From: Pseudomonadota bacterium
GTDB taxonomy: Bacteria; Pseudomonadota; Alphaproteobacteria; UBA2136; UBA6156
Reading direction: 5' to 3'
Length of the DNA: 64,000 nucleotides
Assembly: GCA_016125035.1 (NCBI GenBank)
Contig: WGMN01000011.1
Coordinates: 1 to 64,000 of the forward strand
The translations under genes were made by a program, and so were the position numbers. This document shows positions 1-64,000 of this stretch, piece after piece (positions within the stretch are counted from its first letter, which is position 1; each line of letters starts with the position of its first letter). The notes below the pieces were generated by a model. The model saw only the letters and a program-made list of their open reading frames with translations. It was not told the DNA's origin and searched no databases.

Positions 1-167
1 CGGAAGGATGATGGGTCGGAAAATGTTCTTCACATTTTCCGGGGCACCCATCACCTGTCCGGGACAAGCTCTCTCTACGCATGGCCTGGCGAAAAAGCGC
101 CGTGCCTTGCGCCCCGGACTTGATCCGGGGCACCACCCGCCCTGGCAATCCCCCAGCCCGGTCAATC
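1..167. repeat. Interspersed palindromic repeat, copy 1 (cut by window start)
   Basis: About 110 bases match copy 2 (which starts at 213) almost base for base. Two hairpins are visible: GAAAATGT-TCTTC-ACATTTTC near 18-38, and CCCCGGA-CTTGA-TCCGGGG near 112-130. After the second hairpin the homology to copy 2 resumes (caccacccgcc). The CCCCGGACTTGATCCGGGG type of palindrome is common in alphaproteobacterial intergenic repeats. The element is noncoding; short reading frames across it in several frames have no ribosome binding sites. Confidence 0.75.
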
Positions 168-212
168 ATCGCGCCTTGAGTTTTGGCCTCCGGCTGCGAG
201 GACCTGTCATCC

Positions 213-408
213 CGGAAGGATGATGGGTCGGAAAATGTTCTTCACATTTTCCGGGGCACCCATCACCTGTCCGGGACAAGCTCTCCCTACGCATGGCCTG
301 GCAAAAAAGCGCCGTGCCTTGCGGCCAGCCTGCCCCAAAATGTTCTTCCATTTTGGTTGGCAGGCTCCGACCAGGCACCACCCGCCATGGCAATTATAAA
401 GCCCGGTA
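213..408. repeat. Interspersed palindromic repeat, copy 2
   Basis: Starts after ctgtcatcc and matches copy 1 through the first hairpin and the following gcgccgtgccttgcg. The second hairpin is then a different palindrome: GCCTGCCCCAAAATG, loop TTCTT, CCATTTTGGTTGGCAGGC. Afterwards caccacccgcc, ggcaat and agcccggt-aat are shared again with copy 1. The flanks are conserved while the stem-loop has been exchanged. Confidence 0.75.
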
Positions 409-527
409 AATAAAGCTCCGGCAAGAACGGAACCGCCCCCCGCATCCGCCGCCCCGCAAACCTCTCTCCCCAACCATCCCGCAGCCACCAGGCCCGGCCT
501 TTGCCAACTGCTCTCAAACGCAAAGAC

Positions 528-550
528 GCCGCCGGGCAAAACCCGGCGGC
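528..550 (-). terminator. Terminator-like hairpin after the 161-aa gene
   Basis: A perfect 9-bp stem GCCGCCGGG / CCCGGCGGC with a 5-base loop lies 12 bases beyond the stop codon of the leftward gene. The T-run on that strand is weak (gtctttg), so termination efficiency is uncertain. Confidence 0.55.
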
Positions 551-562
551 ATCTTCATCTCG

Positions 563-1048
563 TCATGCCATGGCGACAGTGGGCTTAAGGCGGCACTCCA
601 CCACGCGCATCAGAATCTCCGCCACCTTGCACAGCAATTGCCCCAACAGGCGCAGTAGCGTCGCCATCTGGCCGTCTTCCGTGCTCACCAGCTTGGTGCC
701 CACCGTGTCGAAGTCGGAAGCCAGGCGGCAAGGCGTGCCGGCCCGGCTCACGTCGCGCACCGTGCCCCATACCACTCCGCCGTCGGCGGTCAGCGTCACT
801 TCGGCGGCCAGCTCACCGCGTTCATGGCGGTAAAGCACCACCGCCGCCCGCTGCCGGGTGTCAGCGGTGGTGAACACCACCAGCTGGCCCTCGCGCGTCA
901 GGTCAAAACCCACGCCCACGGGCCCGCCATCGTTGTTCAGCTCCTGCCGCACACCGCCCAAAAACGTCTCCACGCTCTCGTCGGGCCCCACCGTTGCCGG
1001 CGGCACCAAACGCAAATGGGGTTGCTCCCCGTTCGTCGGTCGTTGCAT
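563..1048 (-). CDS. Hypothetical protein (161 aa)
   Basis: I do not recognise a family. The product is soluble, without signal peptide or membrane segment. It opens with MQRPTNGEQPHLRLVPP; the middle is rich in predicted beta strands (residues ~45-115, e.g. GQLVVFTTADTRQRAAVVLY), and the C-terminus looks helical (MATLLRLLGQLLCKVAEILM). The ATG start is preceded by a purine-rich gagggggaattgaa ribosome binding site. The gene stands alone, divergent from gltX, with a hairpin after the stop. Codon use matches neighbouring genes, so it looks real. Confidence 0.6.
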   Translation of the reverse strand: MQRPTNGEQPHLRLVPPATVGPDESVETFLGGVRQELNNDGGPVGVGFDLTREGQLVVFTTADTRQRAAVVLYRHERGELAAEVTLTADGGVVWGTVRDVSRAGTPCRLASDFDTVGTKLVSTEDGQMATLLRLLGQLLCKVAEILMRVVECRLKPTVAMA

Positions 1049-1190
1049 TTCAATTCCCCCTCGGGTCTTGCCGTAAAAGAATCAAGTACATCCCAGCACA
1101 CAGTACTGTATACGCATCCTCCCCCAAACCCACCCCCCGCGTCAACCAAAACCCGTGCACCTGCTTCAAAAACCTGCTAAAAACAGCCCC

Positions 1191-2582
1191 ATGACGCTCC
1201 GAGTAAGATTCGCCCCATCCCCCACCGGCCATATGCACGTCGGCCACCTGCGCGCCGCGCTGCCCAACGTGCTTCTCGCCCTCAAACAACAAGGCACGCT
1301 CATCCTGCGCTTTGAGGATACCGACCTGGAACGCAACAAAGCGGAATCCGAGCAATCCTTCCTGGAAGACCTCGCCTGGCTGGGCTTCACCTTCCATGAA
1401 GGCCCGTTTGAGGGCGGCCCGGTCGGCCCCTACCGCACGGTGGAACGCGCCGAACGCGGCGACTACGCAGCCGCCGTGCAAAAGCTCATGGCGTCGGGCC
1501 GCGCGTACGAATGCTTCACCACACCTGAAGAACTCGACCTCCTGCGCAAGATCCAAACCGGCAAAGGCGAGCCCCCACGCTATGACAACCGCCACCGCAA
1601 CTTAAGCAAAGACCAACGCGAAGCCTTCCGCGCGGAAGGCCGCCCCTCGGTCATCCGCTTCAAGTTGGCCGATGAGCCCATCACCTTCCCCGATCTCATC
1701 CGCGGCGAGCAAACCTTCCAGCCGCAAAACCTCGGCGGTGATCCGGTCATCGTGCGCTCCAACGGCATCCCGCTGTTCACTTTCGCCGGCTGCGTGGATG
1801 ACATCGCCATGAACATCACCCACGTCATCCGGGGGGAAGACCACATCACCAACGCCGCCACCCAGGTGCAGCTCTACCAGGCGCTGGGCGCCACGCCGCC
1901 GCAGTTCGCGCACATCTCGCTGATGCTGGACAAGGACGGCCATAAAATGAGTAAGCGCCTCGGCGCGCTCACCATCGGCCAACTGCGCAAGCAGGGCTAT
2001 CTCCCCAACGCCATCCTCTCCTACATGGCGGGCCTGGGGCTGGGCGAGGCGCCGCGCCCCGGCGCCACCCTGGCAGAACTCGCGGAGAACTTTGATTTCT
2101 CGCGCTGCGGCAAAGCCCCGGTGCGGTTCGATGAAGACCAGCTCCTGCACACCAACACCCACGCCCTTCACCATGCGCAGTGGGCCGAGGTCGCGGCCCA
2201 CGCCGCACCGTTCTTCCCCATGGGAGTGGAGGAACCGCAGCAGCGCACGCTATGGCCGCTGGTGCGTGAAGGGCTGAAGACCCTGGCGGATGTGGGCGAC
2301 GCCACCCAACCCATCATCACCGCGCCGCAACAGGTCAACCTGCCCGACGCCGACAAACCGTTTATTGCGGATGCCCTGGCCGCCCTGCCCAAAACCTTCA
2401 CCGACACCACCTGGGCGGAATGGACCACCGCGCTGAAGGCCAAAACCGGCCGCAAAGGCAAAGAGCTGTTCATGCCGCTGCGCCGCGTGCTCACCGGCCA
2501 GGACCACGGCCCTGAACTCGCCGCCCTCCTGCCGCTGTGGGGCCACGCAGAAGTCTCCGCCCGCCTGCAACGCTGCTTATAA
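1191..2582 (+). CDS. gltX: Glutamate--tRNA ligase
   Basis: Class I aminoacyl-tRNA synthetase, 463 aa, that charges tRNA-Glu (or also tRNA-Gln, as in many alphaproteobacteria with the amidotransferase pathway). The N-terminal VRFAPSPTGHMHVGHLRAAL contains the HIGH-type ATP signature (residues ~9-20) and DKDGHKMSKRLGA (~248-260) is the KMSKS loop. IRGEDHITN is the usual GluRS core motif. The C-terminal anticodon-binding part is present. The frame stays open 36 bases upstream, but the ATG giving MTLRVRFAPSP matches the family start. Alphaproteobacteria often carry two gltX paralogs; which one this is cannot be decided here. Confidence 0.95.
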   Translation: MTLRVRFAPSPTGHMHVGHLRAALPNVLLALKQQGTLILRFEDTDLERNKAESEQSFLEDLAWLGFTFHEGPFEGGPVGPYRTVERAERGDYAAAVQKLMASGRAYECFTTPEELDLLRKIQTGKGEPPRYDNRHRNLSKDQREAFRAEGRPSVIRFKLADEPITFPDLIRGEQTFQPQNLGGDPVIVRSNGIPLFTFAGCVDDIAMNITHVIRGEDHITNAATQVQLYQALGATPPQFAHISLMLDKDGHKMSKRLGALTIGQLRKQGYLPNAILSYMAGLGLGEAPRPGATLAELAENFDFSRCGKAPVRFDEDQLLHTNTHALHHAQWAEVAAHAAPFFPMGVEEPQQRTLWPLVREGLKTLADVGDATQPIITAPQQVNLPDADKPFIADALAALPKTFTDTTWAEWTTALKAKTGRKGKELFMPLRRVLTGQDHGPELAALLPLWGHAEVSARLQRCL

Positions 2583-2643
2583 TTTTGGACAAACCGGATG
2601 GAAAGTCGAAAGAAGTAAAAAGGGGAAATGTGGCGGGGGGTGC

Positions 2644-2663
2644 AGGGGGTCGTTAGACCCCCT
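2644..2663 (+). terminator. Hairpin after gltX
   Basis: AGGGGGTC-GTTA-GACCCCCT is a perfect 8-bp stem with a tetraloop about 60 bases after the gltX stop. There is no T-run, so it may be a transcript-end stabiliser rather than an intrinsic terminator. The rest of the interval to cysS holds only short ctaac-rich direct repeats (2773-2803). Confidence 0.4.
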
Positions 2664-2817
2664 GAGGCCGAAGGCCGTCATTCCACCCCCACGCTCTGGA
2701 TGTTGAAGTTCCACCAGTGTTGCCGTGGGGGTAGGAATCCACGGGGGCAGTCACAATGATGAGGCTCCGCCATCTAACCTCTAACGTCTCACCTCTAACT
2801 TCTGTATAGTGTTGCCC

Positions 2818-4281
2818 ATGCCCAAACCTAACCTCACCCTCACCCTCACCAACACCCTCACGCGGGCCAAGGAGGCCTTCACGCCGCACAGTGCCAACAA
2901 CGTCACGCTCTACGTCTGCGGCATCACGCCGTATGACCACGCGCACATCGGCCACGCCCGCGCCTACGTGGTGTTCGATATCCTTTTCCGCACGCTGCAA
3001 CGTTTGTATGGTGACAATGCGGTGAAGTACGCGCGCAACTTCACCGACATCGACGACAAGATCATCACCCGCGCACAGGAAGTCGGCGAGCAACCCACCC
3101 AGCTCGCGCAAACCTTCATCGCGTCCTTCCATAAGGATATGGCGGCGCTTAACTGCCTGCCGCCCACCGCTGAACCGAAGGTCAGCGACCCCAAAGTTCT
3201 CAAAGGTATCGTCGCACATATCGATGCGTTGATTGAAAAGCAATTCGCCTACGTCACCGCGTCGGGTGATGTCATGTACCGCACGCAAAAGTTCCCCAGC
3301 TTCGGTGCACTCGCCCACCGTAAGCTCGATGAGCAACAACACGGCGCACGCGTGAAGGCCGACGATGAAAAAGAATCGCCGAACGACTTCGTGCTTTGGA
3401 AAGCCAACGCCAAATCGGCGACGAAGCTGGAGCAAGCCTTCTCCCCCAAAGACCTCGGCGCCAAACTGTTCTCCGCCCCCGGCCGCCCCGGCTGGCACAT
3501 TGAATGCTCGGTGATGGCCAAGCAGGAACTCGGCACCACCATCGACATCCACGGCGGCGGCGAAGACCTGCAATTCCCCCACCATTGCTGCGAGATCGCC
3601 CAGTCGGAAGCCTTGCTCAAACCCGGCCAGCCGCTGGCGCGCTTCTGGCTGCACAACGGCTTCATCACCGTCGGCGGCACCAAAATGTCCAAATCACTGG
3701 GCAACTTCACCACCATTAAAGACGCGCTGAAGTCCTATAGTGCCGAGGCCATCCGCCTGTGGCTCTTACAAACCCACTACCGCAAGCCGGTGGATTACAC
3801 CCCCGCCGCGCTCGCCGCCGCCGAGGCCTCACTTGCCAAACTCTACGCCACCTGGAACGCGGCGTTCAAAAAAGATCCCAAGCCAGCGGTCACCGCCTGG
3901 AAAGGCACCTGCTCGCGCCTCAACCCTTTCCGCCGCGCCCTGGCGGATGACCTCAACACCGCCGCCGCGCTGGCGGAACTTCACAGCGCCTCCAACTTCC
4001 TGGCGGAAGCCCTGCGCAACGGCGATGAACAGAAGCAACGCTACTGGCGCCAGCGCATGGGCTACATGGCCCACCACCTGGGCCTGCTGCAAAACCCGCA
4101 AGCGCACACGGCCAAACCTCAAACCCCGCTCTCCGCCGCCGAACAAGCCCTCCTCACCGCCCGCGAAGCCGCGCGCGCCTCCAAAAACTGGCCGGAATCC
4201 GACCGCCTGCGCGACGAACTGAAAGCCCAAGGCATCCTCATCGAAGACGGCCCCACCGGCACCACCTGGCGCCGCGCCTAA
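2818..4281 (+). CDS. cysS: Cysteine--tRNA ligase
   Basis: Class I synthetase for tRNA-Cys, 487 aa. YVCGITPYDHAHIGHAR (from residue ~32) carries the first zinc ligand Cys34 and the HIGH motif. HIECSVM (Cys ~230) and FPHHCCEIAQSE supply the remaining zinc ligands typical of CysRS. GGTKMSKSLGN (~285-295) is the ATP-binding KMSKS loop. A DALR-like helical domain and a C-terminal region follow. A GTG nine bases upstream could also initiate; the ATG fits the family N-terminus better. No clear Shine-Dalgarno is seen. Confidence 0.96.
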   Translation: MPKPNLTLTLTNTLTRAKEAFTPHSANNVTLYVCGITPYDHAHIGHARAYVVFDILFRTLQRLYGDNAVKYARNFTDIDDKIITRAQEVGEQPTQLAQTFIASFHKDMAALNCLPPTAEPKVSDPKVLKGIVAHIDALIEKQFAYVTASGDVMYRTQKFPSFGALAHRKLDEQQHGARVKADDEKESPNDFVLWKANAKSATKLEQAFSPKDLGAKLFSAPGRPGWHIECSVMAKQELGTTIDIHGGGEDLQFPHHCCEIAQSEALLKPGQPLARFWLHNGFITVGGTKMSKSLGNFTTIKDALKSYSAEAIRLWLLQTHYRKPVDYTPAALAAAEASLAKLYATWNAAFKKDPKPAVTAWKGTCSRLNPFRRALADDLNTAAALAELHSASNFLAEALRNGDEQKQRYWRQRMGYMAHHLGLLQNPQAHTAKPQTPLSAAEQALLTAREAARASKNWPESDRLRDELKAQGILIEDGPTGTTWRRA

Positions 4282-4295
4282 GCACAAGGGTGCGG

Positions 4296-4410
4296 CTGTC
4301 ATCCCGGAGCCGAGCGAAGCGAGACCGCCGAGCGTAGCGACGGCAACGGATGGGTCGGAAAATGTTCTTCACATTTTCCGGGGTACCCATCACCTGTCCG
4401 GGACAAGCGT
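4296..4410. repeat. Interspersed palindromic repeat, copy 3 (variant)
   Basis: Begins with the same ctgtcatcccgg that precedes copy 2, then has a different insert (gagcgaagcgag...gagcgtagcgac). It rejoins the shared element at ggatgggtcgg, with the GAAAATGT/ACATTTTC hairpin and the cacctgtccgggacaagc tail. It sits between cysS and the GIY-YIG gene and shows the same modular build as copies 1 and 2. Confidence 0.75.
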
Positions 4411-4477
4411 CCCCCACGCAAGCGCTCTCCTCAAGATCTCCCTTGCCACTTGCCAAAACCCAACCTACCCTCCGCCC

Positions 4478-4777
4478 ATGGATTTCACATATTATGTTTA
4501 CATCATGGCCAGCGCCAAATGCGGTTATCTCTACATCGGCATTACCGATAACCTGCCGCGCCGTGTCCACGAACATAAAACCAAAACCAACCCCGCCTGC
4601 CACACCGCCAAACACAACATCACCCAGCTGGTTTTCTTCGAATCGTTCAACAACGTCATGGTCGCCATCAAACGCGAAAAGCAACTCAAAAAATGGCGCC
4701 GTAACTGGAAGTTCAACCTGGTGGAAACCAGTAACCCAACCTGGCAAGACCTTTCATTAAGGTTCAAAGCCGCCTAA
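4478..4777 (+). CDS. GIY-YIG superfamily protein (99 aa)
   Basis: Small single-domain GIY-YIG nuclease-fold protein of the UPF0213/YhbQ type. The strands FTYYVYIM (residues 3-10) and GYLYIGITDNLPRR (16-29) give the two paired tyrosines, the GI(T) and the following Arg. KREKQLKKWRR near residue 65 is the typical basic helix. Such proteins are conserved and often annotated as putative endonucleases, but their substrates are mostly unknown. It is followed after 4 bases by the YgjV-like gene, and the two may be cotranscribed. Confidence 0.85.
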   Translation: MDFTYYVYIMASAKCGYLYIGITDNLPRRVHEHKTKTNPACHTAKHNITQLVFFESFNNVMVAIKREKQLKKWRRNWKFNLVETSNPTWQDLSLRFKAA

Positions 4778-4781
4778 CCCC

Positions 4782-5294
4782 ATGGAACTCTCCACCTCCT
4801 ACCTCCTCAGCCAGGTCCTGGCCGGCCTGGCGCTCTCGCTGGGGGTGTGCGCCTTTTTCCAACGGCGGGATACGCACCTCAAGCTCTATATCAGCGCCGC
4901 CTCCACCGCCATGGTGGTGCACTTCGCCCTGCTCGGCGCCTGGATGGGCGTCCTCATCGGCACGGTCGGCATCGCGCGCTACCTCAGCAGCATCTATACC
5001 AAGGCCACGCCGGTGTTTCTGCTGTTCCTGCTCGCCGGTATTGGGCTAGGCGTGTGGCGCTACCATGCCACCTTCGATTTCCTGCCCATCGTCGCCAGCG
5101 TCTTTTCCTCGGTGGCGGTGTTCAAAACGCGTGGCGTGCCCATGCGCGTGCTGCTCATGGTGGTCAGCACCTGCTGGTTCATCTACAACGGTATTTACTT
5201 CTCGGTCTTTGGCATGCTGCTGGAAGGATTCTATGTCGCCACCAACGCCTACAATCTTCTCCACCCCCAACGGCGTGCGCAAATGGTAAAGTAA
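4782..5294 (+). CDS. YgjV-like inner membrane protein
   Basis: 170 aa with about five or six hydrophobic segments (residues ~8-25, 38-60, 65-85, 88-105, 118-135, 138-155). The overall pattern, including FQRRDTHLKLYI and the C-terminal NAYNLL, resembles the YgjV family of bacterial inner membrane proteins, whose function is not known. It starts 4 bases after the GIY-YIG stop and ends 4 bases before sufE, so it is probably part of a short operon. Confidence 0.7.
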   Translation: MELSTSYLLSQVLAGLALSLGVCAFFQRRDTHLKLYISAASTAMVVHFALLGAWMGVLIGTVGIARYLSSIYTKATPVFLLFLLAGIGLGVWRYHATFDFLPIVASVFSSVAVFKTRGVPMRVLLMVVSTCWFIYNGIYFSVFGMLLEGFYVATNAYNLLHPQRRAQMVK

Positions 5295-5298
5295 AGCC

Positions 5299-5691
5299 AT
5301 GACCCTCCCCGAAGCCCTCGAAACCCTGCAACTCCTGCCCGACTGGGAATCACGCTACGCCTTCATCATCGAGCTCGCCAAACAACTCCCGCCCATGCCG
5401 CAGGATGAGAAGGTCCCCGCCAACATCGTGCGCGGCTGCACTTCGCAGGTCTGGCTCACCCATAGCTTCGACGCCAACACCCACCTGCACCTCAACCTGG
5501 ATTCCGACGCCCTCATCGTTCGCGGCCTGCTCGCGCTCGTCCACCTCGCCTACAACAACCAGCCACGCGCGCAACTCGCCGCCATCAACCTGCCATCGCA
5601 ACTGGCGCAGAGCAAATTGCTCGAGCATCTAAGCCCCAACCGCCGCAACGGCTTCGCTTCGGTGGTGGCCACCGTCAGCGCGCTTTCCTAG
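5299..5691 (+). CDS. sufE: SufE-type cysteine desulfurase sulfur acceptor
   Basis: 130 aa, full length for SufE/CsdE. It accepts the persulfide sulfur from a SufS-type desulfurase for Fe-S cluster assembly in the cytosol. IVRGCTSQVWL around residue 47 is the diagnostic loop with the sulfur-accepting cysteine. The C-terminal part (LSPNRRNGFASVV) matches the family. No sufS or sufBCD gene is in the window, so the partner is encoded elsewhere. Confidence 0.92.
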   Translation: MTLPEALETLQLLPDWESRYAFIIELAKQLPPMPQDEKVPANIVRGCTSQVWLTHSFDANTHLHLNLDSDALIVRGLLALVHLAYNNQPRAQLAAINLPSQLAQSKLLEHLSPNRRNGFASVVATVSALS

Positions 5692-5735
5692 TCCAACATC
5701 CTACATCATCCCTCCGGTAGCGCAGTCTTGCCGCC

Positions 5736-5827
5736 TTTTGCAGCGTTTTGCCGCAATTGCCCCATTTTTTGCCGGCAAAAAGCACACGCCTCGCCGCTTT
5801 TTGCAGCGTTCCGCAGCGTTTTGCCGC
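5736..5827. repeat. Short imperfect direct repeats upstream of binding protein
   Basis: The word ttttgcagcgttttgccgc at 5736-5754 recurs in parts at 5798-5827 (ttttgcagcgtt, ccgcagcgttttgccgc), giving a GCAGCGTT-rich run before the next gene. The frame of the following gene stays open through it, but the repeat is more likely noncoding leader sequence or a simple expansion. Confidence 0.45.
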
Positions 5828-5849
5828 CCCCTTTTGGCACCATGCCGGC

Positions 5850-6827
5850 ATGGGCCTGCTCAACAAACTTCTCCTCCTTTCCGCCGCCTTCATCGCCTTG
5901 GCCTGCGGCGCCCTGGCACTGGTGCAGGCGCTCCAGCCGCCGCCGCAGATCCTGCGCCTGGCCATCACTCCCTGGCCCCCCTTCGACTACCTCGCCCTGG
6001 CCGCCGAGAAGGGCTATTTCGCCAAGCAGGGCCTCAATGTTCACCTGGTGGAACTCACCGCTTCCACCGACGCCCTGGCCGCCTTCCAGCGTGGCCAGGT
6101 CGACGCCATCGCCGACTACATCGGCATCGTCGCCACCCACCCGGCCTACACCCAGCGCCAGGCCCGCATCGTCGCCATCACCGACTCCTCCCGCGGCGCC
6201 GATGTCATCCTCGCCCCCAACCTCCCCTCCATGGCACAAATCCGCGGCAAACGCGTGGCTGTGGAAAGCTACGCCCTGGGCCGTTACGTGCTCGCCCGCG
6301 CACTGCAGGTGCACGGCATCAGCCCCAGCGAAATCACCGTCATCCCCGGCGAGCAGGAAACCTTCAAAGACATGCTGCTCGCCCACCAGGTCGACGCCGT
6401 CGTCACCTACCTGCCCTACACCGCCGAGATCAACCAAGCCATCAGCACCACCACTCTCTTTAGCAGCACCGAAATCCCCGACGAGATCTTCGACGTCATC
6501 GTCGCCGGTGGCGATGTCGCCACGCAAATTCCCAACCTCGGCCCGCGCCTGCGGACGGCCTTCAACCAGGCGCTCCAATACGCCCAGAGCCACCCGCAAG
6601 AGGTAACGGCCTTCATCGCCCACCGCGAGGATATGACCCCGCCGCAAGTCATCGATGCCCTTGCCAACGTTCATGTTTTCACCTCCACGGAGCAACAGCA
6701 ACTGGTCAACGCCAACGCCTTGGCCGCGCCTTGGCAACGCCTCCAGCAACTGCTGCTGTCGTCTTCCACCCAGCCGCAGCCTCTCGCGGCGGTCATCCAA
6801 AACCAAGATTGGCCGCATGCCCCGTAA
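5850..6827 (+). CDS. NMT1/THI5-like periplasmic solute-binding protein
   Basis: 325 aa. A hydrophobic N-terminus (LLNKLLLLSAAFIALACGA) acts as signal or anchor. A type II binding-protein fold of the nitrate/sulfonate/thiamine-precursor class follows: LRLAITPWPPFDYLALAAEKGYF, then NVHLVEL, DAIADYIG, IRGKRVAVE and VDAVVTYLPY. The ligand cannot be read from sequence. The ATG chosen sits just before the hydrophobic stretch; the frame is open 100 bases upstream through a repeat. The gene overlaps the histidine kinase by 11 bases, with no permease or ATPase nearby. This suggests the protein feeds ligand information to the kinase rather than to a transporter. Confidence 0.8.
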   Translation: MGLLNKLLLLSAAFIALACGALALVQALQPPPQILRLAITPWPPFDYLALAAEKGYFAKQGLNVHLVELTASTDALAAFQRGQVDAIADYIGIVATHPAYTQRQARIVAITDSSRGADVILAPNLPSMAQIRGKRVAVESYALGRYVLARALQVHGISPSEITVIPGEQETFKDMLLAHQVDAVVTYLPYTAEINQAISTTTLFSSTEIPDEIFDVIVAGGDVATQIPNLGPRLRTAFNQALQYAQSHPQEVTAFIAHREDMTPPQVIDALANVHVFTSTEQQQLVNANALAAPWQRLQQLLLSSSTQPQPLAAVIQNQDWPHAP

Positions 6828-8823
6828 GCCACTCATCCGGCGCTTCTTGCCGCCGTATCTGGCCATTTCCCTGCTCAGCGTGGGGGTGGCCACCTTCTTG
6901 CGCTTTCAACAAATCGAGCCGCGCCTGGTCACCATTGCCGATGCCTGGAGCCTCACCGTCAGCCAAAGCTTGGAGCATTTGCTGCAAGCCGGGCAAGACC
7001 TTCAACTCAAGCGCACCATCAGCACGCTCAGCCTCAATCCGCACATGTACCTGGTGGCGGTGGCCACCGGCAATCCGCCGGTGGTGCGTTATTCCAGCCA
7101 GCACAGCTACCACAACCGGCCTCTGGCCAGCGTTCTCCCTGCCGATATCCTCCCCGCCATGCAACGTGCCCTGGCCACCCGGCAGGCGCAAAGCAGCCAC
7201 TGGGAGTACTCGGGTACACTCATCCACACCTACATCCTGCCGCTTACCTACGCGGTCAGCGTGTTCCCTCCGCATGATGAGCAGGCTTTAATCGTCATCC
7301 GCACCGATTTATCGGTGTTCGATTACCATGAGGAACTGCAATTTGCCCTCGAGACCGCTCTCACTCTTATTTTTGTCCTGGTATTCTCTCTGCTGTTCTA
7401 CTGGCTGTTCAGGCATTACGTGCTGGCGCGGCTTAAGGCCTTGCTGTCGGTGGTCAGTGCGCGAGAGAAGGGTAACACCAGCATCCGCGCCCCAGTGGAG
7501 GGCGAGGACGAAATCACCCTGCTCAGCCGGCACATCAACCAGTTGATGGAGCACGAGAACGCCGACCAGCAAAAGCTCAACGCCTACGCTCACGAGGTCG
7601 AGCAGCAAAACTTTGCCCTTGCCACTGCGCGTGATGAGGCCGAGCAGGCCACCCGCCTTAAAAGCGAGTTTCTCGCCACCATGAGCCACGAACTGCGCAC
7701 GCCGCTGCACGGCATTCTGGGCTTCTCGCAAATGCTGTCTTCCTCAACGCTCCCGCCCCAGCAGGCAGAGTACGCCCAAGCCTTGCACCAGTCGGCAGAA
7801 AGCCTGCTGGTGCTGCTCAACGATATCCTCGACCTCTCCAAAATCGAAGCCGGTCGCCTCTCGCTCGAGCAGGTGCCCTTCAATTTGCGTAATCTGGCGC
7901 AAGAAGTTTTACAACTGGTGGCACCCACCGCTGCCCAAAAAGGCCTCGAGCTTTCCTTCTCCTACAACGCGCCAGAGCTTCTGGTCGGCGACCCTCTGCG
8001 CCTGCGCCAGATCCTCCTCAACCTCGCCAGCAATGCCGTCAAATTCACGCAAAAGGGCTGCGTCATCATCGTGGTGGAAGGGCCGGTAGAGCCTTCACGC
8101 AACCCCCTGCCCATCACCCTCTCTGTCATCGATACCGGCATCGGCATCCCGGAGGATAAACAAAAGCTGGTGTTCGAAAAATTCACCCAGGCAGAAGGCT
8201 CCACCACGCGCAATTTCGGCGGCACTGGCCTGGGGTTGGCCATCACCAAAAAGCTGGTGGAAATGATGAACGGCCATATAATCTTGCATAGCCGCCCCGG
8301 CCACGGCGCCACTTTCCGCGTTACTGTTCCTTTGCCTTTGTCTCCAGGTGTTTCAGGTACGGGGGCTTCGCACTCGGCACCTGTTGCCGTCTCTCCCGCC
8401 CACCTTTCGCTGTGCCGCGTCCTGCTGGCCGATGATCACAGTACCAACCTCATGCTTGCTACCCACTCGCTGGAAAAAATCGGCGTCGCCCGCGTCAACA
8501 TCCACACCGCCGTCAACGGCGCCAAGGTGCTGGAGTTTCTGCGCCACAATGTGGTGGACGTTATCTTCATGGACTGCCAGATGCCAGAGCTCGACGGGTT
8601 TGCCGCCACCCGCGCCTGGCGTGTTATAGAGGCCGAGCAAGCGTTGGTTCGCACTCCCATCATCGCGCTTACCGCCAACGCGCTGTCTGGCACGCGCGAG
8701 CAATGCCTGGCCGCCGGTATGGATGATTTTGTCAGCAAACCTTTTTCGCTGGAGGTGTTAAAGGAAGTCCTGCTGCGCCACTTCAAACCACCAGCGAGCG
8801 CGGGCTCTCCAGCAGCGCCGTAA
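6817..8823 (+). CDS. Hybrid sensor histidine kinase with receiver domain
   Basis: 668 aa membrane kinase. Order: TM1 (~11-29), periplasmic sensor region (~30-180), TM2 (~181-200), HAMP linker, short coiled coil, HisKA with phospho-His ~291 in MSHELRTPLHG, HATPase_c with the NAVKFT N-box and the DTGIGI and GGTGLGL G-boxes, then a C-terminal receiver with phospho-Asp ~586 in IFMDCQMPELDG and Lys in SKPF. The start is set where MPRKPLIRRFLPPY precedes TM1. It is coupled to the upstream binding protein by an 11-base overlap, and its 3' end overlaps the convergent HPt gene. It probably passes phosphate to that HPt protein. Confidence 0.93.
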   Translation: MPRKPLIRRFLPPYLAISLLSVGVATFLRFQQIEPRLVTIADAWSLTVSQSLEHLLQAGQDLQLKRTISTLSLNPHMYLVAVATGNPPVVRYSSQHSYHNRPLASVLPADILPAMQRALATRQAQSSHWEYSGTLIHTYILPLTYAVSVFPPHDEQALIVIRTDLSVFDYHEELQFALETALTLIFVLVFSLLFYWLFRHYVLARLKALLSVVSAREKGNTSIRAPVEGEDEITLLSRHINQLMEHENADQQKLNAYAHEVEQQNFALATARDEAEQATRLKSEFLATMSHELRTPLHGILGFSQMLSSSTLPPQQAEYAQALHQSAESLLVLLNDILDLSKIEAGRLSLEQVPFNLRNLAQEVLQLVAPTAAQKGLELSFSYNAPELLVGDPLRLRQILLNLASNAVKFTQKGCVIIVVEGPVEPSRNPLPITLSVIDTGIGIPEDKQKLVFEKFTQAEGSTTRNFGGTGLGLAITKKLVEMMNGHIILHSRPGHGATFRVTVPLPLSPGVSGTGASHSAPVAVSPAHLSLCRVLLADDHSTNLMLATHSLEKIGVARVNIHTAVNGAKVLEFLRHNVVDVIFMDCQMPELDGFAATRAWRVIEAEQALVRTPIIALTANALSGTREQCLAAGMDDFVSKPFSLEVLKEVLLRHFKPPASAGSPAAP

Positions 8824-9127
8824 AGGCCACGGTTAACTCGTTGTAGGCACCTATGATCGCTTCTGCCAGGGCCTGGCGGTCCGTCGCTGGGGTGGCATGC
8901 TGCGCACGCTCACACAAACTTGCCAGCTTCATTCCCCCCAGGTTGGCGGCGGCACCCTTTAAGCGGTGCCCTGCCGCCATCCAGTCGGGCAGGGGGGCTT
9001 CCAGGTTGGCCAGCAGTTGCAAACTTTCAGCTGAAGACGCGCGAAACTCGCGCACGATTTCCTGCTGAAACTCCTTATCATCCTGTGTCGCCCGCAAAAA
9101 ACGGACAGAATCGAGCACTGTTTCCAT
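8783..9127 (-). CDS. HPt-domain phosphotransfer protein
   Basis: 114 aa, a single histidine phosphotransfer domain. AAGHRLKGAAANLGGMKL (from ~residue 51) holds the phosphorylatable His54 and the conserved Lys/Gly of HPt four-helix bundles. It converges on the hybrid kinase and overlaps its last 41 bases on the opposite strand. By position it is the likely phosphorelay partner that takes phosphate from the kinase receiver. No response regulator with an output domain is in this window. Confidence 0.88.
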   Translation of the reverse strand: METVLDSVRFLRATQDDKEFQQEIVREFRASSAESLQLLANLEAPLPDWMAAGHRLKGAAANLGGMKLASLCERAQHATPATDRQALAEAIIGAYNELTVAFTALLESPRSLVV

Positions 9128-9193
9128 GTTGCCAGCATAAAGTTTTTACGCGCCCACTCTCAATTCCCCAAAGGGGAATATTCGCCACTTTCC

Positions 9194-9769
9194 TCACTCA
9201 TCGCAAAAATCACGGAAGGTAATGGAATAACGCAAGGCCTCCACTGCAGGTATGCTGTGCTGCCAATCGCGGCGGCTTTCGCCGGCCATGCAGTAAATCG
9301 ATCTCCCCCGTGCCGGCACGGCAAAGCGGGTCCACGCCACGCCGTTTTTTCGCCGGAGACGAAACTGGCAGGTGCTGCCCAACGAAATCCCGATAACATG
9401 GCCGATGGTGGGTTTATCGCGGTGCCAGCCAATCGCCGCGCCAGGGCTATATTCACTAATCAACGCGCTTAAAATTTTGCCCGGTGCAATCCCCGCAAAC
9501 GCCGCTGCCCGTTGCCGCAGCGGCTCAATAAAGTCCGGCAAACCCCCTCCATGCCAGCCGTAACCCACAATACGCCGGTGCGCCTCATAGCCATGGTGGG
9601 TGGCATGCCGGAAGGGCAGCGATTTAAAAATCTCCAGCAAAGCGACTTCTTCCCCCACGCTCATAAACTCTTCCTGATAAGTGAACCCCCCTGGCATGGC
9701 CTTGCGCATACAAAAAGGCGCCTCAAAAAGCACAAGCTGCTCCCTGCAAAATCTTTGTTCCCGCCCCAT
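9194..9769 (-). CDS. alkB: AlkB-family 2-oxoglutarate/Fe(II) dioxygenase
   Basis: 191 aa from the ATG giving MGREQ; a TTG 21 bases further upstream is possible. The Fe ligands are visible in IGWHRDKP (HxD) and WQHSIPAVEALRYSITFR (distal His plus the RxxxxxR-type 2-oxoglutarate-binding arginines). ISEYSPGAAIGWHRD is typical of the short bacterial AlkB branch, which reverses N-alkyl lesions in DNA/RNA. The gene stands alone and leftward; no ada or other adaptive-response gene is next to it. Confidence 0.85.
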   Translation of the reverse strand: MGREQRFCREQLVLFEAPFCMRKAMPGGFTYQEEFMSVGEEVALLEIFKSLPFRHATHHGYEAHRRIVGYGWHGGGLPDFIEPLRQRAAAFAGIAPGKILSALISEYSPGAAIGWHRDKPTIGHVIGISLGSTCQFRLRRKNGVAWTRFAVPARGRSIYCMAGESRRDWQHSIPAVEALRYSITFRDFCDE

Positions 9770-9956
9770 AACTTGATTGTTGAACGGCAATCAAACAATG
9801 GCAATTAAAATCTCAACCAAGGCAGTTGATTCTCAAACCTCTTCCCTCAAGCATTTGTTCTCTCCTGGCCTCTTCTTGGCGTAAGTGGCCGGGAGGTTAT
9901 AAAAAATTCCCAAAAAGGCATTACAAATTTCCCCCGAGCCCATTCTCAAAATCTCC

Positions 9957-9985
9957 TTGGGGTGTAGTTTTTAAGCTGTTATATT
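9957..9985 (+). promoter_or_regulatory. Candidate sigma70 promoter of the binding-protein operon
   Basis: TTGGGG and TATATT are separated by 17 bases inside an AT-rich stretch between alkB and the first binding-protein gene. Predicted transcription would begin near 9992, ahead of both possible start codons. The -35 box is only a partial match. Confidence 0.4.
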
Positions 9986-10052
9986 GCTTGTGCATTTACC
10001 TTAAGTTCGGGGGCAAATGCAGTGTCTAAAACCCACAAGTGGTGAAGATTTG

Positions 10053-10898
10053 GTGCGTACCTCTCTGGTGATTCTCACCTCGGCAATATTGGCCTTGGCC
10101 GCGGTTTGGCTATTGGGGCCACAGCCAAACGGCGGCAGGCACAAGGAAAGTGCTTATGAGCGCGTCATGCGCACGGGGGTTTTGCGGTGTGGGTATAATG
10201 ATTGGGCTCCACTTTTTAGTATGAATCAGGAATCTGGAAAACCTGAGGGGTTTATGGTCGATTTGTTTGAGGAGATCGGTAAACACGCCAACTTAAAGGT
10301 GGAATGGGCGGCGCAGTTGGACTGGGGCACGATTCCTGCCGATTTGGCGGCGGGGAAGGCGGATAGCTTCTGCGCGGCAATTTACGCCAATGCCGTGCGG
10401 GCACGCGGCATGTTGTTTGGTGATGTGACTGGACGGCAGTATCTGGAACCGTTCGTGCGGGCCGACGATGAACGTTTTAGTGGACCGCCGGAACAGGCCT
10501 TTAACCAGCCTGAAATCCGTGTGGTGGGGTGGGAGGGGACGCCTACATTGATGCAGACGCAGCTGCGCTTTCCCAAGGCTAAAACAGTGATGATGTCGAC
10601 CATGGAAGGAACCTCTAATGCGATGCAAGCGGTGGTGACCGACAAGGCGGATGTGTTTTTTACCACCATGGCGGATGCCTCAACATTTATGAAGCATAAC
10701 CCTGGTAAGCTTAGGAGGTTGGGACGAGAGTATTATCTCGGAATGCAAGCACTTGCCCTAAACGCACCGGAAGATGAGCATAACCTGTTGAATTTTTTGA
10801 ACACCAGTCTGCGAGAATTGAAGAACGATGGCACGTTTGACCGGTTGATGGCGAAGTGGAATAAAATCTCGCCAGACTTTATGGAGGCTGCACCGTGA
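10053..10898 (+). CDS. Extracellular solute-binding protein, family 3 (paralog 1 of 4)
   Basis: 281 aa. N-terminal hydrophobic segment, then KESAYERVMRTGVLRCGY, the hallmark shared by all four tandem paralogs, leading into an amino-acid-type (SBP_bac_3) Venus-flytrap domain (GFMVDLFEEIGK; TDKADVFFTT). The GTG start is chosen because it aligns the signal/anchor with the paralogs; an in-frame ATG at 10017 preceded by ggggg is the alternative. Base composition is clearly more AT-rich than the flanking housekeeping genes. It ends with a 4-base overlap into paralog 2. Confidence 0.82.
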   Translation: MRTSLVILTSAILALAAVWLLGPQPNGGRHKESAYERVMRTGVLRCGYNDWAPLFSMNQESGKPEGFMVDLFEEIGKHANLKVEWAAQLDWGTIPADLAAGKADSFCAAIYANAVRARGMLFGDVTGRQYLEPFVRADDERFSGPPEQAFNQPEIRVVGWEGTPTLMQTQLRFPKAKTVMMSTMEGTSNAMQAVVTDKADVFFTTMADASTFMKHNPGKLRRLGREYYLGMQALALNAPEDEHNLLNFLNTSLRELKNDGTFDRLMAKWNKISPDFMEAAP

Positions 10899-11764
10899 AA
10901 AAGGGGGTTATACTGGTCGCCTTAATGGCAGGGCTTATTGGCGGTTTAGTGGGGGTGTGGGTTTTGCGGCCTGTGGGAGGTGGTGAGGGGCACAAGGAGA
11001 GTGCTTATGAACGGGTGATGCGCACGGGAGTTTTGCGTTGCGGTTATATCGTTTGGGCCCCTTACATTACGAAAGACCCAAAAACCGGAGAAATCAGCGG
11101 AATATGGCACGATTTTACCGAGGAAATTGGCAAGGTTCTGAACCTGAAGATTGTGTGGGCGGAAGAGGTAACCTACGGCGATATCGCCGCCAGCATGCAA
11201 AGTGGTCGGGTGGATGCATTTTGCGGCGGGCTTTGGGCGGTGGGTGAGCGTATCCGTGTGATTGACTTTGCCCGGCCGATAACCTTCCAACCCATTCTTC
11301 CCTACGTACGCACGGCCGACCATCGTTTTGACCATGACCTCAGCCTTATCAACTCTCCGCAAGTGAAGGTTTCCACCATTGATGGAGAGGCCGGCGAGTT
11401 GGTGGCGCAGGAAGATTTTCCCAAGGCTCAATTGGCCTCTTTGCCGCAGCTTTCACCAGCCTCGGATATGTTCAATCAGGTTGTGACAGGGAAGGCCGAT
11501 GTGTTCTTCGCCAATCCAGGCAGCATGTCTACTTTCCTGGCCAACAACCCCGGCAAAGTAAGAGCCTTGGATGTGAAACCTTTGCGTATTTTCCCTGAAG
11601 CTTATGCGGTGGCTTATGGCCAGGGAGATTTGCGAGAGATGCTGGATAAAGCAAGCCGGGCCCTTATCTACCAGGGAATCGTGGATAAAATCGTTCAAAA
11701 GTATGAAACGCCGGGCGCTGGGTTTTGGCGTGTGGCACCAGATTACATTAAACCGGAGGAATAA
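10895..11764 (+). CDS. Extracellular solute-binding protein, family 3 (paralog 2 of 4)
   Basis: 289 aa starting with GTG, which overlaps the previous stop by 4 bases. The anchor MKKGVILVALMAGLIGGLVG contains a glycine zipper-like GLIGGLVG and has no lipobox or clear cleavage site, so the protein may stay membrane-anchored facing the periplasm. HKESAYERVMRTGVLRCGY follows, then SBP_bac_3 motifs (DFTEEIGK; GRVDAFCGG; TGKADVFFAN). Like paralog 1 it is relatively AT-rich. Confidence 0.85.
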   Translation: MKKGVILVALMAGLIGGLVGVWVLRPVGGGEGHKESAYERVMRTGVLRCGYIVWAPYITKDPKTGEISGIWHDFTEEIGKVLNLKIVWAEEVTYGDIAASMQSGRVDAFCGGLWAVGERIRVIDFARPITFQPILPYVRTADHRFDHDLSLINSPQVKVSTIDGEAGELVAQEDFPKAQLASLPQLSPASDMFNQVVTGKADVFFANPGSMSTFLANNPGKVRALDVKPLRIFPEAYAVAYGQGDLREMLDKASRALIYQGIVDKIVQKYETPGAGFWRVAPDYIKPEE

Positions 11765-11766
11765 AA

Positions 11767-12636
11767 ATGCGTGTTGGTATCATTCTTCTTGCCTTAGTGG
11801 CAGGGCTTATGGGCGGCTTGCTGGGCGTAACCCTTATCAAGCCTCACCCTCAGGGTGTGGAAGCTGTGCATGAGTCGGCCTACCAGCGTGTATTGCGCAC
11901 CAAAACACTCCGCTGCGGGTATGCGCTTTATGATGTTCTACTGCAGAAGGACCCTAATAGTGGCAAGCTTTCCGGCATTTTCTACGACCTAACCGAGGCG
12001 ATGGCCAAGGAGTTGGGGCTGAAGGTGGAATGGACCATGGAGGTGGGTTACGGCGACATTGAAGAGGCGTTGCGCAGCGACAAGTTTGATATGTTCTGCA
12101 CCGGGGCGATGACCAACCCCAAGCGCGCCAAGCACAGCTTGCAGACGATACCGCTTTACTACAGCGGGTTGGTGGCGTGGGTGCGGGCGGGAGACCATCG
12201 GTTTGATGGTGATTTGGCCAAGCTGAACAACGTGGATGTGCGTTTGGCGACGCGCGATGGTGATGCCTCTGACGAGATTGCGGGGCGGTTGTTCCCCCAA
12301 GCGAAGAAAGTGGCCAGCGCGCAGCTGGCGGACTTTACGCAGATGCTGATGGACGTGAAGGCGGGCAAGGCCGATGCGACGTTCTTCGACCCGGAGTTCG
12401 GCGCGCGGTTTTTAGAGGCCAACCCGGGTTCTGTGCGGGCGATTTTTGCCGACCGGCCGCTGTTTTTGGCGCCAGTGACGATGATGTTGCCGATGGCTGA
12501 GCCGCAATTGAAGAACATGGTGGACGCCACCCTGCGCAACATGGTGCTGCGCGGCGATATGCAGGCGCTGATGCGGAAATATGTGGGGACAACGAAGTAT
12601 TTCTGGTTTGATGCGATGCCGGAGAAGGGAGAATAA
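11767..12636 (+). CDS. Extracellular solute-binding protein, family 3 (paralog 3 of 4)
   Basis: 289 aa; an aaccggaggaataaaa Shine-Dalgarno precedes the ATG. Same layout: a Gly-rich hydrophobic anchor (LMGGLLGVTLI), then HESAYQRVLRTKTLRCGY and the binding-protein fold (IFYDLTEAMAKELG; DKFDMFCTG; GKADATFFD). The AGLMGG...G anchor repeats the pattern of paralogs 2 and 4. It begins two bases after paralog 2. Confidence 0.85.
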   Translation: MRVGIILLALVAGLMGGLLGVTLIKPHPQGVEAVHESAYQRVLRTKTLRCGYALYDVLLQKDPNSGKLSGIFYDLTEAMAKELGLKVEWTMEVGYGDIEEALRSDKFDMFCTGAMTNPKRAKHSLQTIPLYYSGLVAWVRAGDHRFDGDLAKLNNVDVRLATRDGDASDEIAGRLFPQAKKVASAQLADFTQMLMDVKAGKADATFFDPEFGARFLEANPGSVRAIFADRPLFLAPVTMMLPMAEPQLKNMVDATLRNMVLRGDMQALMRKYVGTTKYFWFDAMPEKGE

Positions 12637-12639
12637 ACG

Positions 12640-13500
12640 ATGAAGAAATTCGGTTTTGCCGTAACTCTGCTGGTAGGCTTAGTGGGCGGTCTTTTGGGAG
12701 CATGGCTGTTCAGCGACAACGGTGGTGTGGCAGTCCACAAGGAAAGTGCCTATGAGCGCGTCATGCGCACCGGAACCATCCGCTGCGGGTATTACATGTT
12801 CAAACCGATGAGCTGGAAAGACCCCACCACCGGCCAGATGGAGGGGATGGCGGTGGCCTTTGCCAAAGAGCTGGAAAAACGCTCCGGCATCAAGATGGCA
12901 TGGACCGAGGAGGTGACCTTCGGCAACATGTATGAGGGGCTGAAAACCGGCCGCTATGATGCTATCTGCACCCCCACCTGGCCCGACGGTAACGCGGCCA
13001 AGGTGGTGGATTACGGAAAGAGCTGGTTCTATGCCGGTATTATCCCCATCGTGCGGGCGGATGAAACGCGGTTTGCCTCCTATGCGGATTTTAACCGCCT
13101 GGATGTACGGCTGGTGACGCAGGAGGGCAACTCGTTGGAGGTTCAGGCGCGCACGTTGTTCCCGCAAGCCAAGCAGGTAGTGTTGCCGCCGATTGCGGAT
13201 TCCGGCGAGTTCGACACCGCATTGCTAACCGGCAAGGCCGACGTGATGTTTTGCGACATGAACCGCTACCTGCAAACCGACGCCAGCCACCCCGGAAAGT
13301 TAAAGGTACTGGACTGGTCGCCGGTGCAGGTGAACCCCTTTAAAATGGCCGTGAACAAAGGCGAGGGGGGCCTCAACGCCTTTTTGAGCGAAAACGTGGA
13401 AAGTATGATTAACGACGGCACGATGGTGCGTATTATCAAGCAATACCAACCCGTGCCGAAGACCTTCCTACCGGTGACAAAGCCCTACGCGGAAGATTAG
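12640..13500 (+). CDS. Extracellular solute-binding protein, family 3 (paralog 4 of 4)
   Basis: 286 aa, preceded by gagaagggagaataaacg. Anchor LLVGLVGGLLGAWLF, then HKESAYERVMRTGTIRCGY and the family 3 domain (GMAVAFAKELEKRSGIKMAW; GKADVMFCD). GC content is back to that of the surrounding genome. It is followed 11 bases later by the permease, which makes it the most likely direct transporter partner. Confidence 0.85.
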   Translation: MKKFGFAVTLLVGLVGGLLGAWLFSDNGGVAVHKESAYERVMRTGTIRCGYYMFKPMSWKDPTTGQMEGMAVAFAKELEKRSGIKMAWTEEVTFGNMYEGLKTGRYDAICTPTWPDGNAAKVVDYGKSWFYAGIIPIVRADETRFASYADFNRLDVRLVTQEGNSLEVQARTLFPQAKQVVLPPIADSGEFDTALLTGKADVMFCDMNRYLQTDASHPGKLKVLDWSPVQVNPFKMAVNKGEGGLNAFLSENVESMINDGTMVRIIKQYQPVPKTFLPVTKPYAED

Positions 13501-13511
13501 GTTACAAACAC

Positions 13512-14183
13512 ATGTTCCTCACCGCCGCCCAAATCCTCTGGGAGTACCGCGAAGCCTTCTTAAAGGGCCTGGCGGTCACGCTGGAGATGAGCGCCATCAT
13601 CTGGAGTGTAGGTATTGTGCTGGGCTTCACCCTGGGGTGGCTGGGCGCCACTTACCGGGACAGCGTCGGCCAGGTGGTGCGCTGGACGTCTTTTGTGCTC
13701 GGCGGCGTGCCCATCCTGGTGTTCCTATTCTGGCTGCATTACCCGGCGCAGGCGATGTTCAACCTGGTGATTGACCCGTTCTACACCGCCACCTTCACCT
13801 TCACGGTCATCAACGTGGTGGCCATTGCCGAGCTGGTGCGCGGCGCCCTGATGGACTTCCCTCAGCAATACCTCACCGCCGCCAAGGTGTGCGGTGTACC
13901 AGCGCGGCAGACGTTTTTACGCATCCAATTGCCTCTGCTGCTGCGCGGGGTCATTCCGGCGCTGCTGATGCTGCAAATCGTCATGCTGCACACCACGCTG
14001 TTTGCCAGCCTGATTTCAGTGGAGGAAATCTTCCGCATTGCCCAGCGCATCAACGCACTCATCTACAAACCGGTGGAAATCTACACCGCGCTGGGGGTGT
14101 TCTTCCTGGCCGTCAGCCTGCCGGTGAACGGCTTTGCCCTGTGGTTCAAGGCGCGTTACACGCGCGATACCTCGGAGAACTAA
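13512..14183 (+). CDS. ABC amino-acid-type transporter permease
   Basis: 223 aa with five or six membrane helices. The inner-membrane coupling loop is EYLTAAKVCGVPARQTFLRIQLP-like, with the conserved E/Q-Y..AA...G.P..Q.F..I.LP (EAA) pattern around residue 115-140 that docks the ATPase. HisM/GlnP-like length and topology. Only one permease is encoded, so the channel is probably a homodimer. It lies 11 bases after the fourth binding protein and 3 bases before the ATPase. Confidence 0.88.
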   Translation: MFLTAAQILWEYREAFLKGLAVTLEMSAIIWSVGIVLGFTLGWLGATYRDSVGQVVRWTSFVLGGVPILVFLFWLHYPAQAMFNLVIDPFYTATFTFTVINVVAIAELVRGALMDFPQQYLTAAKVCGVPARQTFLRIQLPLLLRGVIPALLMLQIVMLHTTLFASLISVEEIFRIAQRINALIYKPVEIYTALGVFFLAVSLPVNGFALWFKARYTRDTSEN

Positions 14184-14186
14184 CCC

Positions 14187-14930
14187 ATGCTCACCGCCAC
14201 CAACCTCAGCAAAAACTACCAGGGCCACAAGGTGCTTAAAGGCGTAAGCCTCAGCCTCAAGCCCGGCGAGATTACCACCGTGCTGGGGCCCTCCGGCTCC
14301 GGCAAAACCACGTTGCTGAAGCTCCTCTCCCTGCTCGAGGCAGCAGATGCCGGCAGCCTGATGGTGGATGAGAAAATCTACAACTTCCCCTGGGATGACC
14401 GAGGCGGCGCCTACCCCCTCGTGGGGCCGTGGCCCAAGCTAACAGTCGTGTTCCAACAGCTGTTCCTGTGGCCGCACCTCACCCTGCGCGAGAACATTTT
14501 ACTGCCGGTGCTGGCCCGTGGCGCCACCGAGGCCAGCGTGAAGAAAGACCTGGCGGAATTGGTGGACATTATGGAAATGGGCGAGTTCCTGGACCGCTAC
14601 CCCAACCAGGTGTCTGGCGGCCAAAAGCAACGCGCGGCCCTGGCGCGGGCCATTTTGCTGAAACCGCAGTACCTGCTGCTGGATGAGATCACCTCGGCGC
14701 TGGATGTGATCCAGGTCGCCAAAATTGTGGAACTGTTACCGCTGCTGGCCAAACGCGGCATCGGCATGGTGCTGGTCACCCACCTGCTTAACTTCGCCCG
14801 CAAAACCGCCGACAACGTGCTGTACATGGAAAATGGCGCTGTGGTGGAAGAAGGCGCGCGGAGCATCTTGGCCAAGCCCAAAAGCAAGCAGCTGCGCGCC
14901 TTTCTCCAGGCGGCGGATAAAGCCAGTTAA
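14187..14930 (+). CDS. ABC transporter ATP-binding protein (polar amino acid type)
   Basis: 247 aa. Walker A GPSGSGKTT (~34-42), Q-loop in FQQLFLWPHLT, signature VSGGQKQRAAL (~142-152), Walker B YLLLDEITSALD (~160-171) with catalytic Glu, H-loop VLVTHLL. The Walker B region reads DEITSALD as in GlnQ/HisP-type ATPases. It completes the importer made by the preceding permease and, presumably, one or more of the four binding proteins. It ends 24 bases from the convergent DUF3299 gene. Confidence 0.92.
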   Translation: MLTATNLSKNYQGHKVLKGVSLSLKPGEITTVLGPSGSGKTTLLKLLSLLEAADAGSLMVDEKIYNFPWDDRGGAYPLVGPWPKLTVVFQQLFLWPHLTLRENILLPVLARGATEASVKKDLAELVDIMEMGEFLDRYPNQVSGGQKQRAALARAILLKPQYLLLDEITSALDVIQVAKIVELLPLLAKRGIGMVLVTHLLNFARKTADNVLYMENGAVVEEGARSILAKPKSKQLRAFLQAADKAS

Positions 14931-14954
14931 GAGAAGGGCCCGCCAGGCGCCAGA

Positions 14955-15527
14955 TTATGGCAGTCCATCCCCGCCATCCCTCCCACCGGAAGGATTCACC
15001 ATCCCGTAGCTCACCTTCTTCTGCTTCAGCAGCACACCGTCCTTCATCACAAAAAAGATGCCGTTCTCGGTGTTGTTGGTCAGGCGGAAGGTCCCCTGCA
15101 TGGTCAGCATGGTGTCGTCGTAGGGTACGCCTTTCTTGGCGATCACCTCAATCACTTCATTGGGCTCGCCCGGCGGGCAAAAAGGGCAGGTCGGCGTCCG
15201 CTTGGAAAGCAGGAAGTGGGTAGATTTCTCTCCGCTGTCCATCGGCAGCATAAAGCCATCCACGGTAATCGTCCGCCCGTTCATCGCCTTGATCTCCGGG
15301 GTAAGCTTGGCGGTGATATGCGGCTCTTTGTTGCTGTAGCTTATTTTGGATTTGATCAACGTATTCCACACCACCCCGCTGGCCATCGGCAGGCTCTCTT
15401 GTGCTTTACGCTCATCAATCGGCTGGTAGGCACTGTCATCATCGGCCTTGCTGGAAAAGGCAAACCCCGCACTGGCCGTTAAAACGGCCAGTGCGGTAAG
15501 GGGGAACAGGCAGGTTCTCATATGCAT
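14955..15527 (-). CDS. DUF3299 secreted protein
   Basis: 190 aa; a cleavable-looking signal peptide (FPLTALAVLTASAGFAFS). CPFCPPGEPNEVIEV around residue 112 is the characteristic Cys motif of DUF3299 proteins, which are commonly found next to FtsX-like ABC systems. GFMLPMDSGEKSTHFLLS precedes it. The start has an aaaaggaaaggat Shine-Dalgarno. It is the last gene of the leftward zur operon. The adjacency of DUF3299, FtsX-like permease and ATPase resembles the ZrgABCDE-type zinc systems described in Vibrio; the match is by family and context only. Confidence 0.75.
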   Translation of the reverse strand: MHMRTCLFPLTALAVLTASAGFAFSSKADDDSAYQPIDERKAQESLPMASGVVWNTLIKSKISYSNKEPHITAKLTPEIKAMNGRTITVDGFMLPMDSGEKSTHFLLSKRTPTCPFCPPGEPNEVIEVIAKKGVPYDDTMLTMQGTFRLTNNTENGIFFVMKDGVLLKQKKVSYGMVNPSGGRDGGDGLP

Positions 15528-15538
15528 ATCCTTTCCTT

Positions 15539-16738
15539 TTACCGGCTGGCCAGCAAGCGCGGCAGGCTCAGGCGGTAGATACGCAGCGCGGGCACAAAGG
15601 CCCCCACCAGCCCCAGGCCCACCACTGCGGCAAACAGGCAGGCGTAGGCTTGCGGGTCGGCCACCGTGCCTTCGGCCAGCTGCCCGCCAAAAACCTGGGC
15701 GGCGGCAAAACGCGCAAAGCCGTAACTCAGCGCCAGCCCCAGCGCGGCCCCCAGCGCGCTGATGGTCACGCCCTCCAGCAGCACCAGGCGCATCACCTTA
15801 AACGGCCCGGCACCAAAGCAACGCATCAACGCCAGGTCGTAAAGGCGCTGGCGCATCGCTTCAGCCATCGCCACCAGCAACCCCAGCGCGGCAATGCCGA
15901 TAAACACCCCGCCGATAAGCTTCAGCGTATCACTGCCCACACCCACCAGCTTGCGCAGGCGCGCGGCCTCCCACGCGGGGCTGGCCGCCTGCATGTCGGT
16001 CTGCTTGTTGATAAGCCTCGGCAGGCTCGCCACCGCCAGCGGCGTGCGGTACTTCACCAGCACTGCGGTCACTTCGCGGTTCTCGGGTTTGGGGCGCTCT
16101 TCCACCGGGGTGTCGTCGTCGTTTTCGTGCACATACCACACGCTGTCCACGGGGGTCAGCACCAGCCGGTCCAAAATGGTGCCGCTGGGCTTTAAAATTC
16201 CCACCAGGGTGTAGGGCGCAAAGCTGTGCAGCTCTCCTCCCGGCGCCAACCCGTGCGACCCTGCAAATTTTCCGCCCAGCTTCAGCCCCAGCGCCTGCGC
16301 CACGTCATGCCCGGCCACCGCCTCCATGGTGTGGGCAAACATCCTCCCGCCGGGCTGCAGGCGCGCGCCGTACCAATCCGCGTAGTCCGGGGTGGTGCCC
16401 ACAATGCGGTAACCGGCCAGGTTATCGCCCAGCGCCAGCGGCACTGTGGCTTTAATGAGCGGGTTGTCCTTCAGCGCCTCGGCTTCTTTTAAGGGTATGT
16501 TCCCGGTGGGCACGTCGGCGTGCAACACGGCAGAGAGCACCAGCTGCAACGGGCTGCCCTTGGCTCCCACCACCATGTCGATGCCCTGCAGGTTGCGCGT
16601 CAGGTTGTGCTCAAACTGGCTGCCCACCGCCAGCACCCCTGCCATCAGCGCCGTCCCCAGCGCAAACAGCACCACGTTATACCCGGTGCGCAACGCGTTG
16701 TGCTTCAGGTAGGCCATCATCAAACCGAATGTGCTCAT
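15539..16738 (-). CDS. FtsX-like ABC transporter permease
   Basis: 399 aa. MacB/FtsX topology: one N-terminal TM (~18-38), a large periplasmic domain (~40-265), then three C-terminal TMs (~272-292, 322-342, 367-387). VSQ/GAKGSPLQLVLSAVLH is typical of the YbjZ/LolE-like subgroup. It pairs with the ATPase encoded 2 bases upstream. Such complexes move substrates by mechanotransmission rather than as importers. With Zur upstream and DUF3299 downstream, a role in zinc or metallophore handling is inferred. Confidence 0.85.
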   Translation of the reverse strand: MSTFGLMMAYLKHNALRTGYNVVLFALGTALMAGVLAVGSQFEHNLTRNLQGIDMVVGAKGSPLQLVLSAVLHADVPTGNIPLKEAEALKDNPLIKATVPLALGDNLAGYRIVGTTPDYADWYGARLQPGGRMFAHTMEAVAGHDVAQALGLKLGGKFAGSHGLAPGGELHSFAPYTLVGILKPSGTILDRLVLTPVDSVWYVHENDDDTPVEERPKPENREVTAVLVKYRTPLAVASLPRLINKQTDMQAASPAWEAARLRKLVGVGSDTLKLIGGVFIGIAALGLLVAMAEAMRQRLYDLALMRCFGAGPFKVMRLVLLEGVTISALGAALGLALSYGFARFAAAQVFGGQLAEGTVADPQAYACLFAAVVGLGLVGAFVPALRIYRLSLPRLLASR

Positions 16739-16740
16739 GG

Positions 16741-17379
16741 CTATTCTCCCTTCAGGCTCAGCGTTTGGCTGAAGTGTTTCTTAATCCGCGCATCATGGCT
16801 GGCGGCGACCACCTGCGCCCCCACGCTCTCAGCCGTTTCCAGCAGAAGGCCGATCACCGCCTCCGCCGCCTCGTCGTCCAGCGCCGAGGTCGGCTCATCC
16901 GCCAGCACCAGCTGCGGCTTGTGCACCAACGCACGGGCCACACCCACCCGCTGCTGCTGGCCGAGGCTCAACTCATGCGGGCGCCGCTGCGCCAGTTTCC
17001 CCAAGCCCAGCTTCTCCAGCAACGCCAGCGCGTGGGCCTGCTCCACCGCCAGCCCGGCCATAAAGGGCGCCACCAGCACGTTCTGCAACACGGTCAGCGG
17101 CGCCATCAGGTGCGGCTGCTGGAACACAAAGCCGATATTCCGCCCGCGATACGCATCCCGCGCAGCGGCGGGCAAAGCCGTCATCTCGGTTTCGCCGAGA
17201 TAAATCCTCCCCTTCTGCGGCTGCAAAAGCCCGGCCAGCAAAAACAGCAGGCTGCTTTTGCCAGAGCCGGAAGGCCCCTGCACCAACAGGTGTTGGCTGT
17301 TGTTAAGGCGCAGTTTGCGCACATCAATCAAGGGGGCTTTGGCGCTGTAGCCAAAGCCCAGGTTGCTTATTTCCAGCAT
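16741..17379 (-). CDS. MacB/LolD-like ABC transporter ATPase
   Basis: 212 aa. Walker A QGPSGSGKSSLL (~34-45), Q-loop FVFQQPHLM, signature LSLGQQQRVGVARAL, Walker B LVLADEPTSALDD, H-loop AASHD. Note the LSLGQ signature in place of the usual LSGGQ. It drives the FtsX-like permease that begins 2 bases downstream. The small secreted protein gene ends 3 bases before its start, which supports one operon from zur through DUF3299. Confidence 0.9.
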   Translation of the reverse strand: MLEISNLGFGYSAKAPLIDVRKLRLNNSQHLLVQGPSGSGKSSLLFLLAGLLQPQKGRIYLGETEMTALPAAARDAYRGRNIGFVFQQPHLMAPLTVLQNVLVAPFMAGLAVEQAHALALLEKLGLGKLAQRRPHELSLGQQQRVGVARALVHKPQLVLADEPTSALDDEAAEAVIGLLLETAESVGAQVVAASHDARIKKHFSQTLSLKGE

Positions 17380-17382
17380 AGT

Positions 17383-17541
17383 CTAGCTCCGCTTCTGCCA
17401 GCAGTTTTTGGGGGCGGAGGGGTTACCCACGTCGTAAACAGAGCTACGGCCGTAAAAGCCTTTCCCATCGGTTTTGCAGGGCCGATCCACGGCTTGCGCC
17501 ACAGTGGCCAAGCCCAGCATTATCATCAATACGTATTTCAT
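17383..17541 (-). CDS. Small secreted Cys-containing protein (52 aa)
   Basis: The frame is open further upstream, but MKYVLMIMLGLATVAQA is a clean signal peptide at this internal ATG. The predicted mature peptide is only about 36 residues and holds two cysteines (RPCKTDG; KNCWQ), possibly a disulfide. No family recognised. Its position inside the zur operon suggests a periplasmic accessory role. Confidence 0.55.
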   Translation of the reverse strand: MKYVLMIMLGLATVAQAVDRPCKTDGKGFYGRSSVYDVGNPSAPKNCWQKRS

Positions 17542-17611
17542 GTCGTTTATCCAATATGGTTGTAAATCCGCGCCATGCCTTTTGCGGCAAGGCTTTATGA
17601 AGTCTAAAAAA

Positions 17612-17905
17612 CTAAGCGGATACAGGCGGCGCCCGCGGCAAAGACGCGGCAACCAGCGCCACTGCGGCAAGCGAGTACCAGCGCGCCACCGGCAGCATAA
17701 CCAGCGCCATGAACAAAGGCACTATAATTGCCGCCGGCCCATCGGCCAGCACCAGGTGCTGGCAATACTCATAAATCTCGCAAGCCTTGCCGTGGTGTTT
17801 GTGGTCTTCAAAACCGTGGGTGGCCACGTGCATAAACGCGGCGGCCTGCACCGCCACAAACATCAAGGCCAGCAGCAGTCCCCAAAAAGAGCGACGCACA
17901 CGCAT
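17612..17905 (-). CDS. Small membrane protein with His-rich loop
   Basis: 97 aa: a hydrophobic N-terminus (~7-24), a His/Cys-rich stretch GFEDHKHHGKACEIYEYC (~31-48) that could bind zinc, then a hydrophobic C-terminal half. It resembles the small DUF2946-like proteins seen near zinc genes, though I cannot confirm the family. Its ATG lies one base after the zur stop, so the two are almost certainly cotranscribed. Confidence 0.6.
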   Translation of the reverse strand: MRVRRSFWGLLLALMFVAVQAAAFMHVATHGFEDHKHHGKACEIYEYCQHLVLADGPAAIIVPLFMALVMLPVARWYSLAAVALVAASLPRAPPVSA

Positions 17906-17906
17906 C

Positions 17907-18362
17907 TCAGGCTTTATCCCGGCAATCGGCGCAACGCCCCACCACTTCCAGGTGGCGGTGGGTCACTTCAAAGTGGTGTTTATGGGCTTCATTCTCCACC
18001 TGGCGGTCCAGGGGGGCAGAGCTCACCTCCACCACCTCGCGGCAATCGCCGCACACCAAAAGCTGGCTGGCGTGGGCCTCATCCGGGTGGGGGCAACCGA
18101 TATAGGCATTCAGGCTGGCCACTTTATGGATAAACCCGTTCTGCTGCAAAAACTCCAACGCGCGGTAGGTCACCGGCGGCTTGTCGTTTTTCAATTTGTG
18201 CATAATTTCAGCGGCACTCAGCGCCTTGTGCCCCTGCCAGATAAGCTTAAGCACCGCACGCCGGGTTTCGGTCAGCCGCAGCCCCCGCTCGGCGCACACA
18301 CGCTCCACCTGGGCCAGGGCATCCTTCACGCAGTGGCTGTGGTCGTGGCGGTGGCCCAACAC
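17907..18362 (-). CDS. zur: Zinc uptake regulator Zur (Fur family)
   Basis: 151 aa. A winged helix (LTETRRAVLKLIWQGHKALSAAEI...PPVTYRALEFL) is followed by a Fur-type dimerisation domain with structural zinc cysteines in LLVCGDCREV and VGRCADCRDK and metal-site His residues (HKHHFEVTHRHLEVVG). The paired CxxC motifs and the His-rich N-terminus (GHRHDHSHC) favour Zur over Fur. GTG start with an AGGGAGA ribosome site. It heads a leftward operon and is divergent from the nicotianamine-synthase-like gene. A palindrome in its own promoter suggests autoregulation. Confidence 0.85.
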   Translation of the reverse strand: MLGHRHDHSHCVKDALAQVERVCAERGLRLTETRRAVLKLIWQGHKALSAAEIMHKLKNDKPPVTYRALEFLQQNGFIHKVASLNAYIGCPHPDEAHASQLLVCGDCREVVEVSSAPLDRQVENEAHKHHFEVTHRHLEVVGRCADCRDKA

Positions 18363-18385
18363 TTTCTCCCTAAATAATGGTTGAC

Positions 18386-18414
18386 AGATTACTGTTAATT
18401 ATTAACAACAGCAA
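18386..18414 (-). promoter_or_regulatory. Promoter of the zur operon
   Basis: On the minus strand TTGCTG and TAATCT are separated by exactly 17 bases, and the start codon is about 24 bases downstream of the -10. The spacer is filled by the 15-bp palindrome described separately, so a bound repressor would block RNA polymerase. Confidence 0.5.
18393..18407. promoter_or_regulatory. Putative Zur operator 1
   Basis: TGTTAATTATTAACA is a perfect 15-bp palindrome (one central base) in the 75-bp gap between zur and the divergent nicotianamine-synthase-like gene. The same half-sites recur at 20130-20144. The layout, a regulator divergent from its target with the site between, fits Zur, but binding is inferred. 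Confidence 0.6.
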
Positions 18415-18437
18415 CCGTTAACTGCAACAACCCTACC

Positions 18438-19259
18438 ATGACCGCCACCTCAAACCACACCCCTCTCCCCCCTTCTGCCCACGCGGTACGCAAGGTCATG
18501 GCCCGGCTTGAAGGCCTGCCCGACCTCACTCCCTCCGCCGCAGCCACTTCGGCCTTCAACTGCCTGGTGGGCATGGCGCGGCGGCGGGTTCCGACCGCGG
18601 TGGCGGCAGATATCGTAAGCACCCTCTCACAAACGGGAGAACTCTCGCGCCTTCACACCCTGTGCGCGCGGGGTGAAGCCGGGCTTGAGCACGCCTGGAG
18701 CACCCGCCTCAACACCTCCGCCAATCCTTCCGCCCTGCTGGCAACCTTCCCTTATATGGCCGAATACCGCACCCTCGTCGCGCAAGAGGTTGCCCTGCTG
18801 CGCAAAACCTTTCCTTCCGCGCAGCGGGTGCTGTTCGTCGGCAGCGGCCCCCTGCCGCTCAGCCCGTGGCTGATGTCCGCACGCCACGGCCTCACCGTCG
18901 ACATGCTTGATAAAGATGCCTCCGCCCACCACTGCGCCCTGCCCTGGCTGCAAAAGCTTCCCGGCCACCAAAACCTCCGCTGCCTGCACGCCGACATCCT
19001 CCACATGAACAACTTCTCGGCCTTCCACGCCGTCTTCCTGGGCGCCATGGTGGGCACCACGCAGGATGAAAAACGCACCATCCTCTCCCACCTGCACACA
19101 GCCATGCTGCCCGGCCAGCCCCTGCTGGCCCGCAGTGCAAAAGGGCTGCGCCAGCTGCTCTACCCTCAGCTTCCCGCAGCCGCGGGGTTCAGGCTGGCCG
19201 GGTCCACCCGCGCCGGCGGCAAGGTCATCAACTCCACCCTCCTGCTCATCCGCGTGTAG
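18438..19259 (+). CDS. Nicotianamine synthase-like protein (metallophore biosynthesis)
   Basis: 273 aa, the size of bacterial CntL. FPYMAEYRTLVAQEVALL (~104-121) matches the FPYY.NY....E segment of nicotianamine synthases. VLFVGSGPLPLSPWLM (~131-146) is the SAM-binding motif that separates this family from ordinary methyltransferases. LDKD (~157) binds the SAM ribose. Family members transfer aminobutyrate from SAM to an amine or another SAM, giving nicotianamine or the staphylopine/pseudopaline backbone, which chelate zinc, nickel and related metals. It starts divergent from zur with a palindromic operator between. No opine dehydrogenase (CntM), exporter or TonB receptor gene lies beside it. 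No clear Shine-Dalgarno. Confidence 0.8.
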   Translation: MTATSNHTPLPPSAHAVRKVMARLEGLPDLTPSAAATSAFNCLVGMARRRVPTAVAADIVSTLSQTGELSRLHTLCARGEAGLEHAWSTRLNTSANPSALLATFPYMAEYRTLVAQEVALLRKTFPSAQRVLFVGSGPLPLSPWLMSARHGLTVDMLDKDASAHHCALPWLQKLPGHQNLRCLHADILHMNNFSAFHAVFLGAMVGTTQDEKRTILSHLHTAMLPGQPLLARSAKGLRQLLYPQLPAAAGFRLAGSTRAGGKVINSTLLLIRV

Positions 19260-19272
19260 GGCCTTAAGTATT

Positions 19273-19298
19273 AAAAAAGGGGCCCCGTCAGGGGCCCC
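19273..19298 (-). terminator. Terminator between convergent genes
   Basis: GGGGCCCC-GTCA-GGGGCCCC is a perfect 8-bp stem. On the minus strand it is followed by TTTTTT, ending the Cys-motif gene. On the plus strand a TTTTT lies 7 bases later, so it may also serve the nicotianamine-synthase-like gene. Confidence 0.8.
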
Positions 19299-19310
19299 AT
19301 ACTCGTTTTT

Positions 19311-20111
19311 CTAAAGGCCGGCACTCCAGTGCAGGTCTTCACGCCGCCCCACCTTCATGGGGCTGAACATCACCAGGTCCTTTCCCAGGTGGGTGGCCAC
19401 CAGCCGCTGCATGGCAGGCACTCCCAGCAGGGCGCAGGTGTCGTGGCCCAGGCCGGCCGGCACTTCCACCCCTTCGGGCGGCAGTTCGGCGGGCAGGCTG
19501 GCCAACCAGGCCTTCCCCCGGCAAAAGCCGATGTAGCTCAGCTTCCACAACTCGGCCTCGGCCTGCTCTTCGGGCAGGTAGGCTGGCTGGTCGGCATCCA
19601 CCCAGCGCCAGTACTTGAACGCACGGCTCGCCCGGGTGTCCAGCTCTTCCACCGCCGTCTCCGGCAACACGCCGATAACCCCGCCCGGCCCCACGCCCGC
19701 CCGGGGCTCATAGGTCTGGGAGAAGTAGCACTGCAACGCCAGGCGCTTGCCCAGCAGCCCTTGCACCGCCACCTGGTAAAGGGGGCAGGCCGCCAGGCTC
19801 AAAACCTCGGCACGCAAGGCGCCGTCGCCCACGTCGCAACCAATGCAGAAGTAGGGCTGCAACGCCCGGTCGGGCATCTGCTCTTCGCGGTTGCGGGCCT
19901 CCAGCACGGCCAGGGTATCCAGCGCCCGGCCGTACCGATGCTCAAAGCGCCCCATAAAGGCCTCACGCTGCCCGGCGCTGCCCTGCACGCGGTGCATGGG
20001 CAGCGTGGTTTTCTTGGAATAACGAAGCAACGAAGCCTCCTCACGTTTCAAGCCGGGTAAAGAATCCCGGTGGTGATCCACGCCGCAAACGGGACAAATC
20101 TCATGCGTCAT
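19311..20111 (-). CDS. Uncharacterised protein with two CxxC motifs (266 aa)
   Basis: I do not recognise a family. Two Cys pairs, CPVCG (~6-10) and CIGC (~89-92), could form a zinc or redox site. Single cysteines occur later (AACPLYQ, GFCRGKAW, DTCALLG). It has no signal peptide or membrane segment. The gene shares with zur a palindrome-bearing promoter and converges on the nicotianamine-synthase-like gene. The predicted transcription start lies at or next to the ATG and no Shine-Dalgarno is present, so the mRNA may be leaderless. Operator sharing suggests a role under zinc limitation. Confidence 0.6.
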   Translation of the reverse strand: MTHEICPVCGVDHHRDSLPGLKREEASLLRYSKKTTLPMHRVQGSAGQREAFMGRFEHRYGRALDTLAVLEARNREEQMPDRALQPYFCIGCDVGDGALRAEVLSLAACPLYQVAVQGLLGKRLALQCYFSQTYEPRAGVGPGGVIGVLPETAVEELDTRASRAFKYWRWVDADQPAYLPEEQAEAELWKLSYIGFCRGKAWLASLPAELPPEGVEVPAGLGHDTCALLGVPAMQRLVATHLGKDLVMFSPMKVGRREDLHWSAGL

Positions 20112-20118
20112 GCCCGCG

Positions 20119-20147
20119 CTTATAGAATATGTTAAAACTTAACACAA
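20119..20147 (-). promoter_or_regulatory. Promoter of the 266-aa gene
   Basis: On the minus strand TTGTGT and TATAAG are spaced by 17 bases, with the -10 ending 7 bases before the ATG. The palindrome 20130-20144 overlaps the -35 and spacer, much as in the zur promoter. Confidence 0.45.
20130..20144. promoter_or_regulatory. Putative Zur operator 2
   Basis: TGTTAAAACTTAACA has the same TGTTAA/TTAACA half-sites and 3-base spacer as operator 1 at 18393-18407. It lies 19 bases upstream of the 266-aa gene and 52 bases upstream of the divergent MscL-headed frame. Confidence 0.55.
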
Positions 20148-20195
20148 GCTTTTTCCCCCTTGCCTCTCCCCGCCGGCATGGTTAAAGTCACCTCC

Positions 20196-20471
20196 ATGTC
20201 ATTCATTCAGGAATTCAAAACCTTCGCCATGCGCGGCAACGTCATCGAACTCGCGGACGGGCAGGGGGCTCTCATCCCCCAAATCCTGCAACTGGTGGGG
20301 GTGCCGGGCATCCACGCTGTAGTGGTTGAAAAACTGGGGCATTCCTTCCAGCTCTACAACTGCTGCGGCGTAAAACCCAAGGAGCGCACAAGCGACACTG
20401 AACTCCGCCAAACGGTGTCCTTCCACACCCAACTGCTCAACCAGGCCAGCAGCGAGCTGATGGACTGTTAA
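20196..20471 (+). pseudogene. MscL-headed open frame (91 aa), probable gene remnant or chimera
   Basis: The first ~18 residues, MSFIQEFKTFAMRGNVIELA, are nearly identical to the start of the large-conductance mechanosensitive channel MscL. The rest (ILQLVGVPGIHAVVVEKLG..., FHTQLLNQASSELMDC) lacks the MscL transmembrane helices. Reading the other two frames after the junction does not restore MscL. Either the 5' end of mscL was fused to unrelated DNA, or a small chimeric gene survives. A 12-bp stem-loop follows the stop. Confidence 0.45.
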
Positions 20472-20477
20472 ACAACC

Positions 20478-20517
20478 CCTTCTCTTTCGTGGCCACGTAA
20501 AGCCTCGAAAGAGAAGG
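20478..20517 (+). terminator. Stem-loop after MscL-headed frame
   Basis: CCTTCTCTTTCG pairs perfectly with CGAAAGAGAAGG (12 bp, 16-base loop). No long T-run follows; still a strong structure between a rightward frame and the convergent ohrR-like gene. Confidence 0.5.
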
Positions 20518-20615
20518 ACAATAAGCAACTAGAGTTTGTAAAAGCAGGGCGCATTTGCCATGTACGGGGCGCCTGGCGGTTAGGGCAGGGCGTTCATAAT
20601 CTCTTGGCCGTCTCC

Positions 20616-21098
20616 TTAGGGCCTCTGCTTGCGCTCTTCAAAAATCCGGTCGATGCGGTCAAGGAGTCGGTAAATATCTTTGCGCAACTGGGCCAGGTCC
20701 TTATCCGCACAGCCAACCACTTCTTCCTCTCCCAGCAGGGGAAGTTTTTCGTATTTGGCTTCCTCGTGCAAGGCCGCGCCCTTCTTGGTCAGAAAGATCA
20801 CCACCCGCCGCTTGTCGTCTTGCGGGCGATGCCTTTCAACCAGCTTCATAGCCTCCAGGCGTTTAAGCAGGGGGGTAAGGGTACCGGTATCCAGGCGCAA
20901 TAACCGCCCGATGTCGGTCACCATCAGGCCATTGTTTTGCCATAGGGCCAGCATCACCAGGTACTGCGGGTAGGTCAGCTTCAACCGCCTCAAAAAAGGG
21001 TAGTAAAGTTTAATCAAGGCGTGGGTGGCGGCATAAAGCGGGAAGCACAACTGGTCTTCCAGCTTCAGGTTGTTAGGGGCCTGTGGTTGAGATGCCAT
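20616..21098 (-). CDS. ohrR: OhrR-like MarR-family organic peroxide sensor
   Basis: 160 aa. KLEDQLCFPLYAATHALI places the reactive Cys at residue 18, as in OhrR, where peroxide oxidation releases the repressor from DNA. A winged helix follows (MVTDIGRLLRLDTGTLTPLL, HRPQDDKRRVVIFLT). Two ATGs are in frame; the first falls inside a TATAAT-like box, so the second (MASQPQ) is used. No ohr peroxidase gene is adjacent, so the target is elsewhere or the regulator controls itself. Confidence 0.85.
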   Translation of the reverse strand: MASQPQAPNNLKLEDQLCFPLYAATHALIKLYYPFLRRLKLTYPQYLVMLALWQNNGLMVTDIGRLLRLDTGTLTPLLKRLEAMKLVERHRPQDDKRRVVIFLTKKGAALHEEAKYEKLPLLGEEEVVGCADKDLAQLRKDIYRLLDRIDRIFEERKQRP

Positions 21099-21118
21099 AA
21101 TAACCGATGATACCATTA

Positions 21119-21132
21119 TATAGCGCGCAATA
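21119..21132. promoter_or_regulatory. Palindrome overlapping the ohrR-like promoter
   Basis: TATAGCGCGCAATA forms TATNGCGCGCNATA and overlaps a TATAAT-like -10 box on the minus strand just upstream of the regulator. This is a plausible autoregulatory MarR-type site; no other evidence. Confidence 0.3.
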
Positions 21133-21422
21133 CATCAACCATCGCATTGAAAGAACGTTATTTTTTGTACATCCCCAACCGGGGGGGCTTATCAAGGTTT
21201 AAGTTATACACGATGTAATGTCGTACAAACAAAAAAAACCACAAATCAATGTTTTAAAAAGGAAGTGTATTTAAACTGAAGTGAGGCATATCACATAAAC
21301 ATTGTTAAAAACATAAATGCAACACACCCTAAGGTTGTGTAACCCCCATCGTTTTCATATGAGTTGCGTAAAATATAAGCTGCTTACAAATTATGCATAT
21401 GACCCTAACAGGATACCCCCCG
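21133..21422. other. AT-rich intergenic region between ohrR-like gene and pilus operon
   Basis: Markedly AT-rich compared with the rest of the window. It contains a loose inverted repeat (ttttttgtaca near 21161 and cgtacaaacaaa near 21220) and a small hairpin ACACA...TGTGT near 21323-21341. It must hold the promoter of the pilus operon, but I cannot assign boxes with confidence. No gene seen. Confidence 0.5.
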
Positions 21423-21914
21423 ATGCACTCCTTCATCTCCTTCCGTAGTGTTGCCAGTCTTACTCTGGCCGCTCTTTCAATTCCGGTTTTTTGCCATGCC
21501 GCCAGCACCGGCCAGGTCACCATCGTGGCCAGCGTGCCCTCTACCTGCAACATCACTGTCACGCCGCAGGCAGGTGCCACCATCGCCAACCTTACCTTGG
21601 GGGCCACCAATCTTCAGGTCGCCACGGTTAATGAGTCCTGCAACGCGCCCGCCGGTTACACCGTTACCATGGTGGGCACAAACTCCACCGATTACACCGG
21701 AAAATTCGTCGACAGCGGCAGCTCCAGCACCCGCACCTTCACCGTGCGTTATGGCGGCAACACGCTCAACTCCACCCTTGTAACCGATGTAAACAGCCCC
21801 AACACCTCGGTCGATAAAAACGTCGATATCACCTATCCGGCCGATACCACTCTCACCGCTTCCAGTGGTGCCACCTATGCCGAAACCCTTAACTTCACCA
21901 TCACGTCTAAGTAG
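21423..21914 (+). CDS. Csu-type (spore coat U domain) major pilin subunit
   Basis: 163 aa secreted protein. Signal peptide ending near CHAAS, then STCNITVTPQ...LTLGATNL...NESCNAPAGYTVTM, the Cys-pair pattern of spore-coat-U/CsuA/B pilins. It closes with beta-strand ETLNFTITSK, typical of the family. AGGAT before the ATG. It is the first gene of a four-gene archaic chaperone-usher operon (pilin, chaperone, usher, two-domain tip subunit), which builds biofilm-promoting fibres on the outer membrane. Confidence 0.85.
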   Translation: MHSFISFRSVASLTLAALSIPVFCHAASTGQVTIVASVPSTCNITVTPQAGATIANLTLGATNLQVATVNESCNAPAGYTVTMVGTNSTDYTGKFVDSGSSSTRTFTVRYGGNTLNSTLVTDVNSPNTSVDKNVDITYPADTTLTASSGATYAETLNFTITSK

Positions 21915-21915
21915 C

Positions 21916-22647
21916 ATGTTCAAGTTCGTTGCTTTCTGCCTCTGTCTTATGGCATGGCCTGCTTGGGCCACACCGTCGTTTGGCATCGAGCCCTTCAAAA
22001 GCCAACTTGCCCCCGCCGATGGCCAGAATACCCAAATCTTCACCCTCACCAACAGCAGCGACGATACCATCGCCGTGCAAATCCATATGGAAAGCTGGTC
22101 AACCGATCTCAACGGCCAAGAGCAAAGCACGGTGGATACCACCAACTTCAGCGTCTATCCAACCCAGTTCGCACTCAAAGCCCACAGCAACCGCACGGTC
22201 AGGGTCACATGGCTGGGCCCCATGCCAGTGCAAACAGAAAAAGCCTTTCGCCTGGTGGCCGAGCAGTTGCCGGTCAACTTCAATCCGGGTGCACCAGAAA
22301 ACGCGCTGCGCTTCCTCCTGCGTTACCGCACGGCATTCTATATAGCTCCGTCAACCCCTCGCCAAAAACTGGTGGTGAGCGATTTCCAGCACAACATAAA
22401 CTCCAACACCTTGGTCTTCACACTGGCAAACCAGGGCAACGTCCACGTCATGCTGCACCAGCCGGTGCTCAACCTCACCGATTCTTCGGGGCGAACCCAC
22501 ACGCTTCGTGACGTGCTGGTAAGAAGCGCGCTGGAAAACAACAACGTGCTCAGCGGCGGCCAAAGGCAGTTCAGCATCCCCTGGCCCAAAGAGATGGGGG
22601 ACAACCAGCCAAAGGCCCTCAGTATTGATTACATCGCCGGCTTTTAA
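21916..22647 (+). CDS. Periplasmic pilus chaperone (CsuC/PapD-like)
   Basis: 243 aa. Signal peptide (FVAFCLCLMAWPAWA), then the first Ig-like domain with FSVYPTQFALKAHSNRTVRV and AFRLVAEQLPV, and a second domain ending in LSIDYIAGF. It caps pilin subunits in the periplasm and delivers them to the usher. It begins 1 base after the pilin stop. Its 3' end overlaps the usher frame. Confidence 0.88.
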   Translation: MFKFVAFCLCLMAWPAWATPSFGIEPFKSQLAPADGQNTQIFTLTNSSDDTIAVQIHMESWSTDLNGQEQSTVDTTNFSVYPTQFALKAHSNRTVRVTWLGPMPVQTEKAFRLVAEQLPVNFNPGAPENALRFLLRYRTAFYIAPSTPRQKLVVSDFQHNINSNTLVFTLANQGNVHVMLHQPVLNLTDSSGRTHTLRDVLVRSALENNNVLSGGQRQFSIPWPKEMGDNQPKALSIDYIAGF

Positions 22648-25153
22648 CGCATGGCCACTGGTGCTCCTGGTGATGTATCTCAGCCTGCTTTCCCCTCCCT
22701 GTCTGGGGCAGCAGGTATCGTCAAGCGAGCCCTCCGGCCTTAATCACCTGCCTTTGTTTCTTGACGGGGCTCAAATCGCCACGCTGTCGGTCCAGCAGGA
22801 TGAAAACGGGATAAAGGCCAACACCCAACAGGCCATCACCGCTCTCAAGCCCATCCTTCTGCCAGAAGCCCTGGGCCTGCTCGAAGGCCTGCTGGAAGAC
22901 GATGCCTGGTGGCCGGTCAACACGCCCCATGCCGGGGTGGAAATTGCCTACGACCCTCAAAACGTTGCGCTCATCCTCAATGCTCCGCGCTTCGTGCGTA
23001 ACCCCACCCGTTACTCTGCTTCTCCTCCCTCTTCCGCTCCGCTGGGGCGCCTGGTTTCCCCCAGTCCGCTTTCCGCGTACCTGAATATTTACGCCGCACA
23101 AAATCACCTGAGCGGCTTTGGCGCCGATGACGGCCGCCAGCCCCTGCGGCTAGATTTCGACGGCGCGATCAACCTGCGCGGATGGGTGCTGGAAAGCCAG
23201 GCCGGCTACACCGAAGATGCCGCCAATCCCTTAACCTTGCGCAACACCCGGCTGGTGCATGACGACACGCAAAACCTCATCCGTTACCAGGTGGGAGAAC
23301 TCAGCTACCCCACCTCTGGGTTTCAAGGGTTCACGCAGCTGCTGGGGGTGGGCATGGCACGCAATTTTCTGCTCCAGCCTTACCGGGTAACCCAACCGGT
23401 GGGGCAAACGCGCTTTGTGCTTGAAAGTCCTGCCACGGTGGATGTCCTGGTTAACGACGTCAAAGTCAAAAGCCTGCAACTTCCGGCCGGCACTTACCAG
23501 TTATCCGATTTCCCGGTCATCAGCGGCGCCAACAACGTGCGCCTGATCATCACCGACAACGCCGGCCGGGTGGAAGAGAAAGACCTCTCCATCCTCACCG
23601 ACGGCACATTGCTCAAAGCCGGCCTGGCCGAGTTCACCGCCAACGCCGGCGTGCCGGTCGATCCTCTCTCCACCTCGCGCGCTTATCAAACCAACAAACC
23701 GCAAATTTCGGCACTGTTACGCTACGGGCTCACCGATACCTACACCGCCGGCGTCAACATACAGGGCGGCGCCGAACAACAGCTTTTCGGCCTCGGCCAA
23801 ACCCTGGCCGGCCCGCTGGGCCTGTTTCACCTTGAAAGCGCGCTCAGCCGCGCCCGGGGGCAGGGGGGGCTTGCCGATAACTGGGACGGTGGCGCCCGCC
23901 TGGAATACCGCCTGCTCACCGATAACGCCCGGCCGAACGATCTCCCGCCGGATGCCTGGCAGGCTGCTGTGGAATACCAAGGTTCTGCCTTCAATGTTCC
24001 AGCAGGGCAAACCAACACCTCCGGCCTGCAACTGCAAAGCAGCTACAACCATGCTTTTACCGAAAAGCTCTCCTTGCTGTTTGGCAGCTCCTACCGTTTT
24101 GCTTCCGGCTCTGTGGAGGATGACTACCGCACCAATCTCACCTTCAGCTACCGCCCGCGCTCCAACTGGGTCATCACAATCGATAACGCCATCAGCCTGC
24201 GCGATCATTTCAGCGTGCTTGCCAACATCACCTGGTTCCCCTGGCGCAGTAACGAGGTAGCAAGCGCCGGCTATGATTCTCAAAGCCGCACCCTGCGCAG
24301 CTCCTATACCCGTTACCGCGCGGCCAATACCGGGTGGGATACCGGCTTGGAGGTGGAACACACGCCGTATGGAGAGAATATCGGTGGCAACCTCGGCTAC
24401 ACCGGCATCCGCGGCACCGCGCGGCTGCAAAGTGAGCGGCGCACCACGCTCGACGGCAAAGCGGGCACCTCCACGCAGGTAAATCTGGCCACTGCCGTGG
24501 CCTATGCAGGCGGCAACGTGGCGCTCAGCCATCCCATTAACAACAGCTTTGCCATCGTTGTACCGGTCAAGGGCACCACTCGTGGAAGGCTCTTGCTCAA
24601 CCCCAACACTCTAGACGATGGCGAAACCACCGATGAAGGCCACAGCGGCCCATTCGGTCCTGCCGTTCTTACCGACCTCTCTCCTTATACTTACCGTTAT
24701 GTTCAGGCAAACATCGCCAATGCTTCCACTCCAGAGCGCGATAACTTCGTGCTCTTTCCCAGTTATAAAAGCGGCACGCGCGTGCGGGTGGGTCGCCCTC
24801 ACCTGGCCGAGGTGGAAGGTTATTTAGACGACGCCGACGACAAACCGCTGTCCTACATCGCCGCCAACGTCAATACGCAACGCGGTTCCCGCGCCGCCGC
24901 GGTGGTCGATGATTCCGACATCGAGCCCGCCGCCGGCCCCATCGACCTTCCCTTCACCTTCACCAACAAAGACGGCTTTTTCCATATCGATGACCTCCCC
25001 CCCGGCACCTACCGCCTGGCCATGCCGGATAACGACCAGGGCACGTTCGAGTTCACCGTGCCCGAACACGTCTCCGGCACCATCGATCTTGGCCACCGCC
25101 GCCTCAACGTGCGCGCCGGGCACCAAAGCGCCGCCGCCGAGGCCGTGCCATGA
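22625..25153 (+). CDS. Outer membrane fimbrial usher (Csu type)
   Basis: 842 aa. N-terminal signal (PLVLLVMYLSLLSPPCLG), N-domain, 24-strand beta barrel with the plug region, and a C-terminal region with GYLDDADDKPL and the carboxypeptidase-like turn GFFHIDDLPPGTYRL. It is the secretion pore and assembly platform for the pilus. The start is uncertain: a TTG overlapping the chaperone by 23 bases gives the best signal peptide, while GTG codons 11-15 residues later are alternatives. It overlaps the tip-subunit gene by 4 bases. Confidence 0.9.
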   Translation: MITSPAFNAWPLVLLVMYLSLLSPPCLGQQVSSSEPSGLNHLPLFLDGAQIATLSVQQDENGIKANTQQAITALKPILLPEALGLLEGLLEDDAWWPVNTPHAGVEIAYDPQNVALILNAPRFVRNPTRYSASPPSSAPLGRLVSPSPLSAYLNIYAAQNHLSGFGADDGRQPLRLDFDGAINLRGWVLESQAGYTEDAANPLTLRNTRLVHDDTQNLIRYQVGELSYPTSGFQGFTQLLGVGMARNFLLQPYRVTQPVGQTRFVLESPATVDVLVNDVKVKSLQLPAGTYQLSDFPVISGANNVRLIITDNAGRVEEKDLSILTDGTLLKAGLAEFTANAGVPVDPLSTSRAYQTNKPQISALLRYGLTDTYTAGVNIQGGAEQQLFGLGQTLAGPLGLFHLESALSRARGQGGLADNWDGGARLEYRLLTDNARPNDLPPDAWQAAVEYQGSAFNVPAGQTNTSGLQLQSSYNHAFTEKLSLLFGSSYRFASGSVEDDYRTNLTFSYRPRSNWVITIDNAISLRDHFSVLANITWFPWRSNEVASAGYDSQSRTLRSSYTRYRAANTGWDTGLEVEHTPYGENIGGNLGYTGIRGTARLQSERRTTLDGKAGTSTQVNLATAVAYAGGNVALSHPINNSFAIVVPVKGTTRGRLLLNPNTLDDGETTDEGHSGPFGPAVLTDLSPYTYRYVQANIANASTPERDNFVLFPSYKSGTRVRVGRPHLAEVEGYLDDADDKPLSYIAANVNTQRGSRAAAVVDDSDIEPAAGPIDLPFTFTNKDGFFHIDDLPPGTYRLAMPDNDQGTFEFTVPEHVSGTIDLGHRRLNVRAGHQSAAAEAVP

Positions 25154-26124
25154 GACAACGGCTCGTCTGGCTCATACTCTTCATCCTGGCGGCGGGGCAG
25201 GCGCACGCGGTGTGCCTCAACCTCAGCATCATCAATATCACCGGCGGGCAGGTGTTCACCGGCTCTGGCGGCGGCTACCAACCATATGATACCTCCGAGT
25301 ACCTCAAAACCGTCAGCTTCGATGTCCAGGCCCAGGTCAGCATTGCCGCCTGCCCGTATTTTGTGGTGCTTCGCACGGGGCAATCAGGCAGCGCCTCGGC
25401 CCGAGAGCTCTGGCGCGGAAGCAGCGCCAACAAACTCAACTACCAGGCTTATATCGACTCTACTAAAGCCAATATCCTGCGCGACTCCGCCACCGCCAAC
25501 ACCAGCACCGCCATCACCGGCAACTTCGCGGTGCTGGGCGGCACCCAAACCAACCACCACAGCTTTGTGTGGACTGTCCCGGCAGGGCAGGTGGCAGCCG
25601 CCAACGCCAGCCCTTATGCCGACAACGGCGTGGTGCTGGAAGTATGGGAAGGGGTGCTCGGCTTGCTGCCTGTGCTGCGTAACACCGCCACGCTTAATTT
25701 CTCCACCACGGTGCTTAGCAGTGTCGATGTCGCGGTGGTCGGCACTGGTAGCCCCTTTGCCATCGGCAGCACATCGCGCAACGTCAACTTCGGCACCGCC
25801 AGCAGCGGGGCCCAGCAAAACTTCGATCTCTCCATCCGCAGCAATGACGGCTACCAAATTTCCATGCAGTCGGCCAACGGGCAAAAGCTCAAGCACAGCA
25901 TCAGTTCGGTCTCCACCACCATCCCCTACACCATCACCGTCAGCGGCACGTCGCAAAACCTTTCCTCCGGCGGGGCGGTCACCGTGGCCACCAGCGCCAG
26001 CGGCGCCACCACGCCGGCCATCGGCACTAATATTCCTGTGCGCGTCACCTTGGGCACTCTTAGCGGCGCGGAAACGTCGGGTAATTATAACGATACCCTC
26101 AGCCTCTCCATCACCGCCCACTAA
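25150..26124 (+). CDS. Two-domain spore coat U tip subunit (CsuE-like)
   Basis: 324 aa. Signal peptide MRQRLVWLILFILAAGQAHA, then two Csu-type Ig-like domains (~20-180 and ~190-324). The second shows NVNFGTASSGAQQNFDLSIRS and ends NYNDTLSLSITAH, as in pilin domains. The two-domain layout and last position in the operon fit the tip adhesin of archaic pili. It overlaps the usher by 4 bases. Confidence 0.82.
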   Translation: MRQRLVWLILFILAAGQAHAVCLNLSIINITGGQVFTGSGGGYQPYDTSEYLKTVSFDVQAQVSIAACPYFVVLRTGQSGSASARELWRGSSANKLNYQAYIDSTKANILRDSATANTSTAITGNFAVLGGTQTNHHSFVWTVPAGQVAAANASPYADNGVVLEVWEGVLGLLPVLRNTATLNFSTTVLSSVDVAVVGTGSPFAIGSTSRNVNFGTASSGAQQNFDLSIRSNDGYQISMQSANGQKLKHSISSVSTTIPYTITVSGTSQNLSSGGAVTVATSASGATTPAIGTNIPVRVTLGTLSGAETSGNYNDTLSLSITAH

Positions 26125-26199
26125 GGCCAGTGCCGATGATGAACAAATCTCGCAATTTCTTGCCTCCGCCGCTGTTCCCCTGTATTTGCAAGAGTAAGT

Positions 26200-26275
26200 G
26201 GGCGAGTAGCTCAGCGGTTAGAGCAGGGCACTCATAATGCCTTGGTCGCTGGTTCGATCCCAGCCTCGCCCACCA
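26200..26275 (+). tRNA. tRNA-Ile2 (CAT anticodon, lysidine type)
   Basis: Full cloverleaf of 76 bases: acceptor GGGCGAG/CTCGCCC, D-arm AGCTCAGCGGTTAGAGC, anticodon stem GGGCA-CTCATAA-TGCCT, T-arm GCTGG-TTCGATC-CCAGC, encoded CCA. The anticodon is CAT. GACTCATAATC-like context with TTGGTCGCTGGTTC resembles E. coli tRNA-Ile2 rather than elongator Met. Identity as Ile2 is therefore favoured but not certain. Confidence 0.85.
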
Positions 26276-27397
26276 CTACCCCCGCCGCCAGCGCCCATCT
26301 GCCTCACGCGCGGCATGGCCGTCCAACTCCAGCTCACCCAAGATCGCTCCCACCGCAGCGCCGTCCAGCCCCGTCTGCCGCACCAGTTCGTCAAACCCCA
26401 CCGGCACATTGCCCAGCAATGCAAAAACAATTTTCTTTGCGTCCTGTTCGGGCGCGTCCATGCTCTCTGCCATCTCTTCGGGCAGAGCCACTTCGTCCAG
26501 GTCAAACAGGTTTTCCTGCTGCACGGCACGCTTCACATAGGGGGCAGGGGTGGCGGGCATTTGGTTGATGATATCTCTCGCGGTCTCCACCAGCGCCGCA
26601 CCGTTCTTCAACAGCCAGTTGGGCCCGCCGCTGCGCAATTCTCCCGGGCTGCCGGGCACGGCCCACACCTCGCGGCCGTAGTTCAGCGCGCACTCTGCGG
26701 TAATCAGGCTGCCGGAATGCCTACCCGCCTCGCTCACCACCACGCCCACCGCCAACCCGGCAATGATGCGGTTGCGCCGGGGGAAAAGCTGCGCGGTCGG
26801 CGCCATGCCAAAAGCCTGCTCACTCACCACACAGCCGTTCTTGATGATCTTCTCGCGCAGCGCGGCGTTTTCGGGGGGGTAGATGTGGTTCACTCCGCCA
26901 GCCACTACTGCCACGGTCTTGCCGCCGCCGTTAAGCGCACCTTCATGCGCCACGGTGTCAATGCCGCGCGCCAGGCCGCTGGTCACCACCACGCCTGCAT
27001 GCGCCAGGTCTTCTGCCAGCGTGCGGCTCCATGCCAGGCCGGCGGCACTGGCGCTGCGGTTACCCACCATTGCCACCTGGCGCTCTTTTAATAAGGTGGC
27101 ATCTCCCAACCCGCTCAATACCAGCGGCGCGTCAGGAAGCTCTGCCAACTGCGCGGGGTAATCCTCTTCCCCCCACAACAGCATCCATCCTCCCGCAGCG
27201 TGCAGCAGCTCAAGCTCTTTCTTCAGCAACGCTTCGTCGCATAAAGGGGTTTTGCCAAAGGGGGTGTTTTCCCATGCCGCCACAATTTGCAGCGCGCTGC
27301 CGTGGCGTATAAGCAGTTTGCGGTAGCCCACGGGGCCCACGCCGGTGGTGCGCGCCAGGCGCAGGTGTGCCATCCGTTGGGCATTCATTGTTTGCAT
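26276..27397 (-). CDS. dprA: DNA processing protein DprA
   Basis: 373 aa. A central Rossmann-like domain with VAMVGNRSASAAGL (~109-122), VVTSGLARGIDTVAHEGAL, ISEYSP-like FPRRNRIIAGL and HSGSLITAECAL. The C-terminal winged helix is LLGNVPVGFDELVRQTGLDGAAVGAIL. It protects incoming ssDNA and loads RecA during natural transformation. The stop codon begins at the base right after the CCA end of the convergent tRNA, so the gene has no room for its own terminator. Confidence 0.95.
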   Translation of the reverse strand: MQTMNAQRMAHLRLARTTGVGPVGYRKLLIRHGSALQIVAAWENTPFGKTPLCDEALLKKELELLHAAGGWMLLWGEEDYPAQLAELPDAPLVLSGLGDATLLKERQVAMVGNRSASAAGLAWSRTLAEDLAHAGVVVTSGLARGIDTVAHEGALNGGGKTVAVVAGGVNHIYPPENAALREKIIKNGCVVSEQAFGMAPTAQLFPRRNRIIAGLAVGVVVSEAGRHSGSLITAECALNYGREVWAVPGSPGELRSGGPNWLLKNGAALVETARDIINQMPATPAPYVKRAVQQENLFDLDEVALPEEMAESMDAPEQDAKKIVFALLGNVPVGFDELVRQTGLDGAAVGAILGELELDGHAAREADGRWRRG

Positions 27398-27713
27398 CCG
27401 CGCACCTCCAAACCCGCATGTTCCTGCGCGTTATAACACACCACGCGCACGCACGGCATGCATAAAATCCCCTTAACAAAAGCATCCACGCGCGCAAACA
27501 TGCTTTCCAATCTGGCAGTTCGCATGCGCTCTTTGCAATGCCAAAAACCGCGCTTTTGCAAAGGAAATCCACACTTTGCACCACCCAAAAAATCGTAAAA
27601 ATGTCACACCCACTCCTTACCAATGCGTGCGTTTTCATCATGCACTCTTCACCAAAGCGCCCACGCGTGTAACATCACTTACAACAACACACGCTCAAGG
27701 AGTCGTCTAACGC
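27398..27713. other. Intergenic region between dprA and the ParA-like gene
   Basis: Must hold two divergent promoters. A GTTATAAC palindrome lies near 27430, and several gcgcgc/catgc words occur, but no convincing -35/-10 pair, RNA gene or repeat array is seen. An aaggag sits 12 bases before the ParA-like start. Confidence 0.4.
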
Positions 27714-28637
27714 ATGTCCGCTTATGTCATCACCATCGCCCAGCAAAAAGGCGGCGTCGGCAAGTCCACGCTGGCCGCTCACCTGGCAGTGGCGTTTGCG
27801 CAAGCGGGTTACTCCACCATGCTGTTCGATACCGACCCCCAAGGCACCTGCACGCACTGGCACGCCCAGCGCAAAAAGGATGACATCGGCCTCATCGCCA
27901 CTTCCGGCTGGAGGCTGACGCGCGACCTCTCCATGGCGCGCGAAGCCAACGACATCATTATCATCGATACCCCTCCGCACGCCGAGATGGATATTAAAGT
28001 CTCCGTCCGTGCCGCCGATATGGTCATCGTCCCCATCCAACCCTCCCCGGCCGACGTCTGGGCGGTGAAGGAAACCTTCAACACCATCAGCGGCGAGTCC
28101 CGCAACTGCATGGTGGTGATGAACCGCGTGGTTCACCGCGCCAACATCACGGCTGAAGTTCGTCAAAAGTTGCAAATGCTCGATATTCCGGTGGCCGAGG
28201 TAGAACTCGGCAACCGCGTCCTGTTTGCCGCCAGCATGGAAAGTGGTCTCACCGTGCTGGACGGTTTTGCCAATCCTGCACAGGTTGAGATTACCAACCT
28301 CGTTCGCAGTATTGCCGCAAAAATCGGCCTCGCCTTCCGCGGCCGGTCCAGCGCTGGTGCATCAAAGAGTGATGCCGGCGAGGTGAGCACCTCCTCCTCC
28401 AACCAAACAGGGACTACAGACATGGTAGTTAAGAAGAAAAAGGCCGTTGCCAAGAAGCCGGCGGCCAAGAAGAAGGTTGCCGCCAAAAAGCCGGCCGCCA
28501 AAAAGACCGTGAAGAAGAAGGCCGCCCCCAAAAAGGCTGCCCCGAAAAAGGCCAAAAAGAAGGCCAAACCTAGCAAGGCCCAGCTCGTCATCGTCGAAGA
28601 TACAGGCCAGGGCCTTAAGCAAGAGAAGGCTGCCTAG
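27714..28637 (+). CDS. ParA-family ATPase with histone H1-like C-terminal tail
   Basis: 307 aa. Deviant Walker A QQKGGVGKSTLA (~10-21), Walker A' FDTDPQG (~38-44) and Walker B IIIIDTPPH (~84-92) place residues 1-210 in the ParA/Soj ATPase family. After a Ser/Gly linker (~211-235) comes a ~60-residue Lys/Ala/Pro tail built from KKPAAKK and KKAAPKK repeats, like eukaryotic H1 and bacterial H1-like proteins, closing with QLVIVEDTGQG. The tail is in frame and an internal ATG before it lacks a ribosome site, so one fused protein is likely. No parB or parS is adjacent. Role probably in DNA-linked positioning; inferred. Confidence 0.85.
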   Translation: MSAYVITIAQQKGGVGKSTLAAHLAVAFAQAGYSTMLFDTDPQGTCTHWHAQRKKDDIGLIATSGWRLTRDLSMAREANDIIIIDTPPHAEMDIKVSVRAADMVIVPIQPSPADVWAVKETFNTISGESRNCMVVMNRVVHRANITAEVRQKLQMLDIPVAEVELGNRVLFAASMESGLTVLDGFANPAQVEITNLVRSIAAKIGLAFRGRSSAGASKSDAGEVSTSSSNQTGTTDMVVKKKKAVAKKPAAKKKVAAKKPAAKKTVKKKAAPKKAAPKKAKKKAKPSKAQLVIVEDTGQGLKQEKAA

Positions 28638-28669
28638 CCGCGCAAGCGCCCAGGTACATTCTCTTACAC

Positions 28670-28705
28670 CCGCCCTCCCTTTAAGGGGGCGGTTTTGTTT
28701 TTTTT
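28670..28705 (+). terminator. Rho-independent terminator after the ParA-like gene
   Basis: CCGCCCTCCCTTTAAGGGGGCGG folds into a GC-rich hairpin followed at once by ttttgtttttttt, a textbook intrinsic terminator. Confidence 0.9.
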
Positions 28706-28775
28706 CATCACCTAAGGCTGGTTCTCTGCGGCACTTTTTGTTGCGGTATGCACATAAACCCCCTAATCTTCGGCC

Positions 28776-29555
28776 ATGAAATCATACGTGCAAAGGTATC
28801 TGGTGCCGCTCACAGCGGCGGTTTTGGTGGGGGCGGCCCTGGTGCTTGCGGCCTCTCCGCTGGTGGGCATCGCGGTTACTCTTATCGGGGTTTTGGGCCT
28901 GGCCTACCTTACCGCGCAGTCCGACGCTGCGTTCATCAACCAGATGCGCCAATCGGCAGAAAAGATCGAAAGCGGCATCCTGCCCGAGCCCCTGGCCACC
29001 AAACGGGTGGATGAGCTCGGCACTCTTGCCGCCGCCATCAACCGCCTGGGCCGGCATGACAAAGCCACCCAGCAAGCCAACTCCGATCCTCTCACCGGCC
29101 TGGCCAACCGCCGCGGTGTGCTGCAAAAGCTCGATAACGCCTTCAAGCGCAACCAGCCGCTCACCCTGTTCTACCTCGACCTCGATAAATTCAAACCGGT
29201 GAATGACCAATACGGGCACGAAGCCGGCGACGCGGTGCTGAAGAAGGTGGCCGAACTGTTCACCGCCTGCGTGCGCGAGAACGACACCGTCGCCCGCCTG
29301 GGCGGCGATGAATTCCTCATCGTCTTCTACGGCCTCACCGACCGCACTCTTATCGAGGAACGCGCCAAAAAGATCCTCGAGGTCATCAACGAACCCATCT
29401 GGGTGAACGATGTCCGCGTTAAACTCGGCTGCTCCATCGGCATCACCGTCGCCCCGGCAGATGGCGCCTCGGTGGAGGCGCTGATGCAGGCGGCGGACGA
29501 AACCATGTACGCGGTCAAAAAAGCCGGCCGCAACGCCTACAAATTCTACTCATAA
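28776..29555 (+). CDS. Diguanylate cyclase (GGDEF)
   Basis: 259 aa. Two N-terminal membrane helices (~10-28 and ~30-46), a short HAMP-like/coiled segment, then a GGDEF domain: DPLTGLANRRG (~102), LDLDKFKPVND, and ARLGGDEFLIVF (active loop ~176-180). An inhibitory RxxD (REND) lies five residues before GGDEF, so product inhibition by c-di-GMP is expected. No EAL domain. The active-site residues look intact, so it should make c-di-GMP from two GTP. Confidence 0.92.
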   Translation: MKSYVQRYLVPLTAAVLVGAALVLAASPLVGIAVTLIGVLGLAYLTAQSDAAFINQMRQSAEKIESGILPEPLATKRVDELGTLAAAINRLGRHDKATQQANSDPLTGLANRRGVLQKLDNAFKRNQPLTLFYLDLDKFKPVNDQYGHEAGDAVLKKVAELFTACVRENDTVARLGGDEFLIVFYGLTDRTLIEERAKKILEVINEPIWVNDVRVKLGCSIGITVAPADGASVEALMQAADETMYAVKKAGRNAYKFYS

Positions 29556-29558
29556 GCC

Positions 29559-30563
29559 GTGGCCAAACGCCTTGCAAAGCAGCCCGCGCCGCGCGGGCGA
29601 ACAACCTCCCCAACCGCCCTTTGGTGCTACACGCTCGGCCTGGTCGCGGCGCTCTCCATCTCCGCCGCACTTCTCATGGCCGTGGCCGAGCCTCCGCTCT
29701 CGCCGCAAACACCGCCCTGGCTGCTGCTGTCTTCGCACGCGGTGCTGCCGTTGCTGGCCATGTTTGCCGCCGCCATGTCTTTTTCGTGGGCGTCGCTGCG
29801 CCGCCCAAGCCTGGTGCCGCACGCCTGGTACCTCACCTTGGGCGCCACCGGCCTGGCGGGCGGCATCCTCATTCTCATCCCTTATGAAATGACAAAGGTG
29901 CTGTCCGCACCGCACGTCGGCCTGTCCAACCTCTATCAGGTCAGCATCTTCACGCTGCTGGTCACCGGCACGCTGGCTTTGGGGTTTGATCGCACCGGCG
30001 CTCCCGGCAAGCTGCTGCCGTTCACCACGCCCATCCTCACCGCCGCCGCCGCCTTTGCCTTGTGGCTCACCCGCGTCGGCGCCGCCACGCCGTCCGAGCT
30101 TGTCCCCGCCCTGCAAAACGCCATCCTGCCATTGCACGTGGCGGCCAACTTCGTCGGCTACGGTTGCTTTGCCATCGCGGCGGCGGCGGCGGCGCTGCTC
30201 GTACGCGCCCGTGCAGATAAACTTCACCGCCGCAGCAACCTGCCGCCGGTCGCCCAGCTCGAGGTGCTGGCCCACCGCGCGGTGTCACTGGGCTTTCCGG
30301 TGTTCTCCCTGGCCATCCTGCTCGGCTCGCTGTGGGCCTACCAGGCCTGGGGCGGCTACTGGAGCTGGGACCCTAAAGAGACTTGGGCCCTCATCGTCTG
30401 GCTCATCTACGCCGCCTACCTGCACGCGCGGCCCACTTGGCGCGGCCGCCCGGCCTTTCTGGCCTGGTGGCTGCTGGCGGGTTTTGGCGCCACGCTGTTT
30501 TGCTATATCGGCGTCAATATGTTCTTGTCGGGGCTGCACAGTTACGGCACTCTAGCGCAATGA
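29559..30563 (+). CDS. CcsA-like cytochrome c assembly / heme-handling membrane protein
   Basis: 334 aa, about eight transmembrane helices. WGGYWSWDPKETW (~264-276) is the WWD heme-binding signature of CcsA/CcmC/CcmF proteins, and His residues flank it as expected (LPLHVAANFVGYG; HSYG near the C-terminus). Size and layout fit CcsA of system II. A ResB/CcsB partner is not in view. Its GTG start lies 3 bases after the cyclase stop and its end overlaps bamD by 4 bases. Confidence 0.85.
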   Translation: MAKRLAKQPAPRGRTTSPTALWCYTLGLVAALSISAALLMAVAEPPLSPQTPPWLLLSSHAVLPLLAMFAAAMSFSWASLRRPSLVPHAWYLTLGATGLAGGILILIPYEMTKVLSAPHVGLSNLYQVSIFTLLVTGTLALGFDRTGAPGKLLPFTTPILTAAAAFALWLTRVGAATPSELVPALQNAILPLHVAANFVGYGCFAIAAAAAALLVRARADKLHRRSNLPPVAQLEVLAHRAVSLGFPVFSLAILLGSLWAYQAWGGYWSWDPKETWALIVWLIYAAYLHARPTWRGRPAFLAWWLLAGFGATLFCYIGVNMFLSGLHSYGTLAQ

Positions 30564-31384
30564 AATCCGGCGCCTCCAAAAACAAAATCGCCCTGGCTCT
30601 GCTCCCGCTGCTGCTTGCTGCCTGCGGTACAGCTAAGGAGGAGGGCGACCTCACCGGCACCGTCTCCAGCCTGTACAATGACGGTCTCACCCAGGTGCAA
30701 GGCAAAAAGTACGCCAAGGCCGTGCACACGTTCGACGAACTGGAGCGCCAGTATCCCTACTCCGGCTGGGCCACGCGCGGGCAGATCCTCTCGGCCTACG
30801 CGCAAATGCAAAACGGCGACTATGAAGAATCCATCGTCACCATCGATCGCTTCATCAAAATGCACCCGGGCCACCCCAACCTCGACTACATGTACTACTT
30901 GAAGGGCCTCAACCACTTCGAGCGCCTTAAGGATGTCGCCCGCGACCAGGGCCAAACGCACGACGCCCTCGACGCCTTCCAGGAGGTGGTCAACCGCTTC
31001 CCCGATAGCATCTACGCGCGTGACTCCCGCCTTAAAATCACCCTGTGCATCGACCACCTTGCCGGTAAGGAAATGGTGGTGGGCCGCTATTATGAGGGGC
31101 AAAAGCAATACCTCTCCGCCATCAACCGCTTCCGCGCAGTGGTCAAAGATTACCAAACCTCCACCCAAACGCCGGAAGCCCTCTACCGCATGACGGAATC
31201 CTACCTGGCCCTGGGGGTCACCGACGAAGCCACCCGCGCCGCCGCCATCCTGGGCTACAACTACCCGGGCTCCGACTGGTACAAAAAAGCCTACCACCTG
31301 CTCACCCAGGCGCACCTGGCGCCTGCCGGCCAAGAGCAAAGCTGGGCCAAAAAACTTGCCAAAGGCTTCAAAGACCTGTTCTAG
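30560..31384 (+). CDS. bamD: Outer membrane assembly lipoprotein BamD
   Basis: 274 aa lipoprotein. Signal ending LLLAAC with lipidated Cys22, then TPR-like repeats (LYNDGLTQVQGKKYAKAVHTFDELERQYPYSGWA; DALDAFQEVVNRFPDS). It works with BamA in inserting beta-barrel proteins, which here would include the fimbrial usher. The ATG overlaps the stop of the ccsA-like gene (ATGA). A strong terminator follows. Confidence 0.93.
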   Translation: MKSGASKNKIALALLPLLLAACGTAKEEGDLTGTVSSLYNDGLTQVQGKKYAKAVHTFDELERQYPYSGWATRGQILSAYAQMQNGDYEESIVTIDRFIKMHPGHPNLDYMYYLKGLNHFERLKDVARDQGQTHDALDAFQEVVNRFPDSIYARDSRLKITLCIDHLAGKEMVVGRYYEGQKQYLSAINRFRAVVKDYQTSTQTPEALYRMTESYLALGVTDEATRAAAILGYNYPGSDWYKKAYHLLTQAHLAPAGQEQSWAKKLAKGFKDLF

Positions 31385-31397
31385 AGAATCTCCAGAC

Positions 31398-31433
31398 AAA
31401 ATCCGGCCACCCCTGAAGGAATGGCCGGATTTT
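31398..31433. terminator. Bidirectional terminator bamD / secreted protein
   Basis: AAAATCCGGCCA and TGGCCGGATTTT form a 12-bp stem with a 12-base loop, extended outside by GACAAAATCC / GGATTTTcTTTGTC pairing. A-rich 5' and T-rich 3' flanks let it work on both strands, between convergent genes. Confidence 0.85.
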
Positions 31434-31454
31434 CTTTGTCGGAGCCTGTCTGGC

Positions 31455-32303
31455 TCAATGCAGCAGCCAGTAAGGTATCAGTTCTTCTGCATCGGGGCGT
31501 CCCTGTGCAAAAGCCTCGCAGGCAGGCTTGGCATCCTCGGCCAGCCCCTTGAGGTACTTTGGTATTTCCACATAGGCGGGGCTCTTTTCCAAAAGGGCCG
31601 CTGCCGCCTCCCGCGCCTTGCAAAGGGGCGCAAGCAGGGGCTTTTTGGCTTTTTTCAAGGCCTGGAACTCCTGTGTGTAGTCCAACACCACCCTCCGCAG
31701 GCCAACGGCCGCAAGGTTCACTACTTTAGTGTCGGCGTTGCTTTCCAAAACAGCCAGCAGGTTTTTCTGGGCGTTGTCCAGGTCATGCAGGTTAATTTGG
31801 GTGGCTCCAAGCCACGCTCGCCACGTCGGTTTAGCGTCCGCCAACTTGGTGAAGTAAGGCAACGCTTCCTGGTAGTGGCCTGCATTGTAGCTGGCCTTTC
31901 CCGCCCCTTCCAAGCCTCTGGTCCAGTTGGGGGCTACCTTCAGCGTGGCCGTAAAGTTGGCCTTCATCCGCTCCCAGTATATCTCGCGCGAGGGCGCCGA
32001 CTTAAACGCCTCTTTCTGCTTGGCCGTCGCCTCCGGGGCGTCGTCATTGCCGTCCAGGATGTAGCTGTATCCGATGAACAGGCCAACCTCCCACTCCGCA
32101 TAGCGGGAAGGAATCTTGTCCAGCAGCCTGCTTATAACCAAAACCTTGCAGTTCTTACGCATTTCGGCACCCTGGCCGGGGTATTTCCCGTCCGGGCTGC
32201 AGGCATCGCCAAGGGTCTTGTTGGTGTTAGGAGAGGCCATGGCGGCAAAGGTGCCAAGGCCCAACAGCAGCGCCAAGGCGCAAACGGTCGCAAGTTTCCG
32301 CAT
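31455..32303 (-). CDS. Secreted hypothetical protein with TPR-like region (282 aa)
   Basis: Signal peptide MRKLATVCALALLLGLGTFAAMA, GGAGAG ribosome site. The mature part has two early cysteines (GDACSPDGK; RKNCKVL) and later ones (APLCKAREAA; KPACEAF), and helical repeats such as YNAGHYQEALPYFTKLADAKPTWRAWL that look like one TPR-type pair. No enzyme motif. The family is not recognised. It converges on bamD and is probably a periplasmic scaffold; that is inference only. Confidence 0.7.
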   Translation of the reverse strand: MRKLATVCALALLLGLGTFAAMASPNTNKTLGDACSPDGKYPGQGAEMRKNCKVLVISRLLDKIPSRYAEWEVGLFIGYSYILDGNDDAPEATAKQKEAFKSAPSREIYWERMKANFTATLKVAPNWTRGLEGAGKASYNAGHYQEALPYFTKLADAKPTWRAWLGATQINLHDLDNAQKNLLAVLESNADTKVVNLAAVGLRRVVLDYTQEFQALKKAKKPLLAPLCKAREAAAALLEKSPAYVEIPKYLKGLAEDAKPACEAFAQGRPDAEELIPYWLLH

Positions 32304-32401
32304 GGAAGTCTCTCCACGTGTTCAAAAAGCGGTGAATGGGAATGTCTCTTGCCTCCTTCCTAGCCAAAGCCTTTGCCGTAGTCAACATGAAATATCAATA
32401 G

Positions 32402-34537
<2,136 letters not shown>

Positions 34538-34546
34538 AGCGCAAAA

Positions 34547-34578
34547 GCGGGGCGCCGGAATTTCTCCCGGCGCCCCGC
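34547..34578. terminator. Terminator between ligA and cdsA
   Basis: GCGGGGCGCCGG pairs with CCGGCGCCCCGC (12 bp) around AATTTCTC. It is flanked by aaaa upstream and sits between convergent genes. No strong T-run downstream of ligA, so it may work better leftward for cdsA. Confidence 0.65.
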
Positions 34579-34583
34579 CCTCG

Positions 34584-35261
34584 TCACGTCAGCAGTGCGT
34601 ACAGCACCGCCATCACCGGCAGCACCGCAATGTGGCTGTCCAGCCGGTCGAACAACCCGCCGTGCCCCGGCAACAGCGTGCCAGAGTCCTTCACGCCCGC
34701 GCGGCGCTTCAGGTACGATTCAAACATATCGCCCGCCACGCCAACCGCCACAACCAGCCACACCGCCGGCAGCTTGGCGTACCATGCCAGTTGCGGCCAT
34801 GGCACCAGCAAGGCCACCACGCTGCACACCGCCATCGCGCCGATCAACCCTGCCCATGTCTTCTTGGGGCTGATGCTCGGCCACAGCTTCGGCCCGCCAA
34901 CGGCGCGGCCGCAAAAGTACGCCGCCACATCCGCCAGCACCGTCACGGCCACACCCGCCAGCACCCACTTCGGCGCAACAACCAGCAGGTAAACGGCAGA
35001 GAGGGAAGGCAGGCTGACAAGGTAAGTCCAGCCGCAGGCCATCCACATCTCCCCGTCGTCAACGGCGGTCTGCAGTTTGGGCCATTCCATCAACACGATG
35101 TAAACGCCGCCCCCGCAAATGGCTGCCGTCCAAAGCGAAATACCCATTCCCTGGTGCAGCCCTTCCATGTGTTGCCCCAGCAGCGCCAGCACCGCCAGCG
35201 CAAGGCCAATGTAGCAAGCGGTCCGCACGCGGACCCACGTATCTCCCAATGCTGCCTGCAT
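34584..35261 (-). CDS. cdsA: Phosphatidate cytidylyltransferase
   Basis: 225 aa with about seven hydrophobic segments. The C-terminal signature S.LKRR.GVKDSG.LLPGHGG..DR.DS (FESYLKRRAGVKDSG, then LLPGHGGLFDRLDS) is diagnostic of CDP-diacylglycerol synthase, which makes the precursor of all phospholipids at the inner membrane. VADVAAYFCGRAVGG and SPKKTWAGLIGA are also typical. Shorter than E. coli CdsA (285 aa) but within the alphaproteobacterial range. The usual neighbours (uppS, dxr, frr) are not here. Confidence 0.92.
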   Translation of the reverse strand: MQAALGDTWVRVRTACYIGLALAVLALLGQHMEGLHQGMGISLWTAAICGGGVYIVLMEWPKLQTAVDDGEMWMACGWTYLVSLPSLSAVYLLVVAPKWVLAGVAVTVLADVAAYFCGRAVGGPKLWPSISPKKTWAGLIGAMAVCSVVALLVPWPQLAWYAKLPAVWLVVAVGVAGDMFESYLKRRAGVKDSGTLLPGHGGLFDRLDSHIAVLPVMAVLYALLT

Positions 35262-35378
35262 GGGGTGTATCGGGCCGTTTGGCAGCCCGCCTCCCTGTAA
35301 GAGAAAATGTACCGAAAGTGCCCATTTCTAGGCCCAAACCCCCACCAGCGCAAGCCCGCCAGATAAAAGCCGCACAGG

Positions 35379-35507
35379 TCTTATTCGCTGGGGCGAGGCG
35401 GTTTTTGGTTTTTTCGCAGACGCGAGCACCGCAAGTGTACTTCTTCAGTACACGCGGAGCGCAGAGGCAAGAAAAGGCCAAAAAGCCACCGCCCCAGGAG
35501 AATAAGA
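35379..35507. repeat. Long imperfect inverted repeat (about 62-bp arms)
   Basis: The left arm (35379-35440, starting tcttattc and ending gtgtac) and right arm (35448-35507, starting gtacac and ending gaataaga) are imperfect reverse complements, with only ttcttca between. Matching blocks include TCTTATTC, CTGGGGCG, TTTTTGG, TTTTC and GTGTAC. It would form a ~130-nt hairpin or cruciform in the noncoding gap beyond cdsA. Function unknown: a noncoding RNA, a mobile palindrome or a stabiliser are possible. Confidence 0.75.
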
Positions 35508-35558
35508 AAACCCCCGCGGGCCTTTTTTGTTTGAGTGGGCCTCTTTATCGGGGGTTTT
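35507..35558 (+). terminator. Second hairpin with T-rich end
   Basis: AAAACCCCCG and CGGGGGTTTT form a 10-bp outer stem, with GGCC/GGCC inside. It follows the long inverted repeat directly and is followed by tagacgttttt, so it could terminate a transcript containing that hairpin. Confidence 0.5.
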
Positions 35559-35758
35559 AGACGTTTTTCTGGCTTCCCTCTTGCAGAGAAAAACCGCGTC
35601 ACCGGTGGTTTATGCGCTTATTTTTATGCTCCGGTCAGTTGTGTGCGCACCGGGTCTAAAGCGGTGAGCGCCCCCAGCCTACGGTCCAAAAACGCATACA
35701 ACAAGGGCACTTAGCCCTTTGTGGCCAAATCAACCCAACACCTGTGGCATCGCCACCG
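35559..35758. other. Noncoding region downstream of the DUF84 gene
   Basis: No gene seen. AAGGGC-ACTTA-GCCCTT at 35703-35719 is a small hairpin that could end the leftward DUF84 gene. Otherwise only AT-leaning sequence. Together with the hairpins before it, the gap from cdsA to here is nearly 500 bases, the longest clearly noncoding gap besides the window start. Confidence 0.45.
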
Positions 35759-36295
35759 CTAACCGGCTTTGGCCTGGTCCGATGTATCCTCAAAAGCGCC
35801 GGGGTTCACCCACGGTATCAAGGCGGTTTTCACCGCCAGCGCAAAGCTGTCGTCCCGGCGCACTTTGCCGTTGCTCAGCGTTCCCACCACTCCTGTCGCG
35901 TAGTCATAAGGCAATCCTGCCGCCAACACATAAGGGCGCAACTCGGCGCCGTTCTTCATGGCTTCACCCCAGCTGTAGGGCATGGGGGTGGCTGCGGTAA
36001 TAACCGCCACCTCGCGTTTGCCGTCGCTCACCGCCACAAAGCCGATCATCGCCCACTCGCCGTTAAACTGGGCCACTCCGCCTTCCATGCCTACCCCCAG
36101 GTCGGCGCCCAGTGCCTGCGCAGCCCGTGCCCGGTTCAAGGCGCCCTGCATGGTCTGGTCCAACCCGATCGGTTGGGCGGGGACGCCACTGTCCACGTCC
36201 GCGCCTTCAATTTGGGCGTCATCCCAGTACGCGGCCACGCCTTGCCGCGCGGCGCCCATTTTTGCCGCATTTCTGCTGCCAACCATCACTTTCAT
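35759..36295 (-). CDS. DUF84/YjjX-type inosine/xanthosine triphosphatase
   Basis: 178 aa. VMVGSRNAAKMGAARQG at the N-terminus and GVGMEGGVAQ in the middle match the ITPase-like YjjX/DUF84 family, which hydrolyses non-canonical purine NTPs such as ITP and XTP. The start at MKVMVGS is chosen because the open frame upstream runs into the tRNA-Leu gene. A ggggag ribosome site precedes it. Substrate preference cannot be read from sequence. Confidence 0.8.
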   Translation of the reverse strand: MKVMVGSRNAAKMGAARQGVAAYWDDAQIEGADVDSGVPAQPIGLDQTMQGALNRARAAQALGADLGVGMEGGVAQFNGEWAMIGFVAVSDGKREVAVITAATPMPYSWGEAMKNGAELRPYVLAAGLPYDYATGVVGTLSNGKVRRDDSFALAVKTALIPWVNPGAFEDTSDQAKAG

Positions 36296-36348
36296 AACCC
36301 GAATCTCCCCTGTTTTGCAGCCAACCGCAGCCTTTCGCCGCTGCTTTT

Positions 36349-36433
36349 TGGTGCGGATAGAGGGACTCGAACCCCCACAGATCACTCCACTGGGACCTAA
36401 ACCCAGCGCGTCTACCAATTCCGCCATATCCGC
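36349..36433 (-). tRNA. tRNA-Leu (TAG)
   Basis: 85-base type II tRNA with a long variable arm (GTGGAGTGATCTGT region). Acceptor GCGGATA/TATCCGC, anticodon stem CTGGG-TTTAGGT-CCCAG (anticodon TAG), T-arm GGGGG-TTCGAGT-CCCTC, encoded ACCA. Confidence 0.95.
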
Positions 36434-36511
36434 GTGTCAGTGGTTATCGCACAGCCCAAAAGCCCTTGCAATCACCGCCAAAATCAGGCAAACCGTCCCC
36501 CGCATACCGGT

Positions 36512-36588
36512 GGCGAGCGTAGCTCAGCTGGTAGAGTACAGGATTGTGGATCCTGGTGTCGCGGGTTCAAGCCCCGTCGCTCGCCCCA
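36512..36588 (+). tRNA. tRNA-His (GTG)
   Basis: Acceptor GCGAGCG/CGCTCGC with an encoded extra 5' G (position -1) opposite C73, D-arm GCTCAGCTGGTAGAGT, anticodon stem CAGGA-TTGTGGA-TCCTG (anticodon GTG), T-arm GCGGG-TTCAAGC-CCCGT, encoded CCA. A cttcccgtagggaag hairpin follows, as after tRNA-Asp. Confidence 0.95.
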
Positions 36589-36645
36589 GTCTTCCCGTAG
36601 GGAAGCAACTCAAAGTAGGCGCGCACCATAAGGTGCAAGCCATTC

Positions 36646-36674
36646 TTAAAGTTTGATAAAACGTATGCTATAAA
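36646..36674 (+). promoter_or_regulatory. Candidate tig promoter
   Basis: TTAAAG and TATAAA with a 17-base spacer, about 28 bases before the trigger factor start codon. Partial match to sigma70 consensus. Confidence 0.4.
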
Positions 36675-36702
36675 GGTTTAAATCCAAGGGAAGGGGAGTC
36701 CC

Positions 36703-38034
36703 ATGCAAGCAGAACTGAACACGGGTAAGGGCCTGGCGCGCAGCCTCAACATCACCGTGCCCGCCGCCAAGGTGGCCGAGCACTTCACCCGCCGCATCGC
36801 CGCATTGTCCAAAAATGTCAAAATCGATGGCTTCCGCCCGGGCAAAGTCCCGGCCAAGGTGGTCAAAGAGAGGCTGGGCGACCAGGTGGCGCAAGACGTC
36901 GCGCGCGAACTGGTGGAAGAATGCCTGCCGCAGGCCATTAATGAGCACAAGCTCAACGTCGCCGGTCAGCCCCGCGTGCACAACAACGGCCCCACCGAGG
37001 GCTTCAAGGCCCAGGAAGGCACCGACTTCACCTTTATTGCCGATCTGGAGATCTACCCGGAAGTAAAACCGGAAGGCTTCTCCGGCCTCAAACTCACGCG
37101 CGAAGTGGCCGAACCGTCCGACGAGCTGGTCTCCGGCGCGCTCACCCGCCTGCAAAGCCAGATGCAGTCGTTCGCAGAGAAAAAGGGCAAGGCTGAAAAA
37201 GGCGACCGCATCACCGTCACCGGCCAAGGCTACGCCGATAAAAAGGCCTTTGATGGCGGCAACCTCAAGGATTTCACCATCGTGCTGGGCGCCGGCCAGG
37301 TCATCCCGGGCTTTGAAGACGGCCTCATCGGCACCAAGGCAGGCGACGAGGTCGAGGTCAACGTCACTTTCCCGGCGGAATACCACGCCAAGGAGCTGGC
37401 GGGCAAACCGGCCACCTTCAAACTCACCGTCAGCAAGGTGGAAGGCCCCAAGGACGAAGAGCTGAACGACGAATCCGTAAAAAAAATGGGCTTCGAAAAC
37501 CTCTCCGCCCTCAAAGACATCCTCAAAAGTGGCGCCGTGCGTGATCTCACCAACGCGTCCGAGCAACGCTTGAAGCGCGCCCTGCTCGACGCGTTGGAAA
37601 AATCCAACAGCAAGTTCGAGCTGCCGCAGGTGCTGGTGGAAGCCGAGCACCAGGCCCTCTGGCGCGCGCAACTGCAAGAGCTTCAACAGCGCAACCTGCC
37701 CATCGAGGCGCTGGGCTCCTCGGTGGAAGACGCCATCGCTTCCCTGCGCCCGCTGGCCGAGCGCCGCGTGCGCCTGGGGCTCACCCTGGCCGCCATCGCG
37801 CGCGAGAACAAGATCGAAGTCACCACTGAAGACCTCGACGCCGCCATCGCCGCGCAGATCGAAGGCGCTGGCCCGCAGGCCGAGCAAGCCCGCCGCTACT
37901 TCGCCAATCCGCAAAACCGCCAGCAACTGCTGGGCCCCATCCTGGAAGACAAGGTCACCAAGTGGGTGCTCGACCAGGCCGAGGTGAAGGAAAAGAAGGT
38001 GGAAGCGCAAGAGCTCCTGGCGGAATTGCAATAG
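36703..38034 (+). CDS. tig: Trigger factor
   Basis: 443 aa ribosome-associated chaperone and peptidyl-prolyl isomerase. The ribosome-binding signature GFRPGKVP (~43-50), a central FKBP-type domain (~GDRITVTGQGYADKKAF to VKVEGPK-like, ~165-245), and a long helical C-terminal arm domain rich in Gln/Glu. AAGGGAAGGGGAG ribosome site. tig upstream of clpP, clpX and lon is the standard order, here with a methyltransferase in between. Confidence 0.96.
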   Translation: MQAELNTGKGLARSLNITVPAAKVAEHFTRRIAALSKNVKIDGFRPGKVPAKVVKERLGDQVAQDVARELVEECLPQAINEHKLNVAGQPRVHNNGPTEGFKAQEGTDFTFIADLEIYPEVKPEGFSGLKLTREVAEPSDELVSGALTRLQSQMQSFAEKKGKAEKGDRITVTGQGYADKKAFDGGNLKDFTIVLGAGQVIPGFEDGLIGTKAGDEVEVNVTFPAEYHAKELAGKPATFKLTVSKVEGPKDEELNDESVKKMGFENLSALKDILKSGAVRDLTNASEQRLKRALLDALEKSNSKFELPQVLVEAEHQALWRAQLQELQQRNLPIEALGSSVEDAIASLRPLAERRVRLGLTLAAIARENKIEVTTEDLDAAIAAQIEGAGPQAEQARRYFANPQNRQQLLGPILEDKVTKWVLDQAEVKEKKVEAQELLAELQ

Positions 38035-38068
38035 CCGCCACAGCTTAAGCCTTGCTCATAAAGTACGT

Positions 38069-38093
38069 CGCCGGTTCACCCGGCGGCTTTTTT
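38069..38093 (+). terminator. Terminator after tig
   Basis: CGCCGG-TTCAC-CCGGCG then gcttttttat: an intrinsic terminator 35 bases after the stop. Confidence 0.88.
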
Positions 38094-38136
38094 ATGCGCT
38101 GACAATTCTTCCCGGCTTTGGCATTCTCCTCGGGCC

Positions 38137-39165
38137 ATGAACCCCCGCCTTCTGCCCCTGCTGGTATGCCCCTTAAGCAAGGCGCCGCTCACCCTTAAAG
38201 ACGCAATCTACGCGCCCTCGGGGGCCATCCTGTCAGGCCGGTTGGTCACCCGCAAAAACCCGCGCGTGTCGTATCCCATTCTCAACGGCGTGCCGCGCTT
38301 CACCGGCCAAACCAGCATCACCGCTGCCAGCAGCGTGCACAGCTTTGGCGAGCAGTGGAACTACTTCAACTTCGATAAATTCCGCGCCATGTTCGAGAAG
38401 CATACCATCGGCAACACCTTCGGCTCTTTTTCTTTCCTTAAAGGAAAAACAGTGGTGGATGCTGGCGCCGGCGCGGGCATGCAAACCCGCTGGCTGGCCG
38501 AGAATGGCGCCGCCCATGTCATCGCGCTAGAGCTCTCTCACACGGTGGATGGCATCCTCGCGCAAAACCTCGCCGGGCTTGGCAATGTCGATGTCATTCA
38601 ATGCAGCATCGATGCCATTCCGCTCAAAAACGGTGCCATTCCGGGCATCGTCATGTGCAGCAACGTCATCCAGCACACACCGTCGGTCAAGGCCACGGCA
38701 ACAGAGCTCTGGCGCATCACCGCTCCAGGGGCCGAGTTCTGCTGGAATGTCTATACGCGTGACGACAGCACCCTGGGCCGCCGCCTGCGCTACAAACTTT
38801 ACAGTACTACCCGCGCGGTGGTGGCGCGCCTGCCGTTTGTGCTGCGGCTGGCCTATGCCCACGCCATGGCGGGGTTGCGCTTTGTGCCGGGGCTTGGCTG
38901 GCTGCTAGAGCGTGCCGACCTCATGCGCCGTGGCGACGTGCCGGTGGGCACTGGCCTGGCACGCTTGCGCGCACTCTACCTGGCGGGGCTGGTCAACACG
39001 TTTGATTACTTCGGCGCACACCAGTACCAGCACCACCTCAGCTTTGCCCAAATCAAAGCCATCATGGCCTCATTCCGCCCCAAACCCACCGCGCTCAATG
39101 GCAAAGCCTTCTTCGTGTCGCCGCAACCCATCGGCATCCTCCTGCGCCTGAAGAAGCCACGCTAA
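38137..39165 (+). CDS. Class I SAM-dependent methyltransferase with Trm112-like head
   Basis: 342 aa. Residues 1-60 ([13 protein letters not shown]...[11 protein letters not shown]) look like the Trm112-type small domain often seen before methyltransferases, though with a single Cys. A Rossmann methyltransferase core follows, with motif [17 protein letters not shown] (~107-122) and [14 protein letters not shown] (motif II/III). The C-terminal ~100 residues are helical with hydrophobic stretches. Substrate unknown. It sits between tig and clpP, closed off by the tig terminator. Confidence 0.8.
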
Positions 39166-39227
39166 CTTACACCTTTCAGCGCCTGCCTTCTTTTGCTATC
39201 CTGCCGCCAACAAAGAAGGAAACCCCT

Positions 39228-39830
39228 ATGTCCGGCCTCGTCCCCATTGTCATAGAACAAACCGCCCGCGGCGAGCGCTCGTTCGATATCTACTCGCGCC
39301 TGCTTAAGGAGCGCGTGATTTTCCTCACCGGCCAGGTGGAAGAGCACATGGCCAACCTCATCGTCGCGCAACTGCTGTTCCTGGAATCCGAGAACCCCGA
39401 GGCGGATATTTCCTTCTACATCAACTCGCCCGGCGGCGTGGTCACCGCGGGCATGGCCATTTACGATACCATGCAGTACATCAAGTGCCCGGTGTCCACC
39501 ATCGTGGTGGGGCAGGCGGCCTCCATGGGCGCGCTGCTCTTGGCTGGCGGCGCCAAGAACAAACGCTACGCGCTCAAAAACTCCCGCACCATGATCCACC
39601 AACCGCTCGGCGGCGCGCAGGGCCAAGCCACCGATATCCTGATCCAGGCGGAAGAGATCAAACGCACCCGGGAAATGATCAACCACATCCTCGCCCACCA
39701 CACCGGCCAGCCGGTCAAGAAGATCGCGGAAGACACCGAGCGCGACAACTTCATGACCGCCGAGGAAGCCATGAAATACGGCCTGGTCGACCACGTCCTC
39801 ACCCACCGCGACGACCTGAAGAAAAAATAG
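39228..39830 (+). CDS. clpP: ATP-dependent Clp protease proteolytic subunit
   Basis: 200 aa, full length. Catalytic Ser99 in [11 protein letters not shown], His124 in [12 protein letters not shown], and Asp in EDTERDNF (~173). [16 protein letters not shown] is the oxyanion region. It forms the 14-mer chamber fed by ClpX. AAGAAGGAAA ribosome site. A terminator follows, and clpX lies 2.4 kb on, separated by two leftward genes, unlike the usual adjacent clpP-clpX pair. Confidence 0.97.
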
Positions 39831-39848
39831 CCCACCCCAAAAAAACCA

Positions 39849-39872
39849 AAGGCGGCCCGCAAGGGCCGCCTT
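39849..39872. terminator. Terminator between clpP and the zinc-finger gene
   Basis: AAGGCGGCCC-GCAA-GGGCCGCCTT, a perfect 10-bp stem lying between convergent genes. Preceded by A-rich sequence (aaaaaaacc), so it is also effective leftward. Confidence 0.8.
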
Positions 39873-39895
39873 CGTCGTCAGTGGTGTCGCATCGC

Positions 39896-40324
39896 CTAAC
39901 CGCTGGTGTCCGTGTCCACGCCGGGAGGCAGTTTCATGCCGGTCGGACCGGCCAGCGCGGCCTCATCCCGCTGCAACTGGGCCAGCACCTTGTTCCGGTA
40001 GGCCGAGAGGGCTTCCTCGAGCAGCAGCGCGAACTTCGCGTGCATCTCGCTCCTCAATTCCCGCATCTGCTCGTCGAGCAACGCAGCAACAGCAGGCAGT
40101 ACGGTCGGCAATCCGCGGGGAAGAAGCTTTTCTTCGCGCAGCGTATCCATGCCCAGCTCCAGGCATTCATTGCAGATGAACATCGTCTCCGTGGGCTTGG
40201 CGGCGAGGCCTTTCACCTCGTGCTGGCTCTTACTGCAAAAGCTGCAATAAAAGGTCGTCTTTTTGCCTTCAGCAGGTTTCTCGGCAGTCTTAACGGCGGC
40301 AGGCGCCGCAGGTGTCTCGTTCAT
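39896..40324 (-). CDS. Stand-alone ClpX-type C4 zinc-finger protein
   Basis: 142 aa. Residues ~24-66 ([18 protein letters not shown], then [10 protein letters not shown]) are a complete ClpX N-terminal zinc-binding domain: two CxxC pairs at ClpX spacing. They closely resemble the ClpX of this window ([17 protein letters not shown]...[10 protein letters not shown]). There is no AAA+ domain. An Ala/Pro/Lys-rich head precedes the finger, and a long helical, probably coiled-coil tail follows (~80-125). In ClpX this domain dimerises and docks adaptors and some substrates. A free copy beside clpX may form mixed dimers or act as an adaptor or decoy; this is inference. Confidence 0.85.
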
Positions 40325-40445
40325 GGTCTCGCTCCTCTGGCTAAAAAGGTCTGGAAAAATCGACCTTAAACTTTGAATACACTTTTAGCCGCAACAATGT
40401 CAAGGGGTTCACCCACCTTGCCACCTCCGGCCGCAGCTTCCCCGC

Positions 40446-42071
40446 TCAGTTGCCTGCCGGCGGCACGCCCACCACAAAAGCCGGGGCCATCTCCCCGCCT
40501 TGCGGCGCGCGGCGGGCGGTGTCGCGCAGGTACATGTCAATGCCCAGGGCGGGCGAGGTCATGTAAACGTAGGCGCCGCTGGCCAGAAATTCCTTCCTCG
40601 GGTCGTCGCGCGGGCCCCAGTCCAGCACCTGGGCGTAGTCGGGTTTTACCTCGCGTAGCACGCGGCCTATGTCGTGGCGGTTGTGGCCCACCGTCCCGGG
40701 CATGCCGTAAAACACCGGGTACTCGGTGTCCACCGGCAGGCCGGCAACTTCGCGGTTGGTCTTGCCCAGCATGTCGTAGGCGCGGCCGGGCCAGTAGTAT
40801 GGTATGGTTCCGGCCCACACCACCGCCACCACCGCATCGGGGGCTAACAGGCGGTTCAGCACCTGGACGGTGCGCAGGTTTATCTGGGCCGCTTCCACCT
40901 GGTAGGGCAGCACGCGGCCGTCCATCTGCTTGCGGTAGGGCTTGTAGGCCCACCACCAGCCCACCGCCAGCAGCAGCACGCACAGCGCGGTCAGGCTGCG
41001 GCGCGGCTGGCTGCAAAACGCCACCGCCATCAGCGGCACCGCCACCACCACGCCGGGCACAATCTGCCGCCAGTATGGCCAGGGGTCGCCACCCACCCAT
41101 ACCTGGTAGGCCATCAGCCCTAGCAGGGTGGCCAGCATGGTCACCGCCATCAGGTTGCGCCACAGTGTTGCGGCCAGCGCGGCCAGCACCACCAGGGGCC
41201 AGTGGTGGCCCAAAAACAGGCGCAGGAAGATCACCCCGTTGCCCAGCCGGTGCCAGGCCGGGTCGTCGCCCATCTTCAGCAGATAGGTATTGGGCACCCA
41301 CTCGCCGTAATAGTAGTGCCGCCACAGCAGGTGCAGTGCCATCACCGCCGCCACCCCGGCGGCCAGCAAGCTCAGCCGCAGCAGGTCTTGGCCGCGGCGG
41401 CGGAACAGGCAGGCCAGCCACCAGGCCGCCAGCGGCGGCAACACAATCAATACGCCGTCGGGGCGCAGGGCGTAGGCGCAGGCGGCCAGCGCCCATAGGG
41501 CCAGCAGCACGCGCGGGGTGGGGGTGGCGTGCCAGCGGGTGGCCACCATATAAAAGGTCGCCAGCCCCACCACGGCCAGCGGACCCACTTCCATACCCAG
41601 TATGCACCAGTAGGCCAGCGGGTAATAGGTCCACACCAGCAGGGCGCTCAGCACGGCGGCCAAGCCCGCACGCGCCTCGGTGGCTTGCCGCTGGCGCAGC
41701 AGGGCAAAGGCCAGCTTCGCGGCCATCAGGCCGCAACTCAGCCACACCAGCAGGCCAAGCAGCTGCACCATAAGCGGGGCAAAACGCACCCCGGCCAGGG
41801 CAATGCAACCAGCCATCACCATGGTCCACAAGGGGTTGGTGTAGCCTTCCACGTATTCGCCGGCGTTCCAAACCAGGCCATGGCCCTCCACCAGCATGCG
41901 TGCGTAACGCATAGAGATCATACCGTCATCGAACAGCGAAAAATAAACCCGGCCATCCATGCCGGTCAAAAACGTCTGGTGGAGGAACCATACCCCCCAG
42001 CAGGCGGCGGCAAGGGTGGCAAGCATCAGCGGCAGGGCGGGGCTGCCGCTGTTCAACAGGCGTCTCAACAT
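40446..42071 (-). CDS. Multi-TM GT-C-type glycosyltransferase-like protein
   Basis: 541 aa with about eleven membrane helices. The acidic loop after TM1, [18 protein letters not shown] with VEGYTNPLW, matches the periplasmic catalytic-loop pattern of GT-C glycosyltransferases of the AftB-like class that use polyprenyl-phosphate sugars. A soluble C-terminal region (~385-541) follows the helices. Substrate unknown; likely envelope polysaccharide or protein glycosylation. It lies leftward between the zinc-finger gene and clpX, which it does not resemble functionally. Confidence 0.7.
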
Positions 42072-42232
42072 ACTTTACTTATAGCCGCGGTGGTGCTGCC
42101 TGTCATGGGCTATGCCCTTTGGGCGGGCAGCCACACTGCGGCGGGCCAAGGCGGGGGCCTCTCCCCATAGTGCTTGACACCCCCACCGCCCTGCCCGAAA
42201 CTCAGGCAGTTTAAAAGGAAGAGCCCACACCC

Positions 42233-43561
42233 ATGGCCAAAAAGCCGGAAAGCCCCCCCCCCAGCAACGGCGGCACGCTGTACTGCAGCTTTTGCGGCAA
42301 GTCGCAGCATGAGGTGCGCAAGCTCATCGCCGGGCCCACGGTGTTCATCTGTGATGAATGCGTGCGCCTGTGCATGGATATCATCCGCGAGGAAGAAGCC
42401 GCGCCGGGCGCCACCGCCGCGGGCGGCAAGGCCCCGGGGGCCGAGGGCAAACTGCCCACCCCGCAAGAGATCATGGGCATCCTGGATGACTACGTCATCG
42501 GGCAATCCAAGGCCAAGCGCATCCTGTCTGTGGCGGTCTACAACCACTACAAGCGGCTCGAGCACGCCTCTTCCACCACCAAGCCAGAGGTGGAAATCGC
42601 CAAATCCAACATTCTGCTGGTGGGGCCCACCGGCTCGGGCAAAACGCTCCTCGCCCAAACGCTCGCGCGCATCCTGGATGTGCCCTTCACCATGGCCGAT
42701 GCCACCACGCTCACCGAAGCGGGCTATGTGGGGGAAGATGTGGAGAACATCATCCTCAAACTGCTCCAGGCGTCCGATTATAATGTGGAACGTGCCCAGC
42801 GCGGCATCGTCTACATCGATGAAATTGATAAGATCTCCCGCAAGGGCGATAACCCCTCCATCACGCGCGACGTCTCGGGCGAGGGGGTGCAGCAGGCGTT
42901 GCTCAAGCTCATCGAGGGCACGGTGGCCTCTGTTCCCCCCCAGGGCGGCCGCAAGCACCCCCAGCAAGAGTTTCTGCAGGTGGATACCTCCAACATCCTG
43001 TTCATCTGTGGCGGGGCTTTCTCCGGGCTGGAAAAGGTCATCGGCCAGCGGCTGAAGAAGCGCAGCATCGGCTTTAATGCCGAGGTGAACTCTGAAGACA
43101 AACGCGGCGTGGGCGAGCTCTTCCAGCACGCCGAGCCTGAAGATCTGGTCAAATTCGGCCTTATCCCGGAATTTGTCGGCCGCCTGCCGCTTATCGCCAC
43201 GTTGAATGATCTCGACGAAGAGGCCCTCATCCAAATCCTCACCATGCCCAAAAACGCGCTGGTCAAGCAGTACCAGCAGCTGTTCAAAATGGAAGACGCG
43301 CGCCTCACCTTCGCGCCAGATGCCCTGCAGGAGATCGCCAAACAGGCCATCAAGCGCAAAACCGGGGCCCGTGGGCTGCGCGCCATCCTGGAAACCGTGC
43401 TGCTCGACACCATGTTCGACCTCCCCACGCTGGAAAACCTGGAGGAGGTGGTCATCAACCGCCAAACCATCGCTTCGGGGGCGGAACCGCTGAAGATCTT
43501 CACCGACACCCCCAAACAGGCCTCTCCAAAGCCAGAAAAAGCCAGCAAAAAGGCCTCTTAG
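42233..43561 (+). CDS. clpX: ATP-dependent Clp protease ATP-binding subunit ClpX
   Basis: 442 aa. N-terminal zinc domain ([15 protein letters not shown]...[10 protein letters not shown]), Walker [13 protein letters not shown] (~126), pore motif GYVGEDVEN, Walker [11 protein letters not shown], the ClpP-docking IGF-type loop region ([13 protein letters not shown]), sensor 2 [11 protein letters not shown]. It unfolds tagged proteins and feeds ClpP. AAAAGGAAGAG ribosome site; a TTGACA lies 50 bases upstream but no good -10 is seen. Confidence 0.97.
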
Positions 43562-43572
43562 GGCCTTTTTTT
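43547..43572 (+). terminator. Terminator overlapping the clpX stop
   Basis: AAAAAGGCC...GGCCTTTTTTT: the left arm is inside the last codons of clpX and the right arm ends in a T-run. The hairpin overlaps the stop codon. Confidence 0.8.
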
Positions 43573-43660
43573 GGGCCAGAATCAGGCGCTTTCCCATTCA
43601 CATCAAACCTTACAGCCAACAGCATGAAAAGGTTGTAAAAAAGCCAATTACCCCCTTCCC

Positions 43661-43690
43661 AGCCCCCCCATCTTACGTTAAGGTGGGGCT
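43661..43690 (+). promoter_or_regulatory. Stem-loop in the leader of the 105-aa gene
   Basis: AGCCCC(CC)CATCTTA pairs with TAAGGTGGGGCT around a short loop, about 75 bases before the start codon. Could be an attenuator-like leader structure. The remaining leader has no clear promoter. Confidence 0.35.
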
Positions 43691-43763
43691 CTGAAAGGTC
43701 CCTGTAAGAGGACTCAATCACAACGAATCATCACCCTTTTTTTCATGTTCGCGAGGAGCCGCA

Positions 43764-44081
43764 ATGACTATGTCAATTGATGTCGGCGAGGTCCCCCCGC
43801 CGAAACTGAACGAGCCCCGCTCGCCCGTACTCCATCTGAAGACCGAGCTTTTTCAGCTGGGGCCCCCGTCGGAGGCCGAAATCGATCGGCAACCACGACC
43901 AAACTATGGCGGCTCGCTGAGCCGCCTTGTCGACCCGGCTCTGGAATACCTGGAGCCGCGCCCCGCCCTGCGCTACGGGGTGGGGCTGACAGTCGGCATG
44001 GCGGTCACGTGGTTCCTCATATCACCGTTCTGCCGCATAGTTCTGGAGATATACCGTCTCTCCAACAGCACTGCATCATGA
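43764..44081 (+). CDS. Small membrane protein (105 aa)
   Basis: No family recognised. A proline-rich polar N-terminal two thirds (EVPPPKLNEPRSP, PRPNYGGSLSRL) is followed by a single C-terminal hydrophobic helix (VGLTVGMAVTWFLISPFCRIVL, ~72-93), so a tail-anchored layout with the bulk in the cytosol is likely. gcgaggagccgca ribosome site. It is followed by a second small membrane protein; both lie between clpX and lon, bounded by terminators. Confidence 0.6.
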   Translation: MTMSIDVGEVPPPKLNEPRSPVLHLKTELFQLGPPSEAEIDRQPRPNYGGSLSRLVDPALEYLEPRPALRYGVGLTVGMAVTWFLISPFCRIVLEIYRLSNSTAS

Positions 44082-44092
44082 AGGAGGCCGGT

Positions 44093-44386
44093 ATGTCATC
44101 AAAGCGTGTCCTCCCGACGCCGATTCCGGATCGCACGCTGCGGTTCCCCGAAATGGAGGACCCGCGGCGCGACTATAAGACGAGGGTTGTCGATCGCCTG
44201 CTTGAGGCGATCGTGGTGGTGGTGTTGCTCGATCTATGGATCGCGCTATCGCCTGATCCCTACGCCACGGCCGCGTCCAACTGGGTCACGGCCCAGGTAG
44301 TGCAGCCGTTGCTGGACCGCCCGCAAGGCGGCGTCAGCGCCCACGTTCAGTTGTGGCTTAACCATCGCCGCGACTGGAATGGCTAA
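44093..44386 (+). CDS. Small membrane protein (97 aa)
   Basis: No family recognised. A charged N-terminus (PDRTLRFPEMEDPRRDYKTR), one hydrophobic segment (VDRLLEAIVVVVLLDLWIALS, ~33-53), then a polar tail ending LNHRRDWNG. The start is chosen after a perfect AAGGAGG six bases upstream; an ATG 15 bases earlier overlaps the previous stop. Likely cotranscribed with the 105-aa gene and perhaps its partner. Confidence 0.6.
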   Translation: MSSKRVLPTPIPDRTLRFPEMEDPRRDYKTRVVDRLLEAIVVVVLLDLWIALSPDPYATAASNWVTAQVVQPLLDRPQGGVSAHVQLWLNHRRDWNG

Positions 44387-44399
44387 CGGCCCTTCCGGC

Positions 44400-44432
44400 A
44401 AACCCCCGACCGCAACCGCGGCCGGGGGGTTT
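44400..44432 (+). terminator. Terminator before lon
   Basis: AAACCCCCGACCGC-AACC-GCGGCCGGGGGGTTT: long GC stem ending in ttt, 14 bases after the stop of the 97-aa gene. Confidence 0.85.
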
Positions 44433-44547
44433 GTCATACCCTGCGTCCTTTCCGCCCCACCCCCAACCCCAACCTTACCCTGTGGGTATCCTCCCGCCCA
44501 AAAGCGCGCCACGCGCCTTGCCTCCGGGGCGCAACGCTTGCACCATG

Positions 44548-44575
44548 CTTGCAAGGCGAGAAACCACCCCCTTGT
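44548..44575 (+). promoter_or_regulatory. Candidate heat-shock (RpoH-type) promoter of lon
   Basis: CTTGCAA, a 13-base spacer, then CCCCTTGT, close to the sigma32 pattern CTTGAAA-N13-CCCCATNT. The -10 half overlaps the left arm of the CIRCE element. Confidence 0.6.
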
Positions 44576-44598
44576 CACTCACCATGTTTGAGTGCTAA
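44572..44598. promoter_or_regulatory. CIRCE element (HrcA operator) upstream of lon
   Basis: TTGTCACTC-N9-GAGTGCTAA. The right arm is a perfect match to the CIRCE consensus TTAGCACTC-N9-GAGTGCTAA and the left arm matches 7 of 9, with exact 9-base spacing. It lies 34 bases before the lon start. HrcA normally controls groESL through this site; its use at lon is unusual. Confidence 0.8.
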
Positions 44599-44632
44599 TG
44601 TCGCCCAATAACAAAATAGGGACAACTTCACG

Positions 44633-47146
<2,514 letters not shown>

Positions 47147-47205
47147 GAACGCCAAAAGTGGCGGCTGGCAAGCAAAAAATGCGTGAATAATTTTCGCGCA
47201 TTTGC

Positions 47206-47234
47206 TTGACACCGCAGAAATCCGGTCATCTAAT
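47206..47234 (+). promoter_or_regulatory. Sigma70 promoter of hup
   Basis: TTGACA, 17-base spacer, TCTAAT: close to consensus, about 95 bases before the HU start codon. Confidence 0.75.
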
Positions 47235-47328
47235 TCACCCGTCCCGCAATTGCCTAGGCAAACTGCGGTTCGCCGGGGGGTCACCATGCCAACCCGGAGT
47301 CTCTAACGGAAGGGAAAAGGATCAACCC

Positions 47329-47601
47329 ATGAACAAGCAAGAACTCATCAGCAAGGTTGCTGATTCTGCCAAGTGCACCAAGACCGAAGCCGCCGCGGTT
47401 ATCGACAGCTTCATCGACACCATCACCAAGTCCCTGAAGAAGGGCGGCGAAGTGCGCCTGACCGGTTTCGGCACCTTCACCACCAGCAAGCGCAAGGCCA
47501 CCACCGGCCGCAACCCGCGCACTGGCCAAGCCATCAAGATCCCTGCCAGCACCCAACCCAAGTTCCGTGCCGGTAAATCCCTGCGCGACGCCGTGAACTA
47601 G
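47329..47601 (+). CDS. hup: DNA-binding protein HU
   Basis: 90 aa, exactly HU size. MNKQELISKVADSAKCTKTEA, then GEVRLTGFGTFTTSKRKA and the beta-arm tip GRNPRTGQAIKIPAS with the intercalating Pro, ending FRAGKSLRDAVN. A nucleoid protein that bends DNA. It has its own strong promoter and terminator, so it can be expressed apart from lon. Confidence 0.97.
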   Translation: MNKQELISKVADSAKCTKTEAAAVIDSFIDTITKSLKKGGEVRLTGFGTFTTSKRKATTGRNPRTGQAIKIPASTQPKFRAGKSLRDAVN

Positions 47602-47615
47602 TCGTTCACCGTTGT

Positions 47616-47646
47616 AAAAAAAGCCGCCCCCTTGGGCGGCTTTTTT
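47616..47646 (+). terminator. Terminator after hup
   Basis: AAAAAAAGCCGCCC-CCTT-GGGCGGCTTTTTT: strong intrinsic terminator 15 bases after the stop. Confidence 0.93.
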
Positions 47647-47785
47647 GGTTAAGTAAGTGCGGTTGTTGAAATGGCGAGCTTGAGATACAAGAGAAGGCCA
47701 CTAGCGGTAAATCTGAAATGGAATACCTAGCCATTTGACCGGCATTCGTAATGCTGCCGCAACCTCGCCGTTGAAAGGATAAAAT

Positions 47786-47950
47786 ATGCCTGAAGAACCG
47801 GATAAAGCCGAGCTTCCCTCGCCTTCGAGAAGTCTGCTCACACCCGAGGAGGCGGCCCTCTTGCGTAGCCACCTTAAGAAACCATACAGAACCGAGCTGA
47901 CCCAAGCGGAAAAAGATGCCATCAACAAAACCTCGCCGGGCTTTGCCTAG
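47786..47950 (+). CDS. Small hypothetical protein (54 aa)
   Basis: ATG preceded by gaaaggataaaat, a good ribosome site. Charged, predicted helical protein: MPEEPDKAELPSPS head, LTPEEAALLRSHLKK helix, LTQAEKDAI and a SPGFA end. No membrane segment or Cys. Codon use fits the genome. The longer leftward frames over the same DNA have no ribosome site. Function unknown. Confidence 0.5.
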   Translation: MPEEPDKAELPSPSRSLLTPEEAALLRSHLKKPYRTELTQAEKDAINKTSPGFA

Positions 47951-48013
47951 CGGCTGCTAAACAGGCTGCAGCCGGCGACCTGATTGATGAATCTCTCACG
48001 GGCAGAAGGTCAG

Positions 48014-48035
48014 GGCAGGGGGCTTGCCCCCTGCC
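48014..48035 (+). terminator. Stem-loop downstream of the 54-aa gene
   Basis: GGCAGGGGG-CTTG-CCCCCTGCC, a perfect 9-bp stem with tetraloop, but with no T-run after it. The rest of the gap to 48178 shows no gene. Confidence 0.45.
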
Positions 48036-48178
48036 GGCGCAGCCGTCATGGCGAGGAGCACGGCCCATAGCCGCCCCTCGTGGTCACGGGTGTTGCGCCG
48101 CGCAGACGTGGCCATCCATGCGGCATTCATCGCGGGCATTTCTCATTTTTTATCCTCCGGTTCTGTTATTCTTCCTTC

Positions 48179-48586
48179 ATGACCTCCCTCTACCTCGGCG
48201 GCGCCTTCGCCCAGTACAACCCGCAAGAAGTCACCACCCGCCAGGCGGAGGTGGAAGCGCTGCTGCACCCCTCCATCACCGTGCACAAACCCAAGCACCA
48301 GGGCTCCTACCCCAAAAATCTCACCAACGTGGAAGCCACGCTCACCCAGCGCGACATGCTGATGGTCCGCGCGGCCGACCTCCTCATCCTGGATTGCCTC
48401 GGCGCCGATAAAATTAGCCGCGGCAGCGTGCTGGAAATGGGCTGGGCCAGTGCCATGGGCAAACCATTCATTCTGATTGCGGAGGAAGGCAACCCGCACA
48501 TCTTCAACATGTCGCAAAGCCTCACCCGCTTCATCGTGCCTTCGCGCAAACACGCGGCGGATATCGCCAACTCCCTGCTCACCTAA
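48179..48586 (+). CDS. Nucleoside 2-deoxyribosyltransferase-like protein
   Basis: 135 aa. N-terminal LYLGGAFA strand, RDMLMVRAADLLILDC, and SRGSVLEMGWASAMGKPFILI (~79-99), with the catalytic-type Glu in LEMGWA, match the nucleoside deoxyribosyltransferase (PF05014-type) fold. Members exchange bases on deoxyribose or hydrolyse nucleotides. The residues beyond the fold core are too few to assign a substrate. It overlaps the convergent aldehyde dehydrogenase gene by 4 bases. Confidence 0.65.
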   Translation: MTSLYLGGAFAQYNPQEVTTRQAEVEALLHPSITVHKPKHQGSYPKNLTNVEATLTQRDMLMVRAADLLILDCLGADKISRGSVLEMGWASAMGKPFILIAEEGNPHIFNMSQSLTRFIVPSRKHAADIANSLLT

Positions 48587-50013
48587 CGGTAAGCAATCGC
48601 CTTCACCTCCAAATAGTCCTCAAAGCCGAACACCCCGCGCTCGCGCCCGTTGCCGCTCATCTTGTAGCCGCCAAACGGCAGCTCCGGCCCCAGCAAACTG
48701 CCGTTCACACCAATGCTGCCCGCCCTGATCCTCTTCGCCACCGCCAACGCCTGCGCCGCATCCCCACCCTGCACATACCCCGCCAGGCCATAATCAGTGT
48801 CGTTGCCGATCTCAATCGCCTCCTCCACCGTGTCATAGCCGATCACGCACAACACCGGGCCGAAGATCTCCTCCCGCGCAATCACCATGTCGTTCCTCAC
48901 ACCGGCAAACACCGTCGGCTTCACAAAATACCCGCGCGTCAAACCACCCGGCCGCCCCAACCCGCCGCACAACAACGTGGCACCCTCATCCAACCCTTTC
49001 TGGATATACCCCTGCACGCGCTCAAACTGCGCCTTCCCCGCCAGCGGCCCCATCTGCGTGGCTTCATCTGCCGGGTCACCCACCACAATCGCCTCCATCT
49101 GCGCCTTCATCGCCGCACAGAAATCATCCATCAGCTTATGCGGCACCAGCACCCGCGTCGGCGCATTGCAGTTCTGCCCGCAGTTGCGCGCGATGTAATT
49201 CACGCTCACCGCCGCCGCCTTGGCCACGTCCACGTCGTCCAAAATAATGTTCGGGCTCTTGCCACCCAGCTCCTGCGTCACGCGCTTCACGGTGGCGGCG
49301 GCACGCTCCGCCACATCTTTCCCCGCGCGCGTGCTGCCGGTGATGCTCGCCATATCAAACGCCGCATGCGCACTCATCGCCGCGCCCACCTCGGGGCCGG
49401 TGCCGTTCACCAGGTTAAACACGCCCTTAGGCACACCTGCCTCATGCAACACCTCGGCCAGGATCAACGCATTGAAAGGCGCCACCTCGGTGGGCTTCAA
49501 CACCATCGTGCACCCCGCCGCCAACGCCGGGCCCACCTTCAGGGCGATCTGGCTCACCGGCCAGTTCCACGGCGTCACCATCGCCACCACGCCCACCGGC
49601 TCACGCCTCACCATGCCGTTAGCCACGGGCACCTCAAACTCATAGTCCTTCAAAATCCTCACCACCTCGCGCAAATGGTTCACCCACGCTTGAGCCTGCT
49701 GCTCCCTCGCCAATTTTATCGGTGCCCCCATCTCCGCGCACACCACCTGCGCCATCTCCTCATGCCGGGTCTCGTAAACCTTCAAGATCTTCTCCAGCAA
49801 TTCCACCCGCGCCCCCACCTCCCACTGGCTGTACTCCGCAAACGCCGCTTTCGCCGCCTGCGCCGCCATATCCACATCCGCAGCATTGCCCAAGGCAATC
49901 TCGCCAATCACCTCCTCCGTCGCCGGATTAACAACCTTCTGCACCCCCGTGCCCTTGGGCTTCACCCACTTGCCATCAATATAAAATTCCCCTGCACGCG
50001 CACTCATTTTCAT
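48583..50013 (-). CDS. NAD(P)-dependent aldehyde dehydrogenase
   Basis: 476 aa. TPWNWP(V) and VLKPTEVAP (cofactor/substrate loop), FDMASITGSTRAG (GSTxxG), general-base Glu in TQELGGKSP, and catalytic Cys in NCGQNCNAPTRVL. Typical ALDH superfamily oxidoreductase of the aliphatic/betaine-type branch; substrate not predictable. ggagaacggtt ribosome site before the first ATG. Monocistronic. Confidence 0.93.
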   Translation of the reverse strand: MKMSARAGEFYIDGKWVKPKGTGVQKVVNPATEEVIGEIALGNAADVDMAAQAAKAAFAEYSQWEVGARVELLEKILKVYETRHEEMAQVVCAEMGAPIKLAREQQAQAWVNHLREVVRILKDYEFEVPVANGMVRREPVGVVAMVTPWNWPVSQIALKVGPALAAGCTMVLKPTEVAPFNALILAEVLHEAGVPKGVFNLVNGTGPEVGAAMSAHAAFDMASITGSTRAGKDVAERAAATVKRVTQELGGKSPNIILDDVDVAKAAAVSVNYIARNCGQNCNAPTRVLVPHKLMDDFCAAMKAQMEAIVVGDPADEATQMGPLAGKAQFERVQGYIQKGLDEGATLLCGGLGRPGGLTRGYFVKPTVFAGVRNDMVIAREEIFGPVLCVIGYDTVEEAIEIGNDTDYGLAGYVQGGDAAQALAVAKRIRAGSIGVNGSLLGPELPFGGYKMSGNGRERGVFGFEDYLEVKAIAYR

Positions 50014-50122
50014 AACCGTTCTCCTCTTGCCGAGACTCTACACCCAAAACCCACCCCGCCCACCTCAAAAAACCGTCAAAGCTTGCCAACAGGCTCCGTT
50101 TCAGGCACAACCGCGCCTGCCC

Positions 50123-50198
<76 letters not shown>

Positions 50199-50201
50199 TT
50201 T

Positions 50202-51152
50202 TTAGGCCGCCCCGCGCCAAAACTCCCAAATCCGCTCGCGCTGCAACCTCACATACTCGCGCCCCACCTCAAAGTTGTGCTGCATGGCGGCCTGCGTGCC
50301 CACCACCGGCGGGTAAAGCTTGCGGTGCGGCGTTATCAGCAGAACAGCCCCGTCTTTTTCTCCCTGCGCCAACTTCCTCGCCAGGCGCTTCAAAATACCG
50401 CCTTTGCGCGCAAAGCTCACATACTGCCGTGGCGGCAGGTTGCCCTTAAACCCGCATTTGGCCAGTGCATACCAAAGCCAACCCAATGCCGCCATCACCA
50501 CCCCCATCACAGGGGAGGTCAAGCTCCCGGTCAAAATCACAATATTGCGGTTTTGTTCGGTGCCGGGCAGGGGCCACAGGGCGGGCAGCATGGCATCCCC
50601 GTCCACATAAGCGTGTCCTCCCACCTTTAATGCCCGGTCGTAAAAAATCGGCAACGCCTTGGCGGCTTTCACCATGGTGTAGATATCATGCTTGCGCCAA
50701 TCGCGGTAAAGGTGCCCACCCAGCACCTGCCCGTCGCAGCCGTCCAGGTTGGCAAAAACCTCCACCTCGCCGCTGTCGCAGTTCACCATGGGAAAGAAGA
50801 ACTTCACCGGTGAGGCCTTAATGGCCTCCACATCATAGGGGTTCTGCTTCTTAAACACCCCGTCCACCAGCACATCAATGTCGTAAACCGGCTTGGCCCC
50901 AAACAGCGAACCTATGCCTTTAAAGTTTAAAAACGGCGCCGCGGGTATGTCCTGCGTCCAAATTCTCACTCCCGGGTGGTTCTCCCGGTGCGAGAGGTAG
51001 TAAAAAAGGCCCCCCACACTGGCCGAAGAGGCAAAAATAGACCGCACCTGGCCAAACTCCTCCGGCCACAGTTCCAGCATCTCGGTCAAAACCCCGGCAA
51101 TAAAGGCCCCCTGCAACCCTCCGCCGCCGCAAATCAGTGATACATCCTTCAT
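50202..51152 (-). CDS. Patatin-like phospholipase family protein
   Basis: 316 aa from the ATG giving MKDVSLICGGGGLQGAF; the frame is open upstream without a matching domain. GGGGLQGAF is the oxyanion loop. The nucleophile elbow reads FASSASVGGL, i.e. S-x-S-x-G rather than G-x-S-x-G. YVDGDAMLP supplies the catalytic Asp. The family hydrolyses acyl esters of lipids. The altered elbow leaves activity uncertain. It stops 3 bases from the convergent tRNA-Val. Confidence 0.8.
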   Translation of the reverse strand: MKDVSLICGGGGLQGAFIAGVLTEMLELWPEEFGQVRSIFASSASVGGLFYYLSHRENHPGVRIWTQDIPAAPFLNFKGIGSLFGAKPVYDIDVLVDGVFKKQNPYDVEAIKASPVKFFFPMVNCDSGEVEVFANLDGCDGQVLGGHLYRDWRKHDIYTMVKAAKALPIFYDRALKVGGHAYVDGDAMLPALWPLPGTEQNRNIVILTGSLTSPVMGVVMAALGWLWYALAKCGFKGNLPPRQYVSFARKGGILKRLARKLAQGEKDGAVLLITPHRKLYPPVVGTQAAMQHNFEVGREYVRLQRERIWEFWRGAA

Positions 51153-51235
51153 AGCGGCTACTTTAAGGCGGGCCTGGCCGCCCGGTAAATGGGCGAGGCA
51201 GCTCCGGGCAGATGATTTCTGCCCGCCCAAATGCC

Positions 51236-51263
51236 TTGACCCCCCTCCAAATCCTGCTATAAC
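51236..51263 (+). promoter_or_regulatory. Promoter of tRNA-Asp
   Basis: TTGACC, 16-base spacer, TATAAC, 19 bases upstream of the mature tRNA 5' end. Confidence 0.65.
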
Positions 51264-51282
51264 CACCCCCGCTGGCCAAAAC

Positions 51283-51359
51283 GGAGGCGTAGCTCAGTTG
51301 GTTAGAGTATCGGCTTGTCACGCCGAGGGTCGCGGGTTCGAGTCCCGTCGCTTCCGCCA
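51283..51359 (+). tRNA. tRNA-Asp (GTC)
   Basis: 77 bases: acceptor GGAGGCG/CGCTTCC with one G-T pair, discriminator G73 typical of Asp, D-arm AGCTCAGTTGGTTAGAGT, anticodon stem TCGGC-TTGTCAC-GCCGA (anticodon GTC), T-arm CGGG-TTCGAGT-CCCG, encoded CCA. Followed by a tctcccgtagggaga hairpin. Confidence 0.96.
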
Positions 51360-51495
51360 GTTCTCCCGTAGGGAGACGACTACAAGCCCCCGCGTGCCCG
51401 TCAGGGCCAAAGCGGAAAGGCGGGCGCGCCAGCGCCAAGCCGTCCATCCCCCACTTTCTCTCCCCACCTCCGCCCTCATGCGCTAAACTCACCCC

Positions 51496-52431
51496 ATGAT
51501 GAACTTCGGCGTCTCAGGCTTCCCGCTGGCCTTCACCACCTCCGCCCAGCGTAAAAAGCGCGAGAATATCTTCCCCTGGCTGCACGCCCAGGGCCTCAAC
51601 GCGCTGGAACTGCAGATGACCTACGGCCCCCGCACCAGTGAAGAAAATTGCCTTCTTTACAATCAATTATCGCAAGAATTCGGCATCAAACTCTCCGCTC
51701 ACGCCTCCTACTTCATCGTGCTCACCAGTGCCGAGGCTGAAAAGATCGAGCGCTCGATAGAAACCCTCAAACGCACCTATGAACTGGCCGAGATCCTGGG
51801 CGCAGACGCCATCGTCCTGCACCCCGGCCCGCTCTACGGCCAGCCCGCCGCCGATGCGCATGAGCGCTTTCTGGCCAACTGCGCCAAATTCCTTTCCTCC
51901 TACGGCCCCACGCCGGTGGGCCTGTTCGTGGAAACCGCGGGCAAACACGGCCAACTCGGCACGGTGGATGAGATCCTTTCGCTTTCCGCGCAGCTCCCCG
52001 GCGTCCACCCCTGCATCGATTTCGGCCACGTCCACGCCCACACCGGCGGCACGCTGGAAGACCCGGCCAACGTGGGTTCCCTGGTGCAAAAGCTCACCAC
52101 GTTCGTCACGCAAAGCCCCACGCGCCGCATCCATTTCCATTACACCCCCATCGACTACGGCCCGCGCGGAGAGATCCGCCACCGCGCGGTGGGCGATGCC
52201 TACCCCGTGTCCGCCCAACCCACGCTGTTTGCCGAGTCCCGCCCGCGCTACCAATCGAGCGACGGCCTCTACCACCCGCTGCCCGCCAACGTCGCACCCT
52301 TCCTGCACCAAATTCCCGTGCCCGCCACGCTTATTTCGGAGACCTATAACAGCCAGGAACAAGGCGCCGCCGCCATCCAGCAAGCCTACCTGGCGGCGGG
52401 GGCTCCCTCCGCCCGGCGCGTGCCGGCCTAA
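51496..52431 (+). CDS. nfo: Endonuclease IV-like AP endonuclease (xylose isomerase-like TIM barrel)
   Basis: 311 aa. Metal-ligand motifs of deoxyribonuclease IV are visible in order: SAHASYFIVL, VLHPGPL, FVETAGKHGQ, CIDFGHVHAHTGG, RIHFHYTPID, and LISETYNS near the C-terminus. The enzyme cleaves abasic sites using a trinuclear zinc centre. Two adjacent ATGs are possible. It is slightly divergent from E. coli Nfo (HYTPI in place of the usual HLND), so a related TIM-barrel enzyme is not excluded. Confidence 0.82.
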   Translation: MMNFGVSGFPLAFTTSAQRKKRENIFPWLHAQGLNALELQMTYGPRTSEENCLLYNQLSQEFGIKLSAHASYFIVLTSAEAEKIERSIETLKRTYELAEILGADAIVLHPGPLYGQPAADAHERFLANCAKFLSSYGPTPVGLFVETAGKHGQLGTVDEILSLSAQLPGVHPCIDFGHVHAHTGGTLEDPANVGSLVQKLTTFVTQSPTRRIHFHYTPIDYGPRGEIRHRAVGDAYPVSAQPTLFAESRPRYQSSDGLYHPLPANVAPFLHQIPVPATLISETYNSQEQGAAAIQQAYLAAGAPSARRVPA

Positions 52432-52613
52432 CACGCATCAAGTCGCCGTGGGCCGCCAAGTGCATCCACTTTCTTAAAATATCCCAATAAAATCAAAGAT
52501 AAAATCCAAAAAAACCCACCCCGCGCAAATCTGGGACTTTTTCGTCCCACCCCCTCGCTCAAACCTCCCCAGCCGCCTCCAAAAAACCCCGGAATTCCGG
52601 TACCTTGGGCGCT

Positions 52614-54308
52614 ATGGACATTGTTGACCTCATGATCGCCGACCACGTCATTTCGGTCACCGACCTGCATAACCTGCCGGTCACCGTCCAGAAAGACCCC
52701 GATGCCCTCATCGAAGCCCTTGGAAAAGCAGGGAAGTTGTCCTCAACCCAGCAGGCGCGCTACAAGGCCGTGGCGTATGACTTCCCGGTCAAGAATGACG
52801 AGGAAATGGCCAAGGTCACTCCCCACCAGGTGGAGGGGATCGACAGGGATTTCCTGCAATTCTACACCACCTGCCCCATCGAGCTCGGCCGCAACGAGGT
52901 CACCTGGGCCTCTGCCGATCTCCCCAACAAACGCCTGCACTCAGAAATTATCCTGCGCAACCGCAAATCCAGCCATCAGTTCGTCTGGGCCAGCGCCAAA
53001 AGCATCGAAAATGCCATCGAGCGCATGAACAAGCGGGAAGGGCACTCGCTCAAATTCCTGGTGGAAAACGCCTACGCCCAACTCAACGCCGGCAACGACG
53101 ACGCCATCATCAACCTGGTGGAAGAGATCATCCGCACCGCCTACAAAAACGGCGCCTCCGACCTGCACATCGAGATTCTGAACAGAAAACCAACGGTCAT
53201 GGCGCGCATCGATAACGAGCTGGAAGAGCTGGTGGCCCTGCCGATGGAGGTGTACGACCGCGTGGTGGGCCGCCTACGCCACCTCGCCGGCGTCTCGGCG
53301 GAGAACTTCAAAAAGCCGCTCTATGGCCGGATGACCTTCGACCTCACCAACCGCCAAAGCGTGGATATCCGCTACACCACCCAGCCCATCACGCTGGAGA
53401 ACACCGCCAAAATCGCCATGCGCTTCCTGCGCCCGTTCGAGGGCCAGATGGAAAGCTTCGGCTACTCCGACGAAACCATTGATAAAATCGACCACCTGAT
53501 GCGCTTCGAAGAAGGCGTCATCATCTTCGCCGGTCCCACCGGGCAAGGTAAGTCCACCGCCTGCCGCCTGATGATCAAACGCGGCCAGCGCCCGGGCCAG
53601 AACGTCATTAGCTATGAAAAGCAAATCGAAGAACGCATGGCCAACGTCATCCAAACGGAAGAAGACCTCGCCGCCGGCGTCAACCTGGAAACCTTCCTCT
53701 ACGCCGCCCTGGGCCTCGACCCAGACGTGCTCTACATCGGGGAAGTGCGCTCACCTGAAGACACCCGCCGCGTCATCGACGCCGGTAACCTCGGCCACCT
53801 GGTCATCACCACCATGCACGCCAATGATAGCTTCATGACGCTCGACCGGCTCCTGCAACGCGGCGTGCCGCCCGAGCTTATCTTCTCCAACGTGCGCGGC
53901 GTCATCGCCCAGCGCCTGGTGCGGCGCCTGTGCCCCAAGTGCCGCGTGCCTTATGAGCTCGACCAGCAAACCGCCGATAACATGAACACCATCCGCGATC
54001 TCGGCTTCAAGCGCGGCGATGCCATCTACCGCCCCAACCGCAACGGCTGCGAGCTTTGCCACTACCGCGGTTATTCCGGGCGTATCGCCATGGAAGAAGT
54101 GCTGGAGCTATGGCGGCGCGAGATCACCCGCAACGTCTGGGCGGGCAACCGCCTGCGCCCAGATTGGATCGACGTGGTGCGCGAGCAGGCGGCCGCCACC
54201 GGCATGAGCGATATGCTCAAACAGGGCCTGCGCCACGTCAAGGCGGGCATAACCTCACTCGATGAATTGGAGCGCTTCTTCAGTGCCGATCTTGAAACCC
54301 TCCGCTAG
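52614..54308 (+). CDS. GspE/PilB-type assembly ATPase
   Basis: 564 aa. An N-terminal GspE-N-like region (~1-140), then the secretion ATPase core: ASDLHIEI (~180), Walker A GPTGQGKST (~307-315), Asp box, Walker B LDPDVLYIGEVRSPED, His box TTMHANDS, and a C-terminal zinc finger CPKC...CELCHYRGYSGR, as in GspE/PilB. It powers pilus or pseudopilus extension. The ATG is preferred over a TTG 9 bases upstream. First gene of an eight-gene overlapped operon. Confidence 0.9.
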   Translation: MDIVDLMIADHVISVTDLHNLPVTVQKDPDALIEALGKAGKLSSTQQARYKAVAYDFPVKNDEEMAKVTPHQVEGIDRDFLQFYTTCPIELGRNEVTWASADLPNKRLHSEIILRNRKSSHQFVWASAKSIENAIERMNKREGHSLKFLVENAYAQLNAGNDDAIINLVEEIIRTAYKNGASDLHIEILNRKPTVMARIDNELEELVALPMEVYDRVVGRLRHLAGVSAENFKKPLYGRMTFDLTNRQSVDIRYTTQPITLENTAKIAMRFLRPFEGQMESFGYSDETIDKIDHLMRFEEGVIIFAGPTGQGKSTACRLMIKRGQRPGQNVISYEKQIEERMANVIQTEEDLAAGVNLETFLYAALGLDPDVLYIGEVRSPEDTRRVIDAGNLGHLVITTMHANDSFMTLDRLLQRGVPPELIFSNVRGVIAQRLVRRLCPKCRVPYELDQQTADNMNTIRDLGFKRGDAIYRPNRNGCELCHYRGYSGRIAMEEVLELWRREITRNVWAGNRLRPDWIDVVREQAAATGMSDMLKQGLRHVKAGITSLDELERFFSADLETLR

Positions 54309-55392
54309 CGCCCTCGCCCCCGGCCGCGCCGCCACGCTCACCGCCAGCGGCATGAGCCCGCGCGACCGCGAGCGCTTCTTCTTCTTCATGGCGATGATGA
54401 TGAAAACGGGCCAAACCACCGCCGACGCCCTGCGCGCCGTGGCCAAGGCCTTCCGCACAGAAAAGAACGAGGCGGTGGCCACCGCCATCGGCGGCCTGGC
54501 CGCCAAGGTCTCGCAGGGTAAGTCGCTCAGCGCCGCCATGCTCACCGAGCGCTCGATGTTCTCCGACCTCCACCGCGCCGCTATTTTGGCGGGCGAGGCT
54601 TCCAACAACATGCAAAAATCGTTCGAGATCCTGCGCATCCTGGAAGATAAAAAGATCAACTCCGCCCGCGCCGGCATGGCCGAGCTTCTCACCCCCGCGC
54701 TCATGCTGGTGCTGTCGCTGGCCAGCATCATGAACACCGGCACCAACACCCTGCCGGTGATGATGAAGGTGCACGAGGCCCAGGGCAAACCACCGGGCGT
54801 GCTGCCCATGGCCATCATGGGCTTTACCGGCTTCATCGCCAATTACTGGGTGTTCATCGTGGCGCTGCTGGTGTGCATCGCCATCGTGTTCTGGTCGCTT
54901 AATTCCAACCCGGCCGGGCGCACCACGCTGCACGCGCTGCAACTGCGCGTGCCCATCTATGGGCGCTTCCTGCTCTACCGCACCTACACGCAAATGCTGC
55001 TCTACTTCCCCTACCTCATCGCCAGCGGGGTCAAGCCCAAGCAACTCATTCCCATCATGGAATCCCTGGCCACCAACATCGTCATCAAAAAGCGCATCGA
55101 CCAATTCAACCACGTCATCACCACCGGCGGCTCGCTCTCGCAGGCCATGTCGCGCTCCGGCTTCCCCGAGCTCATCGTCACCCCGGTCTCTGTGGCCGAG
55201 AACTACGCCCCCTCATCCGGCAGTGTTAACGATGTGCTCATCGAGGGCATGCAACACGCCCACGCCATCTTGGAACGCATGCTTAATGATACCCACGCGC
55301 GCTTCATCGGCGTCTTCGGCGCCATCCTGTGGCTGCTGGGCGGCGCGGTGATGATGCTCGACATGCTTTCAATCGTGCTCTCGCAGGCGTAA
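54262..55392 (+). CDS. GspF/PilC-type inner membrane platform protein
   Basis: 376 aa with two T2SSF domains: (1) FFFFMAMMMKTGQTTADALRAVAKAF...SQGKSLSAAMLT and (2) YTQMLLYFPYLIASGVKPKQL...TTGGSLSQAMSRSGF. Three TM stretches (~145-165, 185-215, 350-372). It links the ATPase to the growing fibre. The ATG used overlaps the ATPase by 47 bases; a GTG 21 bases on or ATG at MSPRDRERFFFF are alternatives. Confidence 0.88.
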   Translation: MNWSASSVPILKPSASALAPGRAATLTASGMSPRDRERFFFFMAMMMKTGQTTADALRAVAKAFRTEKNEAVATAIGGLAAKVSQGKSLSAAMLTERSMFSDLHRAAILAGEASNNMQKSFEILRILEDKKINSARAGMAELLTPALMLVLSLASIMNTGTNTLPVMMKVHEAQGKPPGVLPMAIMGFTGFIANYWVFIVALLVCIAIVFWSLNSNPAGRTTLHALQLRVPIYGRFLLYRTYTQMLLYFPYLIASGVKPKQLIPIMESLATNIVIKKRIDQFNHVITTGGSLSQAMSRSGFPELIVTPVSVAENYAPSSGSVNDVLIEGMQHAHAILERMLNDTHARFIGVFGAILWLLGGAVMMLDMLSIVLSQA

Positions 55393-55397
55393 ACCCC

Positions 55398-56711
55398 ATG
55401 GCCATGCAACTTCCCCCGCTTCCCCCCGCCGTGCAGAACATGCTCGACGAATACCTCCCCATCCTGCGCCAACGCTGGGCCGAGGCGCAAACACACCTGG
55501 GCCCGGTGGCGCAGCAGGCGGTGTCCCTGGCGCAAAAGTTCTGGGGCCAACTGGCCGAGGCCGGCACCGGCGCCAGCGTCGGCGCCACCTTCCGCCACTT
55601 GTGCGTGGTGGGGCTCAACCGGTCCGAGCTTCTGCTGGCGGGCGAGTCCCAATCTGTGTTCGCCGACAACTGGCAAGACCTGGCCGACGATAACCTGCGC
55701 CGCCACATGGCCCTCATGTTCTTCGCGCCGCGCGGGCTCGATGGCACACCGGTCAACCCCTACCTGTTCCTGGCGGGCGAGAACCCAGACGCCGCTGCCG
55801 CCCAGGGCGAAGAAGGCAACGCGGTATTCCTTGCCGAGCAAAGCATCGGCAACACTTCGCTGATAGACCTGTGCCGCATCTCCGCCGGCGGTCCCAACAC
55901 CGTCAACATCATCGTCGCGGCCGATGTCCTGTTCCACTGGGACATCAAGGATAACTACATCCTGCCCACCTCTCCCACCACCTGGGTGAGAGACGTGCAA
56001 GCGGTCATCAAAAGCTACCCGCGCACCACCGTCGCGCACATCTACACCCAGTGGGAGGCCGACCTCCTCACCCCGTCCGACCGCCTCAAAATCCACCGCC
56101 TGCGCGATATCCCGCTCGACCCGCCAACCTGGCTCAACCAGCCCACCGTGCAGCAAAAGTACGGCACCTATGTTCTCACCTTCGCCTTGCTGGTGGCGGG
56201 GCTCACCTACGCCGGGTTGTGGCTCAAGCAACGCGCGCTGGATGCCCTGCTCGACGATTACCACGTGGTCGAGCAGCAAATCCCCCGCGGCGGCCAATAT
56301 GCCGATATCGCCAAGGCCATCTCCGAGCAGGAGAAGATGTTCGCCAAGCGTGATCTCTTCGCCGTGATGGTCAAGGATGGCGGGCGCGCCATCGCCAACT
56401 CCGGCATGAAGGTCGATAACTTCGAGGTCCGCGTGGCCGAGCCCTCCGACCCGCCCAAGCAATACGTCTTCACCATCGAGGCCGAGAAGAACGCTTACGA
56501 GGGCTGGCTGCAGGAAGAGCCCATCGCCCGCGCGGTGCTGATGAACAGCGCGCTGCTCGACGCCATGCGCAAACCGCCCACCACCACCGGCTTCAAGCTG
56601 GAAGGAATCACCGACGTCGCCACGCTGGCGCGTGCCTACGCCAAGGTGGCGCCCAAACCGAATGTAGAGGTTACGTCCTCCACGCAACCGGGCAGGGGGG
56701 CCGGCAAATGA
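55398..56711 (+). CDS. GspL/PilN-like bitopic assembly protein
   Basis: 437 aa. A ~250-residue predicted cytoplasmic part (FRHLCVVGLNRSELLLAGES...), one TM (VLTFALLVAGLTYAGLWL, ~257-275), then coiled coil (DALLDDYHVVEQQIPRGG) and a ferredoxin-like periplasmic domain (FAVMVKDGGRAIANSGMKVDNFEV). That topology is the one of GspL, or of a PilM-PilN fusion. Sequence similarity is weak, so the call rests on topology and on place in the operon. The ATG starts 5 bases after the platform gene. Confidence 0.65.
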   Translation: MAMQLPPLPPAVQNMLDEYLPILRQRWAEAQTHLGPVAQQAVSLAQKFWGQLAEAGTGASVGATFRHLCVVGLNRSELLLAGESQSVFADNWQDLADDNLRRHMALMFFAPRGLDGTPVNPYLFLAGENPDAAAAQGEEGNAVFLAEQSIGNTSLIDLCRISAGGPNTVNIIVAADVLFHWDIKDNYILPTSPTTWVRDVQAVIKSYPRTTVAHIYTQWEADLLTPSDRLKIHRLRDIPLDPPTWLNQPTVQQKYGTYVLTFALLVAGLTYAGLWLKQRALDALLDDYHVVEQQIPRGGQYADIAKAISEQEKMFAKRDLFAVMVKDGGRAIANSGMKVDNFEVRVAEPSDPPKQYVFTIEAEKNAYEGWLQEEPIARAVLMNSALLDAMRKPPTTTGFKLEGITDVATLARAYAKVAPKPNVEVTSSTQPGRGAGK

Positions 56712-57208
56712 TAAAATTCTCCGCCGGCCTGGCCATCCTGGTGTTCGCCCTGGTGCTGGGCTTCTACCGCTACACCTCGCTTTCCTCACAAATAGAGGAT
56801 ACCCAAGGTGCGCTGCAAGATTCGCTGGAAAAGCGCGATGAGGGCAAAAACCTCTCCGAGCGCATCCGCAACGTGCGCAAGATCAGCGTCGTCACGTCCG
56901 ACGCGCAAAAGTTCAACATCGAGCGCATGCTGGGCATCGGCTCGCCGGGCATGGAGTGGCGCTTCATCGGCCAGCCGCTCATCCGCGGCAACAACCGCGC
57001 GCTGTTCCGCTACACCTTCCGCATTTCCGGTCCCTCCACCTTTGCCGAGGGCCAGGCCCTGCTGGAACGTATGGCCCGCCTGCCGGGCTTCGTGCCCTAC
57101 CGCTTCTGTTTCGCCTGCACCCAAAACCCGCGCGGCACGCCGGATGACCTCCGCGTGGTGCAAATCGAAGGCTACCTCTATGCCTATGACCCCAATGCGC
57201 TCTACTAG
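56708..57208 (+). CDS. GspM/PilO-like assembly protein
   Basis: 166 aa: N-terminal TM (FSAGLAILVFALVLGFYRYTSL), short coiled coil (SSQIEDTQGALQDSLEKRDEG), then a small domain with a Cys pair (RFCFACTQNP). Size, topology and position right after the GspL/PilN-like gene (4-base overlap) point to a PilO/GspM-type partner. Not recognisable by sequence alone. Confidence 0.55.
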   Translation: MIKFSAGLAILVFALVLGFYRYTSLSSQIEDTQGALQDSLEKRDEGKNLSERIRNVRKISVVTSDAQKFNIERMLGIGSPGMEWRFIGQPLIRGNNRALFRYTFRISGPSTFAEGQALLERMARLPGFVPYRFCFACTQNPRGTPDDLRVVQIEGYLYAYDPNALY

Positions 57209-58028
57209 CCTCGCACTGCTGTTCTTGCTGGTGTTGCCGGCGGCGGCCGCGCACGCGCAGGCGGCGGTCACCAAGGCCGATAGCTTCGATTGGCCCAAAA
57301 GCTTCTCCGGCCAGCCAGATTTCGCCTTCACCCGGGCAGAGGCGCTCGACGAAGCCACCTCCCGCGCCAAGCAGGAGAACGAACCGGCACCCGCACTGCC
57401 CACGCTGCCCGATCTCATCAACGACGAGAGCAAGATCGATCCGCTGCACCTCTACCACGCGCAAGATGTCTCCTCCACCACCAGCAGCAACACCCTGGCC
57501 CTGCCGGTGGCGGCGGCGCCCAAGGCCTCGCAACTCCCCAGCTTCTCCAACTCCTACCGTGCCGACCTCTCCGAGTTCCGCGCCACCCTGGCGCAAACGG
57601 TCAGCGAAACCATTGCCACCTGGCACCCAGATGCCTCTCGCTACAGCTTCGGCGGCCTGGTCAACGGCCTCACTTTGCAAACGGTGTCCACCTCGCCGGT
57701 GCGCTACGCGGTCATCAACGGCCACCGGTATGAGCCGGGCAGCTCCTTCCAGCTCAAGGCCCCGGTCAGCGTGCCGGAAGATGCCATTGCCACCGCCTTG
57801 CAGGCCAAAATGCCGGTCAAGGGCGTGCTCACCGATGACCTCTACTCTAAATACAATGCCGCTTATGAAGAAGCGCTGAGCAACTTCAACGCGGCGCGCA
57901 CCGCCAACCCTGCGGTGGCGCGGCAAAACCTCACGGTGCCGGTGGTGGTGCGCAGTATCGAGCCCCGCCGCGTGGTGCTCTCGGTGGGCGGAGAAGAACA
58001 TGAGCTCACGGTCAAATTCACCTACTAA
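57195..58028 (+). CDS. Periplasmic assembly protein (PilP/GspC-like?)
   Basis: 277 aa. Signal peptide RSTSLALLFLLVLPAAAAHA at the ATG that overlaps the previous gene by 14 bases. An extended Ala/Pro/Ser-rich region (~30-115) and a C-terminal beta domain (VVVRSIEPRRVVLSVGGEEH) resembling the homology region that PilP or GspC uses to contact the secretin. Function inferred from layout. Confidence 0.5.
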   Translation: MRSTSLALLFLLVLPAAAAHAQAAVTKADSFDWPKSFSGQPDFAFTRAEALDEATSRAKQENEPAPALPTLPDLINDESKIDPLHLYHAQDVSSTTSSNTLALPVAAAPKASQLPSFSNSYRADLSEFRATLAQTVSETIATWHPDASRYSFGGLVNGLTLQTVSTSPVRYAVINGHRYEPGSSFQLKAPVSVPEDAIATALQAKMPVKGVLTDDLYSKYNAAYEEALSNFNAARTANPAVARQNLTVPVVVRSIEPRRVVLSVGGEEHELTVKFTY

Positions 58029-58782
58029 CCGCGGCGCGCTGGCGCACCTCGCGGGGCAGGGGGGGGCTTTCTCGCCCTTCATGTTCGGCATGATCATGGG
58101 CGTCACGGTGTTCTCCGCGCTGTCCATGCAGTACGCCAAAAAAGCCCTGGCCGACTACCAAACCCGCCAAACGGAACGCGCCCGCGCCAACGCGCAGGAT
58201 ATCGCCAGCGCGATGGATTTCGCCATCGCCACCGAAACCAGGGATACCTATAACGATACCTACAGCCTCGACCGCGCCCGCCAATATTCCGAGAGCACCG
58301 GCAAAACCCGCGGCGACGCCGATTTCCAGGTCACCACCCGCCAGGGCGACGGCGACGAGCAATTCGGCCGCCGCGACGATAAAGTGGCCATCACCGCCTC
58401 CGACGATGCCCTGCTGCGCGGGCAGGTGGCCCGCAGCTCCAACGCCACCGAGCTCACCAACCTCTCCGCCAGCTCCACCACGCCGGTGGCGGTTTATGAC
58501 ACCTCGGTGGCGCGTGATCGGCAGATCCGCACCAGCGCCGCGCGGATGAGCCAGATCGCCGAGCAGCTCTACGCCTACTACGCCGCCAACCTTAAGTTTC
58601 CCGACAGCAACGCCTACGATAGCCTGGTAAGCCACTTCGGCCTGCGCGACGCCTGGGGCGAGGATTTCGAATACTCCGTGGCCCCCGACCAGCAATCGGC
58701 CCAAATCGGCTTCACCACTCCATGGAATTACCACCAGGAGCTTAACTTAAGCTTGAAAGGCGGGCCAGAATCGTCACAATAG
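58000..58782 (+). CDS. Pilin-like protein 1
   Basis: 260 aa. After ~25 polar residues with GGAFSPFMFG comes a hydrophobic helix (MIMGVTVFSALSMQYAKKAL) that runs into an amphipathic helix, as in type IV pilin N-termini, then a largely polar body. A glycine precedes the helix, but the usual Phe1/Glu5 cleavage context is missing. It overlaps the upstream gene by 29 bases. Probably a pseudopilin or a fibre-associated component. Confidence 0.5.
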   Translation: MSSRSNSPTNRGALAHLAGQGGAFSPFMFGMIMGVTVFSALSMQYAKKALADYQTRQTERARANAQDIASAMDFAIATETRDTYNDTYSLDRARQYSESTGKTRGDADFQVTTRQGDGDEQFGRRDDKVAITASDDALLRGQVARSSNATELTNLSASSTTPVAVYDTSVARDRQIRTSAARMSQIAEQLYAYYAANLKFPDSNAYDSLVSHFGLRDAWGEDFEYSVAPDQQSAQIGFTTPWNYHQELNLSLKGGPESSQ

Positions 58783-58786
58783 ACCC

Positions 58787-59710
58787 ATGATCCACTTTCG
58801 CCTGCCCTCCCGTATGTTCTCCGGCCAGTCCGGCGCGATGTTCGGCATGGACGCGCGCATCGCGCTCATCATTGCCGCCATCCTCGCCTCGGTGGGCGGC
58901 TGGCAGATGATGAGCCGGCTGGAAAGTTCCAAGGTCGACGCCGCCCAACAACAGGCCGAGCAACTCAAGGACGCGCTCGACCGCTACTACCAGACCAAAG
59001 GCATCAACCACCTGCCCAACTCGCTGGAGGAACTGTTTACCGAGGGCGTGATCACCGATCCCTCCCTCAAAACCGATCCCTGGGGCGCACCTTGGGAGTA
59101 CGCGCATTCTTCGGCCCAGCTGCGCTTTGAAGACATGCCCGTCACCACCCAGTTCGCGGTCATCTACAGCCGCGGCAAAAACGGCCTGAATGATTCCGGC
59201 GGCTTCTCCGGGCTCGATGACTTCGCCCAGTGGGCCCCGGGCAAAGACGACGTCGGCACCAAATACATCTCACGCGATGTAGAGCGCAAACGCATCGACG
59301 AATACCGCGGCCGCGCCCAGCTGATCATCGACAAACTCGAGGCGGCGGAATCCTCCGCCTTCCTCGAGGCGCAAAACACCTGCGGCGGTGATTCCCCGCC
59401 CGCCTGGTGCACCGATACCGCCGGCAAAAACTACACCCTGTTCAACTTCTACCCCAAGGCCGACTCCGACGACACCACCGACGTCATCTACTACTCCGAA
59501 AAGGTCGCCAACAAGCCGGTCTACTCCAGCGGCAACGTCGACGACATGCAACAACTGATGATCGACCTCGGCCTGCCGGCAAATTACGCCACCGATCCCT
59601 GGGGCCGCATCCTCATGTACAACCCCAACGTCACCGGCCGCACCATTCCGCCGTTCTCCGCCAGCATCTGCTTCTCCGCCGGCGAGAACTGCCTGGCCCG
59701 CAAGGAATAA
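58787..59710 (+). CDS. Pilin-like protein 2 (GspG-like)
   Basis: 307 aa. A short basic leader (MIHFRLPSRMFSGQSG), hydrophobic helix (ARIALIIAAILASVGGWQMM), amphipathic helix (DAAQQQAEQLKDALDRYYQTKG), then LPNSLEELFTEGVI...LKTDPWGAPWEYAHS, which closely follows the GspG pseudopilin pattern (DPWG.PY). A second ATDPWGRILMYNP block near the C-terminus suggests an internal duplication of this motif. Conserved Glu5 is replaced (GAMFGMD). It is the best major-subunit candidate of the operon. Confidence 0.65.
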   Translation: MIHFRLPSRMFSGQSGAMFGMDARIALIIAAILASVGGWQMMSRLESSKVDAAQQQAEQLKDALDRYYQTKGINHLPNSLEELFTEGVITDPSLKTDPWGAPWEYAHSSAQLRFEDMPVTTQFAVIYSRGKNGLNDSGGFSGLDDFAQWAPGKDDVGTKYISRDVERKRIDEYRGRAQLIIDKLEAAESSAFLEAQNTCGGDSPPAWCTDTAGKNYTLFNFYPKADSDDTTDVIYYSEKVANKPVYSSGNVDDMQQLMIDLGLPANYATDPWGRILMYNPNVTGRTIPPFSASICFSAGENCLARKE

Positions 59711-59712
59711 CC

Positions 59713-60315
59713 TTGCCCGCCAAACGCCCGCCCAAAGCCCCCCCCGCGCTCACCGTGTGGGAGAACGCCACCGGCGTCGCCCAGGCCGCCCAACCCGGCC
59801 TCATCCCGGCGCACCACGGCGGCTTTATCACCTTCGTGCTCACCATCGTGCTGCTGGCGGTGCTCATGCCCACGCAGGGCGCGGGGTTGCCCGCGCTGGC
59901 GCTCTCGCTGCTGTTCGCGCGCCTCATCGCGCTGGAATTCACCAGCTACACCCTGCCCAACATCTACACCGTGCCGCTGCTGGCGGTGGGCTGCGCGCAC
60001 GCGGCGCTGCACGGGCTGTTCTTGCAGTTCACGGCGGCAGCGCTGCTGTTGCTGGCTGTGGCGCTGCTGTTGCCGCGCCTGCGCCCCCAGGCGGGGTTTG
60101 GCGGCGGCGATTTCAAACTCCTCGCCGCCTATTTCGCTTTTTTTCCAGTGCAGGGGGCGCTGCTCACCTTGGGGCTGGCGTGCCTGCTGTACCTGCCGCT
60201 GGGCTTTGCGTTTCCGCGCCGGCCGGTGCCGTTTGGCGTGCCGCTCATTCTTGCCTGGGTCTTATTACTTGCCTTCCCAACCTTGCCAAACTGGGTTTTT
60301 TCCACCATATCCTAG
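59713..60315 (+). CDS. A24-family prepilin peptidase
   Basis: 200 aa, about six TMs, TTG start 2 bases after the previous stop. FGGGDFKLLAA (~137) is the GxGD-type second catalytic site. The first site reads LEFTSYTLPNIYT, where Glu stands at the position usually held by catalytic Asp (D.....lPN). It should cleave and methylate the leader peptides of the pilin-like proteins encoded just upstream. The Glu substitution makes activity less certain. Confidence 0.75.
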   Translation: MPAKRPPKAPPALTVWENATGVAQAAQPGLIPAHHGGFITFVLTIVLLAVLMPTQGAGLPALALSLLFARLIALEFTSYTLPNIYTVPLLAVGCAHAALHGLFLQFTAAALLLLAVALLLPRLRPQAGFGGGDFKLLAAYFAFFPVQGALLTLGLACLLYLPLGFAFPRRPVPFGVPLILAWVLLLAFPTLPNWVFSTIS

Positions 60316-60318
60316 GGT

Positions 60319-60876
60319 ATGCCCACCCATACCTGCGCCTGGCCCCAATGCCGCGAGGAAGGCCTCTTCCCCGCCCCCAAAGACCCGCGCGATCTCAAAC
60401 AGCGCCAGTATTTCTGCCAGCCCCACATCAAAGAGTTCAACAAACGCTGGAACGGCCTCTCCGGCTTTTCCGAGAACGAGATCTACCAGATGCAAGACGG
60501 CGCGGCCACCTGGCAACGCCCCACTTGGGGCATGGGCCTGGGGGCAAGCGGCGGCACGCCCACCGGCGCGCGGGTAGAGAACACCTTCGCCTCTGCCGAT
60601 GACCTCTACGGCTTCTTCAAAAACCGCGTGGCGCAGGAGGGGGCGCGCCCCAGCTCCGCCACACGCCACCTGCCGCCGGATGTAAAAGAGGCCTGCGCCA
60701 TTTTTTCCATCGAGCAACCGCTGGAAGAGGCGCTGCTCAAAAAGCGCTACCTCTCGCTGGTCAAAACCCACCACCCAGACGTGAATAAATCGCCGGACGC
60801 GCCAGAGCACATCAAACGCATCAACGTCGCCTTCCGCATCCTGGCCGATTTCGCCCAGCGCCACGCCGCGGCCTAA
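60319..60876 (+). CDS. J-domain protein with N-terminal Cys/His cluster
   Basis: 185 aa. Residues 1-45 hold CAWPQC and YFCQPH, a possible zinc site. The C-terminal third is a J domain: LEEALLKKRYLSLVKTHHPDVNK with the HPD needed to stimulate DnaK. Proteins of this layout are common in alphaproteobacteria next to housekeeping genes. Its ATG follows the peptidase by 3 bases, but it may only be the last gene of a shared transcript. Confidence 0.85.
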   Translation: MPTHTCAWPQCREEGLFPAPKDPRDLKQRQYFCQPHIKEFNKRWNGLSGFSENEIYQMQDGAATWQRPTWGMGLGASGGTPTGARVENTFASADDLYGFFKNRVAQEGARPSSATRHLPPDVKEACAIFSIEQPLEEALLKKRYLSLVKTHHPDVNKSPDAPEHIKRINVAFRILADFAQRHAAA

Positions 60877-60911
60877 GGCCGGGCGCCGATCTTCATCTGG
60901 GGTGGTTTAGC

Positions 60912-61691
60912 TTAACGGCCGTCGCTGGGGGCGGTGGTGGCGTCAATGGTCCTGGGGCCGCCCATTTCGGCGCGCGGCACAATGTAAAGACGCGGCTCGG
61001 TGTAGGTGTTCTCCTGTGGCTTCCAGTGGCGGGCGTCGCCGGTTTTAATATCCCAGGCAATGTCCGCGGCAATGCTCCGGGTTATGGCATCCAGCATGGA
61101 ATAAAGCGCCTGCGCATCTTCTTCCTTGGTGGGGCCGCGGCGGTCGGCGTTTAGCCGGCGCTGCACCAGGTCCAGCCAATAATCCTTGCGCAACGCCACG
61201 GTAGAGTCACTGCGCCGCACCAGCACTCCCACATGGATGGCGGCGCGGTAGCGGCCCTGCGGCCCGCTCCAAAAGCTGCCCACCAGCACATCGCTCTCCA
61301 GGTTTTTCAGCGTCAGCTCCACCTTATAGTCCTTGGGCATTTTCGGGCGGTAGCTCATGTACATGTCAAACATCGCAGGCATGTGGGCGGTCACGCCGTG
61401 CAGCAGCTCGTCCGGCTCGTAGCGGTATTGGTAGCGGTCGGGCTGGTCCTGGGCGGTCAGGCGCGGCGGGCGGTCATCGCTAAAGCGCACAATCTCCATC
61501 GAGAAATCGCTGTGGATCAGCGCCTTCTCCTTACCAGTGGGGGCAATGTCGTTCCATGGCCCGGCTTCGGTGATCACCGGCTTGGCCATCGGCTCCATGC
61601 CGCAGGCCGCAAGCCACAACGCCAAAATCAGCGTGCCGCCGCCAACGCTACGCCGAATTGAGTGGAAATATCTGCTACGCACGCATCCCAT
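60912..61691 (-). CDS. Putative lipoprotein (259 aa)
   Basis: Lipobox LILALWLAAC at ~residues 24-33. The body has no recognised domain; AMFDMYMSYRPKMPKDYKVELTLKNLESDVLVG is mostly beta/helix mix. The ATG used lies inside the upstream lipoprotein gene (64-base overlap) because no other start precedes the lipobox. The two leftward lipoproteins probably work together at the outer membrane. Confidence 0.6.
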   Translation of the reverse strand: MGCVRSRYFHSIRRSVGGGTLILALWLAACGMEPMAKPVITEAGPWNDIAPTGKEKALIHSDFSMEIVRFSDDRPPRLTAQDQPDRYQYRYEPDELLHGVTAHMPAMFDMYMSYRPKMPKDYKVELTLKNLESDVLVGSFWSGPQGRYRAAIHVGVLVRRSDSTVALRKDYWLDLVQRRLNADRRGPTKEEDAQALYSMLDAITRSIAADIAWDIKTGDARHWKPQENTYTEPRLYIVPRAEMGGPRTIDATTAPSDGR

Positions 61692-62173
61692 ACCTGTTGC
61701 CACATGGTTTCGCGCCTGCCCTCGGGGGTCAAGGCGGCGGGGTCGGCTTTGTCCACGGCCTGTTGCACAGAATCCCTTATAATCCCAATCCCCGGCTGCG
61801 CCACAATGTCGCAATGCGCCGGGCTGTCGGCCAAAATCCGGCCATTTTCCTGGCGTCCGCGCAGGTTCACGTCCACCGTCAGGGCATAGCTGTTGGCGCT
61901 GCGGGTTGCCTCAAAATGGCTCACCGCCACATCCAGCAAGGCCGGTTCGTTGGCAAAAATGCTGCGCGCCACGTGGCGCTGCCAGCTGGCCATAAAGGTC
62001 GCGGGGTCAAAGGTCACTTCGTTGGTCAGGCGGGTTTCGTCTTCTGTGGGGCGCAGGTCCTTGTACATGCCAAGGCTAAAGTCGTAGCCCCACGGGCCCA
62101 CCTTCGGCGCCGGCGTGGGCGCGCAACTGGCCAGTGCCAGCACCGCCACGGCAAGGGGAACGTACCTGTTCAT
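61628..62173 (-). CDS. Putative lipoprotein (181 aa)
   Basis: Signal MNRYVPLAVAVLALASC with lipidated Cys ~17. No domain recognised; VDVNLRGRQENGRILADSPAHC is a beta-rich segment. A GTG 9 bases upstream may be the true start (ggggggt lies between). First gene of the leftward lipoprotein pair. Confidence 0.6.
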   Translation of the reverse strand: MNRYVPLAVAVLALASCAPTPAPKVGPWGYDFSLGMYKDLRPTEDETRLTNEVTFDPATFMASWQRHVARSIFANEPALLDVAVSHFEATRSANSYALTVDVNLRGRQENGRILADSPAHCDIVAQPGIGIIRDSVQQAVDKADPAALTPEGRRETMWQQVWDACVADISTQFGVALAAAR

Positions 62174-62221
62174 ACCCCCCACTCTAGCACCATCGCGGCG
62201 GGCTGCCAGCCGGGGGCCGCT

Positions 62222-63061
62222 TTAAGGCTTAACCCCTAGCGCAACGCGGTCACGCTCTCCCAGGTCCTTCACCACCGCTACTTCGCCAAAACCCTGGGCC
62301 TGCAAAAGCCCGGCCACCGCTTCGCCCTGCAACCAGCCTATCTCCAGGCACAGCCAGCCGCCCTGTTCCAGCGCCGCCCAGGCCTCGGGTATCAGCGCCC
62401 GGTAAACATCCAGCCCTTCCACCCCGGCGCGCAACGCCACCTCGGGCTCAAAGCCGCGCACGCTCTCGTCCAGGCCGCCCCATTCGTCGTCGGCAATGTA
62501 GGGGGGGTTGCTAAAAATCAGGTCAAAAGCTCCCTCCGCGCCGGCCAGCAGGCTGCCGCGGCGCAGCTCGCAACGGTCCACCACCCCCGCCTCGCGCAAA
62601 TTCTCTTCCGCCACCGCCAACGCCCGGGCAGAAATATCCGTGCCCACCGCGCGCACCTCCGGCCGCTCCAGCAGCACACTGCCAATCAGGCACCCGCTGC
62701 CCACGCCAACCTCTGCCACGCGCATGGTGCCGTCCACCCGCTCCAGCACTTCGCTCAGCAAAATTTCGCTGTCCGGGCGCGGTATCAGCACGTCCGGCCC
62801 CACTTTCCAGTCACGGCTCCAAAAGGGCGCCCACCCCAGCACATAGGCCAGCGGCTCGCCGCCAATCCTCCGTGCCACCAAAGCCTGCAAGTCGTCCATC
62901 CGCGCGGTGGGGAAGGGCCCCTCCTCCTGCCGCAGCAACTCCTTTTCACCAAGCCCCAGCACCTGCGCCACCAGCAGGCTGCCCTCGCGCGGCGCGGGCT
63001 CCAGCCCGGCGGCTTCCAGCCGCCGCTGCACCACCCGCCATTCCTGCCCCAGGCTGGCCAT
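62222..63061 (-). CDS. prmC: Peptide chain release factor N5-glutamine methyltransferase
   Basis: 279 aa. Motif I VAEVGVGSGCLIGSVLL, VGTDISARALAVAEEN, and the catalytic NPPY in LIFSNPPYIADDEW identify PrmC/HemK, which methylates the Gln of the GGQ loop of RF1/RF2. RIGGEPLAYVLG and DVLIPRPDSEIL are family hallmarks. Motif I has EVGVGSG instead of the usual DLGTGSG. The ATG overlaps the upstream stop by one base (TAATG), indicating translational coupling. Confidence 0.93.
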   Translation of the reverse strand: MASLGQEWRVVQRRLEAAGLEPAPREGSLLVAQVLGLGEKELLRQEEGPFPTARMDDLQALVARRIGGEPLAYVLGWAPFWSRDWKVGPDVLIPRPDSEILLSEVLERVDGTMRVAEVGVGSGCLIGSVLLERPEVRAVGTDISARALAVAEENLREAGVVDRCELRRGSLLAGAEGAFDLIFSNPPYIADDEWGGLDESVRGFEPEVALRAGVEGLDVYRALIPEAWAALEQGGWLCLEIGWLQGEAVAGLLQAQGFGEVAVVKDLGERDRVALGVKP

Positions 63062-63642
63062 TAGGGGTGTAGCCCCAAAACCCGCCGCCGCAGGCTGATT
63101 TCCAGCAAAAGGAGGGTGTTCAGGCCCATAATAACCACAGGATAAACCAAAGTGGTCGGGTTTAAATTGGCCATGGCTGCAAACGAGCAAATCCATTTAA
63201 GGTTGGCAAAAATGTATTGGGTGGCATTTTCTTCATGCGGGCGCATCCACGTTTTGCGGAAGGTAGGGAGGTAGCCTAACCCATCCACCAGCGTGGCAAT
63301 ACAGGCCGCGTAGAAAGGGCTCTTGGTAACCACCCATACGGGGATGGCACCAAACCCCAGCACCAAAAACAGCCAGTCACTACGGGTAATGTCCTTATGC
63401 CCGTAACGCAGCGCCAATACACATACCATCAAGGTCAAAACCAGGCTTATCAGGGCAGCCCAGGCACCTGGTCCGGCTCCTTCCACCATCTGTGCCGCCC
63501 ATGCCACCCCGGTCGCGGTGCTCCACACCAGGTAGGTAAACAGGTGCGGCTTCGATTTTCCCTTGTAAATTCCCCAGAAAAGCGGCGCATAATTGGCAAA
63601 GCCCAGCGCTGCTGCTGCCAACCCAAACCACTCTTTTTCCAT
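63061..63642 (-). CDS. PQ-loop/SemiSWEET-like membrane protein
   Basis: 193 aa, about six TMs in two similar halves. ALGFANYAPLFWGIYKGKSKPHLFT and LVDGLGYLPTFRKTWMRPHEE both show the Gly..Y.P...K.....P pattern of PQ-loop repeats. Such proteins are small transporters; substrate unknown. It lies between prfA (18 bases) and prmC (1-base overlap), an unusual insertion in a pair that is normally adjacent. Confidence 0.65.
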   Translation of the reverse strand: MEKEWFGLAAAALGFANYAPLFWGIYKGKSKPHLFTYLVWSTATGVAWAAQMVEGAGPGAWAALISLVLTLMVCVLALRYGHKDITRSDWLFLVLGFGAIPVWVVTKSPFYAACIATLVDGLGYLPTFRKTWMRPHEENATQYIFANLKWICSFAAMANLNPTTLVYPVVIMGLNTLLLLEISLRRRVLGLHP

Positions 63643-63660
63643 TTCTCCGCCCGCCTTGTT

Positions 63661-64000
63661 TTATTCCGCTAAAGCCGCAAGCCTCTCCGCCTCATCCGCC
63701 CGGTGCAGCGCCGAAATCAACTCCTGCAACGTCTTCCCGCCGGCCATCACGTCGGGCAGGTTGTGCACGGTCAGCTCAATGCGGTGGTCGGTCACACGGT
63801 TTTGCGGGTAGTTGTAGGTGCGTATCTTTTCGCTGCGGTCGCCGCGCCCCACCATGCTCTTGCGCGCCGCGCCCTCGGCGGCGGCCTGCTCTTCGCGCTT
63901 CAAGGCCAATAGCCTGCTGCGCAAAATCTTCATCGCCTTGTCCTTGTTCTTCAACTGGCTCTTTTCGTCCTGGCAGGCCACCGCCAGGCCGGTGGGCAGG
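63661..64000 (-). CDS. prfA: Peptide chain release factor 1, C-terminal part (runs off window)
   Basis: The last ~112 residues of RF1. [18 protein letters not shown] is the segment shortly after the GGQ loop (which lies beyond the window). [16 protein letters not shown] is the RF1/RF2 signature and [17 protein letters not shown] the C-terminus. RF1 reads UAA/UAG and releases the peptide; PrmC encoded downstream modifies it. Confidence 0.95.

Follow-up and report, generated by a model that had tools for sequence, protein, structure and literature searches.

What do four consecutive genes for solute-binding proteins (SBPs) do when only one permease gene and one ATPase gene follow them? This question is raised by positions 10053-14930 of the window, the 64,000-nucleotide stretch of DNA that was analysed, for which the initial annotation had offered two answers: an importer of several specificities with tethered receptors, or an array of sensors. 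We favour a form of the first, at a probability of roughly 0.7, namely a hub importer, in which one permease/ATPase pair is loaded by many SBPs of differing ligands.

The array consists of six open reading frames (ORFs), all on the + strand, in which neighbouring genes overlap or are spaced by no more than 11 bases. Their order is as had been annotated, and with Pfam families found for them it reads: four family-3 SBPs (PF00497; 10053-13500), one PAAT-type permease, and one ArtP/GlnQ-like ATPase. PAAT-type (polar-amino-acid-type) ABC importers carry the label TC 3.A.1.3. SBP1 (10053..10898) starts with GTG and scored 76.3 bits against PF00497; an in-frame ATG at 10017 would add 12 residues (the 293-aa reading), and the GTG start agrees with the N-termini of the other three SBPs. 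SBP2 (10895..11764), SBP3 (11767..12636) and SBP4 (12640..13500) scored 51.4, 65.6 and 60.6 bits, respectively. All four passed the gathering score of this family, SBP_bac_3, with E values from 1.2e-13 to 2.4e-21, and it was the best Pfam family for each of them. The SBP domain is not fused to the permease, as these are separate ORFs in the window. The permease (13512..14183) belongs to BPD_transp_1 (PF00528), and is the sole match in the genome to TIGR01726, the HEQRo 3-TM N-terminal domain, a borderline match with 44.1 bits in the genome search and 41.6 bits in the protein search for a cut-off of 42.2. The ATPase (14187..14930) belongs to ABC_tran (PF00005) and gave one genome match at E <= 1e-45. 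Its best named models were ArtP, TcyN, EhuA and GlnQ, each below its equivalog cut-off, with the top one, PRK11124 (ArtP), at 195 bits for a cut-off of 369. The closest named models of the array proteins are all from amino-acid systems (lysine/arginine/ornithine and ectoine SBPs, GlnP, and ArtP), none of them reached at the equivalog cut-off. In the window genome, which comprises 1.45 Mb on 18 contigs and is 90.7% complete, a search found no SBP_bac_3 match above the cut-off besides these four.

Genome contigs were then searched with the four-row SBP alignment, which gave 78 loci; nearly all of these lie in MAGs whose titles read Alphaproteobacteria, Proteobacteria or Micavibrio. The family set has 142 members, after exclusion of matches below 140 bits, loci repeating the window and identical ORFs, and one fragment was removed before the tree was built (142 to 141 rows). 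The motif ESAYERVMRT..LRCGY, annotated as common to the four SBPs, has an invariant core in the alignment: E-S-A-Y-x-R-V-x-R-T and R-C-G-Y are present in all four, SBP3 and SBP4 showing minor variations of the motif. The same motif is strongly conserved across the 142 members, an invariance that is partly built in for the LRCGY stretch, because it served as the pattern in the locus search. It aligns with the usual start of the family-3 SBP fold (the matching stretch of AncCDT-1), and is therefore a family signature and no special device.

N-terminal stretches: anchor or signal

All four window SBPs had been described as carrying a Gly-rich membrane anchor. Hydrophobic runs of 21-22 residues are present in each, and those of SBP2 (10904..10966), SBP3 (11773..11838) and SBP4 (12649..12714), all on the + strand, are Gly-rich putative anchors. 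The run of SBP1 (10059..10118, + strand; 21 residues, TSLVILTSAILALAAVWLLG) is not Gly-rich, although it too is a putative uncleaved anchor, in which no AxA site was found by a strict, crude rule. Judged with two crude regular expressions, which disagree with each other and serve as a rough guide only (the looser one also matches in the linker), a signal-peptidase I-like AxA site is absent from 4/4 window SBPs by the strict and from 3/4 by the looser rule, and present in 59 and 85 of the 142 family members, respectively. A simple pattern detected no lipobox in the 142 members, and four of them have a Tat-like start. Two kinds of N-terminus occur in the family, short signals with a textbook AxA end, for example in the L018 array, versus longer hydrophobic runs without AxA, and by inspection both kinds are found within the single array of L014.

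The AlphaFold2 models of SBP1 (pLDDT 92.9) and SBP4 (pLDDT 94.3) consist of an N-terminal helix, of 25 residues in the former and 23 residues (2-24) in the latter, a linker and the SBP domain; a cleaved signal would also appear as a helix. Small-xxx-small spacing was counted 176 times in 93 hydrophobic runs, versus 127 +/- 8 when these were shuffled 1000 times (the other 49 of the 142 rows, with runs below 15 residues, were excluded), which is suggestive only because the sequences are related. For the four window SBPs, in which the strict rule detects no AxA site, a membrane anchor, and with it the tethering proposed in the initial annotation, is plausible, but it is not general, since the signals of many relatives from the same kind of array end in AxA. 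With cleavable signals of the ordinary kind in many relatives, the anchor is neither required by the system as a whole nor a feature that defines it. Alternatively, the stretches could be ordinary signals that are cleaved at a non-canonical site, which would leave the SBPs free in the periplasm and the rest of the hub importer standing. The textbook cleavable signals that many relatives have in this position, and the AxA counts given by the two rules, argue for this, whereas the length of the runs, the missing AxA sites in the window SBPs and the excess of small-xxx-small spacing argue against it, and we regard cleavage as a serious though somewhat doubtful possibility.

Receptors and pumps across carrier genomes

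Elsewhere, the SBPs occur in clusters of 1-6 with one permease and one ATPase, or without a nearby permease. With S, P and A for SBP, permease and ATPase, the orders vary from SSSSSS-P-A (L008), P-SSSSSS-A (L018) and SS-P-SSS-A (L014) to SSSS-P-A (L011) and P-SSS-A (L028). The family is patchy in the vicinity of the window genome, with matches in the one other genome of its genus (1/1) and in 0/9 others of its family and 0/7 others of its order. In 14 carrier genomes, hand-picked from the loci without stated completeness, most carriers being MAGs, the SBP matches numbered 31, 35, 32, 19, 38, 20, 19, 23, 6, 16, 13, 4, 2 and 7 (265 together), the 38 SBPs being found in a genome of 2.4 Mb, and the permease gave exactly one match in 14/14. 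When the genomes of the window, of its genus-mate G001, and of G049 are included, TIGR01726 gave one match in 17/17 genomes, above its cut-off in five. G142, a genome met in a census of the class and rated as 99% complete with 1% contamination, carries 19 SBPs and one permease. The ATPase was matched once at E <= 1e-45 in 18/18 genomes, so that across the 18 carriers one PAAT permease and one such ATPase are set against 2-38 SBPs.

Over 288 genomes of the class, TIGR01726 gave at least 16 permease matches in some genomes, and since it finds many permeases there, the model is not blind to extra ones. Census genomes with a single permease match had at most five SBP_bac_3 matches, except for G089 (6) and G142 (at least 14); the five of the window genome include one below the cut-off. 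The orders of G049 and G142 contain one sampled genome each. Because each carrier genome examined has one PAAT permease and one ATPase of this kind for 2-38 SBPs, the support for an importer of several specificities exceeds what the window alone can give, and the striking part is this genome-wide ratio of SBPs to pump, not the four genes by themselves. Identity of the window permease is 67% with its counterpart in G001 and 69% with that in L036, a MAG reached via another search, and the same comparison gave 67% to G001 and at most 54% otherwise for the ATPase. By this comparison, the permease is held unusually constant, more so than the ATPase outside the genus. Such constancy would be expected if many partners must be accepted; horizontal transfer of the permease would look alike.

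Most SBPs are located away from the permease. Among the 137 SBPs that were examined, another SBP lies directly upstream in 49 and directly downstream in 49, and the adjacent places are taken by permeases in 13 cases and by ATPases in eight. The other adjacent genes that were scanned numbered 139 of 140, the one left out (on L075) being part of a family SBP below the cut-off. Their commonest Pfam families were SRP54 (5) and a MinD/ParA-type domain (4), and thiolase, TPR, HisKA, HATPase_c and thioesterase domains had three each. No sensor family was enriched among the 25 commonest of the 207 neighbour families, and we read these neighbours as a random-looking scatter of housekeeping genes. With HisKA beside the SBPs in just 3/139 cases, the gene neighbourhood offers no footing for the annotated sensor array, and we have abandoned it.

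A related possibility is that only the permease-adjacent SBPs feed the pump, and that the dispersed ones are receptors for distant signalling proteins, such as histidine kinases, chemoreceptors or cyclases. Some orphan SBPs from other families do have a signalling role, as outlined in PMC5994714, and a hybrid histidine kinase is encoded on the same strand at 6655-8823, 1.2 kb upstream of the array. However, two opposite-strand genes separate this kinase from the array, and neither the HisKA count nor the 25 commonest neighbour families listed point to signalling. In G001, furthermore, the 9 kb examined with the permease/ATPase pair contain no family SBP, and the two SBPs of this genome lie on contigs other than that of the pair, as would be expected if SBPs act on one pump in trans. 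We therefore consider a signalling role of the dispersed SBPs unlikely. Of note, orphan SBPs could also use permeases of other families or distantly encoded non-transport partners, which would count against a hub importer.

Divergence and ligand pockets

Pairwise identity among the four window SBPs is 28-36% overall, in agreement with the strong divergence that had been annotated for their ligand domains. In a midpoint-rooted FastTree phylogeny, their last common ancestor takes in the entire set of 141 rows, and SBP2 and SBP3 have their closest rows in other genomes (L042 and L049). The nearest row is in the own genome for just 12 of the 141 rows, a count in which close paralogs may be missed, as the SBPs of each genome were partly sampled, and in which two loci of one genus-mate genome are labelled differently. 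The low identity together with the wide separation in the tree indicates that the four are old paralogs. We reject a recent local duplication on the grounds of the tree-wide common ancestor and the 12/141 count.

The ligand pocket was defined as 16 positions, placed by means of the AncCDT-1 alignment and the HisJ/LAO contacts. Distinct sets of pocket letters were found in 140 of the 142 members, and the pocket columns are more variable than the rest (mean 2.83 versus 2.33 bits), a modest effect that 1.8% of 20,000 random position sets reach. The initial annotation had named identical pockets as the finding that would speak against it; instead, the four window SBPs all differ from each other in their pocket letters. 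In HisJ/LAO the amino-acid backbone is held by Arg77 and Asp161. In the pocket alignment, the corresponding pair is R128/T217 in SBP1 (293-aa numbering from 10017), R/N in SBP2, R/D in SBP3, which is the sole window SBP with the classical amino-acid pair, and A/D in SBP4, where the carboxylate Arg is lost. Because of these pairs, an amino acid is the likely ligand of SBP3, and is less certain for SBP1, SBP2 and SBP4, above all for SBP4. Among the 142 SBPs, Arg and acid occur together in 60, Arg alone in 34, acid alone in 33 and neither in 15. That the pair is complete in only these 60, and that the excess variability of the pockets is modest, are points against a hub importer.

The tandem arrangement and common N-terminal motif of the four SBPs might suggest recent or redundant copies with a single specificity, but this is very improbable, given the 28-36% identity, the common ancestor that spans the tree and the four different pockets. 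Among solved structures, SBP1 was matched best by AncCDT-1 and SBP4 by a tryptophan-bound SBP of Desulfonauticus, with other amino-acid binders ranking next. Two cysteines, C58 and C119 in the 293-aa numbering of SBP1, are both present in 138 of the 142 members, both missing in two, and present singly in two; C58 lies inside the stretch used for the locus search and C119 outside. They are predicted to form a disulfide between strands of lobe 1. Finally, ancestral and modern cyclohexadienyl dehydratases are among the best sequence and fold matches (overall similarity), but that some members are such SBP-fold enzymes is scarcely credible, since AncCDT-1, the top match, has been described as an ancestral protein that binds amino acids, matches to many relatives are common for reconstructed ancestors, and the window genes adjoin a permease and an ATPase.

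A proposed shared importer and its known counterparts

Building on the directly observed gene content, divergence, pocket differences, single permease and ATPase per genome and dispersal of the SBPs, we propose that the hub importer would work as follows. The six genes would be transcribed as an operon for a PAAT ABC importer, in which the single permease gene would supply a homodimeric channel and the one ATPase the motor. The four SBPs, with their different pockets, would alternate in docking on a common outer face, and several solutes could thereby enter via one pump; amino acids, or compounds closely related to them, are the most likely ones. Up to 38 SBPs, mostly encoded elsewhere on the chromosome, may be served by one such pump in related bacteria. 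In the window, an N-terminal helix that is not cleaved off probably keeps the SBPs at the inner membrane, and this would make them more concentrated around the pump. A bolder proposal, to which we would give not quite even odds, is that a scattered group of small-genome Alphaproteobacteria directs all PAAT traffic via one homodimeric hub with at most ~38 interchangeable receptors, many of them helix-tethered with small-xxx-small faces, and that receptor competition sets the diet, which would make this the ABC counterpart of group II ECF transporters.

Studies of how one ABC importer accepts many SBPs, and of whether its channel adds selectivity, have mostly dealt with a single SBP or a few. 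In a natural system of one permease, one ATPase and dozens of divergent SBPs, the docking rules would become readable from sequence, as the conserved part across the 142 SBPs should include the docking face, and the variable part the pocket. If true, the annotation of orphan SBPs in carrier genomes would change. Receptor sharing by one importer is already known; in the open-licence literature we found no account of this SBP family, nor of a PAAT importer with a comparable ratio.

HisJ and ArgT share HisQMP, and in GlnPQ, another PAAT importer, the SBPs are fused to the permease, unlike the separate ORFs of the window. ArtJ and ArtI share ArtQMP, as summarized in PMC6640053. These three systems resemble the one described here in their SBP_bac_3 receptors, their permease and ATPase families and in having more than one SBP per pump, but they have about two SBPs, versus 2-38 for a sole PAAT permease here, which is moreover encoded by a single gene. 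The Pseudomonas aeruginosa importer DppBCDF is likewise one ABC importer with several paralogous SBPs, DppA1-A5, whose differing substrate ranges were shown by genetics; it differs in being a peptide importer with five SBPs of another type, and the abstract mentions no genome-wide orphan set (PMC4206461). A membrane-tethered SBP in a Gram-negative is known from Neisseria, where MetQ acts on its own ABC importer, by a lipid anchor instead of the putative helix here (PMC8416018, in outline). For group II ECF transporters, several binding components have been proposed to compete for one energy-coupling module, according to the outline in PMC7755397, but these are membrane-embedded S-components and no SBPs, so that the likeness is an analogy only. 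Among the 49 model strains of one survey, the predator Bdellovibrio bacteriovorus has SBPs of which 69% are SBP_bac_3, as summarized in PMC9602780, and this richness is a possible parallel to the Micavibrio-like carriers. Finally, the TTT/Bug receptors of Bordetella and Rhodoplanes number up to 181 and 434 SBPs, mostly orphans, with at most four membrane components for up to 181 SBPs in Bordetella, and with many of them near histidine kinases and regulators in Rhodoplanes (PMC5994714, in summary). They share with the present system a massive excess of SBPs over membrane components, but are TctC-type SBPs of secondary transporters in large genomes, whereas the window SBPs belong to SBP_bac_3.

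GC3 and gene surroundings of the probable importer operon

Per-gene GC3 rises along the importer operon (10053-14930) from SBP1, the first of its four family 3 solute-binding proteins (SBPs), to the ATPase, with values of 0.61 and 0.57 for SBP1 and SBP2, 0.73 and 0.75 for SBP3 and SBP4, 0.84 for the permease, and 0.81 for the ATPase. The leading SBP genes may have arrived later than the others, or they may be under different evolutionary constraints. Directly before the SBP genes lies a 2OG-Fe(II) oxygenase gene of the AlkB kind (9194-9790, minus strand), and further upstream a hybrid histidine kinase gene with a receiver domain (6655-8823, plus strand) is overlapped at its 3' end by a convergent Hpt gene (8783-9127, minus strand). 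Downstream, a DUF3299/FtsX-MacB/ABC ATPase gene set (14955-17379, minus strand) is followed by a FUR-family regulator gene (17907-18362, minus strand), which adjoins a nicotianamine synthase gene (18438-19259, plus strand; PF03059), and this region (14955-19259) is perhaps a metallophore and metal-homeostasis locus.

Loci and export routes of the SBP relatives

In a Pfam scan of loci L005-L082 on other genome contigs, SRP54 was the most frequent gene adjoining family SBPs (5 of 139 neighbours), perhaps reflecting a single common ancestral place. Locus L020 carries this alphaproteobacterial family although its record is titled Actinobacteria; the title could be mistaken or the contig misbinned. 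In four family SBPs (L011 1116-2009, L026 1773-2675, L028 6132-7016, and L076 7854-8765) a Tat-like K-R-x-F-L motif at the N-terminus replaces the Sec signal or anchor, so three export routes appear to be in use within one receptor family.

A conserved cysteine pair

C58 and C119 of SBP1 (10188-10190 and 10371-10373, plus strand; numbering of the 293-aa reading) form a family-wide pair, both being present in 138 of the 142 aligned family SBPs, and are probably joined by a disulfide in lobe 1. The reconstructed ancestral SBP-fold protein AncCDT-1, as aligned, differs from the family in having no such pair.

Follow-up and report, generated by a model that had tools for sequence, protein, structure and literature searches.

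A nicotianamine synthase-family gene divergent from zur in an uncultured alphaproteobacterium: a putative Zur-controlled source of a zinc ligand

Introduction

According to a 2025 study, the nicotianamine-type gene is known beyond the land plants from some fungi and actinobacteria only, and little has been learned of how it is spread among bacteria (PMC12454661). Essential residues of the plant enzyme AtNAS1 include E77 and Y106. Position E73 and the VGMD stretch (206-209) are needed for activity as well; they are kept in plant nicotianamine synthases (NAS) but differ in microbial NAS-like enzymes (PMC10248798). Further described relatives are CntL of the staphylopine and pseudopaline loci and the thermonicotianamine synthase mtNAS (3fpe). 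Zincophore surveys that start from CntM miss CntM-free systems (PMC7438024). In Vibrio, Zrg is a zinc ABC transporter (PMC9820375, PMC9817125). Its genes follow the order zrgE (DUF3299), zrgB (permease), zrgC (ATPase), zrgA and zrgD in V. parahaemolyticus (PMC9817125), and ZrgB has been described as MacB-like (PMC9820375). The conserved core of proteobacterial Zur sites is GTTA-N5-TAAC, and three sites listed for Caulobacter read TGTTA-N5-TAACA (PMC4176598). Genes of the COG0523 family are often controlled by Zur (PMC6103462).

Here, we analyze a NAS-family gene on a 64,000-nucleotide stretch of DNA (contig WGMN01000011.1, positions 1 to 64,000; hereafter the window) from an uncultured alphaproteobacterium with a small genome (1.45 Mb in 18 contigs, 90.7% complete; assembly GCA_016125035.1). 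The best reading, to which we assign a probability of about 0.58 from sequence comparison, is that the gene encodes a Zur-repressed, nicotianamine-type NAS that would make a zinc ligand without opine tailoring. A bacterial NAS beside zur may already be on record in the literature. Loci like the one described here are invisible to CntM-based surveys, and the NAS genes of this alphaproteobacterial order and of Pyxidicoccus widen the known set and bear on the horizontal transfers discussed in PMC12454661.

Results and Discussion

The gene divergent from zur belongs to the NAS family

The core of the locus consists of the following features:

18438..19259, + strand: NAS (nicotianamine synthase), 273 aa; ATG at 18438, stop at 19257-19259
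17907..18362, - strand: zur (zinc uptake regulator, Fur family), 151 aa; PF01475 3.5e-12, NCBIfam PRK11639 7.9e-30
18393..18407, no strand: perfect predicted Zur box TGTTAATTATTAACA between zur and NAS; fits GTTA-N5-TAAC

Genome-wide searches were run by family, protein and pattern. The protein encoded at 18438-19259 is a member of the NAS family PF03059, scoring 137.6 bits in the Pfam search (E = 6.9e-40; profile positions 12-268 of 276) against a gathering cut-off of 27.1 bits. It is the single PF03059 NAS gene in the 1.45-Mb genome. The two motifs from which a first-pass annotation had recognized the family are located at residues 104-110 (FPYMAEY) and 133-142 (FVGSGPLPLS). A search with the single sequence retrieved mtNAS chains as the only solved relatives, while a profile of the family matched mtNAS (1.8e-34) and then Staphylococcus aureus CntL (SaCntL; 7.5e-15) in the PDB. 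The AlphaFold model (pLDDT 94; input of 22 sequences) contains the two-domain NAS fold. In Foldseek, its nearest fold is that of mtNAS (TM 0.83-0.86), followed by the CntL chains with query-normalized TM values of 0.45-0.70. The initial assignment is thus borne out by both profile and structure comparison, and sequence and predicted fold alike disfavor an ordinary methyltransferase identity. For zur, the best solved relatives include E. coli Zur (4mtd, 5e-23).

Predicted Zur boxes mark the NAS gene and its neighbor

The palindrome that had been noted between the divergent genes is present and perfect, and lies centered in the 75-bp gap, 30 nt from either start codon. While NAS, zur and the palindrome were correctly described in the first-pass annotation, it had missed a second box, the zrg-like identity of the zur operon and the recurring neighbors. 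The second box is part of the following arrangement:

19279..19298, - strand: terminator-like hairpin 3' of the 266-aa gene, between it and the convergent NAS gene; weak (1 found versus 1.5 expected in shuffles)
19311..20111, - strand: 266-aa protein of an undescribed family; conserved CxxC (Cys89, Cys92)
20130..20144, no strand: second perfect predicted Zur box TGTTAAAACTTAACA, 18 nt before the start codon of the 266-aa gene
20160..20471, + strand: small ORF, 103 aa (92 aa from 20193), across the second Zur box from the 266-aa gene

The genome contains three copies of the extended motif TGTTAN5TAACA, against none in the backward control; an order-2 Markov null predicts about 0.17 occurrences per genome. 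The third copy (C17:67034) looks like a chance occurrence, falling at the 3' end of a glutaredoxin-like gene. In sister genomes, the motif is found upstream of zur (G004, G007, G016 and, via the operon, G015), of COG0523 GTPases (G004, G014 and G016; PF02492, E 1e-54 to 1e-56), of a His-rich membrane protein (G004, G014 and G007) and of relatives of the 266-aa gene. As COG0523 genes are known as frequent Zur targets, the motif can be taken as this lineage's Zur box. The promoter motif marks NAS as a predicted member of the Zur regulon in this genome. No Zur box precedes NAS in the sister genomes examined upstream of this gene, so that Zur control of NAS is motif-indicated in this genome only. 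Together with what is known of the regulator family, the motif suggests that NAS is repressed by zinc.

A sigma-70 promoter scan of the zur-NAS gap gave no match. Most of the looser GTTA-N5-TAAC sites in the genome fall within genes or at their 3' ends, or are without the flanking T/A. The site at C1:9100, with an ABC exporter gene 82 nt away and an MFS gene behind that, was weighed as a pointer to an export system but rejected because its flanks misfit the Zur box. A one-mismatch box before NAS in G013 was discarded as it overlaps the hairpin after rplO. Separately, a 212-216-aa protein with a GDLYGPYEAVW motif is encoded near perfect Zur boxes in G007 (L099:3843-4481) and G006 (L098:3905-4552). 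It is a candidate new Zur-regulon protein, of which the G007 copy has no Pfam match.

Active-site residues favor nicotianamine as the product

In the profile alignment, Glu84 and Tyr110 of the window NAS align with Glu81 and Tyr107 of mtNAS, with the solved E81Q mutants of mtNAS as an internal check. Glu80, four residues N-terminal of Glu84, corresponds to Glu73 of AtNAS1, and Val205-Gly206 corresponds to the start of 206-VGMD-209. The loop reads VGTT and therefore differs in its last two residues. These AtNAS1 equivalences were assigned by residue spacing from PMC10248798, those with mtNAS and CntL by alignment. The window NAS hence shares PF03059 membership, the catalytic Glu and Tyr, the Glu73 equivalent and the Val-Gly loop with plant and fungal NAS and their actinobacterial homologues (PMC10248798; PMC12454661), as well as the short form of approximately 270-280 aa. 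It differs from plant and fungal NAS in its alphaproteobacterial host, its Zur box, the adjoining zrg-like operon and the VGTT rather than VGMD loop.

The comparison with solved bacterial enzymes is less close at these positions. While mtNAS has the closest solved fold and the same catalytic pair, it carries a glycine (Gly77) at the Glu80 position and misses the VG loop. CntL from staphylopine and pseudopaline loci resembles the window NAS in its PF03059-related fold, its catalytic Glu and its zinc-linked regulation, yet fold and profile similarity are lower. SaCntL, with Val at the Glu80 position, Ile at the Tyr110 position and no VG loop, lacks all three features that the window NAS has.

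Across 22 NAS relatives, Glu80, Glu84, Tyr110 and Glu117 are invariant. The VG loop is present in the window NAS, four sister genomes, Pyxidicoccus and nine actinobacteria, with VGLT, VGET, AGLD and VLGQS as variants in other members. It is absent from seven other alphaproteobacterial NAS-family proteins. Because Glu80 also occurs in these loop-less proteins, it is not a clean marker of the nicotianamine type. In a tree of bacterial NAS with mtNAS and CntL, the window NAS clusters with 14 other loop-bearing bacterial NAS from actinobacteria, Pyxidicoccus and sister MAGs (support 94/94), apart from mtNAS and CntL; the finer branching order is unsure owing to long branches. Taken together, the residue comparison favors nicotianamine over a CntL-type product.

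An enzyme acting like CntL or mtNAS would instead add one or two aminobutyrate units onto histidine, glutamate or another amino acid, which we deem possible but rather unlikely given the residues above. Such a product would then be used unchanged or completed through a further gene, such as the GNAT acetyltransferase of sister genomes. In line with such finishing, GNAT adjoins NAS or lies close to it in G013, G009 and G015, and in G016 it adjoins a divergent NAS-like gene, but it was not detected in the window's own genome. CntM (PF10100) was not found in this genome or 18 other genomes, and did not exceed the cut-off in any of 385 genomes of the class or 399 of the phylum, although no positive control rang in these searches. 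The earlier statement that CntM is not near NAS is accurate for the window and now has this genome-wide search beside it.

Several further observations concern the family itself. The NAS of Pyxidicoccus fallax (L035:7995-8837), with a VGMN loop, is a nicotianamine-type NAS in a myxobacterium and adjoins an ORF that by eye resembles phytanoyl-CoA dioxygenase. The seven loop-less members of the class form a second NAS subfamily, and in some alphaproteobacteria two diverged NAS-family genes lie side by side (L047, L050 and L053, in G248, G096 and G215, respectively). The NAS-like gene of G016 (L078:1366-2199) is very divergent, with a PF03059 E-value of 1e-4 below the cut-off, and lies directly 3' of GNAT. 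The MAGs of the named NAS relatives are of pond and lake origin.

The zur operon resembles a zrg operon and suggests a possible transport route

Downstream of zur, the operon comprises:

17612..17905, - strand: putative membrane protein at the ZrgD position, 97 aa; no significant family match; position compared with Table 1 of PMC9817125
17383..17541, - strand: putative secreted Cys-containing peptide at the Vibrio zrgA position, 52 aa; speculative ORF
16741..17379, - strand: ABC ATPase, LolD-like, at a ZrgC-like position; PF00005 8.5e-31, LolD 1.6e-47
15539..16738, - strand: FtsX/MacB-type permease, ZrgB-like; PF02687 2.8e-14, PF12704 1.3e-11
14955..15527, - strand: DUF3299 periplasmic protein, ZrgE-like; PF11736 8.3e-9, PDB 4hsp 1.3e-5

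As in ZrgABCDE of Vibrio, an ATPase, a MacB-like permease and a DUF3299 protein occur in the same order and are Zur-linked. The difference lies in the ZrgA position, which is taken here by the 52-aa ORF. ZrgA itself (DUF2796/PF10986) was found in 0 of 18 genomes, including this genome and its order, in a search without a ringing positive control. By its sequence matches, the zur operon resembles a zrg operon with zrgA missing or replaced. The ABC system had been proposed as a transport candidate beforehand, and its likeness to the zinc transporter of Vibrio strengthens that proposal. By position only, a further candidate for taking up the chelate is the amino-acid type ABC cluster at 10017-14930, which lies tail to tail with the zrg-like operon and encodes four consecutive family-3 binding proteins (PF00497), one permease and one ATPase. 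Four binding proteins for a single permease and ATPase is an unusual number.

In a classical secreted zincophore scheme, nicotianamine or a relative would be exported, bind zinc and return via an outer-membrane receptor and the zrg-like ABC system. Control by Zur matches known zincophores (PMC6103462), the resemblance to Zrg fits such a return route (PMC9820375, PMC9817125), and the NAS-bearing sister genomes G009 and G010 possess TonB receptors (PF00593). However, the search for a TonB receptor detected none in this genome or in G013 and G015, while the E. coli and Caulobacter controls rang. Neither an exporter gene nor CntM adjoins NAS in the window. MacB-type ABC proteins, moreover, are often exporters or non-importers. 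The absence of PF00593 with a working control speaks against receptor-mediated uptake of the classical type in this bacterium, although at 90.7% completeness a CntM or receptor gene could sit in a gap. We therefore regard this scheme as improbable. The first-pass annotation had offered free nicotianamine or a new zinc metallophore; the residues favor the former, while a TonB-dependent secreted metallophore is weakened. Most improbable is a NAS fold with an unrelated SAM reaction (methyl transfer or azetidine-2-carboxylate formation) and a zinc link through the shared promoter only. In its favor, Rossmann methyltransferase folds match the model weakly in Foldseek, and AZE synthases show that SAM can be cyclized in a methyltransferase fold (PMC11794875). 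However, AZE synthases form a separate class I methyltransferase family whose motifs differ (PMC11794875), and Glu84, Tyr110 and the two-domain NAS fold are all kept here.

Under the preferred reading of a Zur-repressed, nicotianamine-type NAS, zinc shortage would cause Zur to leave the box at 18393-18407. NAS, zur and the zrg-like ABC operon would then be expressed together, and the 266-aa gene would be expressed from its own box (20130-20144). NAS would join aminocarboxypropyl groups of SAM and, judging from its active-site residues, most likely close the azetidine ring, yielding nicotianamine directly without an opine dehydrogenase. Nicotianamine would be a small chelator serving the zinc supply. 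As no TonB receptor was detected, we infer that it would more likely bind zinc within the cytosol or periplasm, or act as a porin-passing complex, than serve as a classical TonB-dependent metallophore; a porin-passing zinc complex would presumably enter through the zur-linked ABC system. The full combination, i.e., free nicotianamine under Zur without opine tailoring or a TonB receptor, serving as an internal or porin-permeable ligand together with a ZrgA-less zrg-type transporter and the 266-aa family, is put forward tentatively and falls somewhat short of even chances. If the product is free nicotianamine, this bacterium would have a zinc ligand of the plant design under the control of Zur.

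NAS sits in a recurring zinc-linked gene set

Though it has no adjoining CntM or exporter, NAS belongs to a set of zinc-linked genes that recurs in sister genomes. The 266-aa protein (model pLDDT 80) has no Pfam, NCBIfam or PDB-fold relative. A relative with 42% identity is located directly upstream of zur in G015, in the same direction and with two Zur boxes in front, while in G016 a 275-aa relative is divergent from zur with two Zur boxes between them. In G009, a relative lies between NAS and GNAT, and in G010 one adjoins GNAT. The His-rich membrane protein (relatedness judged by eye) adjoins NAS in G010 and is close to the NAS-like gene in G016. Close-type NAS co-occurs with GNAT or the 266-aa gene in 5/5 cases versus 1/6 (counted within the family; Fisher p = 0.015), which is suggestive only, as the genomes are few, related and incomplete. 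The combination of NAS, GNAT, the 266-aa protein and the His-rich membrane protein in sister genomes is an unreported neighborhood. If the product is free nicotianamine, the latter three would be testable partners of NAS.

The small ORF at 20160-20471 resembles the MscL N-terminus in its first 20 residues, and its remainder matches the C-terminus of the 275-aa relative in G016. It has the look of a fusion or a remnant, with the second Zur box shared between it and the 266-aa gene. A weak match of its C-terminus to SCO5389/KH_NucS_shadow (E about 1e-3) was set aside. Further along the window, a pilus-like locus (21393-26124) encodes an usher (PF00577) and a protein with a spore coat protein U domain (PF05229), separated by a chaperone-like ORF. 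Finally, contig C1 contains a very long ORF (L026:6505-11001) that by eye resembles a DotA/TraY-type secretion protein, a possible sign that the bacterium lives in association with a host or as a predator.
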